The notes below the pieces were generated by a model. It was not told the origin of the DNA. It ran no database searches and saw nothing but the letters and a program-made list of their open reading frames with translations. A stretch of 64,000 bases of DNA. Source: Rhodocollybia butyracea (taxonomy: Eukaryota > Basidiomycota > Agaricomycetes > Agaricales > Omphalotaceae). The position numbers and the translations under genes are program-made. Of this stretch, positions 1-64,000 are shown piece after piece. The stretch is from positions 1 to 64,000 of the forward strand of contig JADNRY010000243.1 in NCBI GenBank assembly GCA_015501585.1, given 5' to 3'. The stretch's first letter is position 1. The number at the start of each line of letters is the position of its first letter.

Positions 1-1540
1 AAGACTCTAGATTCTTTGTTCCTTATCATCTCCTGTAGACAATGGATACGCCAACATACTTGTGACATGCTCGGTCTCCTTCCCCACATATAGCACAAGC
101 GGACTATGAGGTATAGGACTAAAATCATCCACCGTGTCTTATTGATGCTGACCTTCATATACTGCATCAGGACTCACAAATTGATCCATCGAGTTTCGTC
201 TCCGTAAAAGGAGTGAGTGCCACTCTCACGTGGATGGAGCAGTGAAATACCGACCTGCAGATTGTCGGATGATGAAAATGGTATAATGCTTGCTCAAAGA
301 AAAGTGTCCCACCTCGAACAAGCAGGCGACGTTCTTTTCTCCACAATACTAGAGGGTTACAGAGAAAGATGGAGCAAGATGACATCCGAGTCCACTGCCG
401 GCTTGATACAGTCGATTTCTCCCTATAAATTCATCCATCTCTTTATTATCTGCTGCGCAGTAACAGAATGATAGTGACTCAAAGCATCTGAATCGGCTCT
501 GAAACGCGATTAATAATTCGCAAATGAGTTGGCTTCACAAGGTAGGTACAGTTGGTTATTAAATTCAAGTAAATGGATTCACTGGCTACTACCGGATCAC
601 AAACCGAATCGCAGACAAAAATGAATCACTTTTTAGAGGTAATCCACCATAATTCACCAGAATCACCCTGGTGAAGCGCCTCCTATGACCCCGATCCCTT
701 AATTGGCGAATACTTGAAGTTGAATCGTGATTCTGGAGCGATTGAAATTCTAGATCTAAACGTACCTACTTATTAAATTTATCGATTCTGAGTCCGCCGT
801 TCAAGGGCTTGTGCTTGATTCTCAACGGTGGTGGATTAATGAAGGCAGCATGTTGCGCAATGCGCATCGAGGAATTTGCTTATAAAATGTAAGTTAGTGG
901 ATTTCTACTTGACACTTTGCTTTGGGGAACTCTATTTCAGTCCATACATGTAAAAGGGAGTAAGAAGGGATGGGAAGACAAGAGACAGCTGACGCCCATG
1001 GTTGATTGTTTGCTCAGGTCACGCCGAGGTATTTATGCTTACCAGTTCTCGGTTTTCGAGTAATCCCGACGCGCACAAAGTTCAGTTTCATTTGTCAGGG
1101 AAGGTATGGGAAGCAGGAGACGGGCAAAGTTTGTGCGCTAAAGAAGATGCAGAAGAGGACTTGCATAAGATAGTTAGATCTAAATTACAGACTTGTGAAC
1201 GGTATCCTGGATCAGCTGTCTCCTATCCCCAACGCATGGTAGAGTACTCTTCATCATCAGACCGCAGATGATATGGCGATGAAAGTTGATTTATATAGAT
1301 ACACATGAGACACATTTCAATAAACCTAACCTAACCTAACCACAACAAAATTCCACAACAAAATTCTGACCAGTCTCAAACATATCATACTGGCTTCTTA
1401 TCAGATCTGATCTTGTCGATTCTGACCTTATCCGATCTGACCTTTCGGCCACCCGGATGGTAGGCGACTTCGTGCGCAGCTTTCTTGCGTGCAGCTGTGA
1501 ACCAGCCATCCGATCTGGAAAGGAACACATGTCGGCTTTT
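1..1540. other. no recognisable gene
   Basis: Only short unconnected frames are visible, without family resemblance or splice continuity. A short telomere-like run of CCTAA units lies at about 1325-1341, followed by a short direct repeat of CACAACAAAATTC. I see no RNA gene or transposon end here. Confidence 0.4.
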
Positions 1541-1545
1541 GGAGC

Positions 1546-2694
1546 CTACATTTTTGACCTTGGTTCCATCTGAGAAAAACGCGTCTTAAAATCAAATCAA
1601 TCTTAGCTTACCTCCTTCCTTAACAGCTCTTCAAGGCTAAGAATGAATTTGTCTCCTTCGTCGGTACTAAGCTTTTTCCCTTTTTCGTCTCTGATTTTCA
1701 GAAAGCTATCCCAGAGGCCTTTCCCCCGCACGAATTTTTCCATCGTTTCAAAATCTTCTCCTAGGTGAGAATTTTCGACTTTCGGAACCTGTATCAAAAA
1801 GTGGTGAGGGTCACTGGCTACTTGTTCTGTATAGGAAAGGTCTGGTCACCTTTTCCCCAGCTAAGGGCAGCGCAGGGAAGGTCTCAGTCCCTCCACCCAA
1901 CCTCTCAGGCGCATCTACGTCACTCCGTGCCGGCTCTGTCTGCTCTGTCTCCGGAGCCGAAGTTGATGTTTTCTCCAGGATGCTTTCCTCAACATTAACT
2001 AGTTTGCCAACAATGACGCCTAGTTTTGAGCTTGAGTTGGGGCCACCATGCGCTTGCGGACCCTGCGTAAACTGGCTCGTTTTAACGATCTGTTGTCGGG
2101 ACGTCAGCGCTTGATAGAGTTCATATAAGAAAAGTCTGGTCACATTTGTCTTGGGGGAGACTGAATCTCCTGGATAGAAGCGGAATCTTTTTCCTTGTCT
2201 ACGGGCATATCATGAGGCCCTGACCAGCTTATTGGAGCTCTTTCGCCGTTGTCCTCTTCAACGGAGATATCTGGTGAGGTGGGGGGCTAGTGAGAGGCGA
2301 TTCAGTCCTACAAGAGAGAGAGCCCGGGGAATCTAAGAGAGTTAAAGCGTGCGCAATATCTGCTTTTCTTTCAAGTTCCAAGCGATACCGCCCTCGGATT
2401 TTTTTCCCCTCCTCCTCAAGGAGCAGTTCCCGCGTAAGGTATTGAACGTTTTTTGGGGGCAAAGGTGGCGAGATTTCTGTAAACGGATGAGAACATAAGA
2501 AATCAACGTATAGCTTGCGACTTGCCTTTAGAGAACCATTCAATGACGATTTTCTCATCGGCTTGATCAATCTCAAACACCTAAGAAAAACACATCGGCA
2601 ACAGATGTCGATAATAGGTTACTACTCACGCGTCCTGGCCAGGGAGGGAAGTGTGGTTGTATCGCGAGGACGAGATCTCCCTCAGACAATCTCA
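1546..2694 (-). CDS. PWWP-domain protein, multi-exon
   Basis: The first exon starts at ATG 2694 (context CACCATGA; an in-frame ATG 51 bp upstream is an alternative) and encodes MRLSEGDLVLA then FPPWPGRV, the hallmark of a PWWP domain, a methyl-histone/DNA reader found in chromatin proteins. A GTGAGT...TTAG intron leads to an exon with EKIVIEWF, the next PWWP strand. The following intron may use a GC donor (AAAG|GCAAGT). The next exon has a charged helix (ELLLEEEGKKIRG). The 3' part is clear: a segment ending LPLAGEK, a 67-nt GTGACC...ACAG intron in phase 0, an exon VPKVENSHLGEDF to LEELLRKE, then GTAAGC...CTCAG and a last exon MEPRSKM ending at TAG 1546-1548. The frames in the middle (about 2000-2250) could not be joined with certainty, so either an extra intron or damage is present. 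The PWWP identity is firm; the exact protein is inference. Confidence 0.65.
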
Positions 2695-2827
2695 TGGTGG
2701 TGAGTGTTAGAGAGTCAAGAGCATGAGGGTCACGGTCACACTCCATATTACGCGGAGTCCAAAAATGAAGATTAGGTAGGTTTAATCGTGTAGGGCTAAT
2801 TATGTATTCGGTTTAAATCACATTTAT

Positions 2828-2869
2828 TGTGGCCTCAAAGTACCATGTTAATGTTACTTTGAGGCCACA
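2828..2869. repeat. short perfect hairpin
   Basis: Two 15-bp arms (TGTGGCCTCAAAGTA and its complement) flank a 12-nt loop. It lies outside any gene between the PWWP gene and the duplicated block. It could be a miniature element core or a cruciform; no target duplication was recognised. Confidence 0.6.
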
Positions 2870-2960
2870 TTAGTTCAAATATTCATCTTCTGAGTGGTCT
2901 GAGTGGAACGTTAATGTTTGCTCACTGTTTAGATATGTGCCGAGGGCATTATAATGCCGA

Positions 2961-3056
2961 AGTGGCCATTCTTTGCTCGAAGCGGCTGAAGACAGTTGAG
3001 AAATGTAAAGATTGCAAAGTACCTACGAGTGATAACCCTCGTAGCCGTGGCAAGTG
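2961..3056 (-). pseudogene. fragment of the kinase-associated gene family
   Basis: The minus strand carries the end of one exon, the whole second intron (GTAGGT...CTTCAG) and the start of the next exon of the paralogue at 10,572-12,082, reduced to about 90 bp. It is truncated on both sides and cannot code. It shows that the family has at least three copies in the window. Confidence 0.75.
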
Positions 3057-3389
3057 TGAAAAGAGGGTGTGGCGCACTCAGAAAAATGATAACTTTCTCA
3101 AATGTTAAATCTGAAATAGCATTCAGTACAGTAAAACATAAGTCATAAAGATAGAGCGTAAGTGAACATGGCGTAGCAGTATTGAAGTGAATACATAGCA
3201 GTCCAGAGTATAAGCAAACATAGCGTAGGAGAAAGCAAGGTGAGCATAAATCGAGCATTGCACGAGACCATAGACGGTCTCCATCCGCGTTACTTTGTTC
3301 TGGGACGCTACAATTTTTTGGAATGGGACGTGGTTCAACCTATGACGCTGCCCTGGATATTGACAACTCCCCTTAAACCCCACGCATAA

Positions 3390-3773
3390 CTGACTGCAGC
3401 TACTAGCGGCTATCCACCACGCTATCCGGAAGCACAACTCACTCCTGCCATCCTCGATTCCTCAGACTACCCAGGATCCGACGGAAGGTGGATTGTTTTC
3501 AACGAGAACGATCGAGGCCTGGATAAGAAGCCCACCCACCACACCAAAGGTGCCAGAGCGTGGAACGCGTTTCGGAAGACCATCCCCAACGATGTCCTAG
3601 CCTACTCTTCAACAACTACATATTCGACTTGGATGCCAGAAAACTATCGCATAATCGGATTGGAAATGCTTACACTGATTATTGACAAACGCCCCTCCGC
3701 CATCCCAGAATGGTTCCAGGGAGGATCAACAACTCGTTTATTGGGCAAGCAAGAGGGAATGGAAAACCATTAA
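3390..3773 (+). pseudogene. open frame fragment conserved in both duplication copies
   Basis: A 127-codon stop-free frame without a good start reads smoothly, with PGSDGRWIVFNENDRGLD, then RAWNAFRKTIPND and TWMPENYRIIG, ending at TAA 3771. The matching block near 12,590-12,860 is broken by indels. I do not recognise the family. The composition looks like real protein, so this is probably an exon or relic of a gene caught in the duplication. The opposite strand also has a 149-codon frame over 3679-4128, which I regard as less likely. Confidence 0.4.
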
Positions 3774-4689
3774 AGAAAGCTTTCCCGTCGACGGACCTGG
3801 ATGGATTTAGGGCTTCACACGTCAAACAGGCGGACGACGTTGCCATATAGTCCACACTGCCTGAGGCTGTGCTCAGAATTCGTTTTTCTGCATGTTCTGA
3901 GTGGCCGACGTAACAAGGACACCCATCCAACTCGACCACCGTCTGTAAAGGAAGGGGGCTTCGAGGGATGGGGCCAAACAGCATCCACTTGGCTTTTCCA
4001 CGCTCATTGTCATCTTCTCTGCCTTCTACGAAGCCAAATCGAGTAAAGCGATACGTCTCACGCGATTTTTGCAATAGACGCGATGCCGCCGAAGGAAATC
4101 GGGTGGACCCCGGATGCGAAGTTGCCATCGGTGCCCTATTTGGCAGCTATGTACTCTAGAGCGACGTAATTAGTAATCGGAAGGCTCAGGAACGTGAAGG
4201 GTTTCTAGCTCCCCCTGAACCGAGCGCACCTGGTCTCGAATCTTTCCAAAAGTTTTTCAAAAGCCAAAACACGTTGGAAATCAAACTTATTCTGCAGCTC
4301 GTGAAGCTCTCTTTCAAAACTCGGACCTCAAAGAAATATTGTATGAATCCGAGCCGTCGATGATCCTTGGTGAAGGGTAATCATCATCAGTACATGTAGC
4401 TGCAAAAAAACCATATGAAACACTTACACTAAATACCCGAAGGTGATAGCTGCACCAATGCGTAAATACGCCTTACACCAGTTACGTCCATGGCGATCAT
4501 ATCAGCCTCGTCCAAACGTGATACCAGAACAACAAGTGTGTTGAAACTAAACTAACATCGTCAGTGAAGTACGAAGAAATCATTGTAGGCCTACCCGTCG
4601 ACCGCAAGATCCACTAATTCAAAGTTCATTTTGTCATCATCCTTTCAACTGCATTGCCAATCGTTTCAGCCCGCCTTTAAATTTGAAAA

Positions 4690-5052
4690 TTAATCAATGG
4701 TCGTTCGAGCCAATCGCCGATTTAAGGAGGAATATGTGTCCAAGTACGCGTGAATCCAGTGAGATTCAGTGACAATATTCTCAGAATCGAAAATTGAAAT
4801 AGCGATCACTACCCGCAAAATCAATTCCTTCGCTATCCCAGAATTTAACTTCTCCGGCAGTTGAAATAACCATAAGACCAAGTTCCCGATAGGAGTCCCA
4901 TGGGACAACACCATGGAATGGCGGACTTGTTTGGAGGGCAGGTAAAGATGTAGCATATAGATATTCCTTTGATAGCTTATTTCTATGGTCAGGTGCGAAT
5001 TGGGTGCGAAAGAGTCTGTTGAAGAACACGAACCAAGCACGTCTTCATCCAA
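4690..5052 (-). pseudogene. Nup133-like nucleoporin N-terminal propeller fragment, copy 1
   Basis: On the minus strand the frame at 5029-4781 reads SPPFHGVVPWDSYRELG then LMVISTAGEVKFWDS, followed by a GIDFAGSDRYFNF segment. This order matches the N-terminal beta-propeller of fungal Nup133, a scaffold nucleoporin of the Y complex in the nuclear pore. No other part of Nup133 is present and the frame changes after the motif, so this is a relic. The family name rests on motif memory, not an alignment. Confidence 0.55.
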
Positions 5053-5305
5053 AGCAGTCTCTCTGTGTAAAGAGCGTGGTAGAAATCGGTATTGAAAAAA
5101 TTAGAAAATATCGCTGTTTATGAGGCAGCAAAACGTGGGTTTCCAGCGGCTACTGTTGCCGGCTTCCCTTGCATACTGCTGATTTGAACGACTTGCCCAT
5201 GTTCTTCAAAATTTGAGAGACTTCGAGAGGCAAATTTGCGTAGAAGGAGATGGTCAAGCTGCTCGCACCTGGTTTATTCGGGTGAACACTGAAAAAGTAA
5301 AATCT

Positions 5306-5343
5306 CACGTGATATTTGGGAGCTGTTTCCTAAATATCACATG
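5306..5343. repeat. hairpin CACGTGATATTT...AAATATCACATG
   Basis: An imperfect inverted repeat with a short loop. The same hairpin recurs at 13,792-13,829 in the second duplication copy, with small differences in the loop. Confidence 0.55.
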
Positions 5344-5459
5344 TTTCGATACTCGAGATAAACTCTATGATGGGTCAAAGTTTTCCCGTATCTGGCGAGG
5401 CTGCGGACAAGACCTGACAAGACTGACGAAGAATATCGAATGATAGCGAATGATGTGGA

Positions 5460-6240
5460 TCAGCCAAGGATCAGCTCTACTAAGTAAGGGTTCAATTCTA
5501 ATTGCATCAAAAATCGTGAGTGCTCACGATTCACTCAAATGAGAGTCGACCACCCTGATCAACCCTGACCGATAACCAGATGCGCCTGGACCTCCGTGCC
5601 CTCACATTTTGGCTTGTTCTTACTCTTTGGTAGTACCCATGCCCTAAGTAATGCGTATGGCATTCAACAGAGATCAAAATGGTACAAATTAACTAAAAAG
5701 ATAATGCCCTCCTAGTACCTAAAGCCTCCTAGGGCTTGATGAGTCCAGTTTTGGCATTGCACCTGATATAAGCATCAGGTGGCATCCTGTGGCATCGTCG
5801 GCCTCCCATTTGAGCATTCGCGATTTTTGCCGCGGTTAGAATTGAACAGCCCTTAGAAATCGGGTGAAATACTTGTGAAATACATTCCTTTCCGCATATT
5901 AAAGCATGTGCGCAAATTGATATGTTTTTGGGAACTCTCCTCTTTGATGTCACTAACCTGGTGCCATTCAAGCTGAAGAATATCGTTAACGGCAAGAATT
6001 CGAACGGATAGCCCGGAGCCGTCTGTTATATCGTTAGCAAAGAAAATAAGTATTCAAATTACATTGACCCGGACACATAAGTTATGTCTTTCAGTACTGG
6101 AAAACTGCGAGGGTAGGGTACGGCGGATAACATCCGCTTCAATATTTCGGTAGCTGCCATGTCCATAGCCGCTACAAAATTACTGCGTCCTGCTGATTCA
6201 TTTACCCTTCTCACCTACATAAGGTTATAGAGGAGTTCTA
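5460..6240. other. no recognisable gene
   Basis: Only short frames on both strands; no family match, RNA gene or repeat ends were seen. Confidence 0.35.
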
Positions 6241-6244
6241 AGAC

Positions 6245-6420
6245 AAGAAATAACGATAGGCTTCTGCTTGGGTCTTGTTGGGGGACACGCTAGTGGCGAA
6301 AAGGTGATTCGTTCTGGCGTTCTTCGGTTTCTCCTATGATCAGTGGTTGTGATGTGTTCTCATCTTCAGTTTCTAGCCCAAAATTTTGATGCGCGTCCAT
6401 GGCAGCTACCTTTGCATCTC
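6245..6420. repeat. paralogue of the Copia insertion site
   Basis: This block matches 25,590-25,735 (GGGTCTTGTTGG, GTGGCGAAAAGGTGATTC, GGTTGTGATGTGTTCTCA) and, past the Copia element, 30,825-30,870 (TAGCCCAAAAT, GATGCGC, GCAGCTACCTTT). It is therefore a diverged, uninterrupted version of the site into which the Copia element inserted. Confidence 0.75.
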
Positions 6421-6491
6421 TTTCTTTCGTGCCCACCGATAGCGATTCTGGAAACAAACTTACTGTTCAACTGGCGTTACATCTGCTTCAG
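6399..6491 (+). CDS. possible first exon, unknown gene
   Basis: ATG 6399 opens MAATFASLSFVPTDSDSG and runs 31 codons to CTTCAG|GTAAAT, a plausible donor. The paralogous block after the Copia element reads ATT in place of the ATG. Downstream exons could not be connected; a frame at 6570-6899 has no recognisable motif. Possibly a truncated gene. Confidence 0.3.
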
Positions 6492-6499
6492 GTAAATTT

Positions 6500-7830
6500 C
6501 CTTTCGCGTATAGAAACATGAACTGCGTACTGATCGATTCAAAGCTGGCTCAAGCCTTGGTCAAATTGGTTGAAAATTGCCACTGTTGTGGCACTATCCA
6601 ACTGCACAACTAGTGTCGATTGGTCAATTGTTCGATTGCGCTCTTCCACAGCGAGGGCAGGAGGCCTGTACTGTATATGGTTTCTCCGTGGTTTCAGCTC
6701 GCAAAAGCGCGTACATCCAAAAAAAAGCAGATACTCGAGGGCACTGTTAATAGAAGGTAGTATATCAGAGGGAAGGAAAAACGGTGAGGAGATCCAATGC
6801 TTCGACCATATTCATAAACAGCAGCGCCATTGGTATCACAGGTTTTTCTCATCAAGTTCCACATCTCCCAGTCTCGATATCAGAGTGTCACGGTTATAGT
6901 ACGGATTGATATTGGAAAGCATTTCTGGCAGCAAATGTTGCTGAGCGCCAAGTAAGCAGAAGTGATTGTCGATACACTTTATGTTCCTCGTCTTTCATGA
7001 ATGACCAGGAGTGTTGAGGAGTTTAGTGTAAACGTTGCGCTAGTAAAGGTTCAGTTTCTATTGGTGGGAAAATATCTGTCGAAAATTCTGACTTATGGTG
7101 GTCTAACTGCTTGATTTTCTGGTGTACTCGCTACTATATTTCTGGTGAACCGTGCCAAACTAACGGGTTGTGCATGTCCATCCAGTGCCTCCATTTGTTT
7201 CTTGAGCCGCGATATCAAGAGATTTACTCATAAAAATCCTAAACTCGGTCGAGAGCTTTTCGAAGAGCAGCCTACGCAATCTTCGTCACGGGTTAAGTCC
7301 TGGATTGGTGCCCCTTTGATTGTAAGTAGAGCTGGTAGAGAGTAGGTGAGTGTACTGAGATCTGCTGCATTGTTGGTGTAGCGGATGAAATAAGAAGTAA
7401 GGTTCGATAACTAGTGACGAAGCCTATCATGAAGCCTATTGCTCAACTATCACTTATACATGTGTAAGCGAGTCCTTACCTTTTCATTCTGAACTTCAAG
7501 CAAAAAACGGTCTAGCTGCCAATGTGAATAGCACGCCCAACAGCGCGCTACCTTTTCAAATTTTATCTTTCAAATTTATAGGGAAACCCAGGGGGAAACC
7601 ACAAGAAATAACCAGCACGACTTTCTTCTTCCAAAAGAGGAGTGCAAGTGTTTTTGTCTTGTTTATTAGCATTTACGGTGTCTGATTCGTTATTTCGACA
7701 GTATGGATACAGCAAAAACACTGCACTAAATTTTCTCACCCAGTTGCCGTAGCCCCACTAAATTTGCCGAAAACGCCGATCCGGGATCAAACCGGCCCTC
7801 AATTGTCTTTCATTCATCTTTCATCACAAC
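6500..7830. other. no recognisable gene; upstream region of the kinase gene
   Basis: Short frames only. The last 100 bp before ATG 7835 are pyrimidine-rich (CATTCATCTTTCATCACAACCACC), typical of a fungal 5' leader. Confidence 0.35.
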
Positions 7831-7834
7831 CACC

Positions 7835-10036
7835 ATGGCCAGCGACACAGTTTCAGCCAACGTTTACGTTGTATCACACAATTTTAAACAAGTCATTCGT
7901 GACTTCTACGCGGAAGACATGCCCCAGACTATCCTTGGCATTCGAGAGCGTCTGCAAAGATTCTACAAACTTATAGGTCTTGAAACCCTCTATCATCCAT
8001 TATCGAAAGAAGTCATGACCAGGCTGGCACAAGGACAAGCTTCTTCTGAGGACTTTCAGATGATGCATACCTGTGATTTGGCCAAGGAATACTTTGTGCA
8101 GGGGGTCCTCTTTGTGGTTGTTCAAACGGAGGTACTGGAAGTAATTATTGTCGAAAAACCCAATCCTGCCCGGTGGAAACTGAAAGACGTTAAGAATAAC
8201 TTCATCGAATTAATTGCTGGAGAGTTCTCACCAGACGCGGTTAAGGCTCATCTGATTGAAATTAAAGCTCCTCGCAAAGTCTCCCATGATGTGCGTCTCC
8301 GAGTCTTTACGTTTCATTGAAAAGTTCTCATCTGTTTGTACTTTTCTAGATTTTCCAGCGTATCCAAAAACTCATCCCTGACAGACAGTTGACGGTTCTG
8401 GAAGATGCCGAACCCCCGGAAGATGGCGAGGCGCTGAAAAAATTCAAAGACGAGGGTTATCATTTTTTGCAGGTCGCATCTCACGGTTCTGGACTCTGGA
8501 AGCTCTATGTTGCAGATATAGGAGCAAACGAACTTGTAATGGGCGTCTTCTTGATTGCACTCGCTGAAGCTCGCCGCGGCCACACAGGTTATGAGTTGTA
8601 GGTGTCTTTTGCGATGCTTGCTAATCTTTAGATTTCTCAAACTCTTTTCAGTCGATTTGTAAACAAGGAGTGGCCGTACAATTGGCGAGTCCTGGTTCAG
8701 GTAAAAGGTGAAGATAACCTTCGACAATACAATCCTCGTTCCAATGGTTGTCTTTGGAGAGACCAAATACCGTTTTGGCTTATGGGGGTTTACTCGAAAG
8801 ACTTTAGAGGGACAAGCAACTTCAGTCAGCTTCTCTTAACTGGGGCGTCGTTGGTGAAAAATTACTCCTCCTCCCCAGCTTCGTTTGTCCTCCCTCTCAT
8901 TTACATTGAACCCAACTTCATGGCCAAAGTCATCTTCATGTTCTCCTCGGAACAGAAAGACAGAGTAAGTTTTTTTGCTTTTCCCTGGGCTTTGATTGAA
9001 CGTTTGTTTAGGTGTTATATGTGGAGGAAAAACTGGATCTCTCTGATGTGGTGCAAGCCATATCCTTTCTCAACATCCTGTACAATCAAACTGATCGCGT
9101 CCTGTCCAATCACCAAGAGTTGTCAATTTACGGCAGAAACTTCCTTCGTCAGCAGTCAATCATCCCTACAAACCGCTCAGTGACCACCGGGACGGCTCAG
9201 CCCGATGATGAAGAACAGGATCAACCTGATGATGAAGGGCAGGATTCGTCAGGATGGAGTTCGAGTTCGAGTTCACCGTCGGGATCGGCTTCATCGGCGG
9301 GATTGAAACGACCTGGGTCACCACTTGAGAAACTCACTAAGCACTCATCAAAGTCTCATTTCGTCAAAAAGGTCGCAAACTCTAGCTTTGAGTTTGAACT
9401 TTTGGATGAATTCATGAAATTGAAGTACCCAAACATCATAGCCCCGTTTCGTTCCGAAGTCTCCTCCGATTTTACCCTGTTCTTTTTCCCTTACTACACA
9501 CCCTTCAACAACGCTCTCTGCAAGCCATCAGATGTAGTACAAGAACATCTTCTTAACATGAGTAGGGACTTGGCTAATGGCCTGAATTTTCTTCACGAGA
9601 ATGGTATAGCTCACCTCGATGTCAAACCTCACAACATGGTCTATGATGAAAGGTTCAATTTGTACCTCATAGACTTTGATGCTGCTGAGAGAGTTGAAGG
9701 TGTCCAGTCTACCATCAACGAGGTTAGGGGAACTAAGCTGTGGATGGCACCAGGTTTGTGTTTCTAGAATTACAACTACTCTTAAGTCCTGAACTCTTTG
9801 CAGAAGTCACAAAGGGGACCTATAGCCCTATTCTTGCAGATCGTTTCTCATGTGGTTGCGTGTTCAGTCAGATAAATCGCTTTCTGCGCAACCAGCAATT
9901 AGCAGAGTTTTCAAAAAAATTGCAGAGCAAGTGCCCTCAAGACCGGCCTCCAATAGCAGACTGGATACTGCCCATTGTGCGGCGTTCATTCCTGCCGGCC
10001 GTCTTGTCCGACTCGCTTGGTGTTTATTCCTGCTAG
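7835..10036 (+). CDS. protein-kinase-domain protein with a novel N-terminal region, five exons
   Basis: Five exons join without a break: 7835-8290, 8350-8597, 8652-8964, 9012-9753 and 9804-10,036, giving 663 residues and a TGA at the end. The four introns are 47-59 nt with donors GTGCGT, GTAGGT, GTAAGT and GTTTGT. Residues 1 to about 400 form a region I cannot name, shared with the paralogue on the other strand (motifs VLEDAEPPEDGEALKKF and GASLVKNYSSSPASFVLPL). An acidic, serine/glycine-rich linker follows. The C-terminal third is a protein kinase fold: HLDVKPHNMV is the catalytic loop, LIDFDAAE replaces DFG, and GTKLWMAPE, spanning the last intron, is the APE motif. The glycine loop is not obvious, so activity is uncertain. 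It probably phosphorylates cytosolic or nuclear proteins, but the substrate is unknown. Confidence 0.85.
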
Positions 10037-10039
10037 ACA

Positions 10040-10570
10040 TCTTTCTTGCGTTGAAGCGCTGAAGGAGGAAGCAATGATTTGCGGAGCACATGGATTGTAT
10101 CATACTTTATTTTTTCTACCATAGTACGGCTATTTTATGTCTCGCGGGAGTTTAGTGTATCTGTTGAAATAACTTCAGTACATATTCACAGTGGCCAGGA
10201 AGACGTTGCTTAGCATGCCAGCTAAGATAGATAGAATAGATAGAATCAGATTAAAATGTATCCAACAGCTTTGAATGCGGCGCCGACAAAAAGTTCCTAA
10301 TACCGAATGTTGAACATAACCCTGGGTTCACTGAGGGTGAAAAACGCGCCTGCACATTCTGGGTACGTGACTGAACACAGTCCCCCAAGAGGTCACAGCC
10401 TCGTATCAAACTTTCTGGGCAACAATGAGTGATGAAGATGTCATCTAATGTGTATATTCAAGCAACCAAGATGTTAGAACAGCCAAGTTCCAGCGAGATG
10501 ATACAAAATAGCTGTACTATGGTAAAGAAAACCCAGAGCCTATCGCCCCATCCACAAGCATTACTTCAGT
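10040..10570. other. intergenic between convergent paralogues
   Basis: Shared 3' flank of the two convergent family members. No further gene is seen. Confidence 0.4.
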
Positions 10571-10571
10571 G

Positions 10572-12082
10572 TCATCTGTTAATTTTTTTCATGCCAGGCT
10601 CAGATAGCTGGGGTCCCTGTCGTTTCCTTCCCGATGGGCCCCATCCCAAACCCTCGTCATTTTCTGGTGGATCCTGCTCTTTGGCACCAGGATAACTTGC
10701 ACTGACATGCTTCTGAGACTGGGGCGCCTTGGTGCTCACTGAGCAGCTTGTATGAGTTTTACTTTGGGCATCCAGGAAGCTTTGGCCGTAGGCCGACAGC
10801 TCGTGGTGATTAGAGAGGAGATAATCAGTTTGATTATACAAGATGTTCAGAAAAGATATGGCTTGCTCCGGGTCTGAGAGATGCAGGTTTTCCTGAGAGT
10901 ACAACACCTAAAAAGACTTTCAGCAGTAGCCCGAGAAAAAGCAAACAAACATACTTGGCCATCTTTTCCAGTGAACATGAACATGATCGTAGCCACAAAC
11001 GACATGTCGACGTAAATGAGCGGAAGGACAAACGAGCCTGGGGTGTAGGAGTAATTCTTTACCAGCGATGCTCCACTCAAGAGAAGTCGGGTGAAATCAT
11101 TTGAGCCTTTTGAGTATATCTCCATCATCCAAAACGGTATGAAGTCTCTCCACAGGCAGGCGTCAGACTTGGGATTATAATGTCGAGGTTCTACTTCATC
11201 TGCCACTTTGACTAGGACTTGAGCGTTGTGTGGCCACTCTTTACTGACGAAGCGGCTGAAGACAGTTGAGAAATGTAAAGATTGCGAAGCATTGCAAAGT
11301 ACCTACAAGTGATAGCCTTTATAGAGGTGGCGAATTTCGACGAGGGTAAAAATAAACACGGCGAGAGTGAATTCCCGTGCACCGATTTCGGCCGTATAAA
11401 TTCGACGGAGTCCCATAACCTTGGAGGCGACATGGAGAAAGTGATCCTCTTCTTCCCTGAAAATTTTGAGCGCCTTGCCATCCTCTGGGGGTTCAGTATC
11501 TTCAAGAACCGTCAAGAGTTTGTCGGGGATTAGACTTTGGATACGCTGGAAGACCTAGAAAAAACAGATGAGAAATTTACAATGAAACGTAGAGACTCAA
11601 AGACAGACTTCATGTGACACTTTATGAGGAGCTTTAATTTTATTGCGATGGATCTTGACCGCGTCTGGTAAGAGCGATACATCGATCAACTCGATTGAAT
11701 TGTCAGAAATGTCAGTTCCTCCCCACTGAGAAGGATGGGCGGCTTGAACACTGATCACGTCCAGTTCGTCCGTCGGCTTATTCTGAGTAAGGTGCCCAAC
11801 TAAAAAGAGCACCGTACCCATGAGGCAGTCAACCGCTAGTTCACACGAGTTTAGGACCTCAAAGTCCTTGGAGTTAGCTTCTCCCTTTACCAACTTGTTC
11901 ATGGAAAAGTTAGATGAAGGTTTGTACAAGACGTTCAGCCCTCTACATCTTGAGTCCACTTGTTTTAGACGATCGCGGATGCCAAGGATAGTCAAAGGTA
12001 GATTCTCAGCATAGAATTCGTGGAATACTATTTTGAAGTCGTGGGATACGATGTAAACGTTAGCCACCATGTCGCTGGCCAT
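10572..12082 (-). CDS. kinase-less paralogue of the 7.8-10.0 kb gene, four exons
   Basis: Exons 12,082-11,609, 11,554-11,307, 11,255-10,955 and 10,907-10,572 join in frame to a 452-residue protein. Intron positions and phases equal those of the first three introns of the plus-strand gene, and motifs match (VLEDTEPPEDGKALKIF, GASLVKNYSYTPGSFVLPL, ISFLNILYNQTD). The first donor is GTCTGT, weaker than in the paralogue. The protein stops after the linker, with MKKINR, and no kinase domain follows. Either the domain was lost or this is the ancestral form. The open reading frame is intact, so it may still make the N-terminal region alone, for example as a partner or decoy of the kinase-bearing copy; that is inference. 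Confidence 0.8.
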
Positions 12083-13218
12083 AGTGGTAGTGATGATGAA
12101 CAGTGATGAAAAGACACAACGAGAAAGTTTAAGTGAAATGTGAGAGGGCCGGACGGACCGGACCCCTAATACTCAATCCGACTTCCAATAAACGTGAACG
12201 CCGGACGATTTCCGTTATTACTCTTTCTTTACTATGCTCTAAGTTCATGAGCTTGTTTTAATCCAATAACAAAACCCACTTTTTCTCCAATAAGACAGCA
12301 AAAAGGCTAGCACCTCGTGAGACAGTACAACGCCTCTTGAGCCCTACAACTCACGAGGGAGAAACGGGGGTGGATTACAAGACGGTACAAGGCGGCGTGG
12401 TGATAGAAGGTACATGCAAGGCATTACAACCGATTAAGAGGGTGTAGCGCACTCAAAAAAAAAAAGAGACATATTTTCTCAAGCGTTAGATCTGAAATAG
12501 CATCCAATACAGTAAAACATAAGTGATAAAGATAGAGCGTAAGTGAACATGGCGTAGCAGTATTGAAGCGAATACAAGTATAAGTTTTCAACGAGAAAAT
12601 CCGCTAACGATCGAGGCCTGCACAAGAAGCCCGCCACACCGCCACACTAGAGGTGCCAGAAGCGTGGAACACTTTTTGGATGACCATCCCCAACGATATC
12701 CTAGCCTACTCTTCAACAAGTGCATATTCGACTTGGATGCCAGAAAACTATCGCATTATTGGAAATGCTTACGCTGATTATTGACATACGCCCCTCCGCT
12801 ATACCAGAATGATTTCAGAGAGGGTCAACATTGAGCAAGCAAGAGGAAATGGCAAACCGTTATAGAAAGCTTTCCCGTCGACGGACCTAGATGGATTTAG
12901 GGCTTCACTCGTTTCATGTAGCTGCAAAAAAAACCATATGAAGCACTCACACACTCACATACTCACGAAGGTGATAGCCGCACCAGTGCGTAAATACGCT
13001 TACGTCCATGGCGATGAACAAGTGTGTTGAAACTAAACTAACATCGTCAGTGAAGTACGAAGAAATCATTGTAGGCCTACCCGTCGACCACAAGATCCAT
13101 TAATTCAAGTCCATTCTGTCATCATCCTTGCCAAATTTCGTATAGCGATACAAATCGTTTCAGCAACATCTTCGTCTTGAAGTGCCTCTTCCCATCCTTC
13201 TAATTTCATCCCCCAACT

Positions 13219-13655
13219 TCAAATTCGGGAATTAATCAATGATCGTTCGAGCCTCGAGAGCAATCGCCGATTCAAGGAGGAACATGTGTCTACGCGTTTG
13301 GATCCAGTGACAATATTACATGCATTTGGCGTGATATATGTGGCTGGGGCCCGGCAGTTCCTAAATAGGACCACGTCGGTTAGACTACCACTACTACCAC
13401 TGAGAATCAAGTTGGAAAATTGAAATAGCGATCCTACGCTATCCCATAATTTAACTTCTCCGGCAGTCGAAATAACCATAGGACCAAGTTCCCGACAGGA
13501 GTCCCATGGGACAAAACCATGAAATGGCGGACTTGTTTGGTCGTAATTGTAAGGGCAGGTAAAGATTCAGAATATAGATATTCCTTTGATAGCCTATTTC
13601 TATGGTCAGGTGCGAAAGAGTCTGTTGAAAGAACATGAACCAAGCACGTCTTCAT
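13219..13655 (-). pseudogene. Nup133-like nucleoporin N-terminal propeller fragment, copy 2
   Basis: The minus strand has the frame SPPFHGFVPWDSCRELGP then MVISTAGEVKLWDSVG, continuing through FSNLILSGSSGSLTDVV and FRNCRAPATYITP, which is more of the Nup133 propeller than copy 1 keeps. Upstream an 11-bp net insertion relative to copy 1 (within CTTACAATTACGACC) shifts the frame, so the fragment cannot be translated as one piece. It is a relic. Confidence 0.55.
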
Positions 13656-13791
13656 AGAACCAAAGCAAATCCAGTCAGTCAGTGGTATCTCTGTGGGTAA
13701 AGAGCATGATAGAAATCGCTATCGGTATTGACAAAATTAGAAAATATTGCTGTTTATGAGGCGCAAACGACTCAAATTATTTGTAACGTTT

Positions 13792-13829
13792 CACGTGATA
13801 TTTGGAAGCTGTTTCCCAAATATCACATG
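13792..13829. repeat. hairpin, partner of 5306-5343
   Basis: CACGTGATATTTGG and CCAAATATCACATG arms around a 10-nt spacer; part of the segmental duplication. Confidence 0.55.
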
Positions 13830-14268
13830 TTTCGGGCCGACAAAACTACCCGTCGATCATCATAGAGTTGCCCCGTATATGGCGAGGCTATCCTTGGCGG
13901 ATTGACGAAGAATAGGACATCGTGAATCGCTCGAGCTCCAACACATAAGGTGTGGGGATCATTACGGCAAGGTTCGTTGTCGACTACTCCTCTCACTGTT
14001 CCTGCCATCATGCCCCAATCGCAGTCGATGTCCCAGCCTCATGTTCCTCGGAAAATAATCCTGGACCTCCTGGAAGAGTCATGAATGACCAGTTCCAGAT
14101 CTTCCGTCTTCAATGCCACTTGCCATCATCTTCGGTTTGGAGAACAATCGACAATCGATCAGCGTCAAGTCTCTTATTCACGGCTAATTTGAGGTTTTTT
14201 CATGACCCTGGACGAGGAAAGAACAAAGGAAACTGAACGAGGTTCTCTTAATGTGCGCTCCAAGGGTT

Positions 14269-16712
14269 CTAGATTGAATATCCGGCGTATCGTGCAGGAA
14301 TCATTGAAAGTCCTGCACGATACGCCAGATATACAATGAGAGTGATACTAGAACTATCTCTCATCCATACACTCTTCATCTTCCACAAATTAATTTTTTG
14401 CCTTGCCTTGTTGGGATCTCGGAAAAGTGCGATCGGATTTTTGGGAGGTGAGGTGACACAACGAACGAGGAAGGAGCCATTGATGCCGAATCGTCGGGTG
14501 AAGGATACCTGGTCACCTTCTGAGAAGGTCCAGGAGTCGGGAGGAGGAGGGCGTCTAATATGGAGGTCGCTCCGTGAGTCATCTGATATGGACAATTCTG
14601 CGAACAGAGCGTGCACTTCCCCAGCTGGCATTGGATCGACCACGCCAAGTTCAGTCAACCTGGCTATTACCAATGCCAATCCCCCCACGGATAACCTGGC
14701 CAAAGATTTGGTATTGTTTTTGGAGGTAGGGTTGATGCTCGCATTGCCAAGGATCAGTGGAGTCGTTACTGATACACTAAACCTGGAGACGGGAAAGATG
14801 CTCGAAATCTTGCCATTGGTTGGGAGACTCGCGAAAAATGAACAGGCAGTGCTGCTTTGGTGGGTCGTTTGGACGAGAGAGAATTGGGAAACTTTATTGG
14901 CGGAATAAACATGACCAGCGCAGAGACCGATGTATCAACAGCGTCGTAGTCGTCCTCGACAACTAAGCCCATGTCTCCTTTATAACGACCTTTGGTAGGG
15001 ACAACCCAGCTACCACGTCGCAAACCTGGCTCCGTTTGGCTTTGAGGTTGGAATCCGACATCAGTCAGTCTGATACATTGTGGCATACTAGAATCGGGCG
15101 CACTCCAGGTGGCTGGGGGCAGTTTCTTAACTGGGTCCTGTCTGCGAGACCATGCTCGCTCGCTGGGGAAGGATATTTTCGGAGAAGGTAGATAGGCACG
15201 GTGCGTAAGTACGCCGCCACAGGAGTGTTCTTTGACAACATGCTCTGAGCTTCAATGTATGGAGTGCTTTGTAGACTGCACGTAGGATAAGGGGGTCGAC
15301 ACGGTTAGCGGCAATATCGTCGGTGATCATAGCGAAAGCGTCTACTTCAAAAAAACCTCTAGAAGATGGTCAGATATTCGTCGTATCGTAAAACAACTTT
15401 GAACTCACGAAGCACCGCACGCGGAATAGCCGGAAAATGATCTCTTCGTTATCATAGGCGACGTAGTCCTCATCGGTGACATCCGTCGTGGCCTGTTCTG
15501 CCTCGGAAGCTATCTGAATATGCATATCGACTTCTCGCCCAAGAATTAACTGCTGGGCCAGCAGCTCGTCGGGGTGGGGTCCAAGTCATTAATGTCATTA
15601 ATGGATCGGATTGATTGTGTAACCTGAGCCAAAAAGCCGTTTGAATTCTTCCTCCGCTTGAACGAATATAAGTTTATCGTTGAGAACCTGCTTCACCCGC
15701 TTCCATCCCTCAGTAACACAATGAGGACTAAAAAAACCACCTGTGAGACTAACCCATCAAGAATACAAAGGAGGATGATATACCTTGAACGGGAGAAGGC
15801 ATTTCTACGTCGGAGAGGAGATTTGGAGTTCTAAAGACGTTAGGACTTGATACATAGAAGAAACAAGGCAACTTACATCTGGACATCCGCTGCTTTGGAA
15901 GGAACGAACTTGGTCAAGATTGGGAGGCTCGGATTCTTCATCTGAGTAGACATTTAGCCCGTCTAGAGCAGACTTGTAAAACCGTGAAAAGTGCGATAAG
16001 GTCTTCAGCTTGGAAGCTTCCAGCGGTGGAAACCGCAATGGCTCTCTCGTTTGTCGCGCAGCGAAAACACCAAAGGAATCACGGCAGATGGAGACATCCA
16101 CCTCCGAGTTTGAATTTGAGCATGGAGAAGGAGATGGAGGAGGTGGAGGGAGCTCGGCGGCGGATGAAGGAGCTGGAGACGAAGTAGCGGCAAGGATGGG
16201 CGAAGCCGGAGATGGAAATGGAGGTATAGGAGGTTCGGATGTAGGTGAAGGCGCTGGAGACGAAAGAGCGGTAGGAATGGGCAGAGCCGAAGATGCGGGC
16301 AAGAACGGAATTCGAGCAATCTCTTCGCGTTCCCGAGTGCGTTGTACCTCAGTTTGCAATGCAAGGATACGCTTCTCACGCGTAAGCTCATCTTCGTGGC
16401 AACCGCATTATCTCTGGGCCGGTGCAGGTGCAGGTGTTCACTGTATGTAGGACGGAGGAGAGGGAGACGGCCTGATTGGTTTAGGAGGAACCTTCCGCCT
16501 ATCCAGAGATGACGCTGCGGGCGCTCCTGAGCTTCGGCCTCTGACCTATCGACTGATCGGATAAGTCAGATTCGTCGGCTTCATCATCAGTGAAAAAGAA
16601 GCGATATGTCTGCAAACAGGGAAAGTGAATACGCGTATAGACGTTTCAATGATACCCTATTGCCTGCAGAGGATTCGGCTGCGTCGCCTTGGGATGAAGA
16701 GCTAGGGGCCAT
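14269..16712 (-). CDS. KOW/Spt5-like protein, multi-exon, possibly decayed
   Basis: ATG 16,712 opens MAPSSSSQGDAAESSAG; an intron GTATCA...TTGCAG leads to TYRFFFTDDEADESDLSD, an acidic start. A later exon (about 16,400-15,830) has a charged coiled coil (EDELTREKRILALQTEVQ) followed by a long Pro/Ser/Ala stretch. A further exon (15,086-14,766) holds RGSWVVPTKGRYKGDMGLVV, the signature of a KOW motif as in the transcription elongation factor Spt5, and the 3' part (14,703-14,340) has WTFSEGDQVSFTRRFG, a second KOW-like turn. Such KOW proteins with Spt5-like layout are common as lineage-specific families in Agaricomycetes. Several joins (for example near 16,500 and 15,580) cross stops I could not remove with good introns, so a pseudogene is possible. 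Confidence 0.5.
14278..14332. repeat. 22-bp-stem hairpin
   Basis: The arms at 14,278-14,299 and 14,311-14,332 are complementary at 21 of 22 positions (core GGCGTATCGTGCAGGA) with an 11-nt loop. It sits at the 3' end of the KOW-like gene on the minus strand, so it could be a transcript-end hairpin or a tiny insertion. Confidence 0.65.
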
Positions 16713-16834
16713 CACGCCATACCAGGCTACGGGAAATACGCGTCAGTAACGGTACAATGAGGAGGCGGTATCAGAGAAACAAAACGACGTGGTCTCTGTC
16801 CGTATTCTTTGACTTTGTCGTGTACATAATTTAA

Positions 16835-17260
16835 TCATTTATGGCCTTAAGCCTTCTAAGCGATACTCAGAGCAATCTCACTCAATAAATATTCGTCTAC
16901 GCTACGGCATACGACTAGCACGACGACTTACCTTAGTGTGGATGGGGGACCTGAAGAGAGATGAAAAAGTTTACATAATCTGGTAGCGCGGACTATGGCC
17001 CACGCCGAACTCAGGAGGGGTGACTCACTATCAGATCACGAGGCGGCGAGGTCAGGTGATCTGATAGTGAGTCACCCCTCCTGAGTTCGGCGTGGGCCAT
17101 AGTCCGCGCTACCAGATTATGTAAACTTTTTCATCTCTCTTCAGGTCCCCCATCCACACTAAGGTAAGTCGTCGTGCTAGTCGTATGCCGTAGCGTAGAC
17201 GAATATTTATTGAGTGAGATTGCTCTGAGTATCGCTGAGAGGGCCGAAGGCCATAAATGA
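16835..17260. repeat. long palindrome with 181-bp perfect arms
   Basis: Positions 16,859-17,039 and 17,056-17,236 are exact reverse complements by eye, with a 16-nt spacer (GAGGCGGCGAGGTCAG). The symmetry continues imperfectly for about 24 bp more on each side (TCATTTATGGCCTT). It lies precisely between the divergent starts of the KOW-like gene (minus, from 16,712) and the gene at 17,407 (plus), so each arm is the promoter-proximal sequence of one gene. No target duplication is evident. Origin by inverted duplication of one promoter is my inference. Confidence 0.9.
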
Positions 17261-17406
17261 GAAGACTACTGCATGAGGAACGACGACAACTACGAGGAGC
17301 GACTATGTCAATTTGACGAAGTGGTCCTCCTCGTACCTTACGCTAACAGTTTCATTTTTTCTATAGCCTAACCCTCTAGCAAATTTCTGACATTATTGAC
17401 CATTCA

Positions 17407-18669
17407 ATGAGTAGCAATTGGACTCAAAATCGAGAGTTTATTGCCGCGCTCAACAAGAACTTCGCTCAATTACCTCAGTCGTTCGCCGATTTTTGGACCA
17501 GTACGGGAGGCAGTATCAACGAGGGCGGATACGTATCAGCACTGGGCGACGTTCTCGAAGTTCAATTCCAGGATCTCGTAACACAATTGTCTACAGGAAA
17601 TGCCTCAAATGCTTCAGAACAACGGACTACACCACAATCCGCGTACAGCACACCGTTTGATTTCCAGCTAGAACAATGTAAGTTCATTCTATCAGGAAAC
17701 CAAAACTACGTTGAGACTAATTCCAGTCCAAAATTGTCTAGCACAACCAACTGTGGCACTCTCACTGTGCGATTTGCATCCCGAACAATGTAAGTTCCTT
17801 TTTTTGGAAACAGTTACAGCTTTGAATCTCATCGCAGTCCAATCTTGTCTAGTACAATCATCTCATCCACCTCCCGGGCCACGTCGATTACTTTCACTAC
17901 CTCCTATCCAAACTATTCAAACTAAACTACCTCCAACATCTCCAATTCAACCCCTTCCAAAATCACCATTAACCGCTACACCGCCTCCAATTCCGCAATC
18001 GTTATCTCATTCGAAACCACGTTCAACAGCTCCTTCAAATCCTTCACCTTGCTCAACACCTTCTACACCTACAATGACCCGAACGCGAGGAATGGATAAA
18101 CTTTCTGCGGTGAAGAACGCGAAGACGCGCGGTGGAAAAGCTCGAGTGTTGAACGCTGTTGCTAAAAAGCGACTTGTAATGGATTCGGCTACGATTGCTG
18201 TCCCTGTTGAACCTCGCGCTCCTAAGCGTACACTCCCTGCTCCAGAATCGGTTGAGCCTGCTCGTCCTCCTACACCTATCAGAATGGACGAGAAAGGACC
18301 AGCTACTGCGGTTGAATATACAGGTACAGAGCAGTCAGCTGTGCTCAAAGCTGGCTGGAGTATCATCAGACGTTACTTTTTCGATGAAGTAGGGGCCGAT
18401 GCGGTCTTGAATTACCTGATCTTTGACATGGGGTGAGGCCTCATGGAAAATTGGAGGATTTTCTGAAACAGGCTCACTCTGTCGGTCTTGTTCCGCGTTT
18501 TGACATGAACAAGAATTTTTACGCCCAGCTGACGCTCATTCACTTGCAAATGGTAAACGTGAATATACTAGATCAACCTGAAGGAAGACGAATGAAAAGC
18601 AATAAGACTCTTACGTCTTTGCAAACCATCCTTCGGCCTCACGTATACTCGAAACTTGAAGAAGTATGA
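17407..18669 (+). CDS. unknown protein with duplicated exon-intron unit; frameshift near the end
   Basis: Exons 17,407-17,677, 17,727-17,789 and 17,838 onward join in frame through two introns of 49 and 48 nt, both GTAAGTTC...CAG in phase 1. The 63-bp middle exon and its flanks are a tandem duplicate: both junctions give EQFQ followed by NCLAQ or SCLVQ. A long Pro/Ser/Thr linker follows, then a basic stretch (NAKTRGGKARVLNAVAKKR, nuclear-signal-like) and a C-terminal domain with SAVLKAGWSIIRRYFFDE and YLIFDMG. At 18,431-18,435 the frame must shift by one base to continue with RPHGKLEDFLKQAHSVG and end at TGA 18,669; a 39-nt intron there would run into a stop. I do not recognise the family. 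Its 3' end overlaps that of the convergent gene by about 60 bp. Confidence 0.6.
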
Positions 18670-19580
18670 TCTCCTCTTGACGAGCCTCAGCCTCTTCAAG
18701 GATTTGGTCCGCGTAAGAGCTAGGAAAAGGAAGATCAACATGATAGGCTTGACTATGATATAAAACATACCTCTCAACAACAACGTTGAAGGCCTTAGTG
18801 TGGACAGCCCACCAGGTGCGACGCGTAGGGCTTCGAGGTAGACTTTTTTCAGCATTGGACATAGAAGAGGTAGGTGCTGCTTTATCAACTTGAAAGAGAG
18901 ATCGCACTTTCTGAGCTTGGGAGAGAGAGGGTGAAGCGGGAGTGATGGTCGGTCCTTTTTTCGGCTTTTGGATGGTAACCATCGGAGAGATAAACTCGGG
19001 AAGCCTAGTGTTGCTGGGAGACCCACGAGGGGTACAGGTTGAGTTGGGGGCTATCAGTTCACTGGGATAGACTCCAAGCGATGCCGCATCAATCTTCTTG
19101 GGGATGGACAGAAAGATTTGGCCGTGAAGACGGTGCATCAACGAAATCCAGATCGTGCTGATGATGAGAAGAGCAGTACTCGCGCCAGGCCACCGTAGCC
19201 TCAGACTCTGTTTGGTACTGAATGTAACCTTGACGGTCGCTAACCTCCCTGAAATCATTGTTCAAACGTGGAAAATAGATAGAAGAATGATTCAATACGC
19301 ACCAGACCTTGAAGCAGCCAGGTAGAGCACCCACATAGAGGTTGAAATATCCCATGACCTGACCGCCAGTAGGTCCGCTTGGATCGTCGTATATTGAAGG
19401 CCGGCAAGTTGGAATAAAGTTCGGATTCGCTGGATTCGCTGGTAAATCCAATTGTCGGATAATTGGGCTAATCTCTGAGAGTTTGTCCCATATAGAGCTA
19501 CGAGGAGAGCCGGTTGAAGACACGGATGAATCGCGTGGTTCATCCTCTCCGTCCGATTGCCATAGAGGAAGGACCGACAT
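18611..19580 (-). CDS. RNase H1 N-terminal (RHBD/viroplasmin-like) domain protein
   Basis: ATG 19,580 opens MSVLPLWQSDGEDEP. The first exon ends at 19,303 (phase 2); a 54-nt intron GTGCGT...TTTCAG leads to the second exon at 19,248. Across the junction the protein reads YFNLYVGALPGCFKVW then EVSDRQGYIQYQTESEATVA, the pattern of the small RNA/DNA-hybrid-binding domain at the N terminus of RNase H1 and in viroplasmin. This frame stops at 19,089. A second frame overlapping its end, from PKKIDAASLGVYPSEL to a stop at 18,611, has good coding character (RTWWAVHTKAFNVVVERY, QILEEAEARQEEIIL), so a one-base frameshift near 19,095 or a missed intron probably separates the two halves. No RNase H catalytic domain is present. 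Such stand-alone domains are frequent in Agaricomycetes; role unknown. Confidence 0.6.
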
Positions 19581-19584
19581 CGGC

Positions 19585-20330
19585 CAGAAGTTAGAAATCG
19601 GCTACGCGCTCAAATTTTCAACCATGAAAACAACAAGCAAAAAGACAGAAGAACACTTACTATGTATAAACAATAGAGCAAGTTCAACTTCGTGGACGGA
19701 TGGCCGGATCTACTATCCGGTATTCCGATGAACGCACTCAACGAGGGATTCCGTACAAATCCATGCTCTGATAAGCCTAGGAAGGAAGGGAAATATTCTA
19801 TTAGTAGCTTTATACCCTTCAAGGTAAAACAGAGGTAGCTGTAATCCTTATTGGAGAGATATTGTGCGTAGTGACACAGGAATGATTGCGATGGTGACTA
19901 GAGTTCACCAATGAACTCAGACATATTGGCAGTCGCGACTGAGTGTTAGGATCGTGGCCTATGATTGCAAGTAGAGCCAACAGCTACAGAACTATGGCCG
20001 GTCGGGAACTGGTTCTTCCCGGACATATTACTTATAAGTATTGCACACGAATGCAAGATATGAAGTTGAACCTTCTCTGTGGCCGATGGTTTCAAATTGC
20101 CTAAAATACTGAGGTTGACATACGTTCCACTTTTTCTGACTCTTATTACGCGCCGTACGCGAGAGTCCTGAAAACAACAATTAAAGTAATTTAAGCGCGC
20201 ACGCCGACGTTGTTCTCTTCAACTTAGACGATGTTTTGAAGATAAAAAAGTATGTGCATAGTGTATTGCAAAAGCGACTGGAACTATCTGAACACCGGTA
20301 TAAAATGAGCGAATTACATTAGTGGCTACG
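19585..20330. other. no recognisable gene
   Basis: Short frames only, between the RHBD-like gene and the 3' end of the TET/JBP gene. Confidence 0.35.
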
Positions 20331-20331
20331 G

Positions 20332-22207
20332 TTAGGTCTCTACACCAGTCTTCTCTGGCATCTTCTCCTTGGGCAACCAGACCCTGAATTTGGCTAAAGA
20401 ATCTTTCCATCGACGAGAACTCTCTGACTTCCATTGCTCCATATCATGAGGGGTAGCACGGGCAAGGCGATCCTTGTCATTGCGGAAGCCGTTGAAAACG
20501 TACCGGAAAAGGGCGCCGGCAGAATACTGAGTAATGGAATAGCGGCGCTCACCGGGTTGAACAGGAAGATTTTGGTGACGCACAATAGCCGAGTTGATGA
20601 TGATGCTGGTGACTGCGGGAAAGCGTAGGACCACTCCTAAATTCCAGAGTACCATCTCTCCGCCCTTGGTGTCGTCGTGATTGCCAACGTTGCTAACGGT
20701 GCAGCCACCGGGGGCATAGTTGCCATGGTCGAGATGGTCACCGGCGACCGTTTGATCATTTTCGTCCCCATAGTTGATGGTAGTGGCGGCAAAGACACTG
20801 TTCTTGAAATTCTGACGGAGGGACGGCTTCCACTGATGATGCAGCTCGTTACATTTCGTGTATTCCTCGTGCATACCGGGACTGAACTTTTTGTAAGCGC
20901 TGTTCACGAGGCCAGAGAGTCTTTGGATCGCGGGATTCGCGAGAATGCCTGTGAGAACTTTTAGGTTGCGGGCTGAGTGTTTCGTGTTGGACGGTTGCCT
21001 CTGTGGAGAGTAAGAATGGGTGTGAAGAAGAGCCTGGGAGACTTACCTGTCCACCGCCGTGAGAATAGCCAATACTCTCGGCTACAAACGGTCCTTGACG
21101 GTTGTTAAGATGCTTAGCGGTGAATTTCGAATTCTTTTTATCCTTTTGAATAACTCTCATTGCCTCCTCGTTAACATCCTTCATCTAGTTTGGGTCCCGA
21201 GGCTTTCCAATGGCATACACCATGCCGCGTCCATGTTTATCGCAAAGGACAAGGTTGTAGCTAGGAGAGGGTGAGCAAGGTAACGTAGCGTTCACAAGTA
21301 TTTTAGACCTGCGTGCCATCCCAATCAATATAACGGAGGGTTTCCAATATCTCCATGCGCGTCCAACCATTAAAAAGAGAACCTGACCGATCCCCTGCCA
21401 ACCGGTGCTCGTGGCGGGAAGGCTAGTGGCGTCCATGTCGAGGAAGACCACTTCAGACTCTTCAAAGCGTTTTTGACCGATTTTCTTGCTGTATGGCCCA
21501 TCAGAGGTCTTGGCACGGTTCTCTCGGCGTCGCTTCTTCTTGTGTGCTTGCTCATAAGCATGGCGGTTTTTACTCTTCCGCTTCCGGCCATGGATTTCGG
21601 AGGAAGGCTGGGAGGGGTGTGTCGTTTCGTCTTCTGAGTCGGTAAGAGTAGGGAGAGGGCCATCAAAAATTTCGGCATGGTCGTTGGTGACGCAGTCGTC
21701 CATGTCTTCGTTGGTGGGTTCCTCGCGGATGCTGTGGTTAGCACCTGCAAATTCGGGATCGAGTTTGAATTCGTTGTCGGTGTCCTCGTCTTCTTCATCA
21801 CCTGCCAAGCTGTCCTCTGATTCATTCCCTTCTTCCAGTCGTTGGAATCGGTCCGCCTCTTCGGCTGCGAGTAGATCTGCGAGGTCGATATCCAACAGCA
21901 CGGCCCTGAGAGCACGCGTCTCGGATCGCGTTACTAAAGAAACAGTCAATATTGTTCAATTATCACTTTTGAATAAAAGGCTCTGCGGTCCTGTGTCATT
22001 AGCCCTCTGTACTTTCCAAGAGACGACAGTACTTGAGGGCGCCCACATTGCTACGCAGTAAAATAAGAAAAAATAGACAGCAGCTTGTGCAGTTAGCCCT
22101 CTGCGCCACCAGAGACGACTGCACTTGAGGAGCGCGCACATAACTGTGTAGTAGAAAAGAAAAGAAGAACAAGAAGAAAATGGAAATAAAATCGCACCTG
22201 GAGGCAT
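20332..22207 (-). pseudogene. TET/JBP-family 2-oxoglutarate/Fe(II) dioxygenase, damaged
   Basis: A 10-nt first exon (ATG 22,207) and a 264-nt intron (GTGCGA...CTTTAG) give MPPVTRSETRALR, then an acidic and a lysine-rich region. Mid-protein landmarks of fungal TET/JBP proteins follow: ATSLPATSTGWQG, YIDWDG, DKHGRGMVYAIG, then a GTAAGT...CCACAG intron after YSHGGGQ. The catalytic core on the last exon is intact: SVFAATTINYG, the iron-binding HLD in GDHLDHGNYAPGG, GGEMVLWNLGV, the distal H in SAIVRHQNLPVQ and the 2-oxoglutarate arginine region GERRYSITQYSAGALFR. Fungal members oxidise 5-methylcytosine in nuclear DNA. Three lesions lie upstream of the core: a frame break near 21,370, a frame mismatch across the weak GTCTAA intron near 21,260-21,315, and an in-frame TAG at 21,185-21,187 where a tryptophan codon would fit. 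The family call is strong; inactivity is inferred. Confidence 0.75.
21992..22165. repeat. 85-bp tandem duplication inside the TET/JBP first intron
   Basis: Units at about 21,992-22,072 and 22,084-22,165 share TTAGCCCTCTG, GAGACGAC, CACTTGAGG/TACTTGAGG and CGC.CACAT, with about 80% identity. The duplication explains why this intron is 264 nt while others in the window are 46-67 nt. Confidence 0.65.
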
Positions 22208-22383
22208 TGTACCTGTGTTGGTGGAAGCTAAGAATGCTTCAAGTTCAAGTGTCTACGGTGTTTTGTTTTAAACGGTTCACGTGGCGTGACTGTCACGCGA
22301 TATTGTCCAAATTGCCTTTCAAAGTTTATAAGTATTCTCTATGCATCGACTGAGAGCTTCATTTCAATTCGCGCATAGCTATC

Positions 22384-22880
22384 GATGGCCAAAGGGAAAT
22401 CCGGTAACACGAAGAAAAGCACAAAGGAAGGCACCAGCGTTAGTCGACTCCAGATGTCGAGGACAATCTCTACAGCTTGAAGTAGATATTCTTACTCTCC
22501 TTCAAATACGCTGAGCTGATATTTTGCATCAGAGACTAACAAACCCCAAAAAATCATTGAGGAGACTAGATTGTGGTGAGTTTATTTCTATCTGCTCTCA
22601 TTATACAGCTTAATAAAATCGATTCAAAAGGTGCGTTTGTGCTACCGCCTGCTAAACGGAAGCCCAATAATTCCGCCTGTACTCCTTCCCACTGCTGCCC
22701 CTGGCCCTACGAGGCAATTTGCCACGCCTCCTTCGATTACACATACCGACGACCCCATAGTGGAAGAAATCTCCAACAAACTGGTCGTGGGACCGGATCT
22801 GACTGTCAACAATTCCGCGCCCCCGGTAACGAATTCCTAACAGAGAATCCTCTTCAAGCCCTGAGGTCATAGTAATTTAT
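22384..22880 (+). CDS. possible small gene, unknown
   Basis: ATG 22,384 begins MAKGKSGNTKKSTKEG and a later frame (to about 22,840) reads VLLPTAAPGPTRQFATPP and THTDDPIVEEISNKLVVG. The intervening intron was not resolved. The N terminus is lysine/serine-rich. Divergent from the TET/JBP gene start. No family recognised; low confidence. Confidence 0.25.
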
Positions 22881-23111
22881 ATCCAAAGATCCTCACTGCG
22901 GAAATTTGGGATTTGAACGCACAATAAGTTAGACATTGGATAGATTAAGTACGTTGTGCTATCTATCACTGATATAAGAGTCCGATTTAGGGGAAATGCC
23001 AGACCTAGAGAAGTGTCAAAGGATATCACAATTTGTGAATACACAAGTGGACATAGTTATTGTCAATCTGAAACAAAAGACACAGCTGCAGCAATATGGA
23101 GGCTAAAATTC

Positions 23112-23938
23112 TCAGAATTTCCTTTTCTGTTCTCGCAGATGTTTGCTGATGACTTTGATTCCGGATCCCTGCTCGCGGCTCATGTCCCAATGCGCTTGCA
23201 AAAGGTGCTCCACGGAGTGTCCGTAAGATTTGAGTTCTGACATTAGCGCCTGTCCATATCGGTTAAAACAAACATTAACGGTTATGAAAGACCTGGTACC
23301 TTCCATCCATGCCATCGAGTTCGGATCCTACTCACTCGCCAATGCCCAGCTTTGGAAAATACCATTTTCCAGTGTTTTACTGCTAATTTTTCACCCCCAA
23401 TTGTTGGACAAATGTTTTGAGGATCCCACGTGGGTAAATCATCATCCCAAACTGCCAGCAGCTTCTGCAAATACTGCTGCGACGAGTGCTTGGGCATGCT
23501 GATTGAAGGGTATTCTCCAATATCCTTCATGGAAAAGGTGATATGTCGACCTCTGGAAAGGGTCACATGGAATTTTTCATAGAACACAGATAGTTGTTCA
23601 AGAGATGCAAGCGAAACGAAGAGCTTTGTAGTCTCGGAAGAGATGTAACCTTGGGGAGCATGCTTCTTTGGGTTGAGAATTGCGGATGAGCTCGCCATCG
23701 AAGGAAGGACATTATAGGTATCATCCACCAACAAGTTCACCCCGGTCAGCTTCCCAGTACGACCATCAGAGGAGTTGGAAGAAGAACGGAAGAGACATAC
23801 CCAAGCACCGGCCTCTATTTTCCTTTCTTCCATATTTTGCTTGATTGAGCGTATTGGTTTTTTCTTGGTTTTAAGTGAAGGCTGCTTAGTTGGCACCTGG
23901 GTGCGCTCAAGGGTGCGCTGTCTATGGTCTATGGACAA
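23112..23938 (-). CDS. unknown two-exon protein, 258 residues
   Basis: Exon 1 (23,938-23,300, 213 codons) and exon 2 (23,249-23,112, 45 codons plus stop) join in phase 0 across a 50-nt GTACCA...GGACAG intron, giving RWHGWK followed by ALMSELKSYGHSVEHLL. The protein is mixed alpha/beta in character with a basic N terminus (KTKKKPIRSIKQ), a segment TGVNLLVDDTYNVLPSM and a basic C terminus (HLREQKRKF). No signal peptide or membrane span is visible and I recognise no family. A later in-frame ATG (MEERKIEAGAW) could be the real start. Confidence 0.6.
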
Positions 23939-24732
23939 GTATAGATATCTAGTGCGTGTGAAAAGTACCTACATCCATTTCGAAGGATCACCGGAAAATT
24001 CTCTCAGTGCATTCAAGTACGCTAGCCCACGACGTTCGAGCTTTTTTAGGCCGAATTCTCGACAATACGCCTGTAGACTGGAAACGGAGCAGGTGGTCCT
24101 AACACTCCGGTTAGTATAGCCTTCAATCACTTTCCATGCAAGATATTACCCACAGGTCCAAGAACTGGATACCTCCAGAATTATTGGGAAATGGTCGATT
24201 ATGGTCGGCTTCCACGAATGCGAGCCGAGGCATGAAATAAGGATGATATTGAAGGCGCCTAACACTAACAATTGGTTGGAACATTTCCCAAATGTCACGG
24301 GACTATCTCGAAAGATGCCCTCTGGAAAACCATTACTGCAAGTATAAAAGGTTCCAAATGATGATGGACTTCTTCTCAGGGCGGGTCTAAATCTTGATTC
24401 ATTCTGATCGTTTTTGTCCAAAATTCGGGCTTGCGAGACCTCATCAGACATGTTGCGTCCTATCGTTGGTTTCCGCTACACCGAATATTCCGAAACCGCG
24501 ACCTCGGAAAGTCTTAACCGGTCAAAAAGTGGAAACCTCTGGTTGCACTTCCCAGAGATTTAGACCGGTGGTGCCAATTTACAACTCCTTCGCCTGTGTT
24601 CGGACTGTTATATTGATTCGCAGTGGCATTCTTTCGCCTTTGAATGAATGTGGGATACCTGATCGTTGGCGTAGGCGTTACAACATAAAATCGATCTACC
24701 GGGTTTCGCTGGCATTTCTCCGAGGTAGCAAT

Positions 24733-24933
24733 TCATCCCCTCCAGCCATACTCCTGTCTTTGCTGCTGTCTTTCTCTTCTTCGCTTGCGTTTGCTGCCAT
24801 CTTCACTCTCCGCCACAAGCTTTTGGCTGTCCCCATTCCCGTCTTGCTCCATCCCGTCACTCTCCACAGCAGGCTTTTCGCTTTCCTCTGATTCCTGAAG
24901 TAGGTATTCACATTCTGAGCTCTCATATTTGGC
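24733..24933 (-). CDS. probable C-terminal exon, unknown
   Basis: After a possible acceptor (CAACTAG) the frame runs AKYESSECEYLLQESEE, a strongly acidic stretch, then SKRKRRRERQQQRQEYGWRG and TGA 24,733. The acidic-then-basic layout resembles a nuclear protein tail. The upstream exon probably lies in 24,960-25,070 (serine-rich SSSSESSNTSLHRL) but the join was not solved. Function unknown. Confidence 0.35.
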   Translation of the reverse strand, partial: AKYESSECEYLLQESEESEKPAVESDGMEQDGNGDSQKLVAESEDGSKRKRRRERQQQRQEYGWRG

Positions 24934-25079
24934 CTAGTTGAACTCGGCTCCATCTGGTTCCCACCTCCCTGCCTCCAAGTACCGGTCAAACGATGTAAGG
25001 ATGTGTTACTAGATTCGGATGATGAAGAATCCTCGCATTGCAAAAGTAGCATATTCTCGAACATCACGACAGTCAGCCC

Positions 25080-25734
25080 CAGGGAAATAGCTCAAGTGGA
25101 CGCCCAAATTCCGATTGTTCATCTGCTCGCAACCTCGCAAGACCTCCAACCCGTATTCGAACTTTCATAGGGTGAGCGCAAATGCTTCAATCAGAAATCT
25201 CACAACTAATATATACTAACATGTGTTTATCAGAGTGCAAGTCTGCCCGAGTTTGTATGTGGAGCCTATAGTACATAACACTTGTCGGCCAGGTGCCTTG
25301 TTGATAAAGGTGGTTTATGGGTGAGCCTGACCGTGTTGTATCGGAATGGAAGGAGAAGGAAAGATTTTAGGCTTTAGGGCCTGTTCAGCAACTGTTATTC
25401 TGAGATCCGACTCCCGAGTAATGTGTTAATCAGTTACTGATGTGACTAGCTGTGACTATCACTCCATAACAAACGCGTCGCGCAATCCTGATCTAGAGCG
25501 AGAGAAGTAATTACGTCGCTGTCTTGCGTTGTTATACTCGAAGCAACTACTTAGTGACAGCAAGATCTTGTCGTGGTGTTGGTACTGCATTGAAATAACG
25601 ATGAGAGTTCTGCATGGGTCTTGTTGGTGGACACGGTCGTGGCGAAAAGGTGATTCATTTTGGTGTTTCTTCGGTTTCTCCTTACTCTGGTTGTGATGTG
25701 TTCTCACTTAGATTTTAAAGCTGTGGAATGACAG
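25080..25734. other. intergenic; left flank of the Copia element
   Basis: No gene recognised. The last 145 bp (25,590-25,734) match 6245-6370 as described for that block. The target duplication TTATC ends at 25,739. Confidence 0.5.
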
Positions 25735-25739
25735 TTATC

Positions 25740-26010
25740 TGTTGGAGTTACTCCGTACGTACTGGGAGGATATACACAGCTTTGACATTCCCCATTCCGT
25801 ACACGAGATGCTTACTAGATACTATACAGCTGGTTATTTACTTCTGTGCCAGCGCCTCTGACTCCCTCAGTTGTTTTACTATCAACTGAGGTGAGATCGA
25901 TTCTACTTACACATACATTCTTTTGCTAACATAGTTACATAGATTGATTTACCTTAACAGGTACCTAATACAGTTGTTTTACTATCAACTGAGATTGATT
26001 TACCTTAACA
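25740..26010 (+). repeat. 5' LTR of the Copia element, with intron-like insert
   Basis: The 271-bp LTR contains a hairpin CTCAGTTG...CAACTGAG (25,866-25,890), directly followed by GTGAGA...TGCTAAC...ACATAG (25,891-25,942, 52 nt), then ATTGATTTACCTTAACAG, a spacer GTACCTAATA, and a second copy (25,971-26,010) of the hairpin segment joined exactly to ATTGATTTACCTTAACA without the 52 nt. The insert has donor, branch point and acceptor of a typical basidiomycete intron. Confidence 0.9.
25891..25942 (+). other. candidate spliceosomal intron within the 5' LTR
   Basis: 52 nt, donor GTGAGA, branch site TGCTAAC 12 nt before acceptor ACATAG. Its precise absence from the downstream copy at 25,971-26,010 is the evidence for splicing. 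The equivalent in the 3' LTR is 30,700-30,751. Confidence 0.75.
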
Positions 26011-26095
26011 GATTATGGGAATCGTTCTCTAGGAGCAAAGAAAAATTTTCATTGACACAAAAGAGGCCTACAGAAAATTCATAACGAATTAAAAG

Positions 26096-28065
26096 ATGTC
26101 ATTCAGCAATTCACTGAACATATTAAGACTCCCAGACGAGAAACAGCTCGTTGGCGAAGACAACTGGTGGCCATTCAAACGAGAAATCACATTCGCAGTC
26201 GAATCGAGGGGACTAGCTGGGTACCTAGATGGTACTATCCCCAGACCGAACCCAAGTCCGAGCTACCCTGCACAGATCTACCAACAGACCCACGCTACCC
26301 CACTCTACAGTGTAACTCCGGTCTTCGAGGAATGGCTTGCAAGGGACCGTTTGGTTGCAGGGACAATAGTCTCGAATATCATCGACCCTGTAGGTTTGGG
26401 AGTAGACGAATCGAACCGTGCCGCAGAAATTTGGCAAACCCTTGTTAAACGCTTCGAGAAAAGAGATGAGCAACATATCCACCTTGCAGACACTGCTCTC
26501 AGACACGAAAAATTCGATCCCTCCGAGTCAACAATGGAGGACCACGAAAAGAGAATGAGGAATCTCCTCAAGAAGGTCAACGACCTGGGAGGCTCGGCCA
26601 GCGACGCACAGTTCAGACGCATCGTAATTTCCTCCATGCCACCGGACTGGAGGCAAGACACTCGCAACGTCCCTGGGTCGTCGAGCGCAGACGCATTCAC
26701 ATACCTCCACACCCTTTGGCTCGAGAAAGAAGAGGAGCGCCGAGACTCAGAGAGGGATGCCAAACGAGTCAAAGCCTTGATGGCAGGACGCAGCCAACAT
26801 GCTGGAACACAGCGCACAGGAGACACTCCCTTCACCTGCAACAATTGTGGTAAGCCAGGACACATGGCCAAGCGATGCTGGGCTAAAGGCGGGGGCATGG
26901 AAGGAAAAGGTCCTTGGCAGAACAAACCCAAGCAAGGAAAACCTGATCCCACTGCTAATGCAGCCGAAACCGATACTCCAGAGGTGGTCTCCCCAATGGC
27001 CACCTACGTCATGTCAGCCAAGACCAACACCGAGCCGGGTACGTCGTCATCCATCCAAAAGTCTATACCGAATGCTGACCTGGTGAGTAGGCCGAGTAAT
27101 CCCATTCTGAAGGGTACGGGTCAGCAGGAGGAAAGTGACAAGGATGTAGATGTAAATACACGTACCTACTCCATAGTCAAAACGGAGCAGTGCATTGCCT
27201 GTCATGGCCGTACCTCTCTTTACTCCCTTCCAATACCCGTAATAAAGACATTTCTCGACTCTGGCGCATCAGAACATTGCTGGGTGAGGAGATCCGACTT
27301 CACCGAGTATACTAAGGTGGAAGGCCAAGGGGGAAGCAGCGCCATATCCGGCGAGGCCGGGCAATTCCAAATAGTGGGAGTAGGGACCATTCAGTTCGTA
27401 ACACGGGTAGGCGAGAGCGAGAGAGTAATCAAGCTGCAAGGGGTAAAACATACTCCCTCGTTTGGACACAACTTGATATCACTACCGACGTTAGACCACT
27501 GCGGTATGAGGGGTGAGTGGGGAAATGGAGTAATGACAGTTAGAGCTCCAAGTGGTGAGACGATCATGAGAGGTTTTGGTCAGACCAAGATGTATGAGGT
27601 GGAGGTACTGGAATCCGGAGAAACAACAGTCAGCTACTCGCGTGTGCGCGACAGACCAGCAGACATACTTACCTGGCACCGCAGACTAGGCCATATCGCG
27701 ATCCGCCGTATCCTCCGGATGGCGAACCGCAACCTGGTAGACGGCCTAAACATCACTAGACGCAAAGTGCATGGCCTGTGCGAAGATTGTGTATATGGGA
27801 AAGCAACGAAAAAGCCATTCGACGAGGTGCTTACCCATGAGACCGACATACTCGAGAGAGTGCACATCGATTTGTTTGGACCAGCGCGCACACAGACAAG
27901 AGGGGGAGCAAGCTATATGTTGCTGTGTACCAATGGGAGGTCACCATTCCAGGTACCCTTCTACCTATCAGACAAGAAAAAGGAGACAGGAGTGAGGGTG
28001 CTGCACGAGTACCGGACGATGGCAGAAAGACAGACCGGGAAGAAGCTGAAGGTGATCAGAATAGA

Positions 28066-28100
<35 letters not shown>

Positions 28101-30541
28101 CGAACTCAACAATGGGCTGGTCGACACGTACTGTGCGGAAAATGGAATACTGGTCGAGAAAGTTCCGCACGACTCATCTGCCGCTAACGGGGTCGCTGAG
28201 AGAGGGTTCAGGACAGTGATGGAAGGGACACGCACTTTATTGGAAGATTCAAATTTTCCGTACTCGTTTTGGGGCAAGGCTTCCTCTACTTTCATCTACG
28301 TGGATAACTTTGTCCCCTCGGCAAGATACCCAGACTTGGTCCCTGTTGAGGCGTGGACCCAGAAGCGACAGGACATATTGCACTTGAGGCCATTCGGCTG
28401 CGACTGCTGGGCAACATTGCCCAGGAGGAGGACGGATGGAAAGTTGGGTAGACAGGCTGTAAAAGGCCGCCTCCTAGGATACATGGGGCGCAGAGGTTAC
28501 CGAATATGGATACCCGAGACAAAGACCATCGAGGAATCCCACGATGTGACGTTCGAGGAGGGTAATCCTCATCGCACCCGGGATCGAGCGCAGGATGAGA
28601 GCCAGGAGGAGACAGGAGGAGATTTTGACGCCGGGGCACCTAGACAGACAAGCGGCCCTGCATCAACGGACCTGACACCTGGAGATCTCAGCGACACTGA
28701 TCGACACATCACCGATCAAGAATCCAACCCTGAGCCGGGGCAACCAGTCCAGGAACCACCAACCAAAGCCCAACAACAGAACCCAGTACAAGACCTAACC
28801 TGGAGAAGCGCACGCGGCCACATCCCATCACGCCGACTGATCGAAAGTAAAGAGTATGAGGAGAGAGAAAGAGACACACAAGAGGCAGGAGAGACATGGA
28901 CAAACAAAGCCAAGGTGGACGATGAGTCGCTGCTCACCCTAATAGTACAGACACTGTTTAGTTTTGCTGCGACAGTAGGGGAACTATGGGTACCTCAATC
29001 GTACAAGCAAGCCATGCATAGACCGGATCTTTGGACCGTGCCAATGCAAAAGGAATACGATACTCTCATGCAAAAGGAATGCTGGGAGCTTGTACAGCTA
29101 CCACCAGGCGCAAACCTGACGGGCGGCCGTTGGACTTACGCCATCAAGTTCAATGCGCAAGGGAACTTACTCAAGCGCAAAGCGAGGTACGTAGCGCAAG
29201 GCTACACGCAGGTCCAAGGCCAGGACTATGATAAGACCTACGGCGGGGTGGCACAAATGGAATCAGTACGGACAGTGCTCGCGATTATCGCGGTGCTAGG
29301 CCTATCTATATTCCAAGTAGACTTCACGGCCGCCTTCTTGAACAGCCCCATTACGCACAACGTGTATATGAAGCAACCCGAGGGCTTCGTCAAGCCGGGA
29401 TCAGAACACCTAGTCTGCAAACTGAAGAAGTCTATCTATGGCACTATGCAGGGCAGCCACGACTGGCAAGAGACGCTAGCGGCTGGCTATAAGAATGACG
29501 GCTATATCTCCTCTTGCGCAGATCCATGCATCCGATATAGGCGGGTGGGGGATGAGTACACCATCACCAGTACTTATGGCGATGATGTGTGCGGGGGTTC
29601 GTCGACAAAGGAGGGGCGGGACAAGGCCATCGACGACCTTGGAAAGCGGTGGGAGGCAAATGACGATACGCCAGAATCCGGTCACAAAGGATATCACAAT
29701 CTCGCAGAAGGCCTACTTCCAGCGGATGTTGGCTCACTTCGGCCTTGAGCATGTATGCTGACGGAACACGCAACTACCACCCAATGTCAAACTTACAGAA
29801 TCCCCAGACCCACTCCCTGAAGACGAGAAAGTGTTCATGTCCGACAAGCCATACAGGCCTGTAGTCGGATCGGTGATGTGGGGACAGGTGTGCACCAGGC
29901 TCGACATTGCATTTGCGGCTGGATTGCTAGCGAGATACCAGCTGAACCCAGGTAGGCAGCACTGGGAGTGCATCGAGTGGGTTGCCGGATACATACTGAA
30001 TACGCTAGACTACTGCATCATCTACCGGCACCCTCGTACTAGGAGTATTGAGCCGGGCATGGGACTCAAGCCACGGGGCTTTTCGGACTCTGACCATGCG
30101 GGCTGCAGGGATACGTATCGATCCACATCTGGGTACGTGTTCTTCATGGCAGGCGCACCAGTTACATGGAGTTCAAGGAGACAGGTGACGGTTGCACTCT
30201 CCACGACTGAGGCGGAATACATCAGCCTATCAAAAGCAGCCCAGCAGGCTATCTGGTTGTCATTGTTCTTATCTGAGGTTGGATTGAAGCAGGAGGGGCC
30301 GATTGAGTTGCAGGGGGATAACTTTGGATCCGTGAGCTTGACAGAAAACGCTACACGCCATGCCCTGGTGAAGCACATAGAGATGAGGCACCACTACGTG
30401 CGGGAGAAGGTGGCAAAAGGTCAGGTTACGGTGGTGAGGATTAGATCCGGGGAGAACGTCGCAGATTTACTTACAAAGGCGCTGAATGGGCCGACACACG
30501 CAAAGCTGGTCTCGATGTTGGGGATAGATCGTACGGAGTAG
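26096..30541 (+). pseudogene. Copia gag-pol polyprotein, three frame lesions
   Basis: ATG 26,096 begins the gag; a CCHC zinc knuckle CNNCGKPGHMAKRC lies near residue 248 and the protease motif FLDSGASEHCW near residue 388. Integrase has the HHCC region (HRRLGHIAI ... GLCEDCVYGKA) and catalytic aspartates in VHIDLFGP and RIDGGG. Reverse transcriptase shows VDFTAAFLNSP and the catalytic box TYGDDVCGG (YGDD rather than the commoner YVDD). RNase H ends with STTEAEYISLSKAAQQAIW and ADLLTKALNG. Lesions: 34 consecutive G at 28,067-28,100 shift the frame inside the integrase core; a frame change lies at about 29,640-29,700 between RT and the ISQKAYFQRML segment; and TGA 29,759-29,761 interrupts the RT-RNase H connection where arginine would fit. 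It cannot make a full polyprotein as assembled. Confidence 0.9.
28067..28100 (+). repeat. 34-nt poly-G run inside integrase
   Basis: An uninterrupted run of 34 G follows ATAGAC. About 8 G would restore the expected IDGGGE motif and frame. Either slippage expansion of a natural G-rich codon run or a sequencing/assembly artefact. Confidence 0.95.
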
Positions 30542-30547
30542 GGGGGG

Positions 30548-30819
30548 TGTTGGAGTTACTCCGTACGTACTGGGAGGATATACACAGCTTTGACATTCCC
30601 CATTCCGTACACGAGATGCTTACTAGATACTATACAGCTGGTTATTTACTTCCATGCCAGCACCTCTGACTCCCTCAGTTGTTTTTACTATCAACTGAGG
30701 TGAGATCGATTCTACTTACACATACATTCTTTTGCTAACATAGTTACATAGATTGATTTACCTTAACAGGTACCTAATACAGTTGTTTTACTATCAACTG
30801 AGATTGATTTACCTTAACA
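30548..30819 (+). repeat. 3' LTR of the Copia element
   Basis: 272 bp; same architecture as the 5' LTR, with hairpin 30,674-30,699, intron-like segment 30,700-30,751 and intron-free copy 30,780-30,819. It differs from the 5' LTR by CA for TG and A for G in the TTCTGTGCCAGCGCC region and by one extra T in the hairpin loop. Confidence 0.95.
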
Positions 30820-31621
30820 TTATCTAGCCCAAAATCCCGATGCGCATCCATTGCAGCTACCTTTACCTCGGGACTAGTAGCAGATGACAGTGTCCTGCCA
30901 GCTCAGTCGGAGACGTGTCATGGAGATAGAGATAGTACTGCAACTAACGGATCCAATTGTCGGCAGGAAACAGTCACCTTGTAGGGTGGTGCTAGTACCT
31001 AGGTATCCATTAACATGTGTGCATCTGTCTGTGTTGAGAGATCTCGCCTATGATTTGAGTCGTTATAAGCTAGAGTACTGAAAGTCGTGGGAGTCAATAC
31101 ACTATAAGCCAGCTGGTTCCCATATCTAGGTGTGTTAATACCTGAGCTATAGCTTGTGGTAGGCTATGGGACTGGCAAGTTACTCAAGAACCGTGGCGCA
31201 GAATTTTGGGTCGTTTTGGGTGTCTGGCCCAAAATGGGACTTTGAACGAACAGACATGAAGGCTTATTGAGATGTACAGGGGCTCCATTAGCATGGAAGT
31301 TTGTAGCCTGCTGCTGAGCAACTGGAGACTCGGTGGACGAAAGGTAGGCTAACAACTATACGCAGCAGAATGAGTAGACTCTGAGTGCTGAGGGACCAAG
31401 TAGTCTGGGTGAAAGCAGGCCTGAGGATGCTAAATTTGATCATGAAAGCCGTGGCAAGGTCGACTGCCAATGAGAGTTATTTTTGTCTGCAAGCTGGTGA
31501 GAGAAAAAGTTGACATTTTTTTTGAAGACAGTGAGCCACGGAGGATGGTACACGAGGTATTATGGGCAGGCCTTCTCACGTGCAGGTTTCATCTCTCTTC
31601 CCCGCTGTTAGTAGTGTAGCA

Positions 31622-32845
31622 ATGGCTGGTACGTTTTCAGCTTCTCTTCTTACCTTTTGCTCATATTCTTTACTAGTAATCGATTCAGACAAAGAAAAAA
31701 TTCCGCCTCCATCACCGCGAACCTCCCACGCTCTTGCTTATGCCAAAAGAGAGCTCCAAATGGCGTTGTTCAGTAAAGATGCAGAAGGTATGATTATCTA
31801 TCACTTACATCGATTCTACTGATTTCAAGGCAGATTTATTGGCGGTCAACGCCGAGCTTAAAGCAGTTGAAGATTTGTACGCCACCACCACTGAGAGCTT
31901 TGAAAGTCAGCTGGCGTTGACCCAAGAGAATCTAAGTAAGTGAAAAACTGTCTTCAGTTGACCAGTTAACAACCGTGCCATTAGGCAAACTGTCGACGAC
32001 TCCTATAGGCTCCCCTCCCTCACGAAAGGTCAAAACTTGCAAACCAACGGTTTATCCACCCCCATTGTCTTCTGTTATCCTGAAGGCAACCGCGGCAAAG
32101 TCCGTTGACTCTCCTAAGTTGGACCGTTCAAGCCCAGTTGATACAGATTCTCGCTCCACTCCTTCTAAACCAGCGACTCGGCGCAAAGCTGTACCCGAAA
32201 TTCTTGCCTCCGGTGATACAACTAGTGTCGCCTCCAGCACTGCTTCTACCCCGAATTCCTTTACTTATGTCCCTGGGGGCATCTATCAAGCTTTTGGGGC
32301 GGGGAATAATAAAACATTCTGACTCATTGATGATTTTCAGGCGCCTGTGATTCAACCTGCGAATGTTATGTCAATGGATGGAGATAAACTCTATGTAGTC
32401 TACTGGGGTCACAATGATATGGACTTGATTACTTCCAACTGGCATGGAATAGCTGGCGCTAAAAATGCTATGCATGGTTTGACCAATGCCATCCACCGGC
32501 GTTTTCTTGGACCAAAATTGGGAGCAGCTGCATACGAGGAATGTCGTACAACAGGCATTCTTGCCGCGCTGAAGGACAAGATGGCAAACGAGCATTTTAT
32601 TGTGGTCAAGGGTGAGAACCCTGGCGTTTACGTTCGCCAGTAAGCAACCGTTTCTTGTTTGTCTTATTCTATTACATTCTGAGTTTGTTGGCAGAACGGT
32701 TGTAAGCAAAGGTCTGAAGTGGCATGGCGGTGAAATCATCCGTCTTATTGGGAACGCGAAAGATGCCCAGGATCTCTTCAAGCATCTGGAGAGGGAGTGC
32801 ATGACCGTTTCACTTCCGCAGGATCTTCATTGGGGAATCGCTTGA
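31622..32845 (+). CDS. RNase H1 N-terminal-like domain protein, six exons
   Basis: A 7-nt first exon (ATG 31,622) joins through a 60-nt GTACGT...TTCAG intron to 31,689-31,787, then 31,834-31,935, 31,985 to about 32,265, 32,341-32,639 and 32,695-32,845. The protein starts MADKEKIPPPSPRTSHALAY, has a helical region (LLAVNAELKAVEDLYATT, coiled-coil-like), a Ser/Pro/Thr-rich linker, and a C-terminal module with KLYVVYWGHNDMDL and HFIVVKGENPGVYVRQ, the latter resembling the RNase H1 hybrid-binding/viroplasmin fold (VVxxGxxPGVY). The donor of the fourth intron is uncertain; only GTCCCT or a GC donor is available. The reading frame is otherwise clean, so the gene looks intact. It sits immediately right of the Copia element. 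Related in layout to 18,611-19,580. Confidence 0.7.
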
Positions 32846-32983
32846 GATCTAAATACCTCATTCTGCATGTATTTACAAACAACAAAATTTTGTACCAGTC
32901 TATGCATAAATTGATATGCTCACTTGCTTGTTCTGACTGCGAACGTTCATTAGTTCAACATAGAATCCGTTTACAGTGACCTT

Positions 32984-33545
32984 GGAGTCCTTGAGCCAAA
33001 ACATCAATTATGCCTTGCGGCTTTTGTCACGCCCAATATTGAGCTGAACTAGGTGTTTGAGAACTTCTTTAAGATACTTTAGAACATTTTTATATACTCA
33101 CAATATATCCAAACAGAGGGCAGGACGTTACACAAAAAGATTGAGAAAATGGTATTATTTCCCACGTTTTGGAGTCCTTGAGCCACGCCAAATGTGGCGC
33201 ATCAAGGTATATGGCTGAATCAATTTTGCTTAACCAAAGCACAAGGGGCTCCCTTGCTCATAGTAAGTATCTCAATATCAACTGTTAGTGAATATTCAAA
33301 TTTTCAGCAACTTTATTTTTCCCCAAAGCCTCAGAATCATGTTCCAGATGAGAAATATATGTTTTTGTCCAAAAATATGCAGAAAAACATCAAAGTGTTA
33401 TCCACATCTCTGCAACAATGTGAGATATCACCTTATAAATTTTTGAGAAAATGTATCATATGTATACATTGGTTTTTAGATACTTAGTTCACCCAGAAGA
33501 GTCCAATGGAAAATTTTTTACGGTTAGTGTCTCAAGGACTCCAAG
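32984..33545. repeat. possible MITE with GGAGTCCTTGAG ends
   Basis: TTGGAGTCCTTGAGCCA occurs at 32,984 and 33,172 on the plus strand and as its complement (CTCAAGGACTCCAAG) at about 33,526-33,540. The inner pair would delimit a 374-bp element, the outer pair 562 bp. No target duplication was recognised. Confidence 0.4.
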
Positions 33546-33749
33546 AACACTGTATTTGAGTTCAAAAATCAAGCCTGGGCTCATTGATGCACTTGCCTGC
33601 ACCTTCTTCAATGTAATCACTATGGCAATGATAAGGACAATACCAGTTGGCCTCTTTGTCTCTGGTCTTCTCGACAAATGCTGCAATGCGTTCATTCTGG
33701 CCCGTTCAGACAATTATGTTACGGTTTCTATAAGAAACGGTGCTTGAGA

Positions 33750-34640
33750 GGGACAGATCAAAATGATCATCGTGGTTGAATAAGCTGCAGTGGCTCCGGC
33801 CCGGAACCCTCGCTAAAACCAAACAGGGGTGCTTCATTGGTTTCTAACTTACTGTTGAAACTAGATTACTGCTTATGAGTTGTATCTAATCAGTAATGTG
33901 AGTCGACTAGACACACTTGCTATACGATCGATGAACTGTCAATATATGCTATGTTGAAACTCACCCTCAAACAATAGACACAGCCTCTATGCAGGTTCAT
34001 ATAGATGTAGTCAATTATGCCATTCACTATTAGTCTTATGATACATAGCTTGTATGTTGCCTTGCAGTACCTATGAACATTACCTATAGAATTACCATAT
34101 GGACTCCATCTTCTAGGGTACATTATGCACATGTATATGCACTATGTTTAGCAGTACGACTCAAGTAGACTCATACATTGTTATAGGGTTTATTATATTC
34201 TGTAGTATAAATACTGTAGATATTTTCCTGTAACAATAACCAAGAATCCTACTATTTGTCCGGACACTTGTTCTGCTCTCAACAAGCACTCTTCTATCTC
34301 CTGTAACACCCTTACACTCTCAGGTGAGTATGCTGTTGACCTTGTGTTGACTGACTGCTGTTTCGACAAGTTATGGGCCCCGGATTGCTTCAACACATGT
34401 TGTGCCCTCCATTGTGCTTACTGCACTTGGTTAGACAGTGTTCAATGAAGGTCCAACACTCATTCCTGGAGTGTACAAAGTTTGCGTGTTGTGCATAGCT
34501 GGTCATGGTACATGGTAACGTTCATGGATCGCATTTCCCTCCATTCCTGCATTGTTCAAAAATATACATGACTTTGCACACTGACACACACATGTATTTA
34601 CATAGGCACCTGATGATCGAACAAACTGTTTAAGGGCTTT
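33750..34640. other. no recognisable gene
   Basis: AT-rich sequence with short frames only. Confidence 0.35.
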
Positions 34641-34658
34641 GCTGTGATGGCATTCCCT

Positions 34659-36824
34659 TTAGGGTTTTATTCCCTGCCAGGTAGACTTGGGGTCACCGCT
34701 ATATGTGCATCTGCTGGCAAACTGCAAACAATCATTGGGTTCAATGCGTGTGACGGCTCTGACCATCACTTCTAATTTGGCATACTCCGGAACAATCCCC
34801 TCGTTTGTGAGTTGCCTGATAATATTGAAGGGTAATCCCTCAATGAACCGTTTCCGCATTGTTGCATCATCCGGTGTTTGGAGCATCCGTGATGCCCATC
34901 GTGTAAGTGAGGAATAATAATCCCTCACACCCGTATTGGGTGAATACTCAATAAGGTCAAACTGCTGTGCAGCTTGATGAATGGTCGTTGCTTGGATGCA
35001 ATGATGGCGCCTTCAAATGTCCACTTAAGGACAGTGCGGTGTATACCAGCGACTTTGTCGTTATACCAGTCAAGGGCTTTGCCCTGTAGAAACATGCCAA
35101 GCACGGCAGTCCGTGTAGCATTGTAATCGTCACCGCACATGCGGTTGACTACCATCCATTGGAGAAGTGACATTAGCCACTGCTCAAAGACATCGACATT
35201 CGGAGATCCATCATAGACCTCCGGAGATGGAACTTTAAGAGCTTTACGGCTCTCAATGGGAGGGATAGGATTCCCTACCTTATCTCGAATTTGTTTACGG
35301 TACACTTTGTGTACCTTGTGTTTCCATCGGGAACGACGTTCATCGTCACCTGTTGTTTCTCGCATCTTAGATGCAAGTGAACGCAGTATTTTACGGTGCT
35401 CATTAGGAGTAATTTTACCCTTACGGGTAGCAAATTTGTCTAGCCAAGAGGCATTAGACGATGAGTCAGTATTTGACTCAGTGTCACTTGGGTCCGATGA
35501 TTCATCTGACCATGGGATGCGTTTGCGGCCTTTGGATTTAGCACTCTTGTGCTTCCTCCCCCCTTCACGGGATTTTTTGCTAGGCGCTTTTGCTCCAGCA
35601 TTATTGCTTGGTCCTGGAAAGGACTCAGCGGGTGGAATGTAAAATCGATCCCAGATTTCTCTGGGAGTAGTCAATTTGTCAACGGGTATTCCATCGACAT
35701 TATATCCCACCATTTGGTCGGGAAGCCCAGATGGCGCAAATCCGAAATCTCAGAGACTGGCATTATGTTGGCGTTGAATCACTATGCAACTCACCCAATC
35801 TTTAGCTACTCCCAACGGAAGCGGCTGTGGTTGCAACTCGGCCGATACCGTTGGTACTGGCATTGAACTTGGCTCTGGCACATTGCTGGGTGGCAATTTG
35901 GGCAGTCTTACGGTAGTGTGTACTACCGGAGGGGCAACACTTTGTGTCACCGGGGTGATGGATATGGTAGTAGGAACTACCGAAAGGGTACCGTGTTCCG
36001 GTCCCATACTGGAATGATTTCCAGTAGTGTTTGGTACAACTACTGGAGGTGTAATAATATTGGGTACCATTGGCGCCCTTGCAGTAGGGAAGTACATTGT
36101 ACTTTCCTGTGGTGGTATTGCTACTACCTGATTGAAGTTACAAGGTAACTTCAGTTCACTTTTAATGTTCACTGCACTTTGTGGTGAGCAAGATTTGGTC
36201 ACCGGTAATGGCCTGGGACCTCGCAGTGTCAGAGACGCTGCCTCTGCATTGGGACTCTGTCTCATGCGGGATGTGTAGATGGGTGTCGGTATAGTTACTG
36301 ACACTGGTGCGTATTCCTGTCGGAATACAGGAACATGATGGGGTGACTTGGTTATCCCTTGTGAATACTGTTTGTCCAACAGTGATTGTTGGACTGACGG
36401 TGCCTTGGGCACAGTCTCATGCCATTGGCGTACCAAGTTATTTGCCTCGGTAGGAACAGATGGTGCTGCATTGTGCAATACTGGTGGTGTGACGGCAGGC
36501 CGTCTTGGTGTGGGTGCAGCAATAGTGATTCTATTGCTGTTTCTTGATGAAGAAAGATCTTCTTCATCAGATCGGATGCTAGATCTCAGTTATATTGAGA
36601 ATACAATTGAGTACTTGTGTACTCTTGTCAAGTGATGCCGCTACATCTCGTAGCGCAGAAGAAATCTCACTTAAACCCTCTCGGGTTGGCTGTTTCTTAC
36701 AAATAGTCATAGACTGTTCATTAGGTGGACTTTTGTCCTGCCTGTAGTGCCGTCCTTCAGACGCATGCACAGAATGGGTTGCTGATGCGACTGAATAGAT
36801 TGATTGTGGTGACATGTAACCCAA
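34659..36824 (-). pseudogene. truncated gag of the gag-only LTR element family
   Basis: The minus strand is homologous to the internal part of the element at 51,564-55,040: SPQSIYSVASATHSVHASEG, then RPLPVTKSCSPQSAVNIK, VGYNVDGIPVDKLTTPREIW, YDGSPNVDVFEQWLMSLLQW and MRKRFIEGLPFNIIRQLTNE. It lacks LTRs and is cut at 36,822 (next to an LTR-like segment) and near 34,680. A 17-bp deletion relative to the other copy breaks the frame after FEGAII. It is a fossil copy, but its middle frame (35,713-34,925) is better preserved than in the complete element. Confidence 0.85.
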
Positions 36825-36945
36825 AGATTTCTGTTCTACTTTACAGGCTGTTTGTATATCTGCACAGCGTGCGGAGGTATATTTGTTTACTTATATACTT
36901 TGTTATTTTGTAGTGACTCCCTCAGAGTGTTTCCTTATCTCTGAG

Positions 36946-36995
36946 GTGAGTTTACTTAGTTTACTTATACTTTCTTATACTAACGATGTCCATAG
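36946..36995 (+). other. candidate spliceosomal intron in the LTR-like segment
   Basis: 50 nt with donor GTGAGT, a perfect TACTAAC branch site and acceptor CCATAG 11 nt later; missing from the second copy at 37,413-37,455. Confidence 0.7.
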
Positions 36996-37014
36996 CTTAA
37001 GCTTACTTGTACTT

Positions 37015-37391
37015 CGCATCAGGAAAAGCCGTTTTTGCCTAGGTGACTCCAGAGTGGCCTAAAGCAAACTAGGTGACCTATGAATCCTATGGCATCCTAG
37101 GAATTTGGGCTCGTCCCTTGCCAGTCAAGGCTCTTGAGGATTCCCTAGGGTATCCTAGGCAAACCCAGGGCAAGCCTAGGTTTGCCCAGGTTTGCCCAGG
37201 TGTTCCCCAGGTGTTCCCCAGGAGCACCTGGGCAAACCTGGGCAAACCTAGGCTTGCCTAGGGAATCCTCAAGAGCCTTGACTGGCAAGGGACGAGCCCA
37301 AATTCCTAGGATGCCATAGGATTCATAGGTCACCTAGTTTGCTTTAGGCCACTCTGGGGTCACCTAGGCAAAAACGGCTTTTCCTGATGCG
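37015..37391. mobile_element. foldback MITE, 377 bp
   Basis: The ends CGCATCAGGAAAAGCCG and CGGCTTTTCCTGATGCG are complementary and the symmetry continues nearly to the centre (about 37,205; GCCTAGGTTTGCCCAGG), so almost the whole element is one hairpin. The CATCAGGAAAAG/CTTTTCCTGATG end also occurs at 55,158-55,225 and near 42,345. Inserted in the LTR-like segment. Confidence 0.8.
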
Positions 37392-37596
37392 TTAGGTATA
37401 TCAATTCACTATAGAGTGTTTCCTTATCTCTGAGCTTAAGCTTACTTGTACTTCATTAGCTCTTACACTTGCAATTCCTCATGGGTCAACCTTTGAGTAA
37501 TCAGAACTGCGTATGTCCGAAGGAACAACCGGCAACCATGGAACATGCCTGAGATAGGTAGGTAAAAGAACCTATCCCATTGCCTGTACCATCATT

Positions 37597-37683
37597 GCCC
37601 AGATGGCTGAGTGGTTAGGCAGTTCATGGCAGTTCATGCAAATGGGTTGTGGACTGAGGCGGGTTTGACTCCCAGTTTGGGTG
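37597..37683 (+). other. tRNA-like sequence (pseudo-tRNA or SINE head)
   Basis: GCCCAGA pairs with TTTGGGT as a 7-bp acceptor stem; the A box TGGCTGAGTGGTTAGGC and the B box GGGTTTGACTCCC are close to consensus. The anticodon stem could be GTTCA/TGGAC with an enlarged loop of about 23 nt (intron?). The T stem has only three good pairs. A functional tRNA is unlikely but pol III promoter boxes are clear. Confidence 0.4.
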
Positions 37684-38129
37684 CTGCGGCTGTTATCAGG
37701 ATCTACTCTTAACTTTTTTCTACTGTTTTGCTGCTCACTTCTGGCATGACATTAAGTTACAGCTGGAATGTATTGTATATGTTCTGTGAAGCTGGGGAAC
37801 ACAACCAGCTGGGCGGTATCTGGGCACGTAAGTCTTCTCACAGCGATGTCAAGTTCAAGTTCACTACTTAGGTGTCAATAATACATCTGGACTCCAGATC
37901 CACAGTCTAATGTACCGTTCCTTTCCAACTGTTCAATGGAAAACTGGCTATCCTAGTCATGAAGAAATCATTGATAATATAACCTCAATCTCTTTACATA
38001 TTCTGAACTTTTGTTCTGGTATGTTTTCGGTGTGGTCGTCAATCCGTTCAGATGGAAGTGGGGGCTCTTTGTCTTTTTCGGACTAAGTAACATGCACTGG
38101 CAGGAGAAGACATAGCTGGCCGTTTTCAG

Positions 38130-39143
38130 CAGACCAAAGTTCTTGGACTCAAACTTGTCCACTTCTGTCTAGTGCTTGACATTGTCGGAGAGCCACTCAC
38201 GAAGTGTATATCAACACATCAGTTTGTGCAGATTATTTCTGATGCACTCCAAGGTACAGTGAATCACCCCCTATCTTAGAACATATGTGTTAAAGAATGA
38301 CTATAGCTCATTACAAGGCATACCACAAAGTGGGTGTGCTCCACAGAGATATTTCCTTCAGGAACATCATCTTCTTCAAAGGTCGCAGCTACCTTATTGA
38401 CTGGGAATGTTCAATAAAAGTCACTGGGATACCCCCGGCAGCAAGAACAACAGAAAGAACTGTGAGTTACCCTTCTTCTCCCTCTGTTTGAAGATCCTCA
38501 ATATCCTGTCAGGGCACATGGCAATTCATGTCCATTAAACTTTTAGAGGACCCAGATTCCCCCCACCAAGTTTGTGATGACCTCAAGTTGTTCTTTTATG
38601 TCATGTTGTTCATGGCCAACTGCTATGCATCCACTCCCTTGACTTTGATTCACATGCAAGCCTTCTGAAACAATAAGTTCTTGTGGACTGGGGCTCTCAA
38701 TGCCTTCAGCAAAGGAGCTAGCGGCAAGATAGACACCATTGGCCCCAGATGCATTCTTTGGGGCTGGAGCACACTGCATTTACAGAAGCTCATAAATGAG
38801 ATAGTCATTGCTGTTTGTGTCCTATATTTTGCCCACGCAAGACTTAAACATCATGTTCAGTCCCAAGCTCCTCACTGCCAAGCAAAATTTGGAAAGCCAT
38901 GAATATATGATTACTTGCTTTAGCAATGCTTTGAGGGATGAGTCATGGAGGGCAACTTCTCCTGACTGGGCTGAGCAGGAGATGGCTATCCAGTTTCAGA
39001 ATACCAAGGTTATATGCAAGAAGTTGAAGATCAGTGCAGAATATGAGCATTTTGTTACCACCAGAACAGAGTACTATGACATTGACTCCAAGGAAGCTAG
39101 TGGTCATGCTGCACTCAAGGGTGCTTGCTCCTGCCTTTGGTGA
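38130..39143 (+). pseudogene. FunK1-type fungal protein kinase, 5'-truncated
   Basis: Exons 38,130-38,253, 38,307-38,461 and 38,513-38,668 join in frame (phases 1 and 0; introns GTACAG...TATAG and GTGAGT...TGTCAG). The product has VLDIVGEPL, GVLHRDISFRNIIFF (catalytic loop with HRDIS typical of FunK1), YLIDWECS in place of DFG, and GTWQFMSIKLLED followed by VCDDLKLFFYVMLFM. A further frame at 38,808-39,143 (SHEYMITCFSNALRDESW) fits the C-terminal FunK1 region. FunK1 kinases are a large family expanded in mushrooms, of uncertain substrates. No N-terminal kinase lobe could be joined upstream, and a TGA at 38,666 splits it from the last segment, so it is probably decayed. Confidence 0.7.
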
Positions 39144-39808
39144 AGCCCAGATCCCTGGGGATACTGTATAATTTTGACTGTAGGTTCACGTAACACGTAA
39201 CAGCCAAAAAAATCCCAAGCCGCCGGTAATTTTCTTTTGATTATTCCAATTTTTTTCGATTTAATTTTGACCCAAATTTTCCAAATTGATGAACTTACGG
39301 TCATAATTATACAGTAATAATGATTTGGGTGGATGAAGAAGGATAGTGGGGAATGATCAGTGGTGTTGATGCTTACTGTGACTTCAGCCTCCCACTTTAT
39401 CATTCTGGAGATTATCTACATCTCCTATCACTTGCACTTCTCTTTTGCCTTCATTTTTGGAACTCCTTCATTTCAATTGTTTGTGTTTTCTGTTCAATAA
39501 ATTGGAGAGACAACAGTTATATTGTCTAGTTCTACTTTTTCTCTGATATTTTGAGTTCATGTCCTAGTACTATATATTCCACAGCTTAAACAAAGGACTC
39601 AGATGATACTATCCAGACCATTGTGAGATATCCATGTTGGAAGATGACCTCTCGATTTATGATTCATGTTCATTTTCCAGCAAAATTCCGGCAATAATTA
39701 ACATCACGCCGCTAGATGACTCATTTTAAGCAATGTCTGTATCTACCAAAAGGTGAGTTCTCAGAGTTTCCTCCTCAGTACTCAAACCTGAAAGCAAATA
39801 GAACAATA

Positions 39809-40381
39809 AGGGTAGTCAAAAAGTCAATTCAGGGTCAATTCAGATGGTCAATTCAGTAGTCAATTTAAAATCAATAATTGATGGTTGATTCACTCAATTC
39901 TGGTGAATCGCCGTCCCGGCTCTGGAGGCAGGACAGCCTCAGAATCGACTGTCAATTCACATACTATAGTAACCAACTATACTCTTTATATTGCTTGAAA
40001 CAAATTACCAAAATAAATCCTTGTTTTTCTTTGAGCTATCTGATATTGAATCACACTCAAAACATGAAGGAATCTTGGAACCAGGTAGCTCAAGTGACTG
40101 CAGCAACTTGTTGCATATGGGAGCTCATGAGTGCCCTAATTTTAGTAGCTCATGTTCAATCTGTGGCATGTATAATAGCTTCTTCACTGATAGTTAACTA
40201 TTGGTTAACTAAGGAGTAGGGTATTGCGGGAATCATGAATTGAGTAAAAATTGAGTTTGTAACATCCAAGGAATAGAAGGGTGGTCAAATTGATCCATTG
40301 ATTCTAGTCACGGTTCACCAGCTGGATCAACATCTGAATTGACCCAATGAATTGACCTTGAATCGACTTTTTGACTACCCT
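39809..40381. mobile_element. TA-target MITE, 573 bp
   Basis: Terminal inverted repeats AGGGTAGTCAAAAAGTC at both ends, continuing as GTCAATTCA-rich subterminal repeats (GGTCAATTCAGATG on the left matches its complement on the right). TA dinucleotides flank both ends (39,807-39,808 and 40,382-40,383), as in Tc1/mariner-derived MITEs. No transposase. It lies just upstream of the Ulp1-like gene. Confidence 0.8.
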
Positions 40382-40634
40382 TAATGTATCAAGATTTGCC
40401 TTCATTTTCCTGACTTGCAAAATCTCACAAAAATTGTCTGCCTGCCAACTTCAAACTGTTTGGACCCAGTCAAAGTTTTACACTACCAGTTGTTTGAGAT
40501 ATAGTCAATACCATAAAAGACTGCAAGATTTTTTTACCATCTCTCTCCCTTCAGCAACTCTTCAATCTGACAACTATTGACCAACTCAATGCTCTTGTCA
40601 ACTCAACTTTTTCAATACCGTCCGCATCCAATAG

Positions 40635-41826
40635 TCAATTCTATCCAGACTCAACATTTCAAATGACCCAACCTGCATTGAAGCTGCCCTTAATTGTCGC
40701 CTAAAGTACCACCATATCATACCTTCTGATAACACTGCTCTACATGCCCTTTGTAATTTGAAGACTCTGCGTGGGTGTATTAGTAGGAAAAGGATAGCCA
40801 TAGAAAATGCTTTGTGGAAAGGGCTCAATGAATATCCAGAGGAGGCAGAGGCCAGGCTAAGAGTTTTGCTGGACTTGGTATGCAACATGATGTTTCTCTC
40901 ATCCCTTGTCTCAATCATCCTAGTCATCCTACAGCCCTGAAATAATCACCTCCAAGTTTAGCCATGTTCAGCTCTCCAACTTTCAGACACTTGGCATTAA
41001 CCGCTGGATCAATGATGAAGTTGTCAACTATTTTGTCGGCAAGTGGTGCACTGAATCTGGCACTACTCTTGGGCTCTCCTCATTTTTTGCTTCTAAGTGC
41101 CTTTTTATGTCAAATGACTTTGTTCCCCCGGAGGATGGAGTCCTGACACAAACAGACAAGGAAAGGATCTCTAGGTGGTGTTGTAAAGCCATAGTAAGTG
41201 CTTTTTGTCCCAGGTGTTTGTATGAACTCTCAGTGTTTTCTGTAGCTATTGCAGGAGCTCAGGGACTGGGATAGTGTCTTCATTCCTATCAACAATAAGC
41301 ACCATTGGTACTCTGTGCGTATCAATTTCCTTGACCAGCAAATCAATATCTATGACAGTTGGAAGCCTACATGTGTTAACAATCAAAAAAAACCACCGCT
41401 CCTTAGGAAGAATGCTAAGTTGATGATGGTACATTTTCATTCCATTCATACTACTACTCTCAAATGTTCAAGTGAACCATTAGCTTTTATTATGGGTTAC
41501 AGAAGTCTTAGGTAGTATTCAAGGCCAAGACATCAACCTTAAAAATAATGTGGACTGTGGGTGGATATTTGATCCCCACTTTGAGGTTTGTCTTAGACTT
41601 GCATCATAATTTTTACCTGCATCCATCAATTCTCAGGTTCATTTCCAGCCTAACGGGTATGATTGTGGGTTCACTTATTGTGGCATTTTCTACACATCTT
41701 GGAATTTTGCCAGGTCAATCTAGTGGGGATGATTGTCAGCCAAATCATCTCAAATTCACAGATAATATGGTAGGCAAATGTTTGAGGCTGGCACATGAGA
41801 TGCTCTCAGATGCTGGTCTATCCTAG
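40635..41826 (+). CDS. Ulp1/SENP-type cysteine protease (C48), frame slip at the end
   Basis: Exons 40,635-40,877, 40,924-41,193, 41,246-41,428, 41,484-41,585 and 41,637 onward join in frame with introns of 46-55 nt (GTATGC, GTAAGT, GTACAT, GTTTGT donors). The core reads GINRWINDEVVNYFVGKWC, DWDSVFIPINNKHHWYSV (catalytic His), INIYDSW (catalytic Asp) and FQPNGYDCGFTYC (oxyanion Gln and catalytic Cys). Ulp1-like enzymes cleave SUMO; expanded fungal forms often travel with DNA transposons such as KDZ. After the Cys exon the frame must shift by one base near 41,715 to continue as KFTDNMVGKCLRLAHEML, the usual family end, so it may be recently inactivated. Upstream exons probably extend into 40,390-40,630 (LHFPDLQNLTKIVCLPTS) but were not joined. 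Confidence 0.75.
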
Positions 41827-42006
41827 CAAGTACATATCTGTATATATGGCTGTACAGTGTTGTGTAAAAACAATCAAAGTGTATGTCTTGTGCAATAGAT
41901 AGTAGTTGGATTTTCACTTTGGTTTATCTTGAAAGTGTTGCACTTCTCACAACATTTAGCTCACATTTTGATAATATGATGTTTGTTGTGATACATAATT
42001 AAAGGT

Positions 42007-42355
42007 GTACTTATGAAGATCCCACTTCCCTGGGGCTTCTTGGGGCTTCTCTACGACTTCCCTGGGCCTTCTTGGGGCTTCTCTATGGCTTCTCTACAAC
42101 TTTCCTATGGCTTCCCTGGGAGACATAGATGACCTAATGTACATAGGATATCTGGAGAGACTAAAGAACCACAGCAACATGAGGCCCACTTAAAGCAAAC
42201 CCTACACTTCCTACAGGCACTTCAAAGATATAATAAAGAGACATAGGAATTCACCTCAAAACCTAGGGTGCCAAGGTATCTTGGGCACCTTGGATAGCCT
42301 CTGCACCATGAGAACCTTGGAAAGCCTAGGTCAGAAGTGTTTTTCCTGATGAGAA
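42007..42355. repeat. tandem CTTCTTGGGGCTTCTCTA-type repeats
   Basis: Imperfect copies of a CTTCC/CTGGGGCTTCT unit fill 42,025-42,115. The right side ends in TTTTTCCTGATGAG, like the foldback MITE ends, so this may be a diverged element of that family. Confidence 0.35.
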
Positions 42356-42375
42356 AGGTCAGCAACCCCTCTACC

Positions 42376-42666
42376 TAAGGATGGACATGAGTCCGGATCT
42401 TTACAGGTGACTCACAGGTTTGACCCGTGGGAATACCCATCTGACCTGGATCTGCCGGATCCAGGTACCCATTCCCATGGGTCCGGGTCAGGTCACAGGT
42501 CACCCTGGGGATTTCCAGACCTTGTAATGTACTATATATGTACATTATAAGTACAAATACTGCCAGGAACCTGCAGGTAGACCTGTATGACCTGGATCTG
42601 CCGGATCCAGGTACCCGTTTCCCACAGGTCCGGGTTTACTGGGATCCAGACTTGTGTCCATCCTTA
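42376..42666. mobile_element. hAT-type MITE, 291 bp, with 8-bp target duplication
   Basis: Ends TAAGGATGGACA and TGTCCATCCTTA are inverted repeats; CCTCTACC is duplicated exactly on both sides (42,368-42,375 and 42,667-42,674). Internally it repeats GACCTGGATCTGCCGGATCC palindromes. The 8-bp duplication indicates hAT-type transposition; no transposase is encoded. Confidence 0.9.
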
Positions 42667-43338
42667 CCTCTACCTTTGCTTGGTGAACATATGTTTTTCA
42701 ATGGGTTGGAGGTTGGATAACCTTCCAAACATCGGGCAAATGGGAACAATGGACAAACAAAGTCTTCCCTTTGCTCATGCTGTTGTATCTCAAACTGCAG
42801 CGTAAAACACAGCCCTTGTGGGATGAAGCTGTTGTCAATGTTGAAGGTCAAAGATGCAAGTGTTGTCATACAGCCCAGAAACTCTCAATTTGGGTTATTT
42901 GTTCTACAAGTATGTTTTTCAATGTAATGGCCTCAGCTTGGGTCGATAACATTCTGCATGAAGTTCATACAGACCTAGTACCTGGCTCCTGGCTCTTCTG
43001 TGACCGGGACCTACCAAAGCCCAGCTGCTCACTGCAGCTACCCAACTCCTACAGTTACTGAAGAGCCATTGAGTGACTCAGACACTGAAGCTGCTAGACC
43101 AAAGAGGAGAGGAGTAACTATAGAAGATGTGGTTGACAAAGAAGTGGAGGAAAGCCAGTCATGAAAGCGGAACAGGGAAAACACCAGTCATGATGAGGAG
43201 TGGGATCCATCCACCTCAGGTGCTCAGCATACTCCTCTGGTACGGCCTGCAGAATATCTTTATACATGTTGTCCGCTTTGTTTTGGAGGAACTTTGTAAG
43301 TGTTTTATCTCCCTCCTTTCCGTTTACTGATCTCAGTA

Positions 43339-43465
43339 TAAGGATGGACATGAGTCCGGATCTGGCGCGTGGGTACCTGCGCAAAATAAATGCAACCTGT
43401 GACCTGACCCGGACCCGTGGGAAACAGGTACCGGGATCCACAGGTCTGGCACAGGTCAACCTGCA
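43339..43465. repeat. left end of a second hAT-type MITE
   Basis: Starts TAAGGATGGACATGAGTCC like the element at 42,376 and continues with related ACCTGACCCGGACCCG sequence. A matching right end (GACCTGCCATCCTTA) appears only at 47,807-47,821, so the two ends are separated by about 4.3 kb. Confidence 0.6.
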
Positions 43466-43646
43466 GGTACCTGTGATCTGCCACTTTGTATATTCAACAA
43501 GATTTATGTGTGTACATTTGTCTACATTATAAACTATTTAATATGTCCCTATCACAATTACATGAATAGTTGCTTGTTAGGAGGATGAAGCAAAGTTGCA
43601 GCACCTTATAGAGAGCTGCCACTGGGTGACATGACCTTGGAACAAC
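43466..43646. repeat. 181-bp inverted repeat, left arm
   Basis: Reverse complement of 47,623-47,803, almost identical over the whole length (for example CTTCATCCTCCTAACAAGC on the right arm). Brackets a 4-kb segment. Confidence 0.85.
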
Positions 43647-44630
43647 ACGAGTCTAAAGAAACAGATAAAGCGAGAAACCAGAACACACAAGAGCACACGA
43701 TATTTGGGTATTTACATGTAGGTGTGTGAAAGGTGCTATAAAACAACCTAACAAAAAACACTACCACACCTAACCAGACTATCAATATGTAAGGGAGCAA
43801 GGGCGGGTTGTCAGAGATTCCCCGAGGGAAAGTCTTGTAATATCGGATGTACGCACGCGACTGCTCCAGGTTCAAGACTGTAGCGCTAACGTGGGTAACT
43901 AAGCTTGGACAACTCTTAGAATTGAGTCGAGGGAAGCCCAGCTGGGTGTACATATGTACGAGGGAACATCGGGATGTCCGAATCAATATAACCAAACCAA
44001 AACCAATAATGCGTATGTGTCCAAAACCAAATAATCAAAACCAAAACCAATACAACGAAACTAAGATTCTCCTAGGCAAACTCTGGCTCTAGCTAGAATA
44101 GTAATCTCGAGGTTTGTCAACAACCCTAGGCAAACTCTGGCACTAGCTGCTGTGACGCCGTAAAGTCCTCAACCAAACTCTGGGCCAAGCTACAATATTG
44201 TGAGTGAACTTAATCACTAGGAACTTGTACCACAATCTTAGTGGCTTGCCTAACTTCACAGGGAAGTCGACTAAGGAACCCTCACTCTGGAGCCAAATAA
44301 TTCCTTACTAGAAACCGTCCCCTCTAAGGAAGCAACTAGATTTAAGGTTGATCTGGAGTTTGAGGGAACTCACACGCTCAAGACTCGATCAGATTCTCAA
44401 GTGGGCCAAAGGAAGTTTGTGAAATTCTATTACAGGCCAAATTCCGCCGAGCAAGTAATATGACAGTAAATCAAACTCGTTGAAGAAACTATCAGTCACT
44501 CCGCGGTAAAGCGTCGAGACTGGCTAACAACTTTGTGAAGCAACTAACACTTCTCCGCGGGAACACGTAGGGAGGTGACCAGCTACTTACTAGGTGAAGA
44601 AACTAACAACCAACTCGTAGTTAAGTAGAG

Positions 44631-44922
44631 AAGCGTCACGCTACTAGTCCCGAGGACGTTCTATGGAGCTCACTTCCTAACATACAAATCGAGGGAAAGA
44701 TCCTCTGAGGTGAAGGAACACAACCAATCTCGTACAGGGGAGGTGGCAAGTAACTTCGTGAAGTTTATTACTTTCTAAAGATAACCAAGTCAGGAGGCGT
44801 CACGCTACTAGTCCCGAGGGGACGTTCTACAGAGCACTGGTCTTAGCAGTCAAGTCGAGGGCAAGAAACTTTGAGGTGAAGGAACACAAGCAATCTCGTA
44901 CAGGGGAGGTGGCAAGTAACTT
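44631..44922. repeat. direct tandem repeat, about 160-bp period
   Basis: GGCGTCACGCTACTAGTCCC, GAGGTGAAGGAACACAA and CTCGTACAGGGGAGGTGGCA each occur twice (44,633 and 44,793 onward). The surrounding 44.0-46.0 kb shows no coding signal; it may be an LTR or untranslated part of an unidentified retroelement. Confidence 0.65.
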
Positions 44923-46570
44923 TTCTTATTGAATAAATATATCTGGCTTATATACTGAGTAGAGAGAGTTTAATACAAAAAATAGATGAAACAGATACGG
45001 AGAGAGACGGAAAGAGAGTGGAACAGAGGAATCTGGCTCGGAAAGGAAACTCCAGCCTATATATGGTACACACAGTAAAGAAATAGTCCATTCTTGGGTA
45101 TATATCAGAGGTAAAATATGATTTCGTGAGGATTAACATAGTTTTAGAGTGTTTTGATCCGAGCGAGGTTTCTCCGATTACTCCACAATTCTCCGGGGTC
45201 AGGAGTACCTTTACGCTTCATGATCACTCGCCGCCCGGTTTCCCTTGGGTGAGTTTCATTCTATTCCTCGGATAGTTCTGTCCATCCTGAGTGTGATTAA
45301 CATTCTCTTGAGAAGACCTGTTATCTAGCTTTCCAACGACACCACTTATGATAATCTCGAGCAACTGCGCTGAGTATGTACAAGTGATTCCCGATAGTCG
45401 GCTTTAACGGATAAGACCTTCCGTGTATGATTTCTAAGATCAAATGTTTCGATTTGCCAAGGCTATCCCGGCGCGTAGCTTTCCGTAGGACCGCTAAGCA
45501 TGTTTCTACCGTCCTCACGGTTGCGACCGGTGCCGCGAATAGATCTCTACGGTTTCCTCGGGATCGTTCTGGTCCATTGTTACGGACTGTAAAGTCCACA
45601 TCTTAACATAGCTTGTTGGGGGTCTTAGTGCGAGGGATGCCTTCCCTCATAATTCCTTCCCTCGAGTAACGCGTTGGCTTAGTACTTATCCCGCTTCGAG
45701 ATGTCCTGTAGTTTAGAGAGTATGCACTCTTGGGTATAACTAGATTGACGATCTAGCGTTGCATCTCCGGGCAGCCCAGGTATCCTCGCTAGCTTGGCTC
45801 TAGGCTACGCTTGTGGGCGTACCTTCACGGCTCGCTGAGTATTATTGTTAAGTTCTTTGCCTCGGCAACAGCTATCACGCTCGGGCTCCGTATAACTCTC
45901 TTATTGCCTTGTATAACACGTACAAAGTGTCAAAATGTACGGTTACACGCCTTAGGCCGATTTTAGGCCTAATAACGAGTCAAGGGGTTAAGCAATATTT
46001 CCAATCTACTGTACTTGACATGGTATGGAACTATATAAAGGGTACTCGAGGACCGGAGTAGCAATAAGTAATAATCCAAGAGTAGAAAAGACAAGAACAG
46101 CCAAAAGAAGTACAAGGGATGAAAAGACAATGATGGATATAAGCGGAAGCGGCGGAATGGGCATAAAGCATATGTACAATTGTAAGAATGATTGGGAATG
46201 GATTGGCGGGTTCATAGAAAGTGTCCAGTGAAGGAAAAAGTAAGACAGAAGCAAAGTGGAAGTGTATCGGAACCAGAAATGCGGCGGGAGCGGGTTATGT
46301 ATTTGTAAGCGGGAAGCGTTGGCAGTCCGCATATGCCTAGGGCATGACAGTGATCAGGTGATGATCCAAGAGAGGCTGATGTGGCATGATTGTAACACCT
46401 TGCCATATGCTGGCTTCTGTAAACTAAAATTAGTGGAGTACCCAAGGTCAACCAGTTAAGAAGCACCTTGTACATGATGCAGCCCAAATCACCAAAACAA
46501 GAATGATGAACATTGTTTACATTGTCCTGAGCTTCTTCAACAAGCCCTGTGTACACAGAATTCTGCTAGA
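44923..46570. other. no recognisable gene
   Basis: Short frames without recognisable motifs; probably repetitive DNA inside the inverted-repeat-bounded segment. Confidence 0.35.
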
Positions 46571-46575
46571 GTCTG

Positions 46576-46828
46576 TATAACGCGCCCTATGGGCAAAGTC
46601 CTTAAGAACACCGGTGAACACAACAAATAGGATACCATTGTGTGTATGACGGTGTAAAAGACTGACTAGACTCTTAAGTAATCATACAATACTTATGGTA
46701 ATGGATTTATTATATAATTAATAATAAATAGAATGATAAGATAGACCGTTTGGTCTATCGGCAGCGTCTAGGATGACCGTATCGCCGGATACAGTCAGTG
46801 GTGATTATGGAGAGGCGGAGGCGTTACA
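46576..46828 (-). mobile_element. solo LTR of the gag-only element family
   Basis: 253 bp in minus orientation, nearly identical to the LTRs at 51,564 and 54,788. A perfect 5-bp target duplication GTCTG flanks it (46,571-46,575 and 46,829-46,833). Confidence 0.95.
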
Positions 46829-47395
46829 GTCTGGCGGCAGCTGGGGAGAAAGAGGGAGGGTAGCAGCAAGTCTAAGCTTGCGCAGGCAATCAAGTAGGTC
46901 TGTCAATACAGCAAGGAGCCATTGACATATAGACACCTGTGTCAATGTCAAAGAGTGTCCTTGGTCATATTGGGCTTGGGAGCTTGTGGATTGTGCTTGA
47001 AGCATAGCAATTATTAATACATTCTTCTGAAGACAGTGTTAAATTGATGGACCCAGCAGTTTAATTTAACATTACATGACATACCACTTCTTTGTTTTTG
47101 ATAAGATTGCTTGACATGAGTCTTGAGTGCCTAAGCGTTCATCTTCTTTGTCAGGAAAGGACTCTTCAGGAGATGATAAAGTGGCTGTCTTGCAGCAATC
47201 CCCATTGAGCTCTCTTTCTTGCTAACCTTTGCTTTTGCCTTAGTCAAAGCTTTCAGAGCTGTTTCCAGCTCAAGTTCCGCTGTTGCGACCTCCCACTGCT
47301 TACTTGAGATGTCAATAATCCTTCTCAGCAGCTTATCCATGTGTGCTTGCGCCGCGTCCTGAGTTTTGTATAGCTGTATAGCTTCTTCAACAACA
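46829..47395 (-). pseudogene. coiled-coil protein fragment interrupted by the solo LTR
   Basis: The minus strand has an exon-like frame from 47,395 to 47,131 with VEEAIQLYKTQDAAQAH and VATAELELETALKALTKAKA, a clear coiled coil, ending at TAA. A second frame (47,005-46,834: SQAQYDQGHSLTLTQV, LLDCLRKLRLAATLP) runs straight into the solo LTR; without the LTR it would continue some 20 codons to TAA. Possibly one gene of unknown function. Confidence 0.35.
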
Positions 47396-47622
47396 GACTT
47401 TCCTCAAAACGTTAAAAAATCATCACAGGAGTGAGACAAAACACTTACAAGGTAATGGCTTTGTTTGGGCTTTGTGCCTCCCATTCACAACAAAGCACAG
47501 CTTCTGTAATTGGCCTTTTTGGGTATGCTGGCCTTACAAAGTTGTGGCACCTTATAGTAGTATGCTGCCACAGGGTCACACTGCCCCAGAACCTACGCCG
47601 ATATGTTCTGGGTCATGTACAG

Positions 47623-47803
47623 GGTTGTTCCAAGGTCATGTCACCCAGTGGCAGCTCTCTATAAGGTGCTGCAACTTTGCTTCATCCTCCTAACAAGCAA
47701 CTATTCATGTAATTGTGATAGGGACATATTAAATAGTTTATAATGTAGACAAATGTACACACATAAATCTTGTTGAATATACAAAGTGGCAGGTCACAGG
47801 TAC
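47623..47803. repeat. 181-bp inverted repeat, right arm
   Basis: Partner of 43,466-43,646. Just outside it lies the right end of a hAT-type MITE (CCATCCTTA to 47,821). Confidence 0.85.
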
Positions 47804-47824
47804 ATGGACCTGCCATCCTTACAT

Positions 47825-50275
47825 TAGTCCCTTGGATGATCCCAACACAAGTCTTACATCCCATAGGCACTTTGGAACCATTCTACACTCACATCCTTTC
47901 ACATCTCAAATCAACTTTCCCAGTTCGGCTGAAGGATGGCAGTACGGAGTGTATCCGCACTTTGGTTTCCAGGTTTGTAACCCATGCTCGGAGGATTCTG
48001 CCTAGATCCTTACAATCACCTCTACTATCATTCCGGCATCATTCCAATTCCATTCCGTCTATTTCCGTCATCTTATCTCTTTTTGTTATCCTCCTATCTT
48101 ATCGGTTATCTTTGTCCGATGTCGTACTGCCATTGGACCTTTTGGATTACTTTCTAATTGGTTCTTATTATCTTTTGATTATATTCCCTTCCCAAACTAT
48201 TGAGTATTATTGTCTTATGATTGTATTACTTACTTTGGTCTTCTGTATACGTTTCCGACTATTGTCTTTTACCAATCCAGAAGCCCCGGACTCCTAGTAT
48301 ATAAGTAGTACAACCTTGTACAGAAGTCCTCAGTTTAAATATCAACTTGGATAAACCAGACCTTCTGTCCAACTAAGTTCTGCCTTAGTCTATCCTTCTC
48401 CCTTCTTACTCGTTGGCCGATACATTGGCCGAATCTATCTTTGGCTCTTGAACTTTATCTTGGACTACTTGGCATGACGAGGGTCTAGCTAATAGCTATA
48501 CCGCATGTCCCACTTCATCTTCAATCTCTGATATTGGTCCGAGACCTACTTTGTCAATCTATACCTTTTGGGATCTGATCAGATACCTTTGGTCTTGCAC
48601 GATCTTAACACAAGGCATCCCCAATCATTTGTTGGGATACTTCCTGTATTCCACGCGCCCTGTTAGAGTCCAACACAGAGCTGCTCTGGCTACTATTGCA
48701 CAAAATGCTCTATAGTCTCTGGGGTTCTCTTTGTACTTTAACTATTCCTTTCAAAACAAGACTCTGGACTTCAAAACTTTCAAACAAGACAAGACTGGGA
48801 CTTTAACTTTCAATCAATCAACAACAACAACAACAAGTGCAAGGTCTCTTTCTTTGTCTGTTCAAATGCAATCCAAGTTCATTCAAGTTCTGTCAGAAGC
48901 AAAAGCACTCTGAATAATTCTGTTCTTTCTTCTGCCAGAAGCACCCTATTACTACAAGCTTGACAGCAAGCTTGTTAACCTGGGGGGGGAGGGATGCCTG
49001 CTCTTTCTGGAGGTCTCCCCTTGATTATATACCCAAGGAAGCCAAGAGTATTGGTAAAGGGAGCATGTGCTCTGCATACGAGGCTGTATGGCATCATATG
49101 GTCAATTCTATTGTGAAATTTTACATCAGACCCGGAAACAGTGAACAGAGACCGCCCCATGAGGTCGTTTCACTCTATTCAGTTCCATTTCGGATCATAG
49201 ATGTTCAATCTTGAGTTCTTGGTATGTTCTTTTTCATTCATTCTTGATTGTCAGTACTTACAGTGACTTATGACTGTAAGTAAGTGTGAACCAGTAGTTC
49301 ACAGGTTCTATAAGTGAGGGAGGACTTGAAGAACAATGTATCTCAGCTATTCTCGCTTCGATAATTGTCATCTAAGCCCTGCAACATTAAGTTTCATTCT
49401 AATCTTTGAAATACTGCTCCAAGGGGACAGATCTCAGTTCTATGCTGGAGCATCGGAAAACCACCCAGTATCGGGACGTCTTACCGTATTTCCAACTCGT
49501 ATAAACTTGTTTCAAGGGTTCATAAAATTTCTAAGGTCTCTGACTGATGGGTATTGAAGTATGAGCATATCTATAGAAATATAGGTATGTCTCCTCCTAG
49601 TACCTACTCAAATCTCGTCTCTATGGTCGGGGGCCACATGGAGTATAAGGCGGGAGGGCAGGGGACGTCGACGGGACCTGTTCGGACTCGGTTTGACCCC
49701 CACTCTTGTCCTGTATCATCATGCTATGCAATTATTTGAAAATGAGGCATTTATCCCAACAACTGATGTAACCATGTTCTGGGACCGGAGAAGTACCCTG
49801 GATACCGGTATTTCGATGCCGTCGGATGCCTATGCACTGCTTTCGTTCGTTCTAGTGCTTCAGGGTCTCTGGTACATTTTATTTCTTGCCCCAGATTGCC
49901 CTTTTGCATGTTCTGAGTTTTATACCCTTAGTAAGGTATTATCATTCTGAGTAAGCATTTCCTATGGAAGGGAAAGCTTGTAATCGAGTGCTAACTAGTG
50001 AAACGATGTAACAATCGTTCAAACGGTCTGCAACATCGAAGGTTTCATAGAAAACGGCCTCCTGGTGAGGTAGTTTCAAGTAAATCAATTATATCAAATT
50101 CAGAGGATGGGCCGAAATGGCCAATGTTTTGATATCAATGTTAGGCCGTTGTGCGCGTGAAGCGGTGGCAATACAGGCATTGTACGAGCGTGTCTGATTT
50201 GGGTTTCAGTGAACACAGCACTGGGAGAAGTCCTCCAAGTGGTATGAACACTACGTATCATGCAAGGACTATCCA
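47825..50275. other. no recognisable gene
   Basis: Frames at 47,770-48,297 (hydrophobic, low complexity), 48,960-49,214 and 49,554-49,950 lack family motifs. CTGGGGGGGAGGG at 48,980 resembles a polypurine tract, so remnants of an LTR element are possible. Confidence 0.3.
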
Positions 50276-50289
50276 GTAGTGGGCTTTAA

Positions 50290-50950
50290 GTCTAGTTTTA
50301 GACTCAAAAAGTCTCGGGGCGTATCACCGATAACTGCACCGGTGGTATATTTTTCAAATTTCAGCAAACCTTGCACTGAACTGATAAGAACCGTCTCACC
50401 GGTGCCAGTTCAGTGCAGTTATGCGGTTTTGAACCGGTTTGGCAATAACCCGGTGCAAACTGGTGCGGAACCGGTGAAAACGGCGGTTATACCAGTTTCA
50501 AAACATCATATACCCTGTAGTGTTGCCTAATAAGATAATCTCTACTTATGAACAGTCTATAAAGGTATTCTTACATTAGTATAAAGTAAATTTGATGCGG
50601 TCATCAAGATTTTGATTGTATACAGCTCACAGGTGCCCAAATCAAATGTGGCACATGGGCGCCTGTGAGCTGTATACAATTAAAAATTTGATTACCAGAT
50701 CACATCTACTTTACAATACATAAAGTCAGGCTTGAAAAACACAGTTAATAAATTATTTTCATTATGTAAATTGCACCGGTTGACCACCGGTTACCACCGG
50801 TTTTGATCAGTTATGCAAATTCTTTAATTTCCAAGAACCGCAAACCACTGCACCAGTGCAACCTTTATTTACCCTCACCGCGGTTCAGTGCAGTGCGGTT
50901 GTCGGTTATCCAACGGTTTGTGCACCGCACTTTAAAACCCTAAAAATAAC
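50290..50950. repeat. ACCGGT-rich repeat block with an inserted hairpin
   Basis: Many copies of ACCGGT, TGCACCGG and CAGTGCAGT lie in 50,330-50,515 and again in 50,770-50,940, including a stem TGCACTGAACTG/CAGTTCAGTGCA. Between them 50,615-50,680 is a hairpin of 25-bp arms with one mismatch (ATTGTATACAGCTCACAGG...) within a larger AT-rich inverted repeat (about 50,571-50,722). It looks like one MITE interrupted by another. Confidence 0.55.
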
Positions 50951-51263
50951 CATGCAAACTAAGTGTGTTTTATTTTACTGGATTGTTAGAAAATTAGGCA
51001 CCTAGTACAACTTCTAAGTTACATCAAGTTTATATAGATACTAAGGGAAATTGTTAAAAACCATGAACTAGTTCAACTCGTGACACTTTACATACATACT
51101 ATGCATACTGATGTCAAAGATACCCACAATATGACAAGGACTAAACTGATAGTTAGCCAGTGCTTCATGTTAGAGTGAGCTAACAATACAACATATCTCC
51201 AAGTTGATCCAGAGAAGTAATCTACTGAGTTACTCAGGGCCCTTAACACAAGGAGTAGTTAGC

Positions 51264-51563
51264 TACCATATAGGCATGGGCAGCTACCCGACCTGAACAT
51301 AGGTAGTGGGTAGCTACCATAGCCAGGGGTGGGTAGCTACCACATCAGTGTGGGCAGCTACCCAACCTTAGCAATGTAGTGTAGCTGCCATAGCAAGGGG
51401 TGTGTAGCTACCGCATAGGTGTGGACAGCTACCTGACCTTAGCATAGGTAGTGGGTAGCTACCACATAGGTGTGGGCAGCTACCCAACCTTAGCATAGGT
51501 ACTGGGTAGCTACCACATAGGTGTGGGCAGCTACCTGGCCTCAGCATAGGTGGTGGGGAGCTG
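51264..51563. repeat. GGTAGCTACC minisatellite, left part
   Basis: Units of about 40-50 bp carry the palindromic core GGTAGCTACC or GCAGCTACC, with AGCATAGGTAGTGGG and CACATAGGTGTGGGC spacers. The array is cut by the gag-only LTR element at 51,564 and resumes at 55,046. Confidence 0.85.
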
Positions 51564-51816
51564 TGTAACGCCTCCGCCTCTCCATAATCACCACTGACCG
51601 TATCCGGCGATACGGTCATCCTAGACACCGCCGATAGACCAAACGGTCTATCTTATCTTTCTGATTATTATTAATTATATAATAAATCCGTTACTATAAG
51701 TATTGTACGATTACTTAAGAGTCTAGTTAGTCTTTTACACCGTCGTACACACAATAGTATCCTATTTGTCGTGTTCACCGGTGTTCTTAAGGACTTTGCC
51801 CATAGGGCGCGTTATA
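51564..51816 (+). repeat. 5' LTR of the gag-only element
   Basis: TGTAACGCCTCCGCCTCTCC ... GGGCGCGTTATA; contains AT-rich TTATTAATTATATAATAAAT at its centre, a possible promoter. Confidence 0.95.
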
Positions 51817-51970
51817 CTTTTTTGAACATCAAAAAATTACTATTGTGTGAATAACACAAAGCTATTAGTTTAACAAGCTAAAAACAGTTATACTACCAAG
51901 TATAACAACCATTATTCCAACTCACAAACCCGCTCCATTTTTCCGTCCCGCTATATCATTTGCTGTCTCA

Positions 51971-54446
51971 ATGACCTCTCGAAATCAATCAGAGAAGTCA
52001 TATCGGAGCGTGCACGATCGCGCACCTTCCATTTGTGGTGACGTGTCACCACAATCAATCTATTCAGTCGCATCAGCGACTCATTCTGTGCGTGCGTCTG
52101 AAGGACGGCACTACAGGCAGGACAAAAGTCCACCTAATGAACAGTATATGACTATTCATAAGAAACGGCCGACCCGAGAGGGTTTAAGTGAGATTTCTTC
52201 TGCGCTACGAGATGTAGCGGCATCACTTGACAAGAGTACACAAGTACTCAATCGTATTCTCAATATAACTGAGAAATGGGATGCATCTAGCATCCGATCT
52301 AATGAAGAAAGATCTTCTTCATCGAGAAACAGCAATAGAATCACTATTGCTGCACCCACACCGAGACGGCCTGCCGTCACACCGCCGGTATTGCACAATG
52401 CAGGCACCATCTGTTCCTACCGAGGCAAACAACTTGGTACGCCAATGGCGTGAGACTGTGCCCAAGGCACCGTCAGTCCAACAATCACTGTTGGACAAAC
52501 AGTATTCACAAGGGATGACCAAGTCACCCCGTCATGTTCCTGTATTCCGACAGGAATACGCACCAGTGTCAGTAACTATACCGACACCCATCTACACATC
52601 CCGCATGAGACAGAGTCCCAATGCGGAGGCAGCGTCTCTGACACTGCGAGGTCCCAGGCCATTACCGGTGACCAAATCTTGCTCACCACAAAGCACGGTG
52701 AACATTAAAAGTGAACCAAAGTTACCTCGTAACTTCAATCAGGTAGTAGCGATACCACCACAGGAAAGTACAATGTTACTTCCCTACTGCAAGGGCGCCA
52801 ATGGTACCCAATATTATTACACCTCCAGTAGTTGTACCAAACACTACTGGAAATCATTCCAGTATGGGACCGCAACACGGTACCCTTCCGGTAGTTCCTA
52901 CTACCATATCCATTGCCCCGGCGACACAAAGTGTTGCCCTCCGGTAGTACACACTACCGTAAGACTGCCCAAATTGCCGCCCAGCAATGCGCCAGAGCCA
53001 AGTTCAATGCCAGTACCAACGGTATTGGCCGAGTTGCAACCACAGCCGCTTCCGTTGGGAGTAGCTAAAGATTGGATGAGTTGCATAGCGATTCAACGCC
53101 AACATAACACCAGTCTCTGAGATTTCGGATTTGTGCCATCTGGGCTTCCCGACCAAATGGTGGGATATAATGTCGACGGAATACCCGTTGATAAATTGAC
53201 TACTCCCAGAGAAATCTGGGATCAATTTTACATTCCACCCGCTGAGTCCTTTTCAGGACCAAGCAATAATGCTGGAGCAAAAGCGCCTAGCAAAAAATCC
53301 CATGAAGGGGGAGGAAGCACAAGAGTGCTAAATCCAAAGGCCGCAAACGCAGGCCATGGTCGGATGAATCATCTGACTCTAGTGATACCGAGTCAAATAC
53401 TGACTCTTCGTCTGATGCCTCTTGGCTAGACAAATTTGCTACCCGTAAGGGTAAAATTACTCCTAATGAGCACCGTAAAATACTGCATCTAAGATGCAAG
53501 AAACAACAGGTGACGACAAACGTCGTTCCCGATGGAAACACAAGGTACACAAAGTGTACCGTAAACAAATTCGAGATAAGGTAGGGAATCCTATCCCTCC
53601 CATTGAGAGCTGTAAAGCTCTTAAAGTTCCATCTCCGGAGGTCTATGACGGATCTCCGGATGTCGATGTCTTCGAGCGGTGGCTAATGTCACTTCTCCAA
53701 TGGATGGTAGTCAACCGCATGTGCGGTGACGATTACGATGCTACACAGACTGCTGTGCTTGGCATGTTTCTAAAGGGCAAAGCCCTTGACTGGTATAACG
53801 ACAAAGTCGCTGGTATACACCGCACTGTCCTTAAGTGGACATTTGAAGGCGCCATCATTGGTGTCTTTGATCGTTGCATCCAAGCAACGACCATTCATCA
53901 AGCTGCACGGCAGTTTGACCTTATTGAGTATTCACCCGATACGGGTGTGAGGGATTATTATTCCTCACTTACACAATGGGCATCACGGATGCTCCAAACA
54001 CCAGATGATTTGATTGTTGCATCCAAGCAACGACCATTCATCAAGCTGCACGGCAGTTTGACCTTATTGAGTATTCACCCGATACAGGTGTGAGGGATTA
54101 TTATTCCTCACTTACACGATGGGCATCACGGATGCTCCAAACACCGGATGATGCAACAATGCGGAAACGGTTCATTGAGGGATTACCCTTCAATATTATC
54201 AGGCAACTCACAAACGAGGGGATCGTTCCGGAGGATGCCAAATTAGAAGTGATGGTCAGAGCCGTCACACGCATTGAGGACCACACGGCCCTCACTAAAT
54301 ATTATGTCTCTTCTAGGAATAGAGACGATGAACTTGAATCATCAGAACACCCCGATGAGTCGGACACCGAGAACATTAAAAATGTTCTTGAGCCAATCGA
54401 GGAGGACACCTCCTTAAGTATCGGAAAGGATGAACCTTCCGAATGA
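51971..54446 (+). pseudogene. Ty3/Gypsy-like gag, several frame breaks
   Basis: Segments in order: MTSRNQSEKSYRSVHDRAP, LSEISSALRDVAASLDKST (helix), PRPLPVTKSCSPQSTVNIK, GYNVDGIPVDKLTTPREIWD, a basic patch RRSRWKHKVHKVYRKQIRD, then the retrotransposon gag domain: YDGSPDVDVFERWLMSLLQW, GKALDWYNDKVAG and MRKRFIEGLPFNIIRQLTNE. Frame changes occur near 52,430, 52,790-52,900, 53,120, 53,300 and within a 143-bp tandem duplication (53,873-54,009 repeated at 54,016-54,152) that adds a frameshift. No zinc knuckle was seen. The product would form capsid-like particles in the cytoplasm, if any copy is intact. Confidence 0.8.
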
Positions 54447-54787
54447 TTTATTGGGTTATTCCGACGCCCAGGTAATATGCCTTACCTGGGCATCACTACT
54501 TATCCTCAGCCCGGATTCTCACTGAGAATCCTCATTAAGCAATACTCGGAAACTTCCGAGTCTGCGCGTTGAACATTCGGACATTTCCGAATCAAATCAT
54601 ACTCTAGTGGTACGCCCCACTACCGTTTGATTCGGACAGGTCCGAAAATCTGATGCGCCGCATCAATTAAATCCCGTACTTGATGCGGGAGCATTCTATG
54701 TTAAACCAAATTAGAAATGGTTTGGATGGTTATGATGTCATTACCATTTTCGATTCACATCCCTGATGTTAATCTGGTGGGGGAGGG

Positions 54788-55040
54788 TGTAACGCCTCCG
54801 CCTCTCCATAATCACCACTGACCGTATCCAGCGATACGGTCATCCTAGACACCGCCGATAGACCAAACGGTCTATCTTATCTTTCTATTTATTATTAATT
54901 ATATAATAAATCTGTTACTATAAGTATTGTACGATTACTTAAGAGTCTAGTTAGTCTTTTACACCGTCGTACACACAATAGTATCCTATTTGTTGTGTTC
55001 ACCGGTGTTCTTAAGGACTTTGCCCATAGGGCGCGTTATA
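54788..55040 (+). repeat. 3' LTR of the gag-only element
   Basis: Near-identical to the 5' LTR and to the solo LTR at 46,576-46,828. Confidence 0.95.
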
Positions 55041-55045
55041 AGCTG

Positions 55046-55990
55046 CTGCACTGCATAGGAGTGGGAAAATTGACAATGGGTGTAGCTACCCAGCTTCAGC
55101 ATAATTGGTTTGTCCCAGTACATATGGTCCCATGTTAACATAGATGGTGGGTAGCTACACAACCCCCATCAGGAAAAGAACCTTTTCCTGAGTTGCTTTA
55201 AGTCTATGGTACTTTTCCTGATGCCAGCATAGCTGGGGGGAGTGGTTAGCTACACAGCCTCAGCACGGGTAGTTTGTCCCATCACAGAGGTGGTGAGTAC
55301 ATACTGTGGGTGCATACTCCACATGTTAGCATAGGTTGTTGGTTCTACCACATAAGCAGTATGTACATGCTAGCTGCACAACCTCAGTATAGAGGCTGAG
55401 TGGTGTGATTTTTATAATGCTGGTAGTTACCATGCTGGTAGTTACCAATGGAATATATTTTACACACAGTGCAGCTACTACATGTCAGATAGGTATGCAA
55501 GAGCCAAGATAAGGTCCCAAAATGATTTAAATTGGGCCACACAAAAAAAACTTCAAAATGGCTGGTAGCTACCAGCAGGGACCCCGGCCACCTGTGACAT
55601 GTCACATCTTGGTAGCTACCATACCCCCCCCCCCTTCCCCCACACCCTTAGCTACTGCACCTCAGCATGGTATCTACCGGACACCACCATAGAAGGTGGG
55701 TAACTACCGTGCCTTAACATAGAAGAGGGTTAGCTAGCAGCCCCCACCATAGGAGGTGGTTAGCTACCGAGAATGGAGGGACCACACCTCAGCATAGGAG
55801 AGGGGTAGCTGCCAGACCATAGGAGGTGGATACCAGACCCCACCATAGGAGGTAGCTACCTTAGCTACTGAGAATGGAGGGTGGGTAGCTACTGCACCTC
55901 AGCATAGTAGAGGGGTAGCTGCCAGACCACACCATAGGAGGCGGATAACTACTGGACCCCACCATAGGAGGTAGCTGCCTGGAAAGGATT
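55046..55990. repeat. GGTAGCTACC minisatellite, right part
   Basis: Continuation of the array left of the LTR element. Later units change to CACCATAGGAGGTGG/GGTAGCTACC. It includes a copy of the TCAGGAAAAG...CTTTTCCTGA MITE ends (55,158-55,225) and a C-rich run at 55,624-55,640. Confidence 0.8.
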
Positions 55991-56415
55991 TTTTCTTCTC
56001 AGATTTTAGATCTCATCTCATTTTACAGAACAGGGCCTAAACACTTTACAGCAGCAGCAACTAATTGACTCTCCAGAGGGTGTACCTACTCCACTGCCAA
56101 ATGATGTCATCCCACCACCTCCTAGAACGGTATCACTTTGTCTATTAGGAGAGGGCTAGAGCTGACAGTGCCAATAGCAGAAGTGGACACACCATCATGC
56201 AATGGATCATTGGAGTCCAAGAGAAAATTCCCCAAACCAGAAGAGAGTATGTTAGCCATTGCTGCAACAACATTACCAGATGTTGGACTAGGGATATGAG
56301 AGAGACACGGAGTCTATAAGAGCAGATACTATCAATATACAGATGGATAAGAGCTCCTGCCTGTGGGAATATGAAGCTATAAGGAAAATACTGACTAAGC
56401 TAGAGGTGATATAAG

Positions 56416-56650
56416 ATGACACTCCAACACACCCCCATGGTTGATGGTACAAAATTGGAAGTCCATGGTTATGGGAGTGTTCATATTTGTATCAAGGCAA
56501 ACTGGAAGAAGGATGCTTTCGCGATTTCATTGGCATCTTGTTGGCATGTTTCTGACAGTCCATCTGATTTCTTTTCTGTGTCAAGTTCTCTTACTCATAG
56601 CTTTTCCATTATGTTTTCTGATAGGAATCTATGCTGTTCAAAAGTGGGAA
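56416..56650 (+). pseudogene. Copia pol fragment (protease/integrase-proximal)
   Basis: Frames give VDGTKLEVHGYGSVHI and, after a shift, FHWHLV and LISVSSL-like and MFSDRN segments, the order found between protease and integrase in Copia elements (variable-loop GxGxV, then NLISVSxL). It is broken by several frameshifts and ends where the foldback begins. Confidence 0.45.
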
Positions 56651-57405
56651 TAATTCAACCGAGCTCCACGCGCATTGAGTTTGCTCCGCGCAAATTCAAA
56701 TCAGTGATGGCTCCGCGCGCGAATTCAGACAAGTTGACTGCTCCGCGCGTGCATTCAAGCAAGTCATTACTTCAAGTCCCAGAGGTGCCCAGTCAGGTCA
56801 ACAGTAATAATATAGCATATTTACTAGGTTTACAAAGTCTTGAAACCTAAATTATTCATTATTTATTCATATATTTATCTTTTTGCTATGGACTTGTCGA
56901 AACTGTTTCTGGGTTCCAATGGTTTGTTGCCATAATGCCATACTTAGTGCCGTATTAAAGATATGATATGATAGTAGATATGATGCGATAGTAGAGATAG
57001 TAGATATGATATGATGCAATAGTATAGATAGTAGATATGATATGATAGTAGATAATGATATGATTTGATCGACGGTGCATCAAGTGGTCAGATGATGTCC
57101 GGAAGTCCCTGGTTCGATTCTGCAAATTGGCATTGTGATATTTTTTTTTAAGTCTCTTACTGTTTTCTGGACTATTTAATGTTTTTTGACCTATACTTGG
57201 TTGTTCCAAGGTTTTATAAGCTTGTTGAGCTGACTGGGCACCCTGAGAAACCCCCGGGAAACAACTTGCTTGAATGCGCGCGGAGCAGTCAACTTGTATG
57301 AATTCGCGCGCGGAGCCATCACTGATTTGAATTCGTGCGGAGCAAACTCAATGCGCGCGGAGCTCGGTTGAATTATTCCCACTTTTGAACAGCATAGGAA
57401 TCCTT
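56624..57405. mobile_element. foldback element with GCTCCGCGC repeats
   Basis: 56,624-56,775 and 57,245-57,405 are inverted repeats (AAGTGGGAATAATTCAACCG ... complement) of about 150 bp containing repeated GCTCCGCGC/GCGCGGAGC motifs. The loop holds a GATATGATAGTAG microsatellite (56,955-57,065) and a tRNA-like box. The symmetry extends into the adjacent Copia relic (CTATGCTGTTCAAAAG), so ends are uncertain. Confidence 0.75.
57066..57130 (+). other. tRNA-like box sequence
   Basis: TGCATCAAGTGGTCAGA resembles an A box and CTGGTTCGATTCTG is a consensus B box, about 40 nt apart, followed by T9A. Probably a SINE head or pseudo-tRNA. Confidence 0.3.
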
Positions 57406-57489
57406 GCTTTCTGGTACCATCTCAGATCCATAAAGAAACTCCTTCTTGGCCAATATTTCCCTTTACTTTGAGTTGGTGCGCATTTATTT

Positions 57490-58380
57490 ATGTCTTGTGA
57501 AATTATTTGCTCTTCTCCACAAACTCCACCTATGGTTGCTATGAATGCTGTTATTATCAATGATTCTCCATCTTGTTATTCACCACGCTCATCTCAACCT
57601 TCTTGTCACTCTGATGATTCCAACCTTTTGCAATCTTTTCATGAAGCTTCTAATCATTCTGTTTCTGGGGGTGATGATAGTGTATATTCCCCTTCTTTGA
57701 CACCTTTTCAGATTCTTCTGTTATGTTGCCTACTGTTGATACTTTGCCTTCTTCAAACATTGCTGGGCCTGATTTTACAGATGATGAAGTTGATTTTGTT
57801 CCTTCCTACATTCCTTATAATCCACCACCATTGTCCTATCCTGTGCCCGACTATATCTACTCTGCACCCTGTGCTCCAGTTCCCAATTTCCAGCTACATT
57901 ATCCTTCTGATGTTTGGCAACAACCTCCTATACATTGTTCTCCAGCTGCCTACTCTCAACCTCAATATTGTTCACGACCTACAGTTATTCATTCCACTTA
58001 CCCTTTGTCTCACCCACAGTATTTTTCTGATTCTTTGCAACCTCTTCTGCAACCTCCTTCATTCCAGTAATCATTACTCCTTGGGTCATCCTCAGACTTT
58101 ACCAACTGTTTTACTTCAATTTTGCAAGTTTTTTCACCATCCCTCTCTGCATGTTTGTGATTTGGCTTGTTTTATTCCTGATTTTCACCATTCTCATTCC
58201 CCTCATTTCCCTCCTACTGAATGGTTTGATTCTACTTGTTTATACTATTGTCATTGCCCATTCACTGATTGTCATTATGGGGGTGTTCATGGGGGTATCA
58301 TATTCACTTTTCCCTTTTTTGGACTGGGTTACTTATGCATGTGCCAATTATTCCATCATACAATGCTGACTCTGGTTTCA
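57490..58380 (+). pseudogene. Ser/Pro/Tyr-rich protein remnant, frameshifted
   Basis: ATG 57,490 opens MSCEIICSSPQTPPMVAMNA and NDSPSCYSPRSSQPSCHSDD; near 57,715 the coding frame shifts by one to TVDTLPSSNIAGPDFTDDE and PPPLSYPVPDYIYSAP, and shifts again past 58,070 (HPSLHVCDLACF). Tyrosine/proline-rich and disordered. Family unknown; perhaps part of a transposon protein. Confidence 0.35.
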
Positions 58381-58567
58381 CGGTGAGGTACATAGTTATG
58401 AAAGTGAGTATGGTCATGAATGACATGACATTCCACAAAACTGTGGATGAGAAGAAACTTGGCAAGAGGTGATTACAGATCTGTGATTAAGCGGTAAAAT
58501 ACCGGACACAGGATGGTCAAAGATACGAAGTGAGTTGCCCAAGATGCAGGTGAATGTATTATCCAAA

Positions 58568-59193
58568 ATAATTATCTACTTGTTATAACAAGTCCAGAGA
58601 TTTTACAATTATTTATTGTTAGTAGCAATTGATATGAATGACAGGTGTTCTATAGTTGAATTCCGATCAAAGATTCTCATGTGCATATGGCAGAGTAGTT
58701 CTGCTGCTGCCACGATGTTATTCTGGTGTTGATCAGGAGGTTACTGGTTCAATCCTGGCTGGTAATGTTCTATTATTTCTCTGTTTTATTAAAAGCTTGG
58801 TGGGCCTGGGTTAGCATTTGGCGCCGCCATAGGCGGCTTGCATGAAGTGCAATGTTAGGGTTAGTGGTTTGGGTTAGGGCTTGGCGCCGCCACAGGCGGC
58901 TCGCGTGCAGCACAAAAGTTAGCAGTTAGGGTTTAGGGTTAGGCGGCTTGCACAAAGCGCAAAATTTAGCGGTTAGGGGTTAGGTATATTCTGCTAGTGT
59001 AAACAAGGCTTTAGCATGCCTGCCGACAACTTCCCGGCTTGTGGGACCCCCTCAAAGGGGAGGGGAGGGAAGCGGAGGCAGGCCCAAAGTTTATGTGCCT
59101 GCGGGATTACAATAGAATTATTATTATGCTGTCTTGTTATAACAATAAATAATCATACAATGTAGTTACTTATAATAACAAGTAGATAATTAT
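58568..59193 (+). mobile_element. TIR element with tRNA-like and telomere-like parts, copy A
   Basis: Ends ATAATTATCTACTTGTTAT and its near complement. Inside, in order: a tRNA-like segment (58,684-58,765: A box TGGCAGAGTAG, B box GGTTACTGGTTCAATCC), then GGCGCCGCC...GGCGGC blocks alternating with TTAGGGTT-type telomere-like motifs (58,840-58,985), and a G/C-rich AGGGGAGGGGAGGGAAGCGG segment. An inverted, about 90% identical copy lies at 62,907-63,544. No clear target duplication. Confidence 0.75.
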
Positions 59194-59199
59194 TATATC

Positions 59200-60450
59200 T
59201 GTGTCCTGAGCTCCAAAATTGAAGTAAGAGTTTCATAATAAAACACACACTACTTGAAACAATGAAAGGGCAGCGGATGGGAAGAATGTTTAGAATGGAG
59301 AGAAAGAAAGTGGCAAGGAAGTGTGATGATGTGGCTCTTCTGTTGTTGTTAGTTAAATGAGGTTTGCCGGGGCCAGCTGGACCCTGCCCTTAAGATCTTG
59401 TGATAACCATGTTCAAAAAGTCTCAGTGCTTGTTGGTCACTTGCTCTCGACAGTATTCGCCACTGCTGTTCAACATTCAGCCTCAGTACACAGTACTCAG
59501 GCCAACCGCTGCCACTATATATTGTTGATTAACTACCCAGCTCTCAACTTGAAGGCAACCGCCCATGCATATCCTCCCAGCCCACAACTCAAATGGAACA
59601 TCTCATTGAGGCAAGTCTGGTTGGTAGCAGCACATGGCCCTTGGGCCACATATAGGTGAGTTGCAGGCCTGCCATCACACTTTACCCACATGGTCCTTAG
59701 CTTTTGTTATAGTGAGTCTATCTACAGTTGGACTGTCTGGACTCTGAAACCCTTGACAACCACATCTACCAAGCCACTCAACAATCATTCTCAATGACCA
59801 TTCTTGACAACCATTCTTGACAATTGTTCTTGTGCTACCCCTTGTTATTGCTATTCCAACATGTATGTGTTCCAACTTTGCCCCAGCTTCAAGCCTTCTA
59901 CATGCTGATGACATTTGTTATAGCTCTTTTGTAGTTCATTGTTGCTATCAAGGTACATATGTATGTGCTCGACTCTGCTCCCCACTTCTACAGACTGATG
60001 TCGCTCTTTCTTATAGTGTCCTTCATTCCTGCTAAGATACATGCTCAACTTCTCTCCTGCTTCTACAATATGCATCAATGGCATTTACTACCACTTTTTC
60101 TTATCTAACCGTATATTAAGCAGATGCCTCGACTTCATGTACTGCTGTTTGTCTTTGCCCCTTTTTGGTTAGTTCACTTTTATGCAGACCATGAAGACAG
60201 CAGTGTTTGTTCCCCACTACAGCACCTAACGTTTTCCCGTCTGCCGGCAATAATCAATGACTATGTGAGTCCTCAGTGCCTCAGCAATCAGTATTCAAGT
60301 AACGCTGCATATTGAGCACAAATCAAGAGCAGAGGTTTGCTATGATTATCCATTTTTGCTGCACAGCAGCACATCATAAATGATGATGTTTTTTGTCAGT
60401 ATCGCCCAAAGGTTTCACCTTCGGTTTCTCTGTCAACTCTTCTTCAAACA
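59200..60450. other. no certain gene
   Basis: Frames at 59,357-59,659 and 60,124-60,315 have no recognised motifs. They could be 5' exons of the gene at 60,454, with which they share orientation. Confidence 0.3.
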
Positions 60451-60453
60451 ACC

Positions 60454-61892
60454 ATGTCTTCTCAATCTATTCTTCCTTCTGGAGTTTACATCCATGGACT
60501 ATTCACTCTCACAGGTGGTGTCTGTCAATCCTCTCCTGTAGTCGGTCAACCTTCCAAAGTGAACTATTTTATTCATTGGGATACTGTCATCAAATGTGGT
60601 GAAGCTAGCCAGCCTGAAACTTCATCAGCAGGAATTCCAGCTGCTATTTTTTTTATACAGCAATTGGTCTCAGAAATCAGTACCTATTCTCCCGGATGAC
60701 ACAATTGCTTTCATTTCTGGAAAGCTTGCTGTTTTCAGAGCAGGCCAGCCTGCTCAGATTGATGCCATTGCTGTTGTTGCTGTTCCTGGAGATCCCAGTC
60801 TTCCTTCTTATGAAACTCAAGTTCCTCTCTTCTATCCTATTGTATGTGGTGTGGGATATGTTGTGGACCATAGTTTTCCAACTTCCCAATACTATTCCAT
60901 GTTCCTTCTTACTTGCTGTCAATGAATATGTTGGTGAGAGCACAAAATCTTTTAATATTTGGTACATTTGCCATATGCTTCATTCATTTTGATGGATAAT
61001 GTTTTTTGTAGTGGTGTATTCTCTGAAGTGAATGGATATGGCCGTTGGAAAAATACACCTCTTCCAATGTTGCGCTCTGGTATCGTGTTTGCTGGTCATT
61101 GCTATTCATTCAATTGGAATGAATACATTCTCCACCTCAACATGCACAACATCACCTTCAACATCATGCTGCCAACTTCCTTGCCTCAACAACCTGCTTC
61201 ATCAACTTCCTTGCTGAAAACTGAGGGCAGTCTTGCACGTAAGAGAAAACATCAGACAGCTCTGGATCTTGCACAGTAAGTTTTCAGATGATTAATGTGT
61301 TGGATAATAAAATAGAACACGATATTACCACTCGGGATAATATATAGCACAACGGCAGAATAGAGTGAAAAGCACAATATATTCCGTTTGCCCCCTGCAG
61401 CACTGAGAGAGGGGCAATCGGATGAGGTAGCGTATATCTAGCTACTGCTTATATACTGGTAATGGGGGTGATAGGAAATAAGTACGTGTAAGTACGTGTC
61501 AATAATGAGTGTGAGATAACTATGAGCTTGATCAATCATAACAATGATACTGATATCTTGTGATATCTAACATAATGTGATACTCCACTTAAATTTTTTT
61601 AAGTGACGAATCATCAGCAATGGTTGCTACAAGTTCATCTGGCACCTCTCAACTCACAATGCTTGGCACACCCCTCTGTATGTGCAAACAACGCCTCTCC
61701 CTTATACACAAGGATCATATCCTTACATGGGTCTTCCTCCCACTTCATATGTCCATACATAGATTATACAACACCACCTCCCTGATCCAAAATAGTCCTG
61801 CTTCTCAGGAGTCTACTTCTGAAAGTATGATTGACACTGACGCCGGTGGTTCTACCAGTGAATCGTACGTGTATCTGCATGTTTTGTGGTGA
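60454..61892 (+). pseudogene. unknown transposon-associated-type protein, LTR in an intron
   Basis: ATG 60,454 (context ACCATGT) opens MSSQSILPSGVYIHGLFTLT. The frame changes by one near 60,640-60,670 (a T8 run) to DDTIAFISGKLAVFRAGQPA and AVPGDPSLPSYETQVPLFYP, and again near 60,890 to LLAVNEYVGESTKSFN. A 50-nt intron (60,962-61,011; GTACAT...TGTAG) leads to GVFSEVNGYGRWKNTP and LMLRSGIVF-like strands; then LARKRKHQTALDLA, a basic tail, and an intron GTAAGT...TTTAAG that contains a solo LTR. The last part is Ser/Thr-rich (MVATSSSGTSQLTM). The beta-rich middle resembles a large, unnamed Agaricomycete family that may be OB-fold-like; this is from memory only. Two frame breaks suggest decay. Confidence 0.45.
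61298..61572 (+). mobile_element. solo LTR (275 bp) inside an intron
   Basis: Starts TGTTGGATAAT and ends TATCTAACA, flanked by the 5-bp target duplication TAATG (61,293-61,297 and 61,573-61,577). Removing it restores a 48-nt intron (GTAAGTTTTCAG...TTTTTTTAAG). No internal region or partner LTR is in the window. Confidence 0.85.
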
Positions 61893-62039
61893 ACATATAG
61901 TCAACCACTGCTTCTTCATAGTCCACTGCCTTCCACCACTGGCGCACTTGTTCATTGAAGAAAGCTATGTAGGTTTTGTCTATCTTTGTAACTGTACATG
62001 TAAAATTTCATCTTACTTTTGTAACATATTGTTGTTTCC

Positions 62040-62290
62040 TTACATTGTTTTCTTTTGTAACATTAGCCTACTGTTTTAGTATTATCTTACCCACTTTTGT
62101 ACTATTATTCGCTTTACTTTTGTAGTATTATCTTACCCATGTTTGTACTATTATTTGCCCCACTTTTGTACCATTATTCACCTTACTTTTGTACCATTAT
62201 TCTTTATTTTTGTACTATATTCCCGGATTTTTGTACTATTATCCTTGACTTTTGTACTATGTATTCTCGTCTTTGTAATATCATCGTGTT
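62040..62290. repeat. degenerate TACTTTTGTACTATTATT tandem repeat
   Basis: About ten imperfect copies of an 18-24 bp unit (CTTTTGTACCATTATTC variants). Confidence 0.75.
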
Positions 62291-62299
62291 CTCAATCGA

Positions 62300-62900
62300 C
62301 TTTGACATGCTATCAACTTGGGTGATTGGTCCCATTTCCACTCTGCATTTTACTTGGGGTGCTGTACATGGCCAACGAGAATCCAACGGCTTCTGCTGTG
62401 GTCCTAAAGGAAAATATGTGAATGCTGTCTCCTGTCTACCTCCTTTACCTTCAGAATACAATGTTTTCATCCAGCATCCTCTGATCTCCAGTCAGTCTTG
62501 GATGCTTAATCTCATTTTTTCTTTTGCGGCCCTTGAATCACTCAAGAGTTCCCTAAATTTTCACCTCACATACCAGCATTTGTGGCCATGCGAGGCAAAA
62601 TTTACCATCGGGTTTGGCCTACTCATGCTAAGTCTGCTGTCTGATGGCTTCTTTACAACAGTTTCATGTCCAATGGTACTCCCCATGCTGGATTAGCAAA
62701 TTCCCTGCCTCCTTCTTGGATAGCTGCGGTCAAAGCTGCACTCGAACGTGTTAACCCGTTAGTGGTGGCACTGAAACAACTTGGGCATACCACCACCCAT
62801 GTGTTCCACCGTCTCACTTTCCATTCAGGGGTCTGACGCCAGTCCCAAAATTGCCACTATCATGAACTACAAAAACACTTCATCTGGAGCTCAGGACACA
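62300..62900. other. possible exon remnant, no certain gene
   Basis: A frame to 62,696 contains GPKGKYVNAVSCLPPLPSEY without recognisable family. Otherwise nothing is seen. Confidence 0.25.
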
Positions 62901-62906
62901 GATATA

Positions 62907-63544
62907 ATAATTATCTACTTATTATTATAAGTAACTACATTGTATGATTATTTATTGTTATAACAAGACATTGCACAATAATAATTCTATTGTAATCCCG
63001 CAGGCACGTAAACTTTGGGCCTGCCCCGCTTCCCTCCCCTCCCCTTTGGGGGGTCCCCCTAGCCGGGAAGTCGTCGGCAGGCATGCTAAAGCCTTGTTTA
63101 CGCTAGCAGAATATACCTAACCCCTAACCGCTAAATTTCGCGCTTCGCACAAGCCGCCTTTGGCGGCGCCTAACCCTAAACCCTAACTGCTAACTTTTGC
63201 GCTGCGCGCGAGCCGCCTGTGGCGGCGCCAAGCCCTAACCCAAAACACTAACCCTAACATCGCACTTCGCGCAAGCCGCCTACGGCGGCGCCAAATGCTA
63301 ACCCAGGCCCACCAAGCTTTTAATAAAACAGAGAAATAATAAAACATTACCAGCCAGGATTGAACCAGTAACCTCCCGATCAACACCAGAATAACATCGT
63401 GGCAGCAGCAGAGCCACTCTGCCATATGCACATGAGAATCTTTGATCGGAATTCAACTATAGAACACCTGACATTCATATCAATTGCTACTAACAATAAA
63501 TAATTGTAAAATCTCTGGACTTGTTATAACAAGTAGATAATTAT
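62907..63544 (-). mobile_element. TIR element with tRNA-like and telomere-like parts, copy B
   Basis: Inverted copy of 58,568-59,193, with three GGCGGCGCC blocks and CCCTAAC-type repeats (63,118-63,310), and the tRNA-like B box as GGATTGAACCAGTAACC on this strand. Homology continues about 20 bp into the inner flank (GGAGCTCAGGACACAGATAT), so the duplicated unit is slightly longer than the TIR-defined element. Confidence 0.75.
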
Positions 63545-63549
63545 TAAAA

Positions 63550-64000
63550 GCGTGTTGGATAATGAATTTTGGTCATGGTACTAACCCTCTTGCATCCATA
63601 AGTATAAGTTCCAGATGAGCTCAGTATCTGAGAGTTCCAACATGATCAGAACGTGAATGAAGACATGAAATCTTTGCTTTCAGTTCTGCCAAGGTTCTGC
63701 CTTCATACCTGTGATTTTTTTAAAATGTGAGATATCTGCTAAAGTTTTGTGAAGGCATGAAAGCCTCTCAAAATTTGTCATAATTTGTCAACCTGATTTC
63801 TAAGTTTTCGTGATTTATTTTACCTGGTATTCCAATTACATGAATTATTGAAATCATGCAAATTTGTAGAATTGTTCAAATTTATATAAACTTAGTAGGC
63901 TTCTCAGTACTTTTGAAATCTCATTCAAAATTATGACATATTTTCCGGGGAGAGTTTTCCAGATGTCATAAGTCACTTAATGCCACAGATCAACTCCCAG
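63550..64000. other. no recognisable gene
   Basis: AT-rich sequence to the end of the window; nothing supported. Confidence 0.35.

Follow-up and report, generated by a model that had tools for sequence, protein, structure and literature searches.

A Copia retrotransposon of Rhodocollybia butyracea with two putative spliceosomal introns in its LTR and a likely route for keeping both through reverse transcription

Reverse transcription of spliced RNA should strip a retroelement of its introns; splicing and replication therefore require distinct RNA pools, a principle stated in the BARE study (PMC3735527). BARE, EVADE and Ogre are LTR retrotransposons with functional introns whose RNA is spliced, as two reports describe (PMC3735527, PMC12786077). 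In BARE (PMC3735527) and EVADE (PMC12786077), according to the same reports, the intron lies within the coding region and yields a gag messenger, and the BARE study adds that retrotransposons have to keep spliced RNA from being packaged and reverse transcribed. In a 1985 experiment mentioned in the report that covers EVADE, Ty was tagged with an artificial intron, which was removed on passage through RNA (PMC12786077). Here we describe a Copia element whose LTR appears to contain two spliceosomal introns. Judging from its sequence and that of its relatives, we consider it quite likely that its spliced RNA is reverse transcribed without the loss of either.

The element lies in a 64,000-nt stretch of one contig (the window) and is flanked by the target-site duplication (TSD) TTATC at 25735..25739 and 30820..30824. 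All of its features are on the plus strand. The 5′ LTR (25740..26010, TGTTGG...TTAACA) is 271 bp long, and the 3′ LTR (30548..30819) is 272 bp long and is preceded by a G-rich, presumed polypurine tract (PPT; 30541..30547). Within the polyprotein, the stretch from gag to integrase covers 26096..28219 (PF14223, PF00098, PF22936, PF13976), and an SH3-like domain and the reverse transcriptase (RT) part occupy 27925..29748 (PF25597, PF07727), where the frame changes after a 34-nt G run at 28067-28100. The gag_pre-integrs and SH3 domains lie upstream of the RT; the pieces submitted, with the frame broken at the G run, gave no integrase-core match. The C-terminal part (29831..30541), which had no match in a Pfam search, is assigned to the RNase H region by position only. 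A copia-type gag and an RVT_2 reverse transcriptase (PF14223, PF13976, PF22936, PF07727, PF25597), together with the LTR pair, the 5-bp TSD and the PPT, place the element in Ty1/copia. The primer-binding site (PBS; 26011..26031) is complementary to the 5′ half of elongator tRNA-Met at 17 of 21 bases. This half tRNA-Met is matched at 21/21 bases in the relatives C486, C136 and C605, and complementarity is unbroken over 14-21 nt in nine compared relatives. The tRNA genes were found with a pattern that allows for a tRNA intron.

Both LTRs contain a hairpin segment (H), a 52-nt intron-like insert, a second segment (E), a 10-nt spacer, and then H and E again, joined as the exact splice product. This arrangement, the starting point of the sequence-only reading, was confirmed by direct inspection. 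In the 5′ LTR, H1 (25868..25890) would be exon 1 and the start of the leader. Intron 1 (25891..25942, GTGAGA...TGCTAAC...ACATAG) is followed by E1 (25943..25960), the putative exon 2, which ends in CCTTAACAG. The spacer GTACCTAATA (25961..25970), whose AATA is possibly a poly(A) signal, leads into H2 (25971..25993), a copy of H1, and E2 (25994..26010), the intron-free copy of E1 that ends the LTR. H2 and E2 would correspond to R, the target of minus-strand transfer, and to U5. The junction is base 25971, immediately upstream of the A shared with H1. TCAGTT at 25867..25872, which we take to be an initiator-like motif, places a candidate transcription start at A 25869, the start of the duplicated unit. 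The 3′ LTR repeats the arrangement from 30676 to 30819, with intron 1 at 30700..30751 and H2 and E2 at 30780..30819; its H1 has one extra T, which had been overlooked. In word searches allowing up to 3 mismatches, the end of the insert joined to E occurs twice in the window and H three times, all in these LTRs, with none expected from shuffles; H1 with the extra T escapes an ungapped search. A mechanical detector for H, GT..AG, E, spacer, H and E picks out these two LTRs alone in the window and nothing in the reversed control. The donor, branch site and acceptor of intron 1 resemble what we take to be the fungal spliceosomal consensus. The proposed fit to host-gene introns of the window was not confirmed: matches to a loose intron pattern are no commoner than in shuffles (39 versus a mean of 46), and no host-gene intron was established. 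Among the best look-alikes, 36946-36995 sits in a related-LTR fragment rather than a host gene. Host-gene introns of the window were accordingly discarded as a yardstick.

We infer splicing, the start site, the poly(A) site and the choice of template from sequence features, and on these we propose the following cycle. Transcription would start at H1. Intron 1 and a second intron, composed of the spacer, H2, E2 and the G that follows, would both be spliced out of the 5′ leader, giving cap-H-E-PBS. A half tRNA-Met, whose complementarity to the PBS is evident, would prime minus-strand strong-stop DNA complementary to H-E. If the RNA 3′ end falls in or after the second H, intron 2 would lack its acceptor there, and intron 1 near that end would stay unspliced, as it must in RNA used for transfer. 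The strong-stop DNA would anneal to the second H, taken as the true R, and be extended through the spacer, E1, intron 1, H1 and U3. The resulting LTR would read U3-H-intron 1-E-spacer-H-E, its second H-E a fresh cDNA of the spliced leader in every cycle and its introns supplied by the RNA 3′ end. Errors would leave recognizable forms: H-E from transfer to H1, H-E-spacer-H-E if intron 1 is spliced out of the 3′ copy, and H-I-E from removal of intron 2 alone. The core of the earlier mechanism is thus retained, in that the spliced 5′ end of the RNA would supply strong-stop DNA placed behind an unspliced 3′ copy. It is amended in two respects. The second intron-like unit had been missed, and the join is better accounted for by ordinary homology-guided transfer, in which H pairs with the second H of the 3′ RNA, than by blind end-to-end addition.

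Intron 2 was predicted first and found afterwards. In the window element, it is 51 nt long (25961..26011, GTACCT...ACTGAG...CCTTAACAG) and consists of the spacer, H2, E2 and the first base past the LTR. Across 13 Copia lineages of the genome, E1 always ends in YAG and is always followed by GTA, the start of the spacer and the putative donor. Spacer positions 4, 5, 8, 9 and 10 are near random, and positions 6 and 7 are partly conserved as T and A. E2 makes a YAG acceptor in all 12 lineages in which its end was read, at the PBS in 10 and just before it in 2; the thirteenth lineage, C753, is outside this count. Intron 2 measures 51-73 nt. Twelve of 13 lineages have a CTRA-type branch motif (ACTGAG-like or TACTAAC) at 14-29 nt from the AG; in lineage H no such motif was found at a plausible distance. 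The donors (GTACCT, GTATAT, GTAGTT and others) are suboptimal. Intron 2 combines GT..AG ends, a fungal length and a branch-like motif. Removal of both introns would leave the leader as H-E-PBS and keep the LTR from growing.

The same layout recurs in diverged Copia lineages of the genome, with RT identity down to 36%, and the H, E and spacer sequences themselves differ. Mean identity between the 13 lineages is 0.67 for H, 0.59 for E and 0.58 for the spacer. H has a hairpin stem of 6-10 bp in all 13. The unit shared by both copies begins at the A of the initiator-like motif, or 1-3 nt before it, in 12 lineages and at a G in lineage H (assigned partly by eye). Intron 1 is 47-56 nt long with GT..AG ends in 12/12 lineages, the thirteenth (C753) having a decayed donor; a CTRA-type branch motif is present in 8 of 13 and missing from five. 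Intron 1 also shows GT..AG ends, a fungal length and a branch-like motif. The layout was present in 14 of 18 and then in 2 of 6 further 5′ LTR stretches, and was absent from lineages C602, C224 and C710 (RT 34-39%). One scan of viral contigs found no relative. The presence of the layout in many diverged lineages rules out a one-off event. These data point, a little less firmly than for the window element, to a large Copia clade in which splicing would be integral to reverse transcription. R would occur twice per LTR, as the cap-proximal exon and then as an intron-borne transfer target, with spliced RNA written back in each cycle and both introns inherited from the RNA 3′ end.

The two copies within an LTR are alike. 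In 55 pairs from 11 insertions, copies within an LTR are closer in 53, copies in the same position are closer in none, and 2 are ties; the mean edit distance is 0.45 within and 4.05 between LTRs. Because the copies match within an LTR and differ between lineages, the second copy appears to be renewed repeatedly. The copies are homogenized within elements, as expected of self-restoring LTR introns. The LTRs of C594 and C1149 (282 nt, 5′ and 3′ identical within each) differ only at the base before H2, the predicted transfer point. All four bases occur there among 51 matches. Against this, other close pairs share the junction base: C594/C558 differ at 8 other positions and C58/C494 at 2. Concerted evolution, the shared architecture and the junction base support the self-maintaining intron first suggested, with splicing as its presumed step.

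Rare LTRs lack intron 1, intron 2 or both, which favours the proposed cycle. The C431 3′ LTR equals the C58 LTR minus exactly H1 through the spacer, C676 looks like H-E, C14 and C983 have the H-I-E form with a TSD, and C1156 has an irregular 3′ LTR. C1360 shows precise loss of intron 1, for which conversion by the second copy could also account. C753 was rejected as an intron-loss form, since its donor is decayed and the intron is not lost. The intron-presence patterns are too narrow, missing first copies preceded by CTCCCTCAG, and their 8 matches without and 27 with the intron are not usable as a ratio; the 8 comprise C431 (two matches), C676 and C753, all read, and C460, C517, C518 and C990. 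Elements without intron 1 exist, and judging from the pattern matches one subfamily of this kind has multiplied; the introns are thus dispensable.

Replication transcripts could instead start at H2, with R = H2 and U5 = E2, leaving H1-intron-E1 as a part of U3 that serves a separate spliced messenger and attributing the likeness of the copies to occasional conversion. Such a scheme accounts for the variable base before H2 and for LTRs cut to H-E through transfer to H1, and parallels the two RNA pools outlined in the BARE study (PMC3735527). We regard it as improbable, since it leaves unexplained why H and E both evolve in concert, the GTA (13/13) and YAG (12/12 read) ends of the spacer-H2-E2 unit, and lineages K and L, where the repeat stops short of the LTR end by several bases, at a TTAG splice site. 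Moreover, CTC precedes H1 in 13/13 lineages and in full precedes H2 only in lineage G. Slightly less probable still is a version that keeps the strand-transfer cycle and leaves intron 2 unspliced, the short H-E strong-stop DNA being a product of reverse transcriptase slippage between the repeats E1 and E2. Removal of intron 2 would then be a deletion between direct repeats, and the H-I-E forms with TSDs and the irregular C1156 3′ LTR are expected products. In DNA alone, intron 2 loss is indistinguishable from such slippage, the GTA/YAG constraint excepted. Slippage needs no GTA after E1, yet GTA is invariant in 13/13 lineages with otherwise dissimilar spacers, and lineage K has a TACTAAC branch in intron 2.

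We consider it very unlikely that an LTR segment was simply duplicated and then underwent gene conversion at the DNA level, with the 52-nt segment lost or gained. Repeats of 20 nt could be homogenized by conversion, which could also yield the C1360 form; but conversion in both directions should also give LTRs with two copies of intron 1, and these are found in 0 of 52 matches of one exact pattern for close relatives. Nor does conversion account for boundaries that are splice sites in every lineage, or for the altered base at the junction. Chance and assembly artefact have a negligible probability. Chance is ruled out by the shuffles and the reversed control. An artefact, suggested by the G run, is ruled out by tens of LTR copies that share this structure on many contigs; where both flanks were read (partly by eye), most of these copies have 5-bp TSDs.

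If the proposed cycle is correct, the element is a natural exception to intron loss through reverse-transcribed spliced RNA and an instance of stable, RNA-templated inheritance of spliceosomal introns. The leader introns would be preserved because each new LTR combines a 5′ end that has been spliced with a 3′ end that has not. Splicing would be tied to strand transfer in diverse elements, each insertion recording its last cycle, and the predictions are open to ordinary host RNA-seq.

Splice signals within the LTR are also a feature of HTLV-1 and foamy viruses, which have a splice donor in R; to our knowledge, these replicate from unspliced RNA and have no spliced R copy in the LTR. A literature search turned up no paper on the retroviral splice donor in R, and no LTR carrying R in both unspliced and spliced form was described in titles and abstract openings of the open-licence literature. 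The window element shares with Ty1/copia (Pseudoviridae) a Copia-type gag, a CCHC knuckle, pre-integrase and RT domains, a 5-bp TSD and a PPT, and differs in having two intron-like segments and a second, intron-free leader copy in its LTR. A half-tRNA primer, as proposed here, is described for Drosophila copia (PMC5371799). Like BARE, EVADE and Ogre, the element is an LTR retrotransposon whose RNA is probably spliced; unlike in BARE and EVADE, its spliced RNA seems to serve as a template. In contrast to the artificial intron of Ty, its introns would reappear in new insertions, since the RNA 3′ end would provide them.

Domain search identifies the element at 25740-30819 as a Copia retrotransposon (gag PF14223, CCHC, pre-integrase and RVT_2). 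Its nearest named protein is a Lentinula edodes pol fragment (85% identity), which makes a mushroom-forming basidiomycete the probable host. Its LTRs, read from the window sequence, measure 271 and 272 bp and are flanked by the target-site duplication (TSD) TTATC. Both end in the same order: a hairpin segment (H1), a 52-nt GT..AG segment with TGCTAAC (putative intron 1), a putative exon segment (E1), a 10-nt spacer, and second copies of the hairpin and exon segments (H2, E2). The sequence-only reading had described a spliced-looking second copy in both LTRs, and direct reading bears this out, with H2-E2 lacking the 52 nt; the first H of the 3' LTR has one additional T. A 34-G run at 28067-28100 lies inside the polyprotein at a reading-frame break and may be genuine or assembly filler. 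At 36917-37022 there is a piece of another LTR of the dual kind, similar to the LTR of lineage L (contig C650, 300k), which reads CTCCCTCAGAGTG..., H, a 50-nt GTGAGT..TACTAAC..ATAG intron and E, then unrelated sequence; this piece could be mistaken for a host intron.

Close relatives in the 95.6-Mb genome gave 52 unspliced-form and 49 spliced-form matches to exact patterns, several of them copies of one insertion. Eighteen further 5' stretches were picked from a reverse transcriptase (RT) search in which 150 of 598 candidates were scored. The complete layout is present in 14, H-E only in one (C431) and the second copy alone in one (L098); no LTR was found in the other two. Among six additional 5' stretches, two have the layout (C494:880k and C650:300k, RT 36% identical to the window element), three possess LTR ends that lack it (C602, C224, C710), and one was not located (C562). 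The 3' stretches show the layout in 8/10 and H-E in one (C431), with no LTR found in one (C569); reading by eye gave a 5-bp TSD for each of the nine in which an LTR was found. Mean letter identity between the 13 Copia lineages compared is 0.67 for H, 0.59 for E and 0.58 for the spacer, and the two copies inside one LTR are identical or 1-3 letters apart across diverged lineages. The dual layout is not a single event. One insertion with identical flanks occurs on eight contigs (C257, C542, C564, C566, C634, C641, C828, C950), reflecting either segmental duplication or a multi-haplotype assembly. In L032 (C113) and C567, E1 of a dual LTR is interrupted by a ~1-kb insert bounded by terminal inverted repeats (GCCCTTTTCATAAT...).

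Removal of intron 1 alone would leave the leader H-E-spacer-H-E, and each cycle would then either cost the element its intron or add length to the LTR. E1 ends in YAG followed by GTA in 13/13 lineages, and E2 ends at the same YAG, using the base after E2 where needed, in all 12 lineages whose E2 was read to its end (every one but C753). Spacer, H2, E2 and G therefore constitute a GTA..YAG unit of 51-73 nt, the candidate intron 2. The spacer spans 10-22 nt; most of its other positions vary, with positions 6 and 7 partly conserved. An ACTGAG-like motif at the H2 end, or TACTAAC in lineage K, lies 14-29 nt upstream of AG in 12/13 lineages. The repeat of lineages K and L stops at a TTAG splice site, which extra bases (TTCCAACAG, CTCTTACAG) separate from the primer-binding site (PBS); the repeat end thus tracks the splice site rather than the LTR end. 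If both introns were spliced out, the leader would be H-E-PBS.

The PBS directly follows the LTR and can pair with a 5' half of elongator tRNA-Met whose last base is position 40; complementarity is unbroken over 14-21 nt in the nine relatives compared and holds at 17/21 positions in the window element. The elongator tRNA-Met genes L101-L103 apparently carry an anticodon-loop intron, with boundaries that are our own reading (ARAGORN calls L102 Met, L101 Trp and L103 Lys). Since the primer complement crosses their spliced junction, a tRNA that is first spliced and then cut would act as the primer. The PBS of lineages I-L resembles what we take to be half of initiator tRNA-Met. tRNA priming on the predicted H-E-PBS leader would therefore give strong-stop DNA, the first minus-strand cDNA, complementary to H-E. 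H1 with the preceding CTC (25866-25890) forms a 6-10-bp stem in 13/13 lineages. The stem changes in sequence and keeps its complementarity (CTCAGTTG/CAACTGAG, CTCAGCC/GGCTGAG, CTCGATTG/CAATCGAG), which suggests selection on a hairpin at the predicted transcript start.

Transcription would begin at H1, and polyadenylation would take place within H2 or downstream of it. Introns 1 and 2 would both be spliced from the 5' leader, intron 1 would avoid splicing at the RNA 3' end, and the spliced RNA would serve as the reverse transcription template. Strong-stop DNA ending at the cap would move to the second H, fixing the base before H2, which could be non-templated, cap-derived or the product of a start one letter upstream. 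The 282-nt LTRs of C594 and C1149, identical within each element, differ between elements solely at this base. All four bases occur there (51 matches to a pattern fixing the flanking letters). C58 and C569 also differ at it and by three further transitions; it is the same base in both C594 and C558 (8 other differences), and likewise in C58 and C494 (2 others).

LTRs occur in three forms other than the dual one. The H-I-E form, with intron 1 and no intron 2, occurs at C14 and C983, each with a TSD, at C778, where it precedes a polypurine tract-linked 3' LTR, and at C827/C1260/C1085, whose shared flanks mark one insertion. Both LTRs of C1360 (TSD AGTTT) are H-E-spacer-H-E, lacking intron 1. H-E, lacking both introns, is found in C431 (both LTRs), C1156 (5' LTR) and C47, and probably in C676. 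The C431 3' LTR equals the C58 LTR letter for letter, minus H1 through spacer, and the 5' LTR has one further base difference. This form is as expected if strong-stop DNA paired with H1, not H2; the same outcome would follow from deletion between the two H copies. C47, C278, C668, C692 and C1305, with two pattern matches each, suggest a subfamily that multiplied without intron 1, H-E before the PBS having been read for C47 alone. At L064 (C1156, 1029-5968), a single TGCCA TSD encloses one element with unlike LTRs: H-E at the 5' end, and at the 3' end H-E and part of a second H-E.

In 11 insertions of the window element's superfamily, the two copies share their loop and their E variant; the exceptions are five single-letter differences, spread over four insertions. 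Copies within an LTR are closer than same-position copies in 53/55 pairs, with two ties and no reversal. This concerted change indicates that the second H-E is repeatedly renewed from the first, or the first from the second, without the intron being carried along. No LTR carrying intron 1 in both copies was seen among the close relatives (0/52 exact-pattern matches), a result that argues against DNA-level gene conversion. Renewal through spliced RNA would complete a self-restoring LTR-intron mechanism, which we regard as quite probable.

Retroviral LTRs can hold splice donors. An LTR with both an unspliced and a spliced R copy was not found in the literature, as judged by titles and abstract openings. 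The element is a Copia member, and its way of keeping introns looks new. Passages of earlier accounts place the intron of the LTR retrotransposon BARE (PMC3735527) and that of EVADE (PMC12786077, which also gives Ogre as intron-bearing) within the coding region, whereas the intron-like segments of the window element lie in its LTRs.
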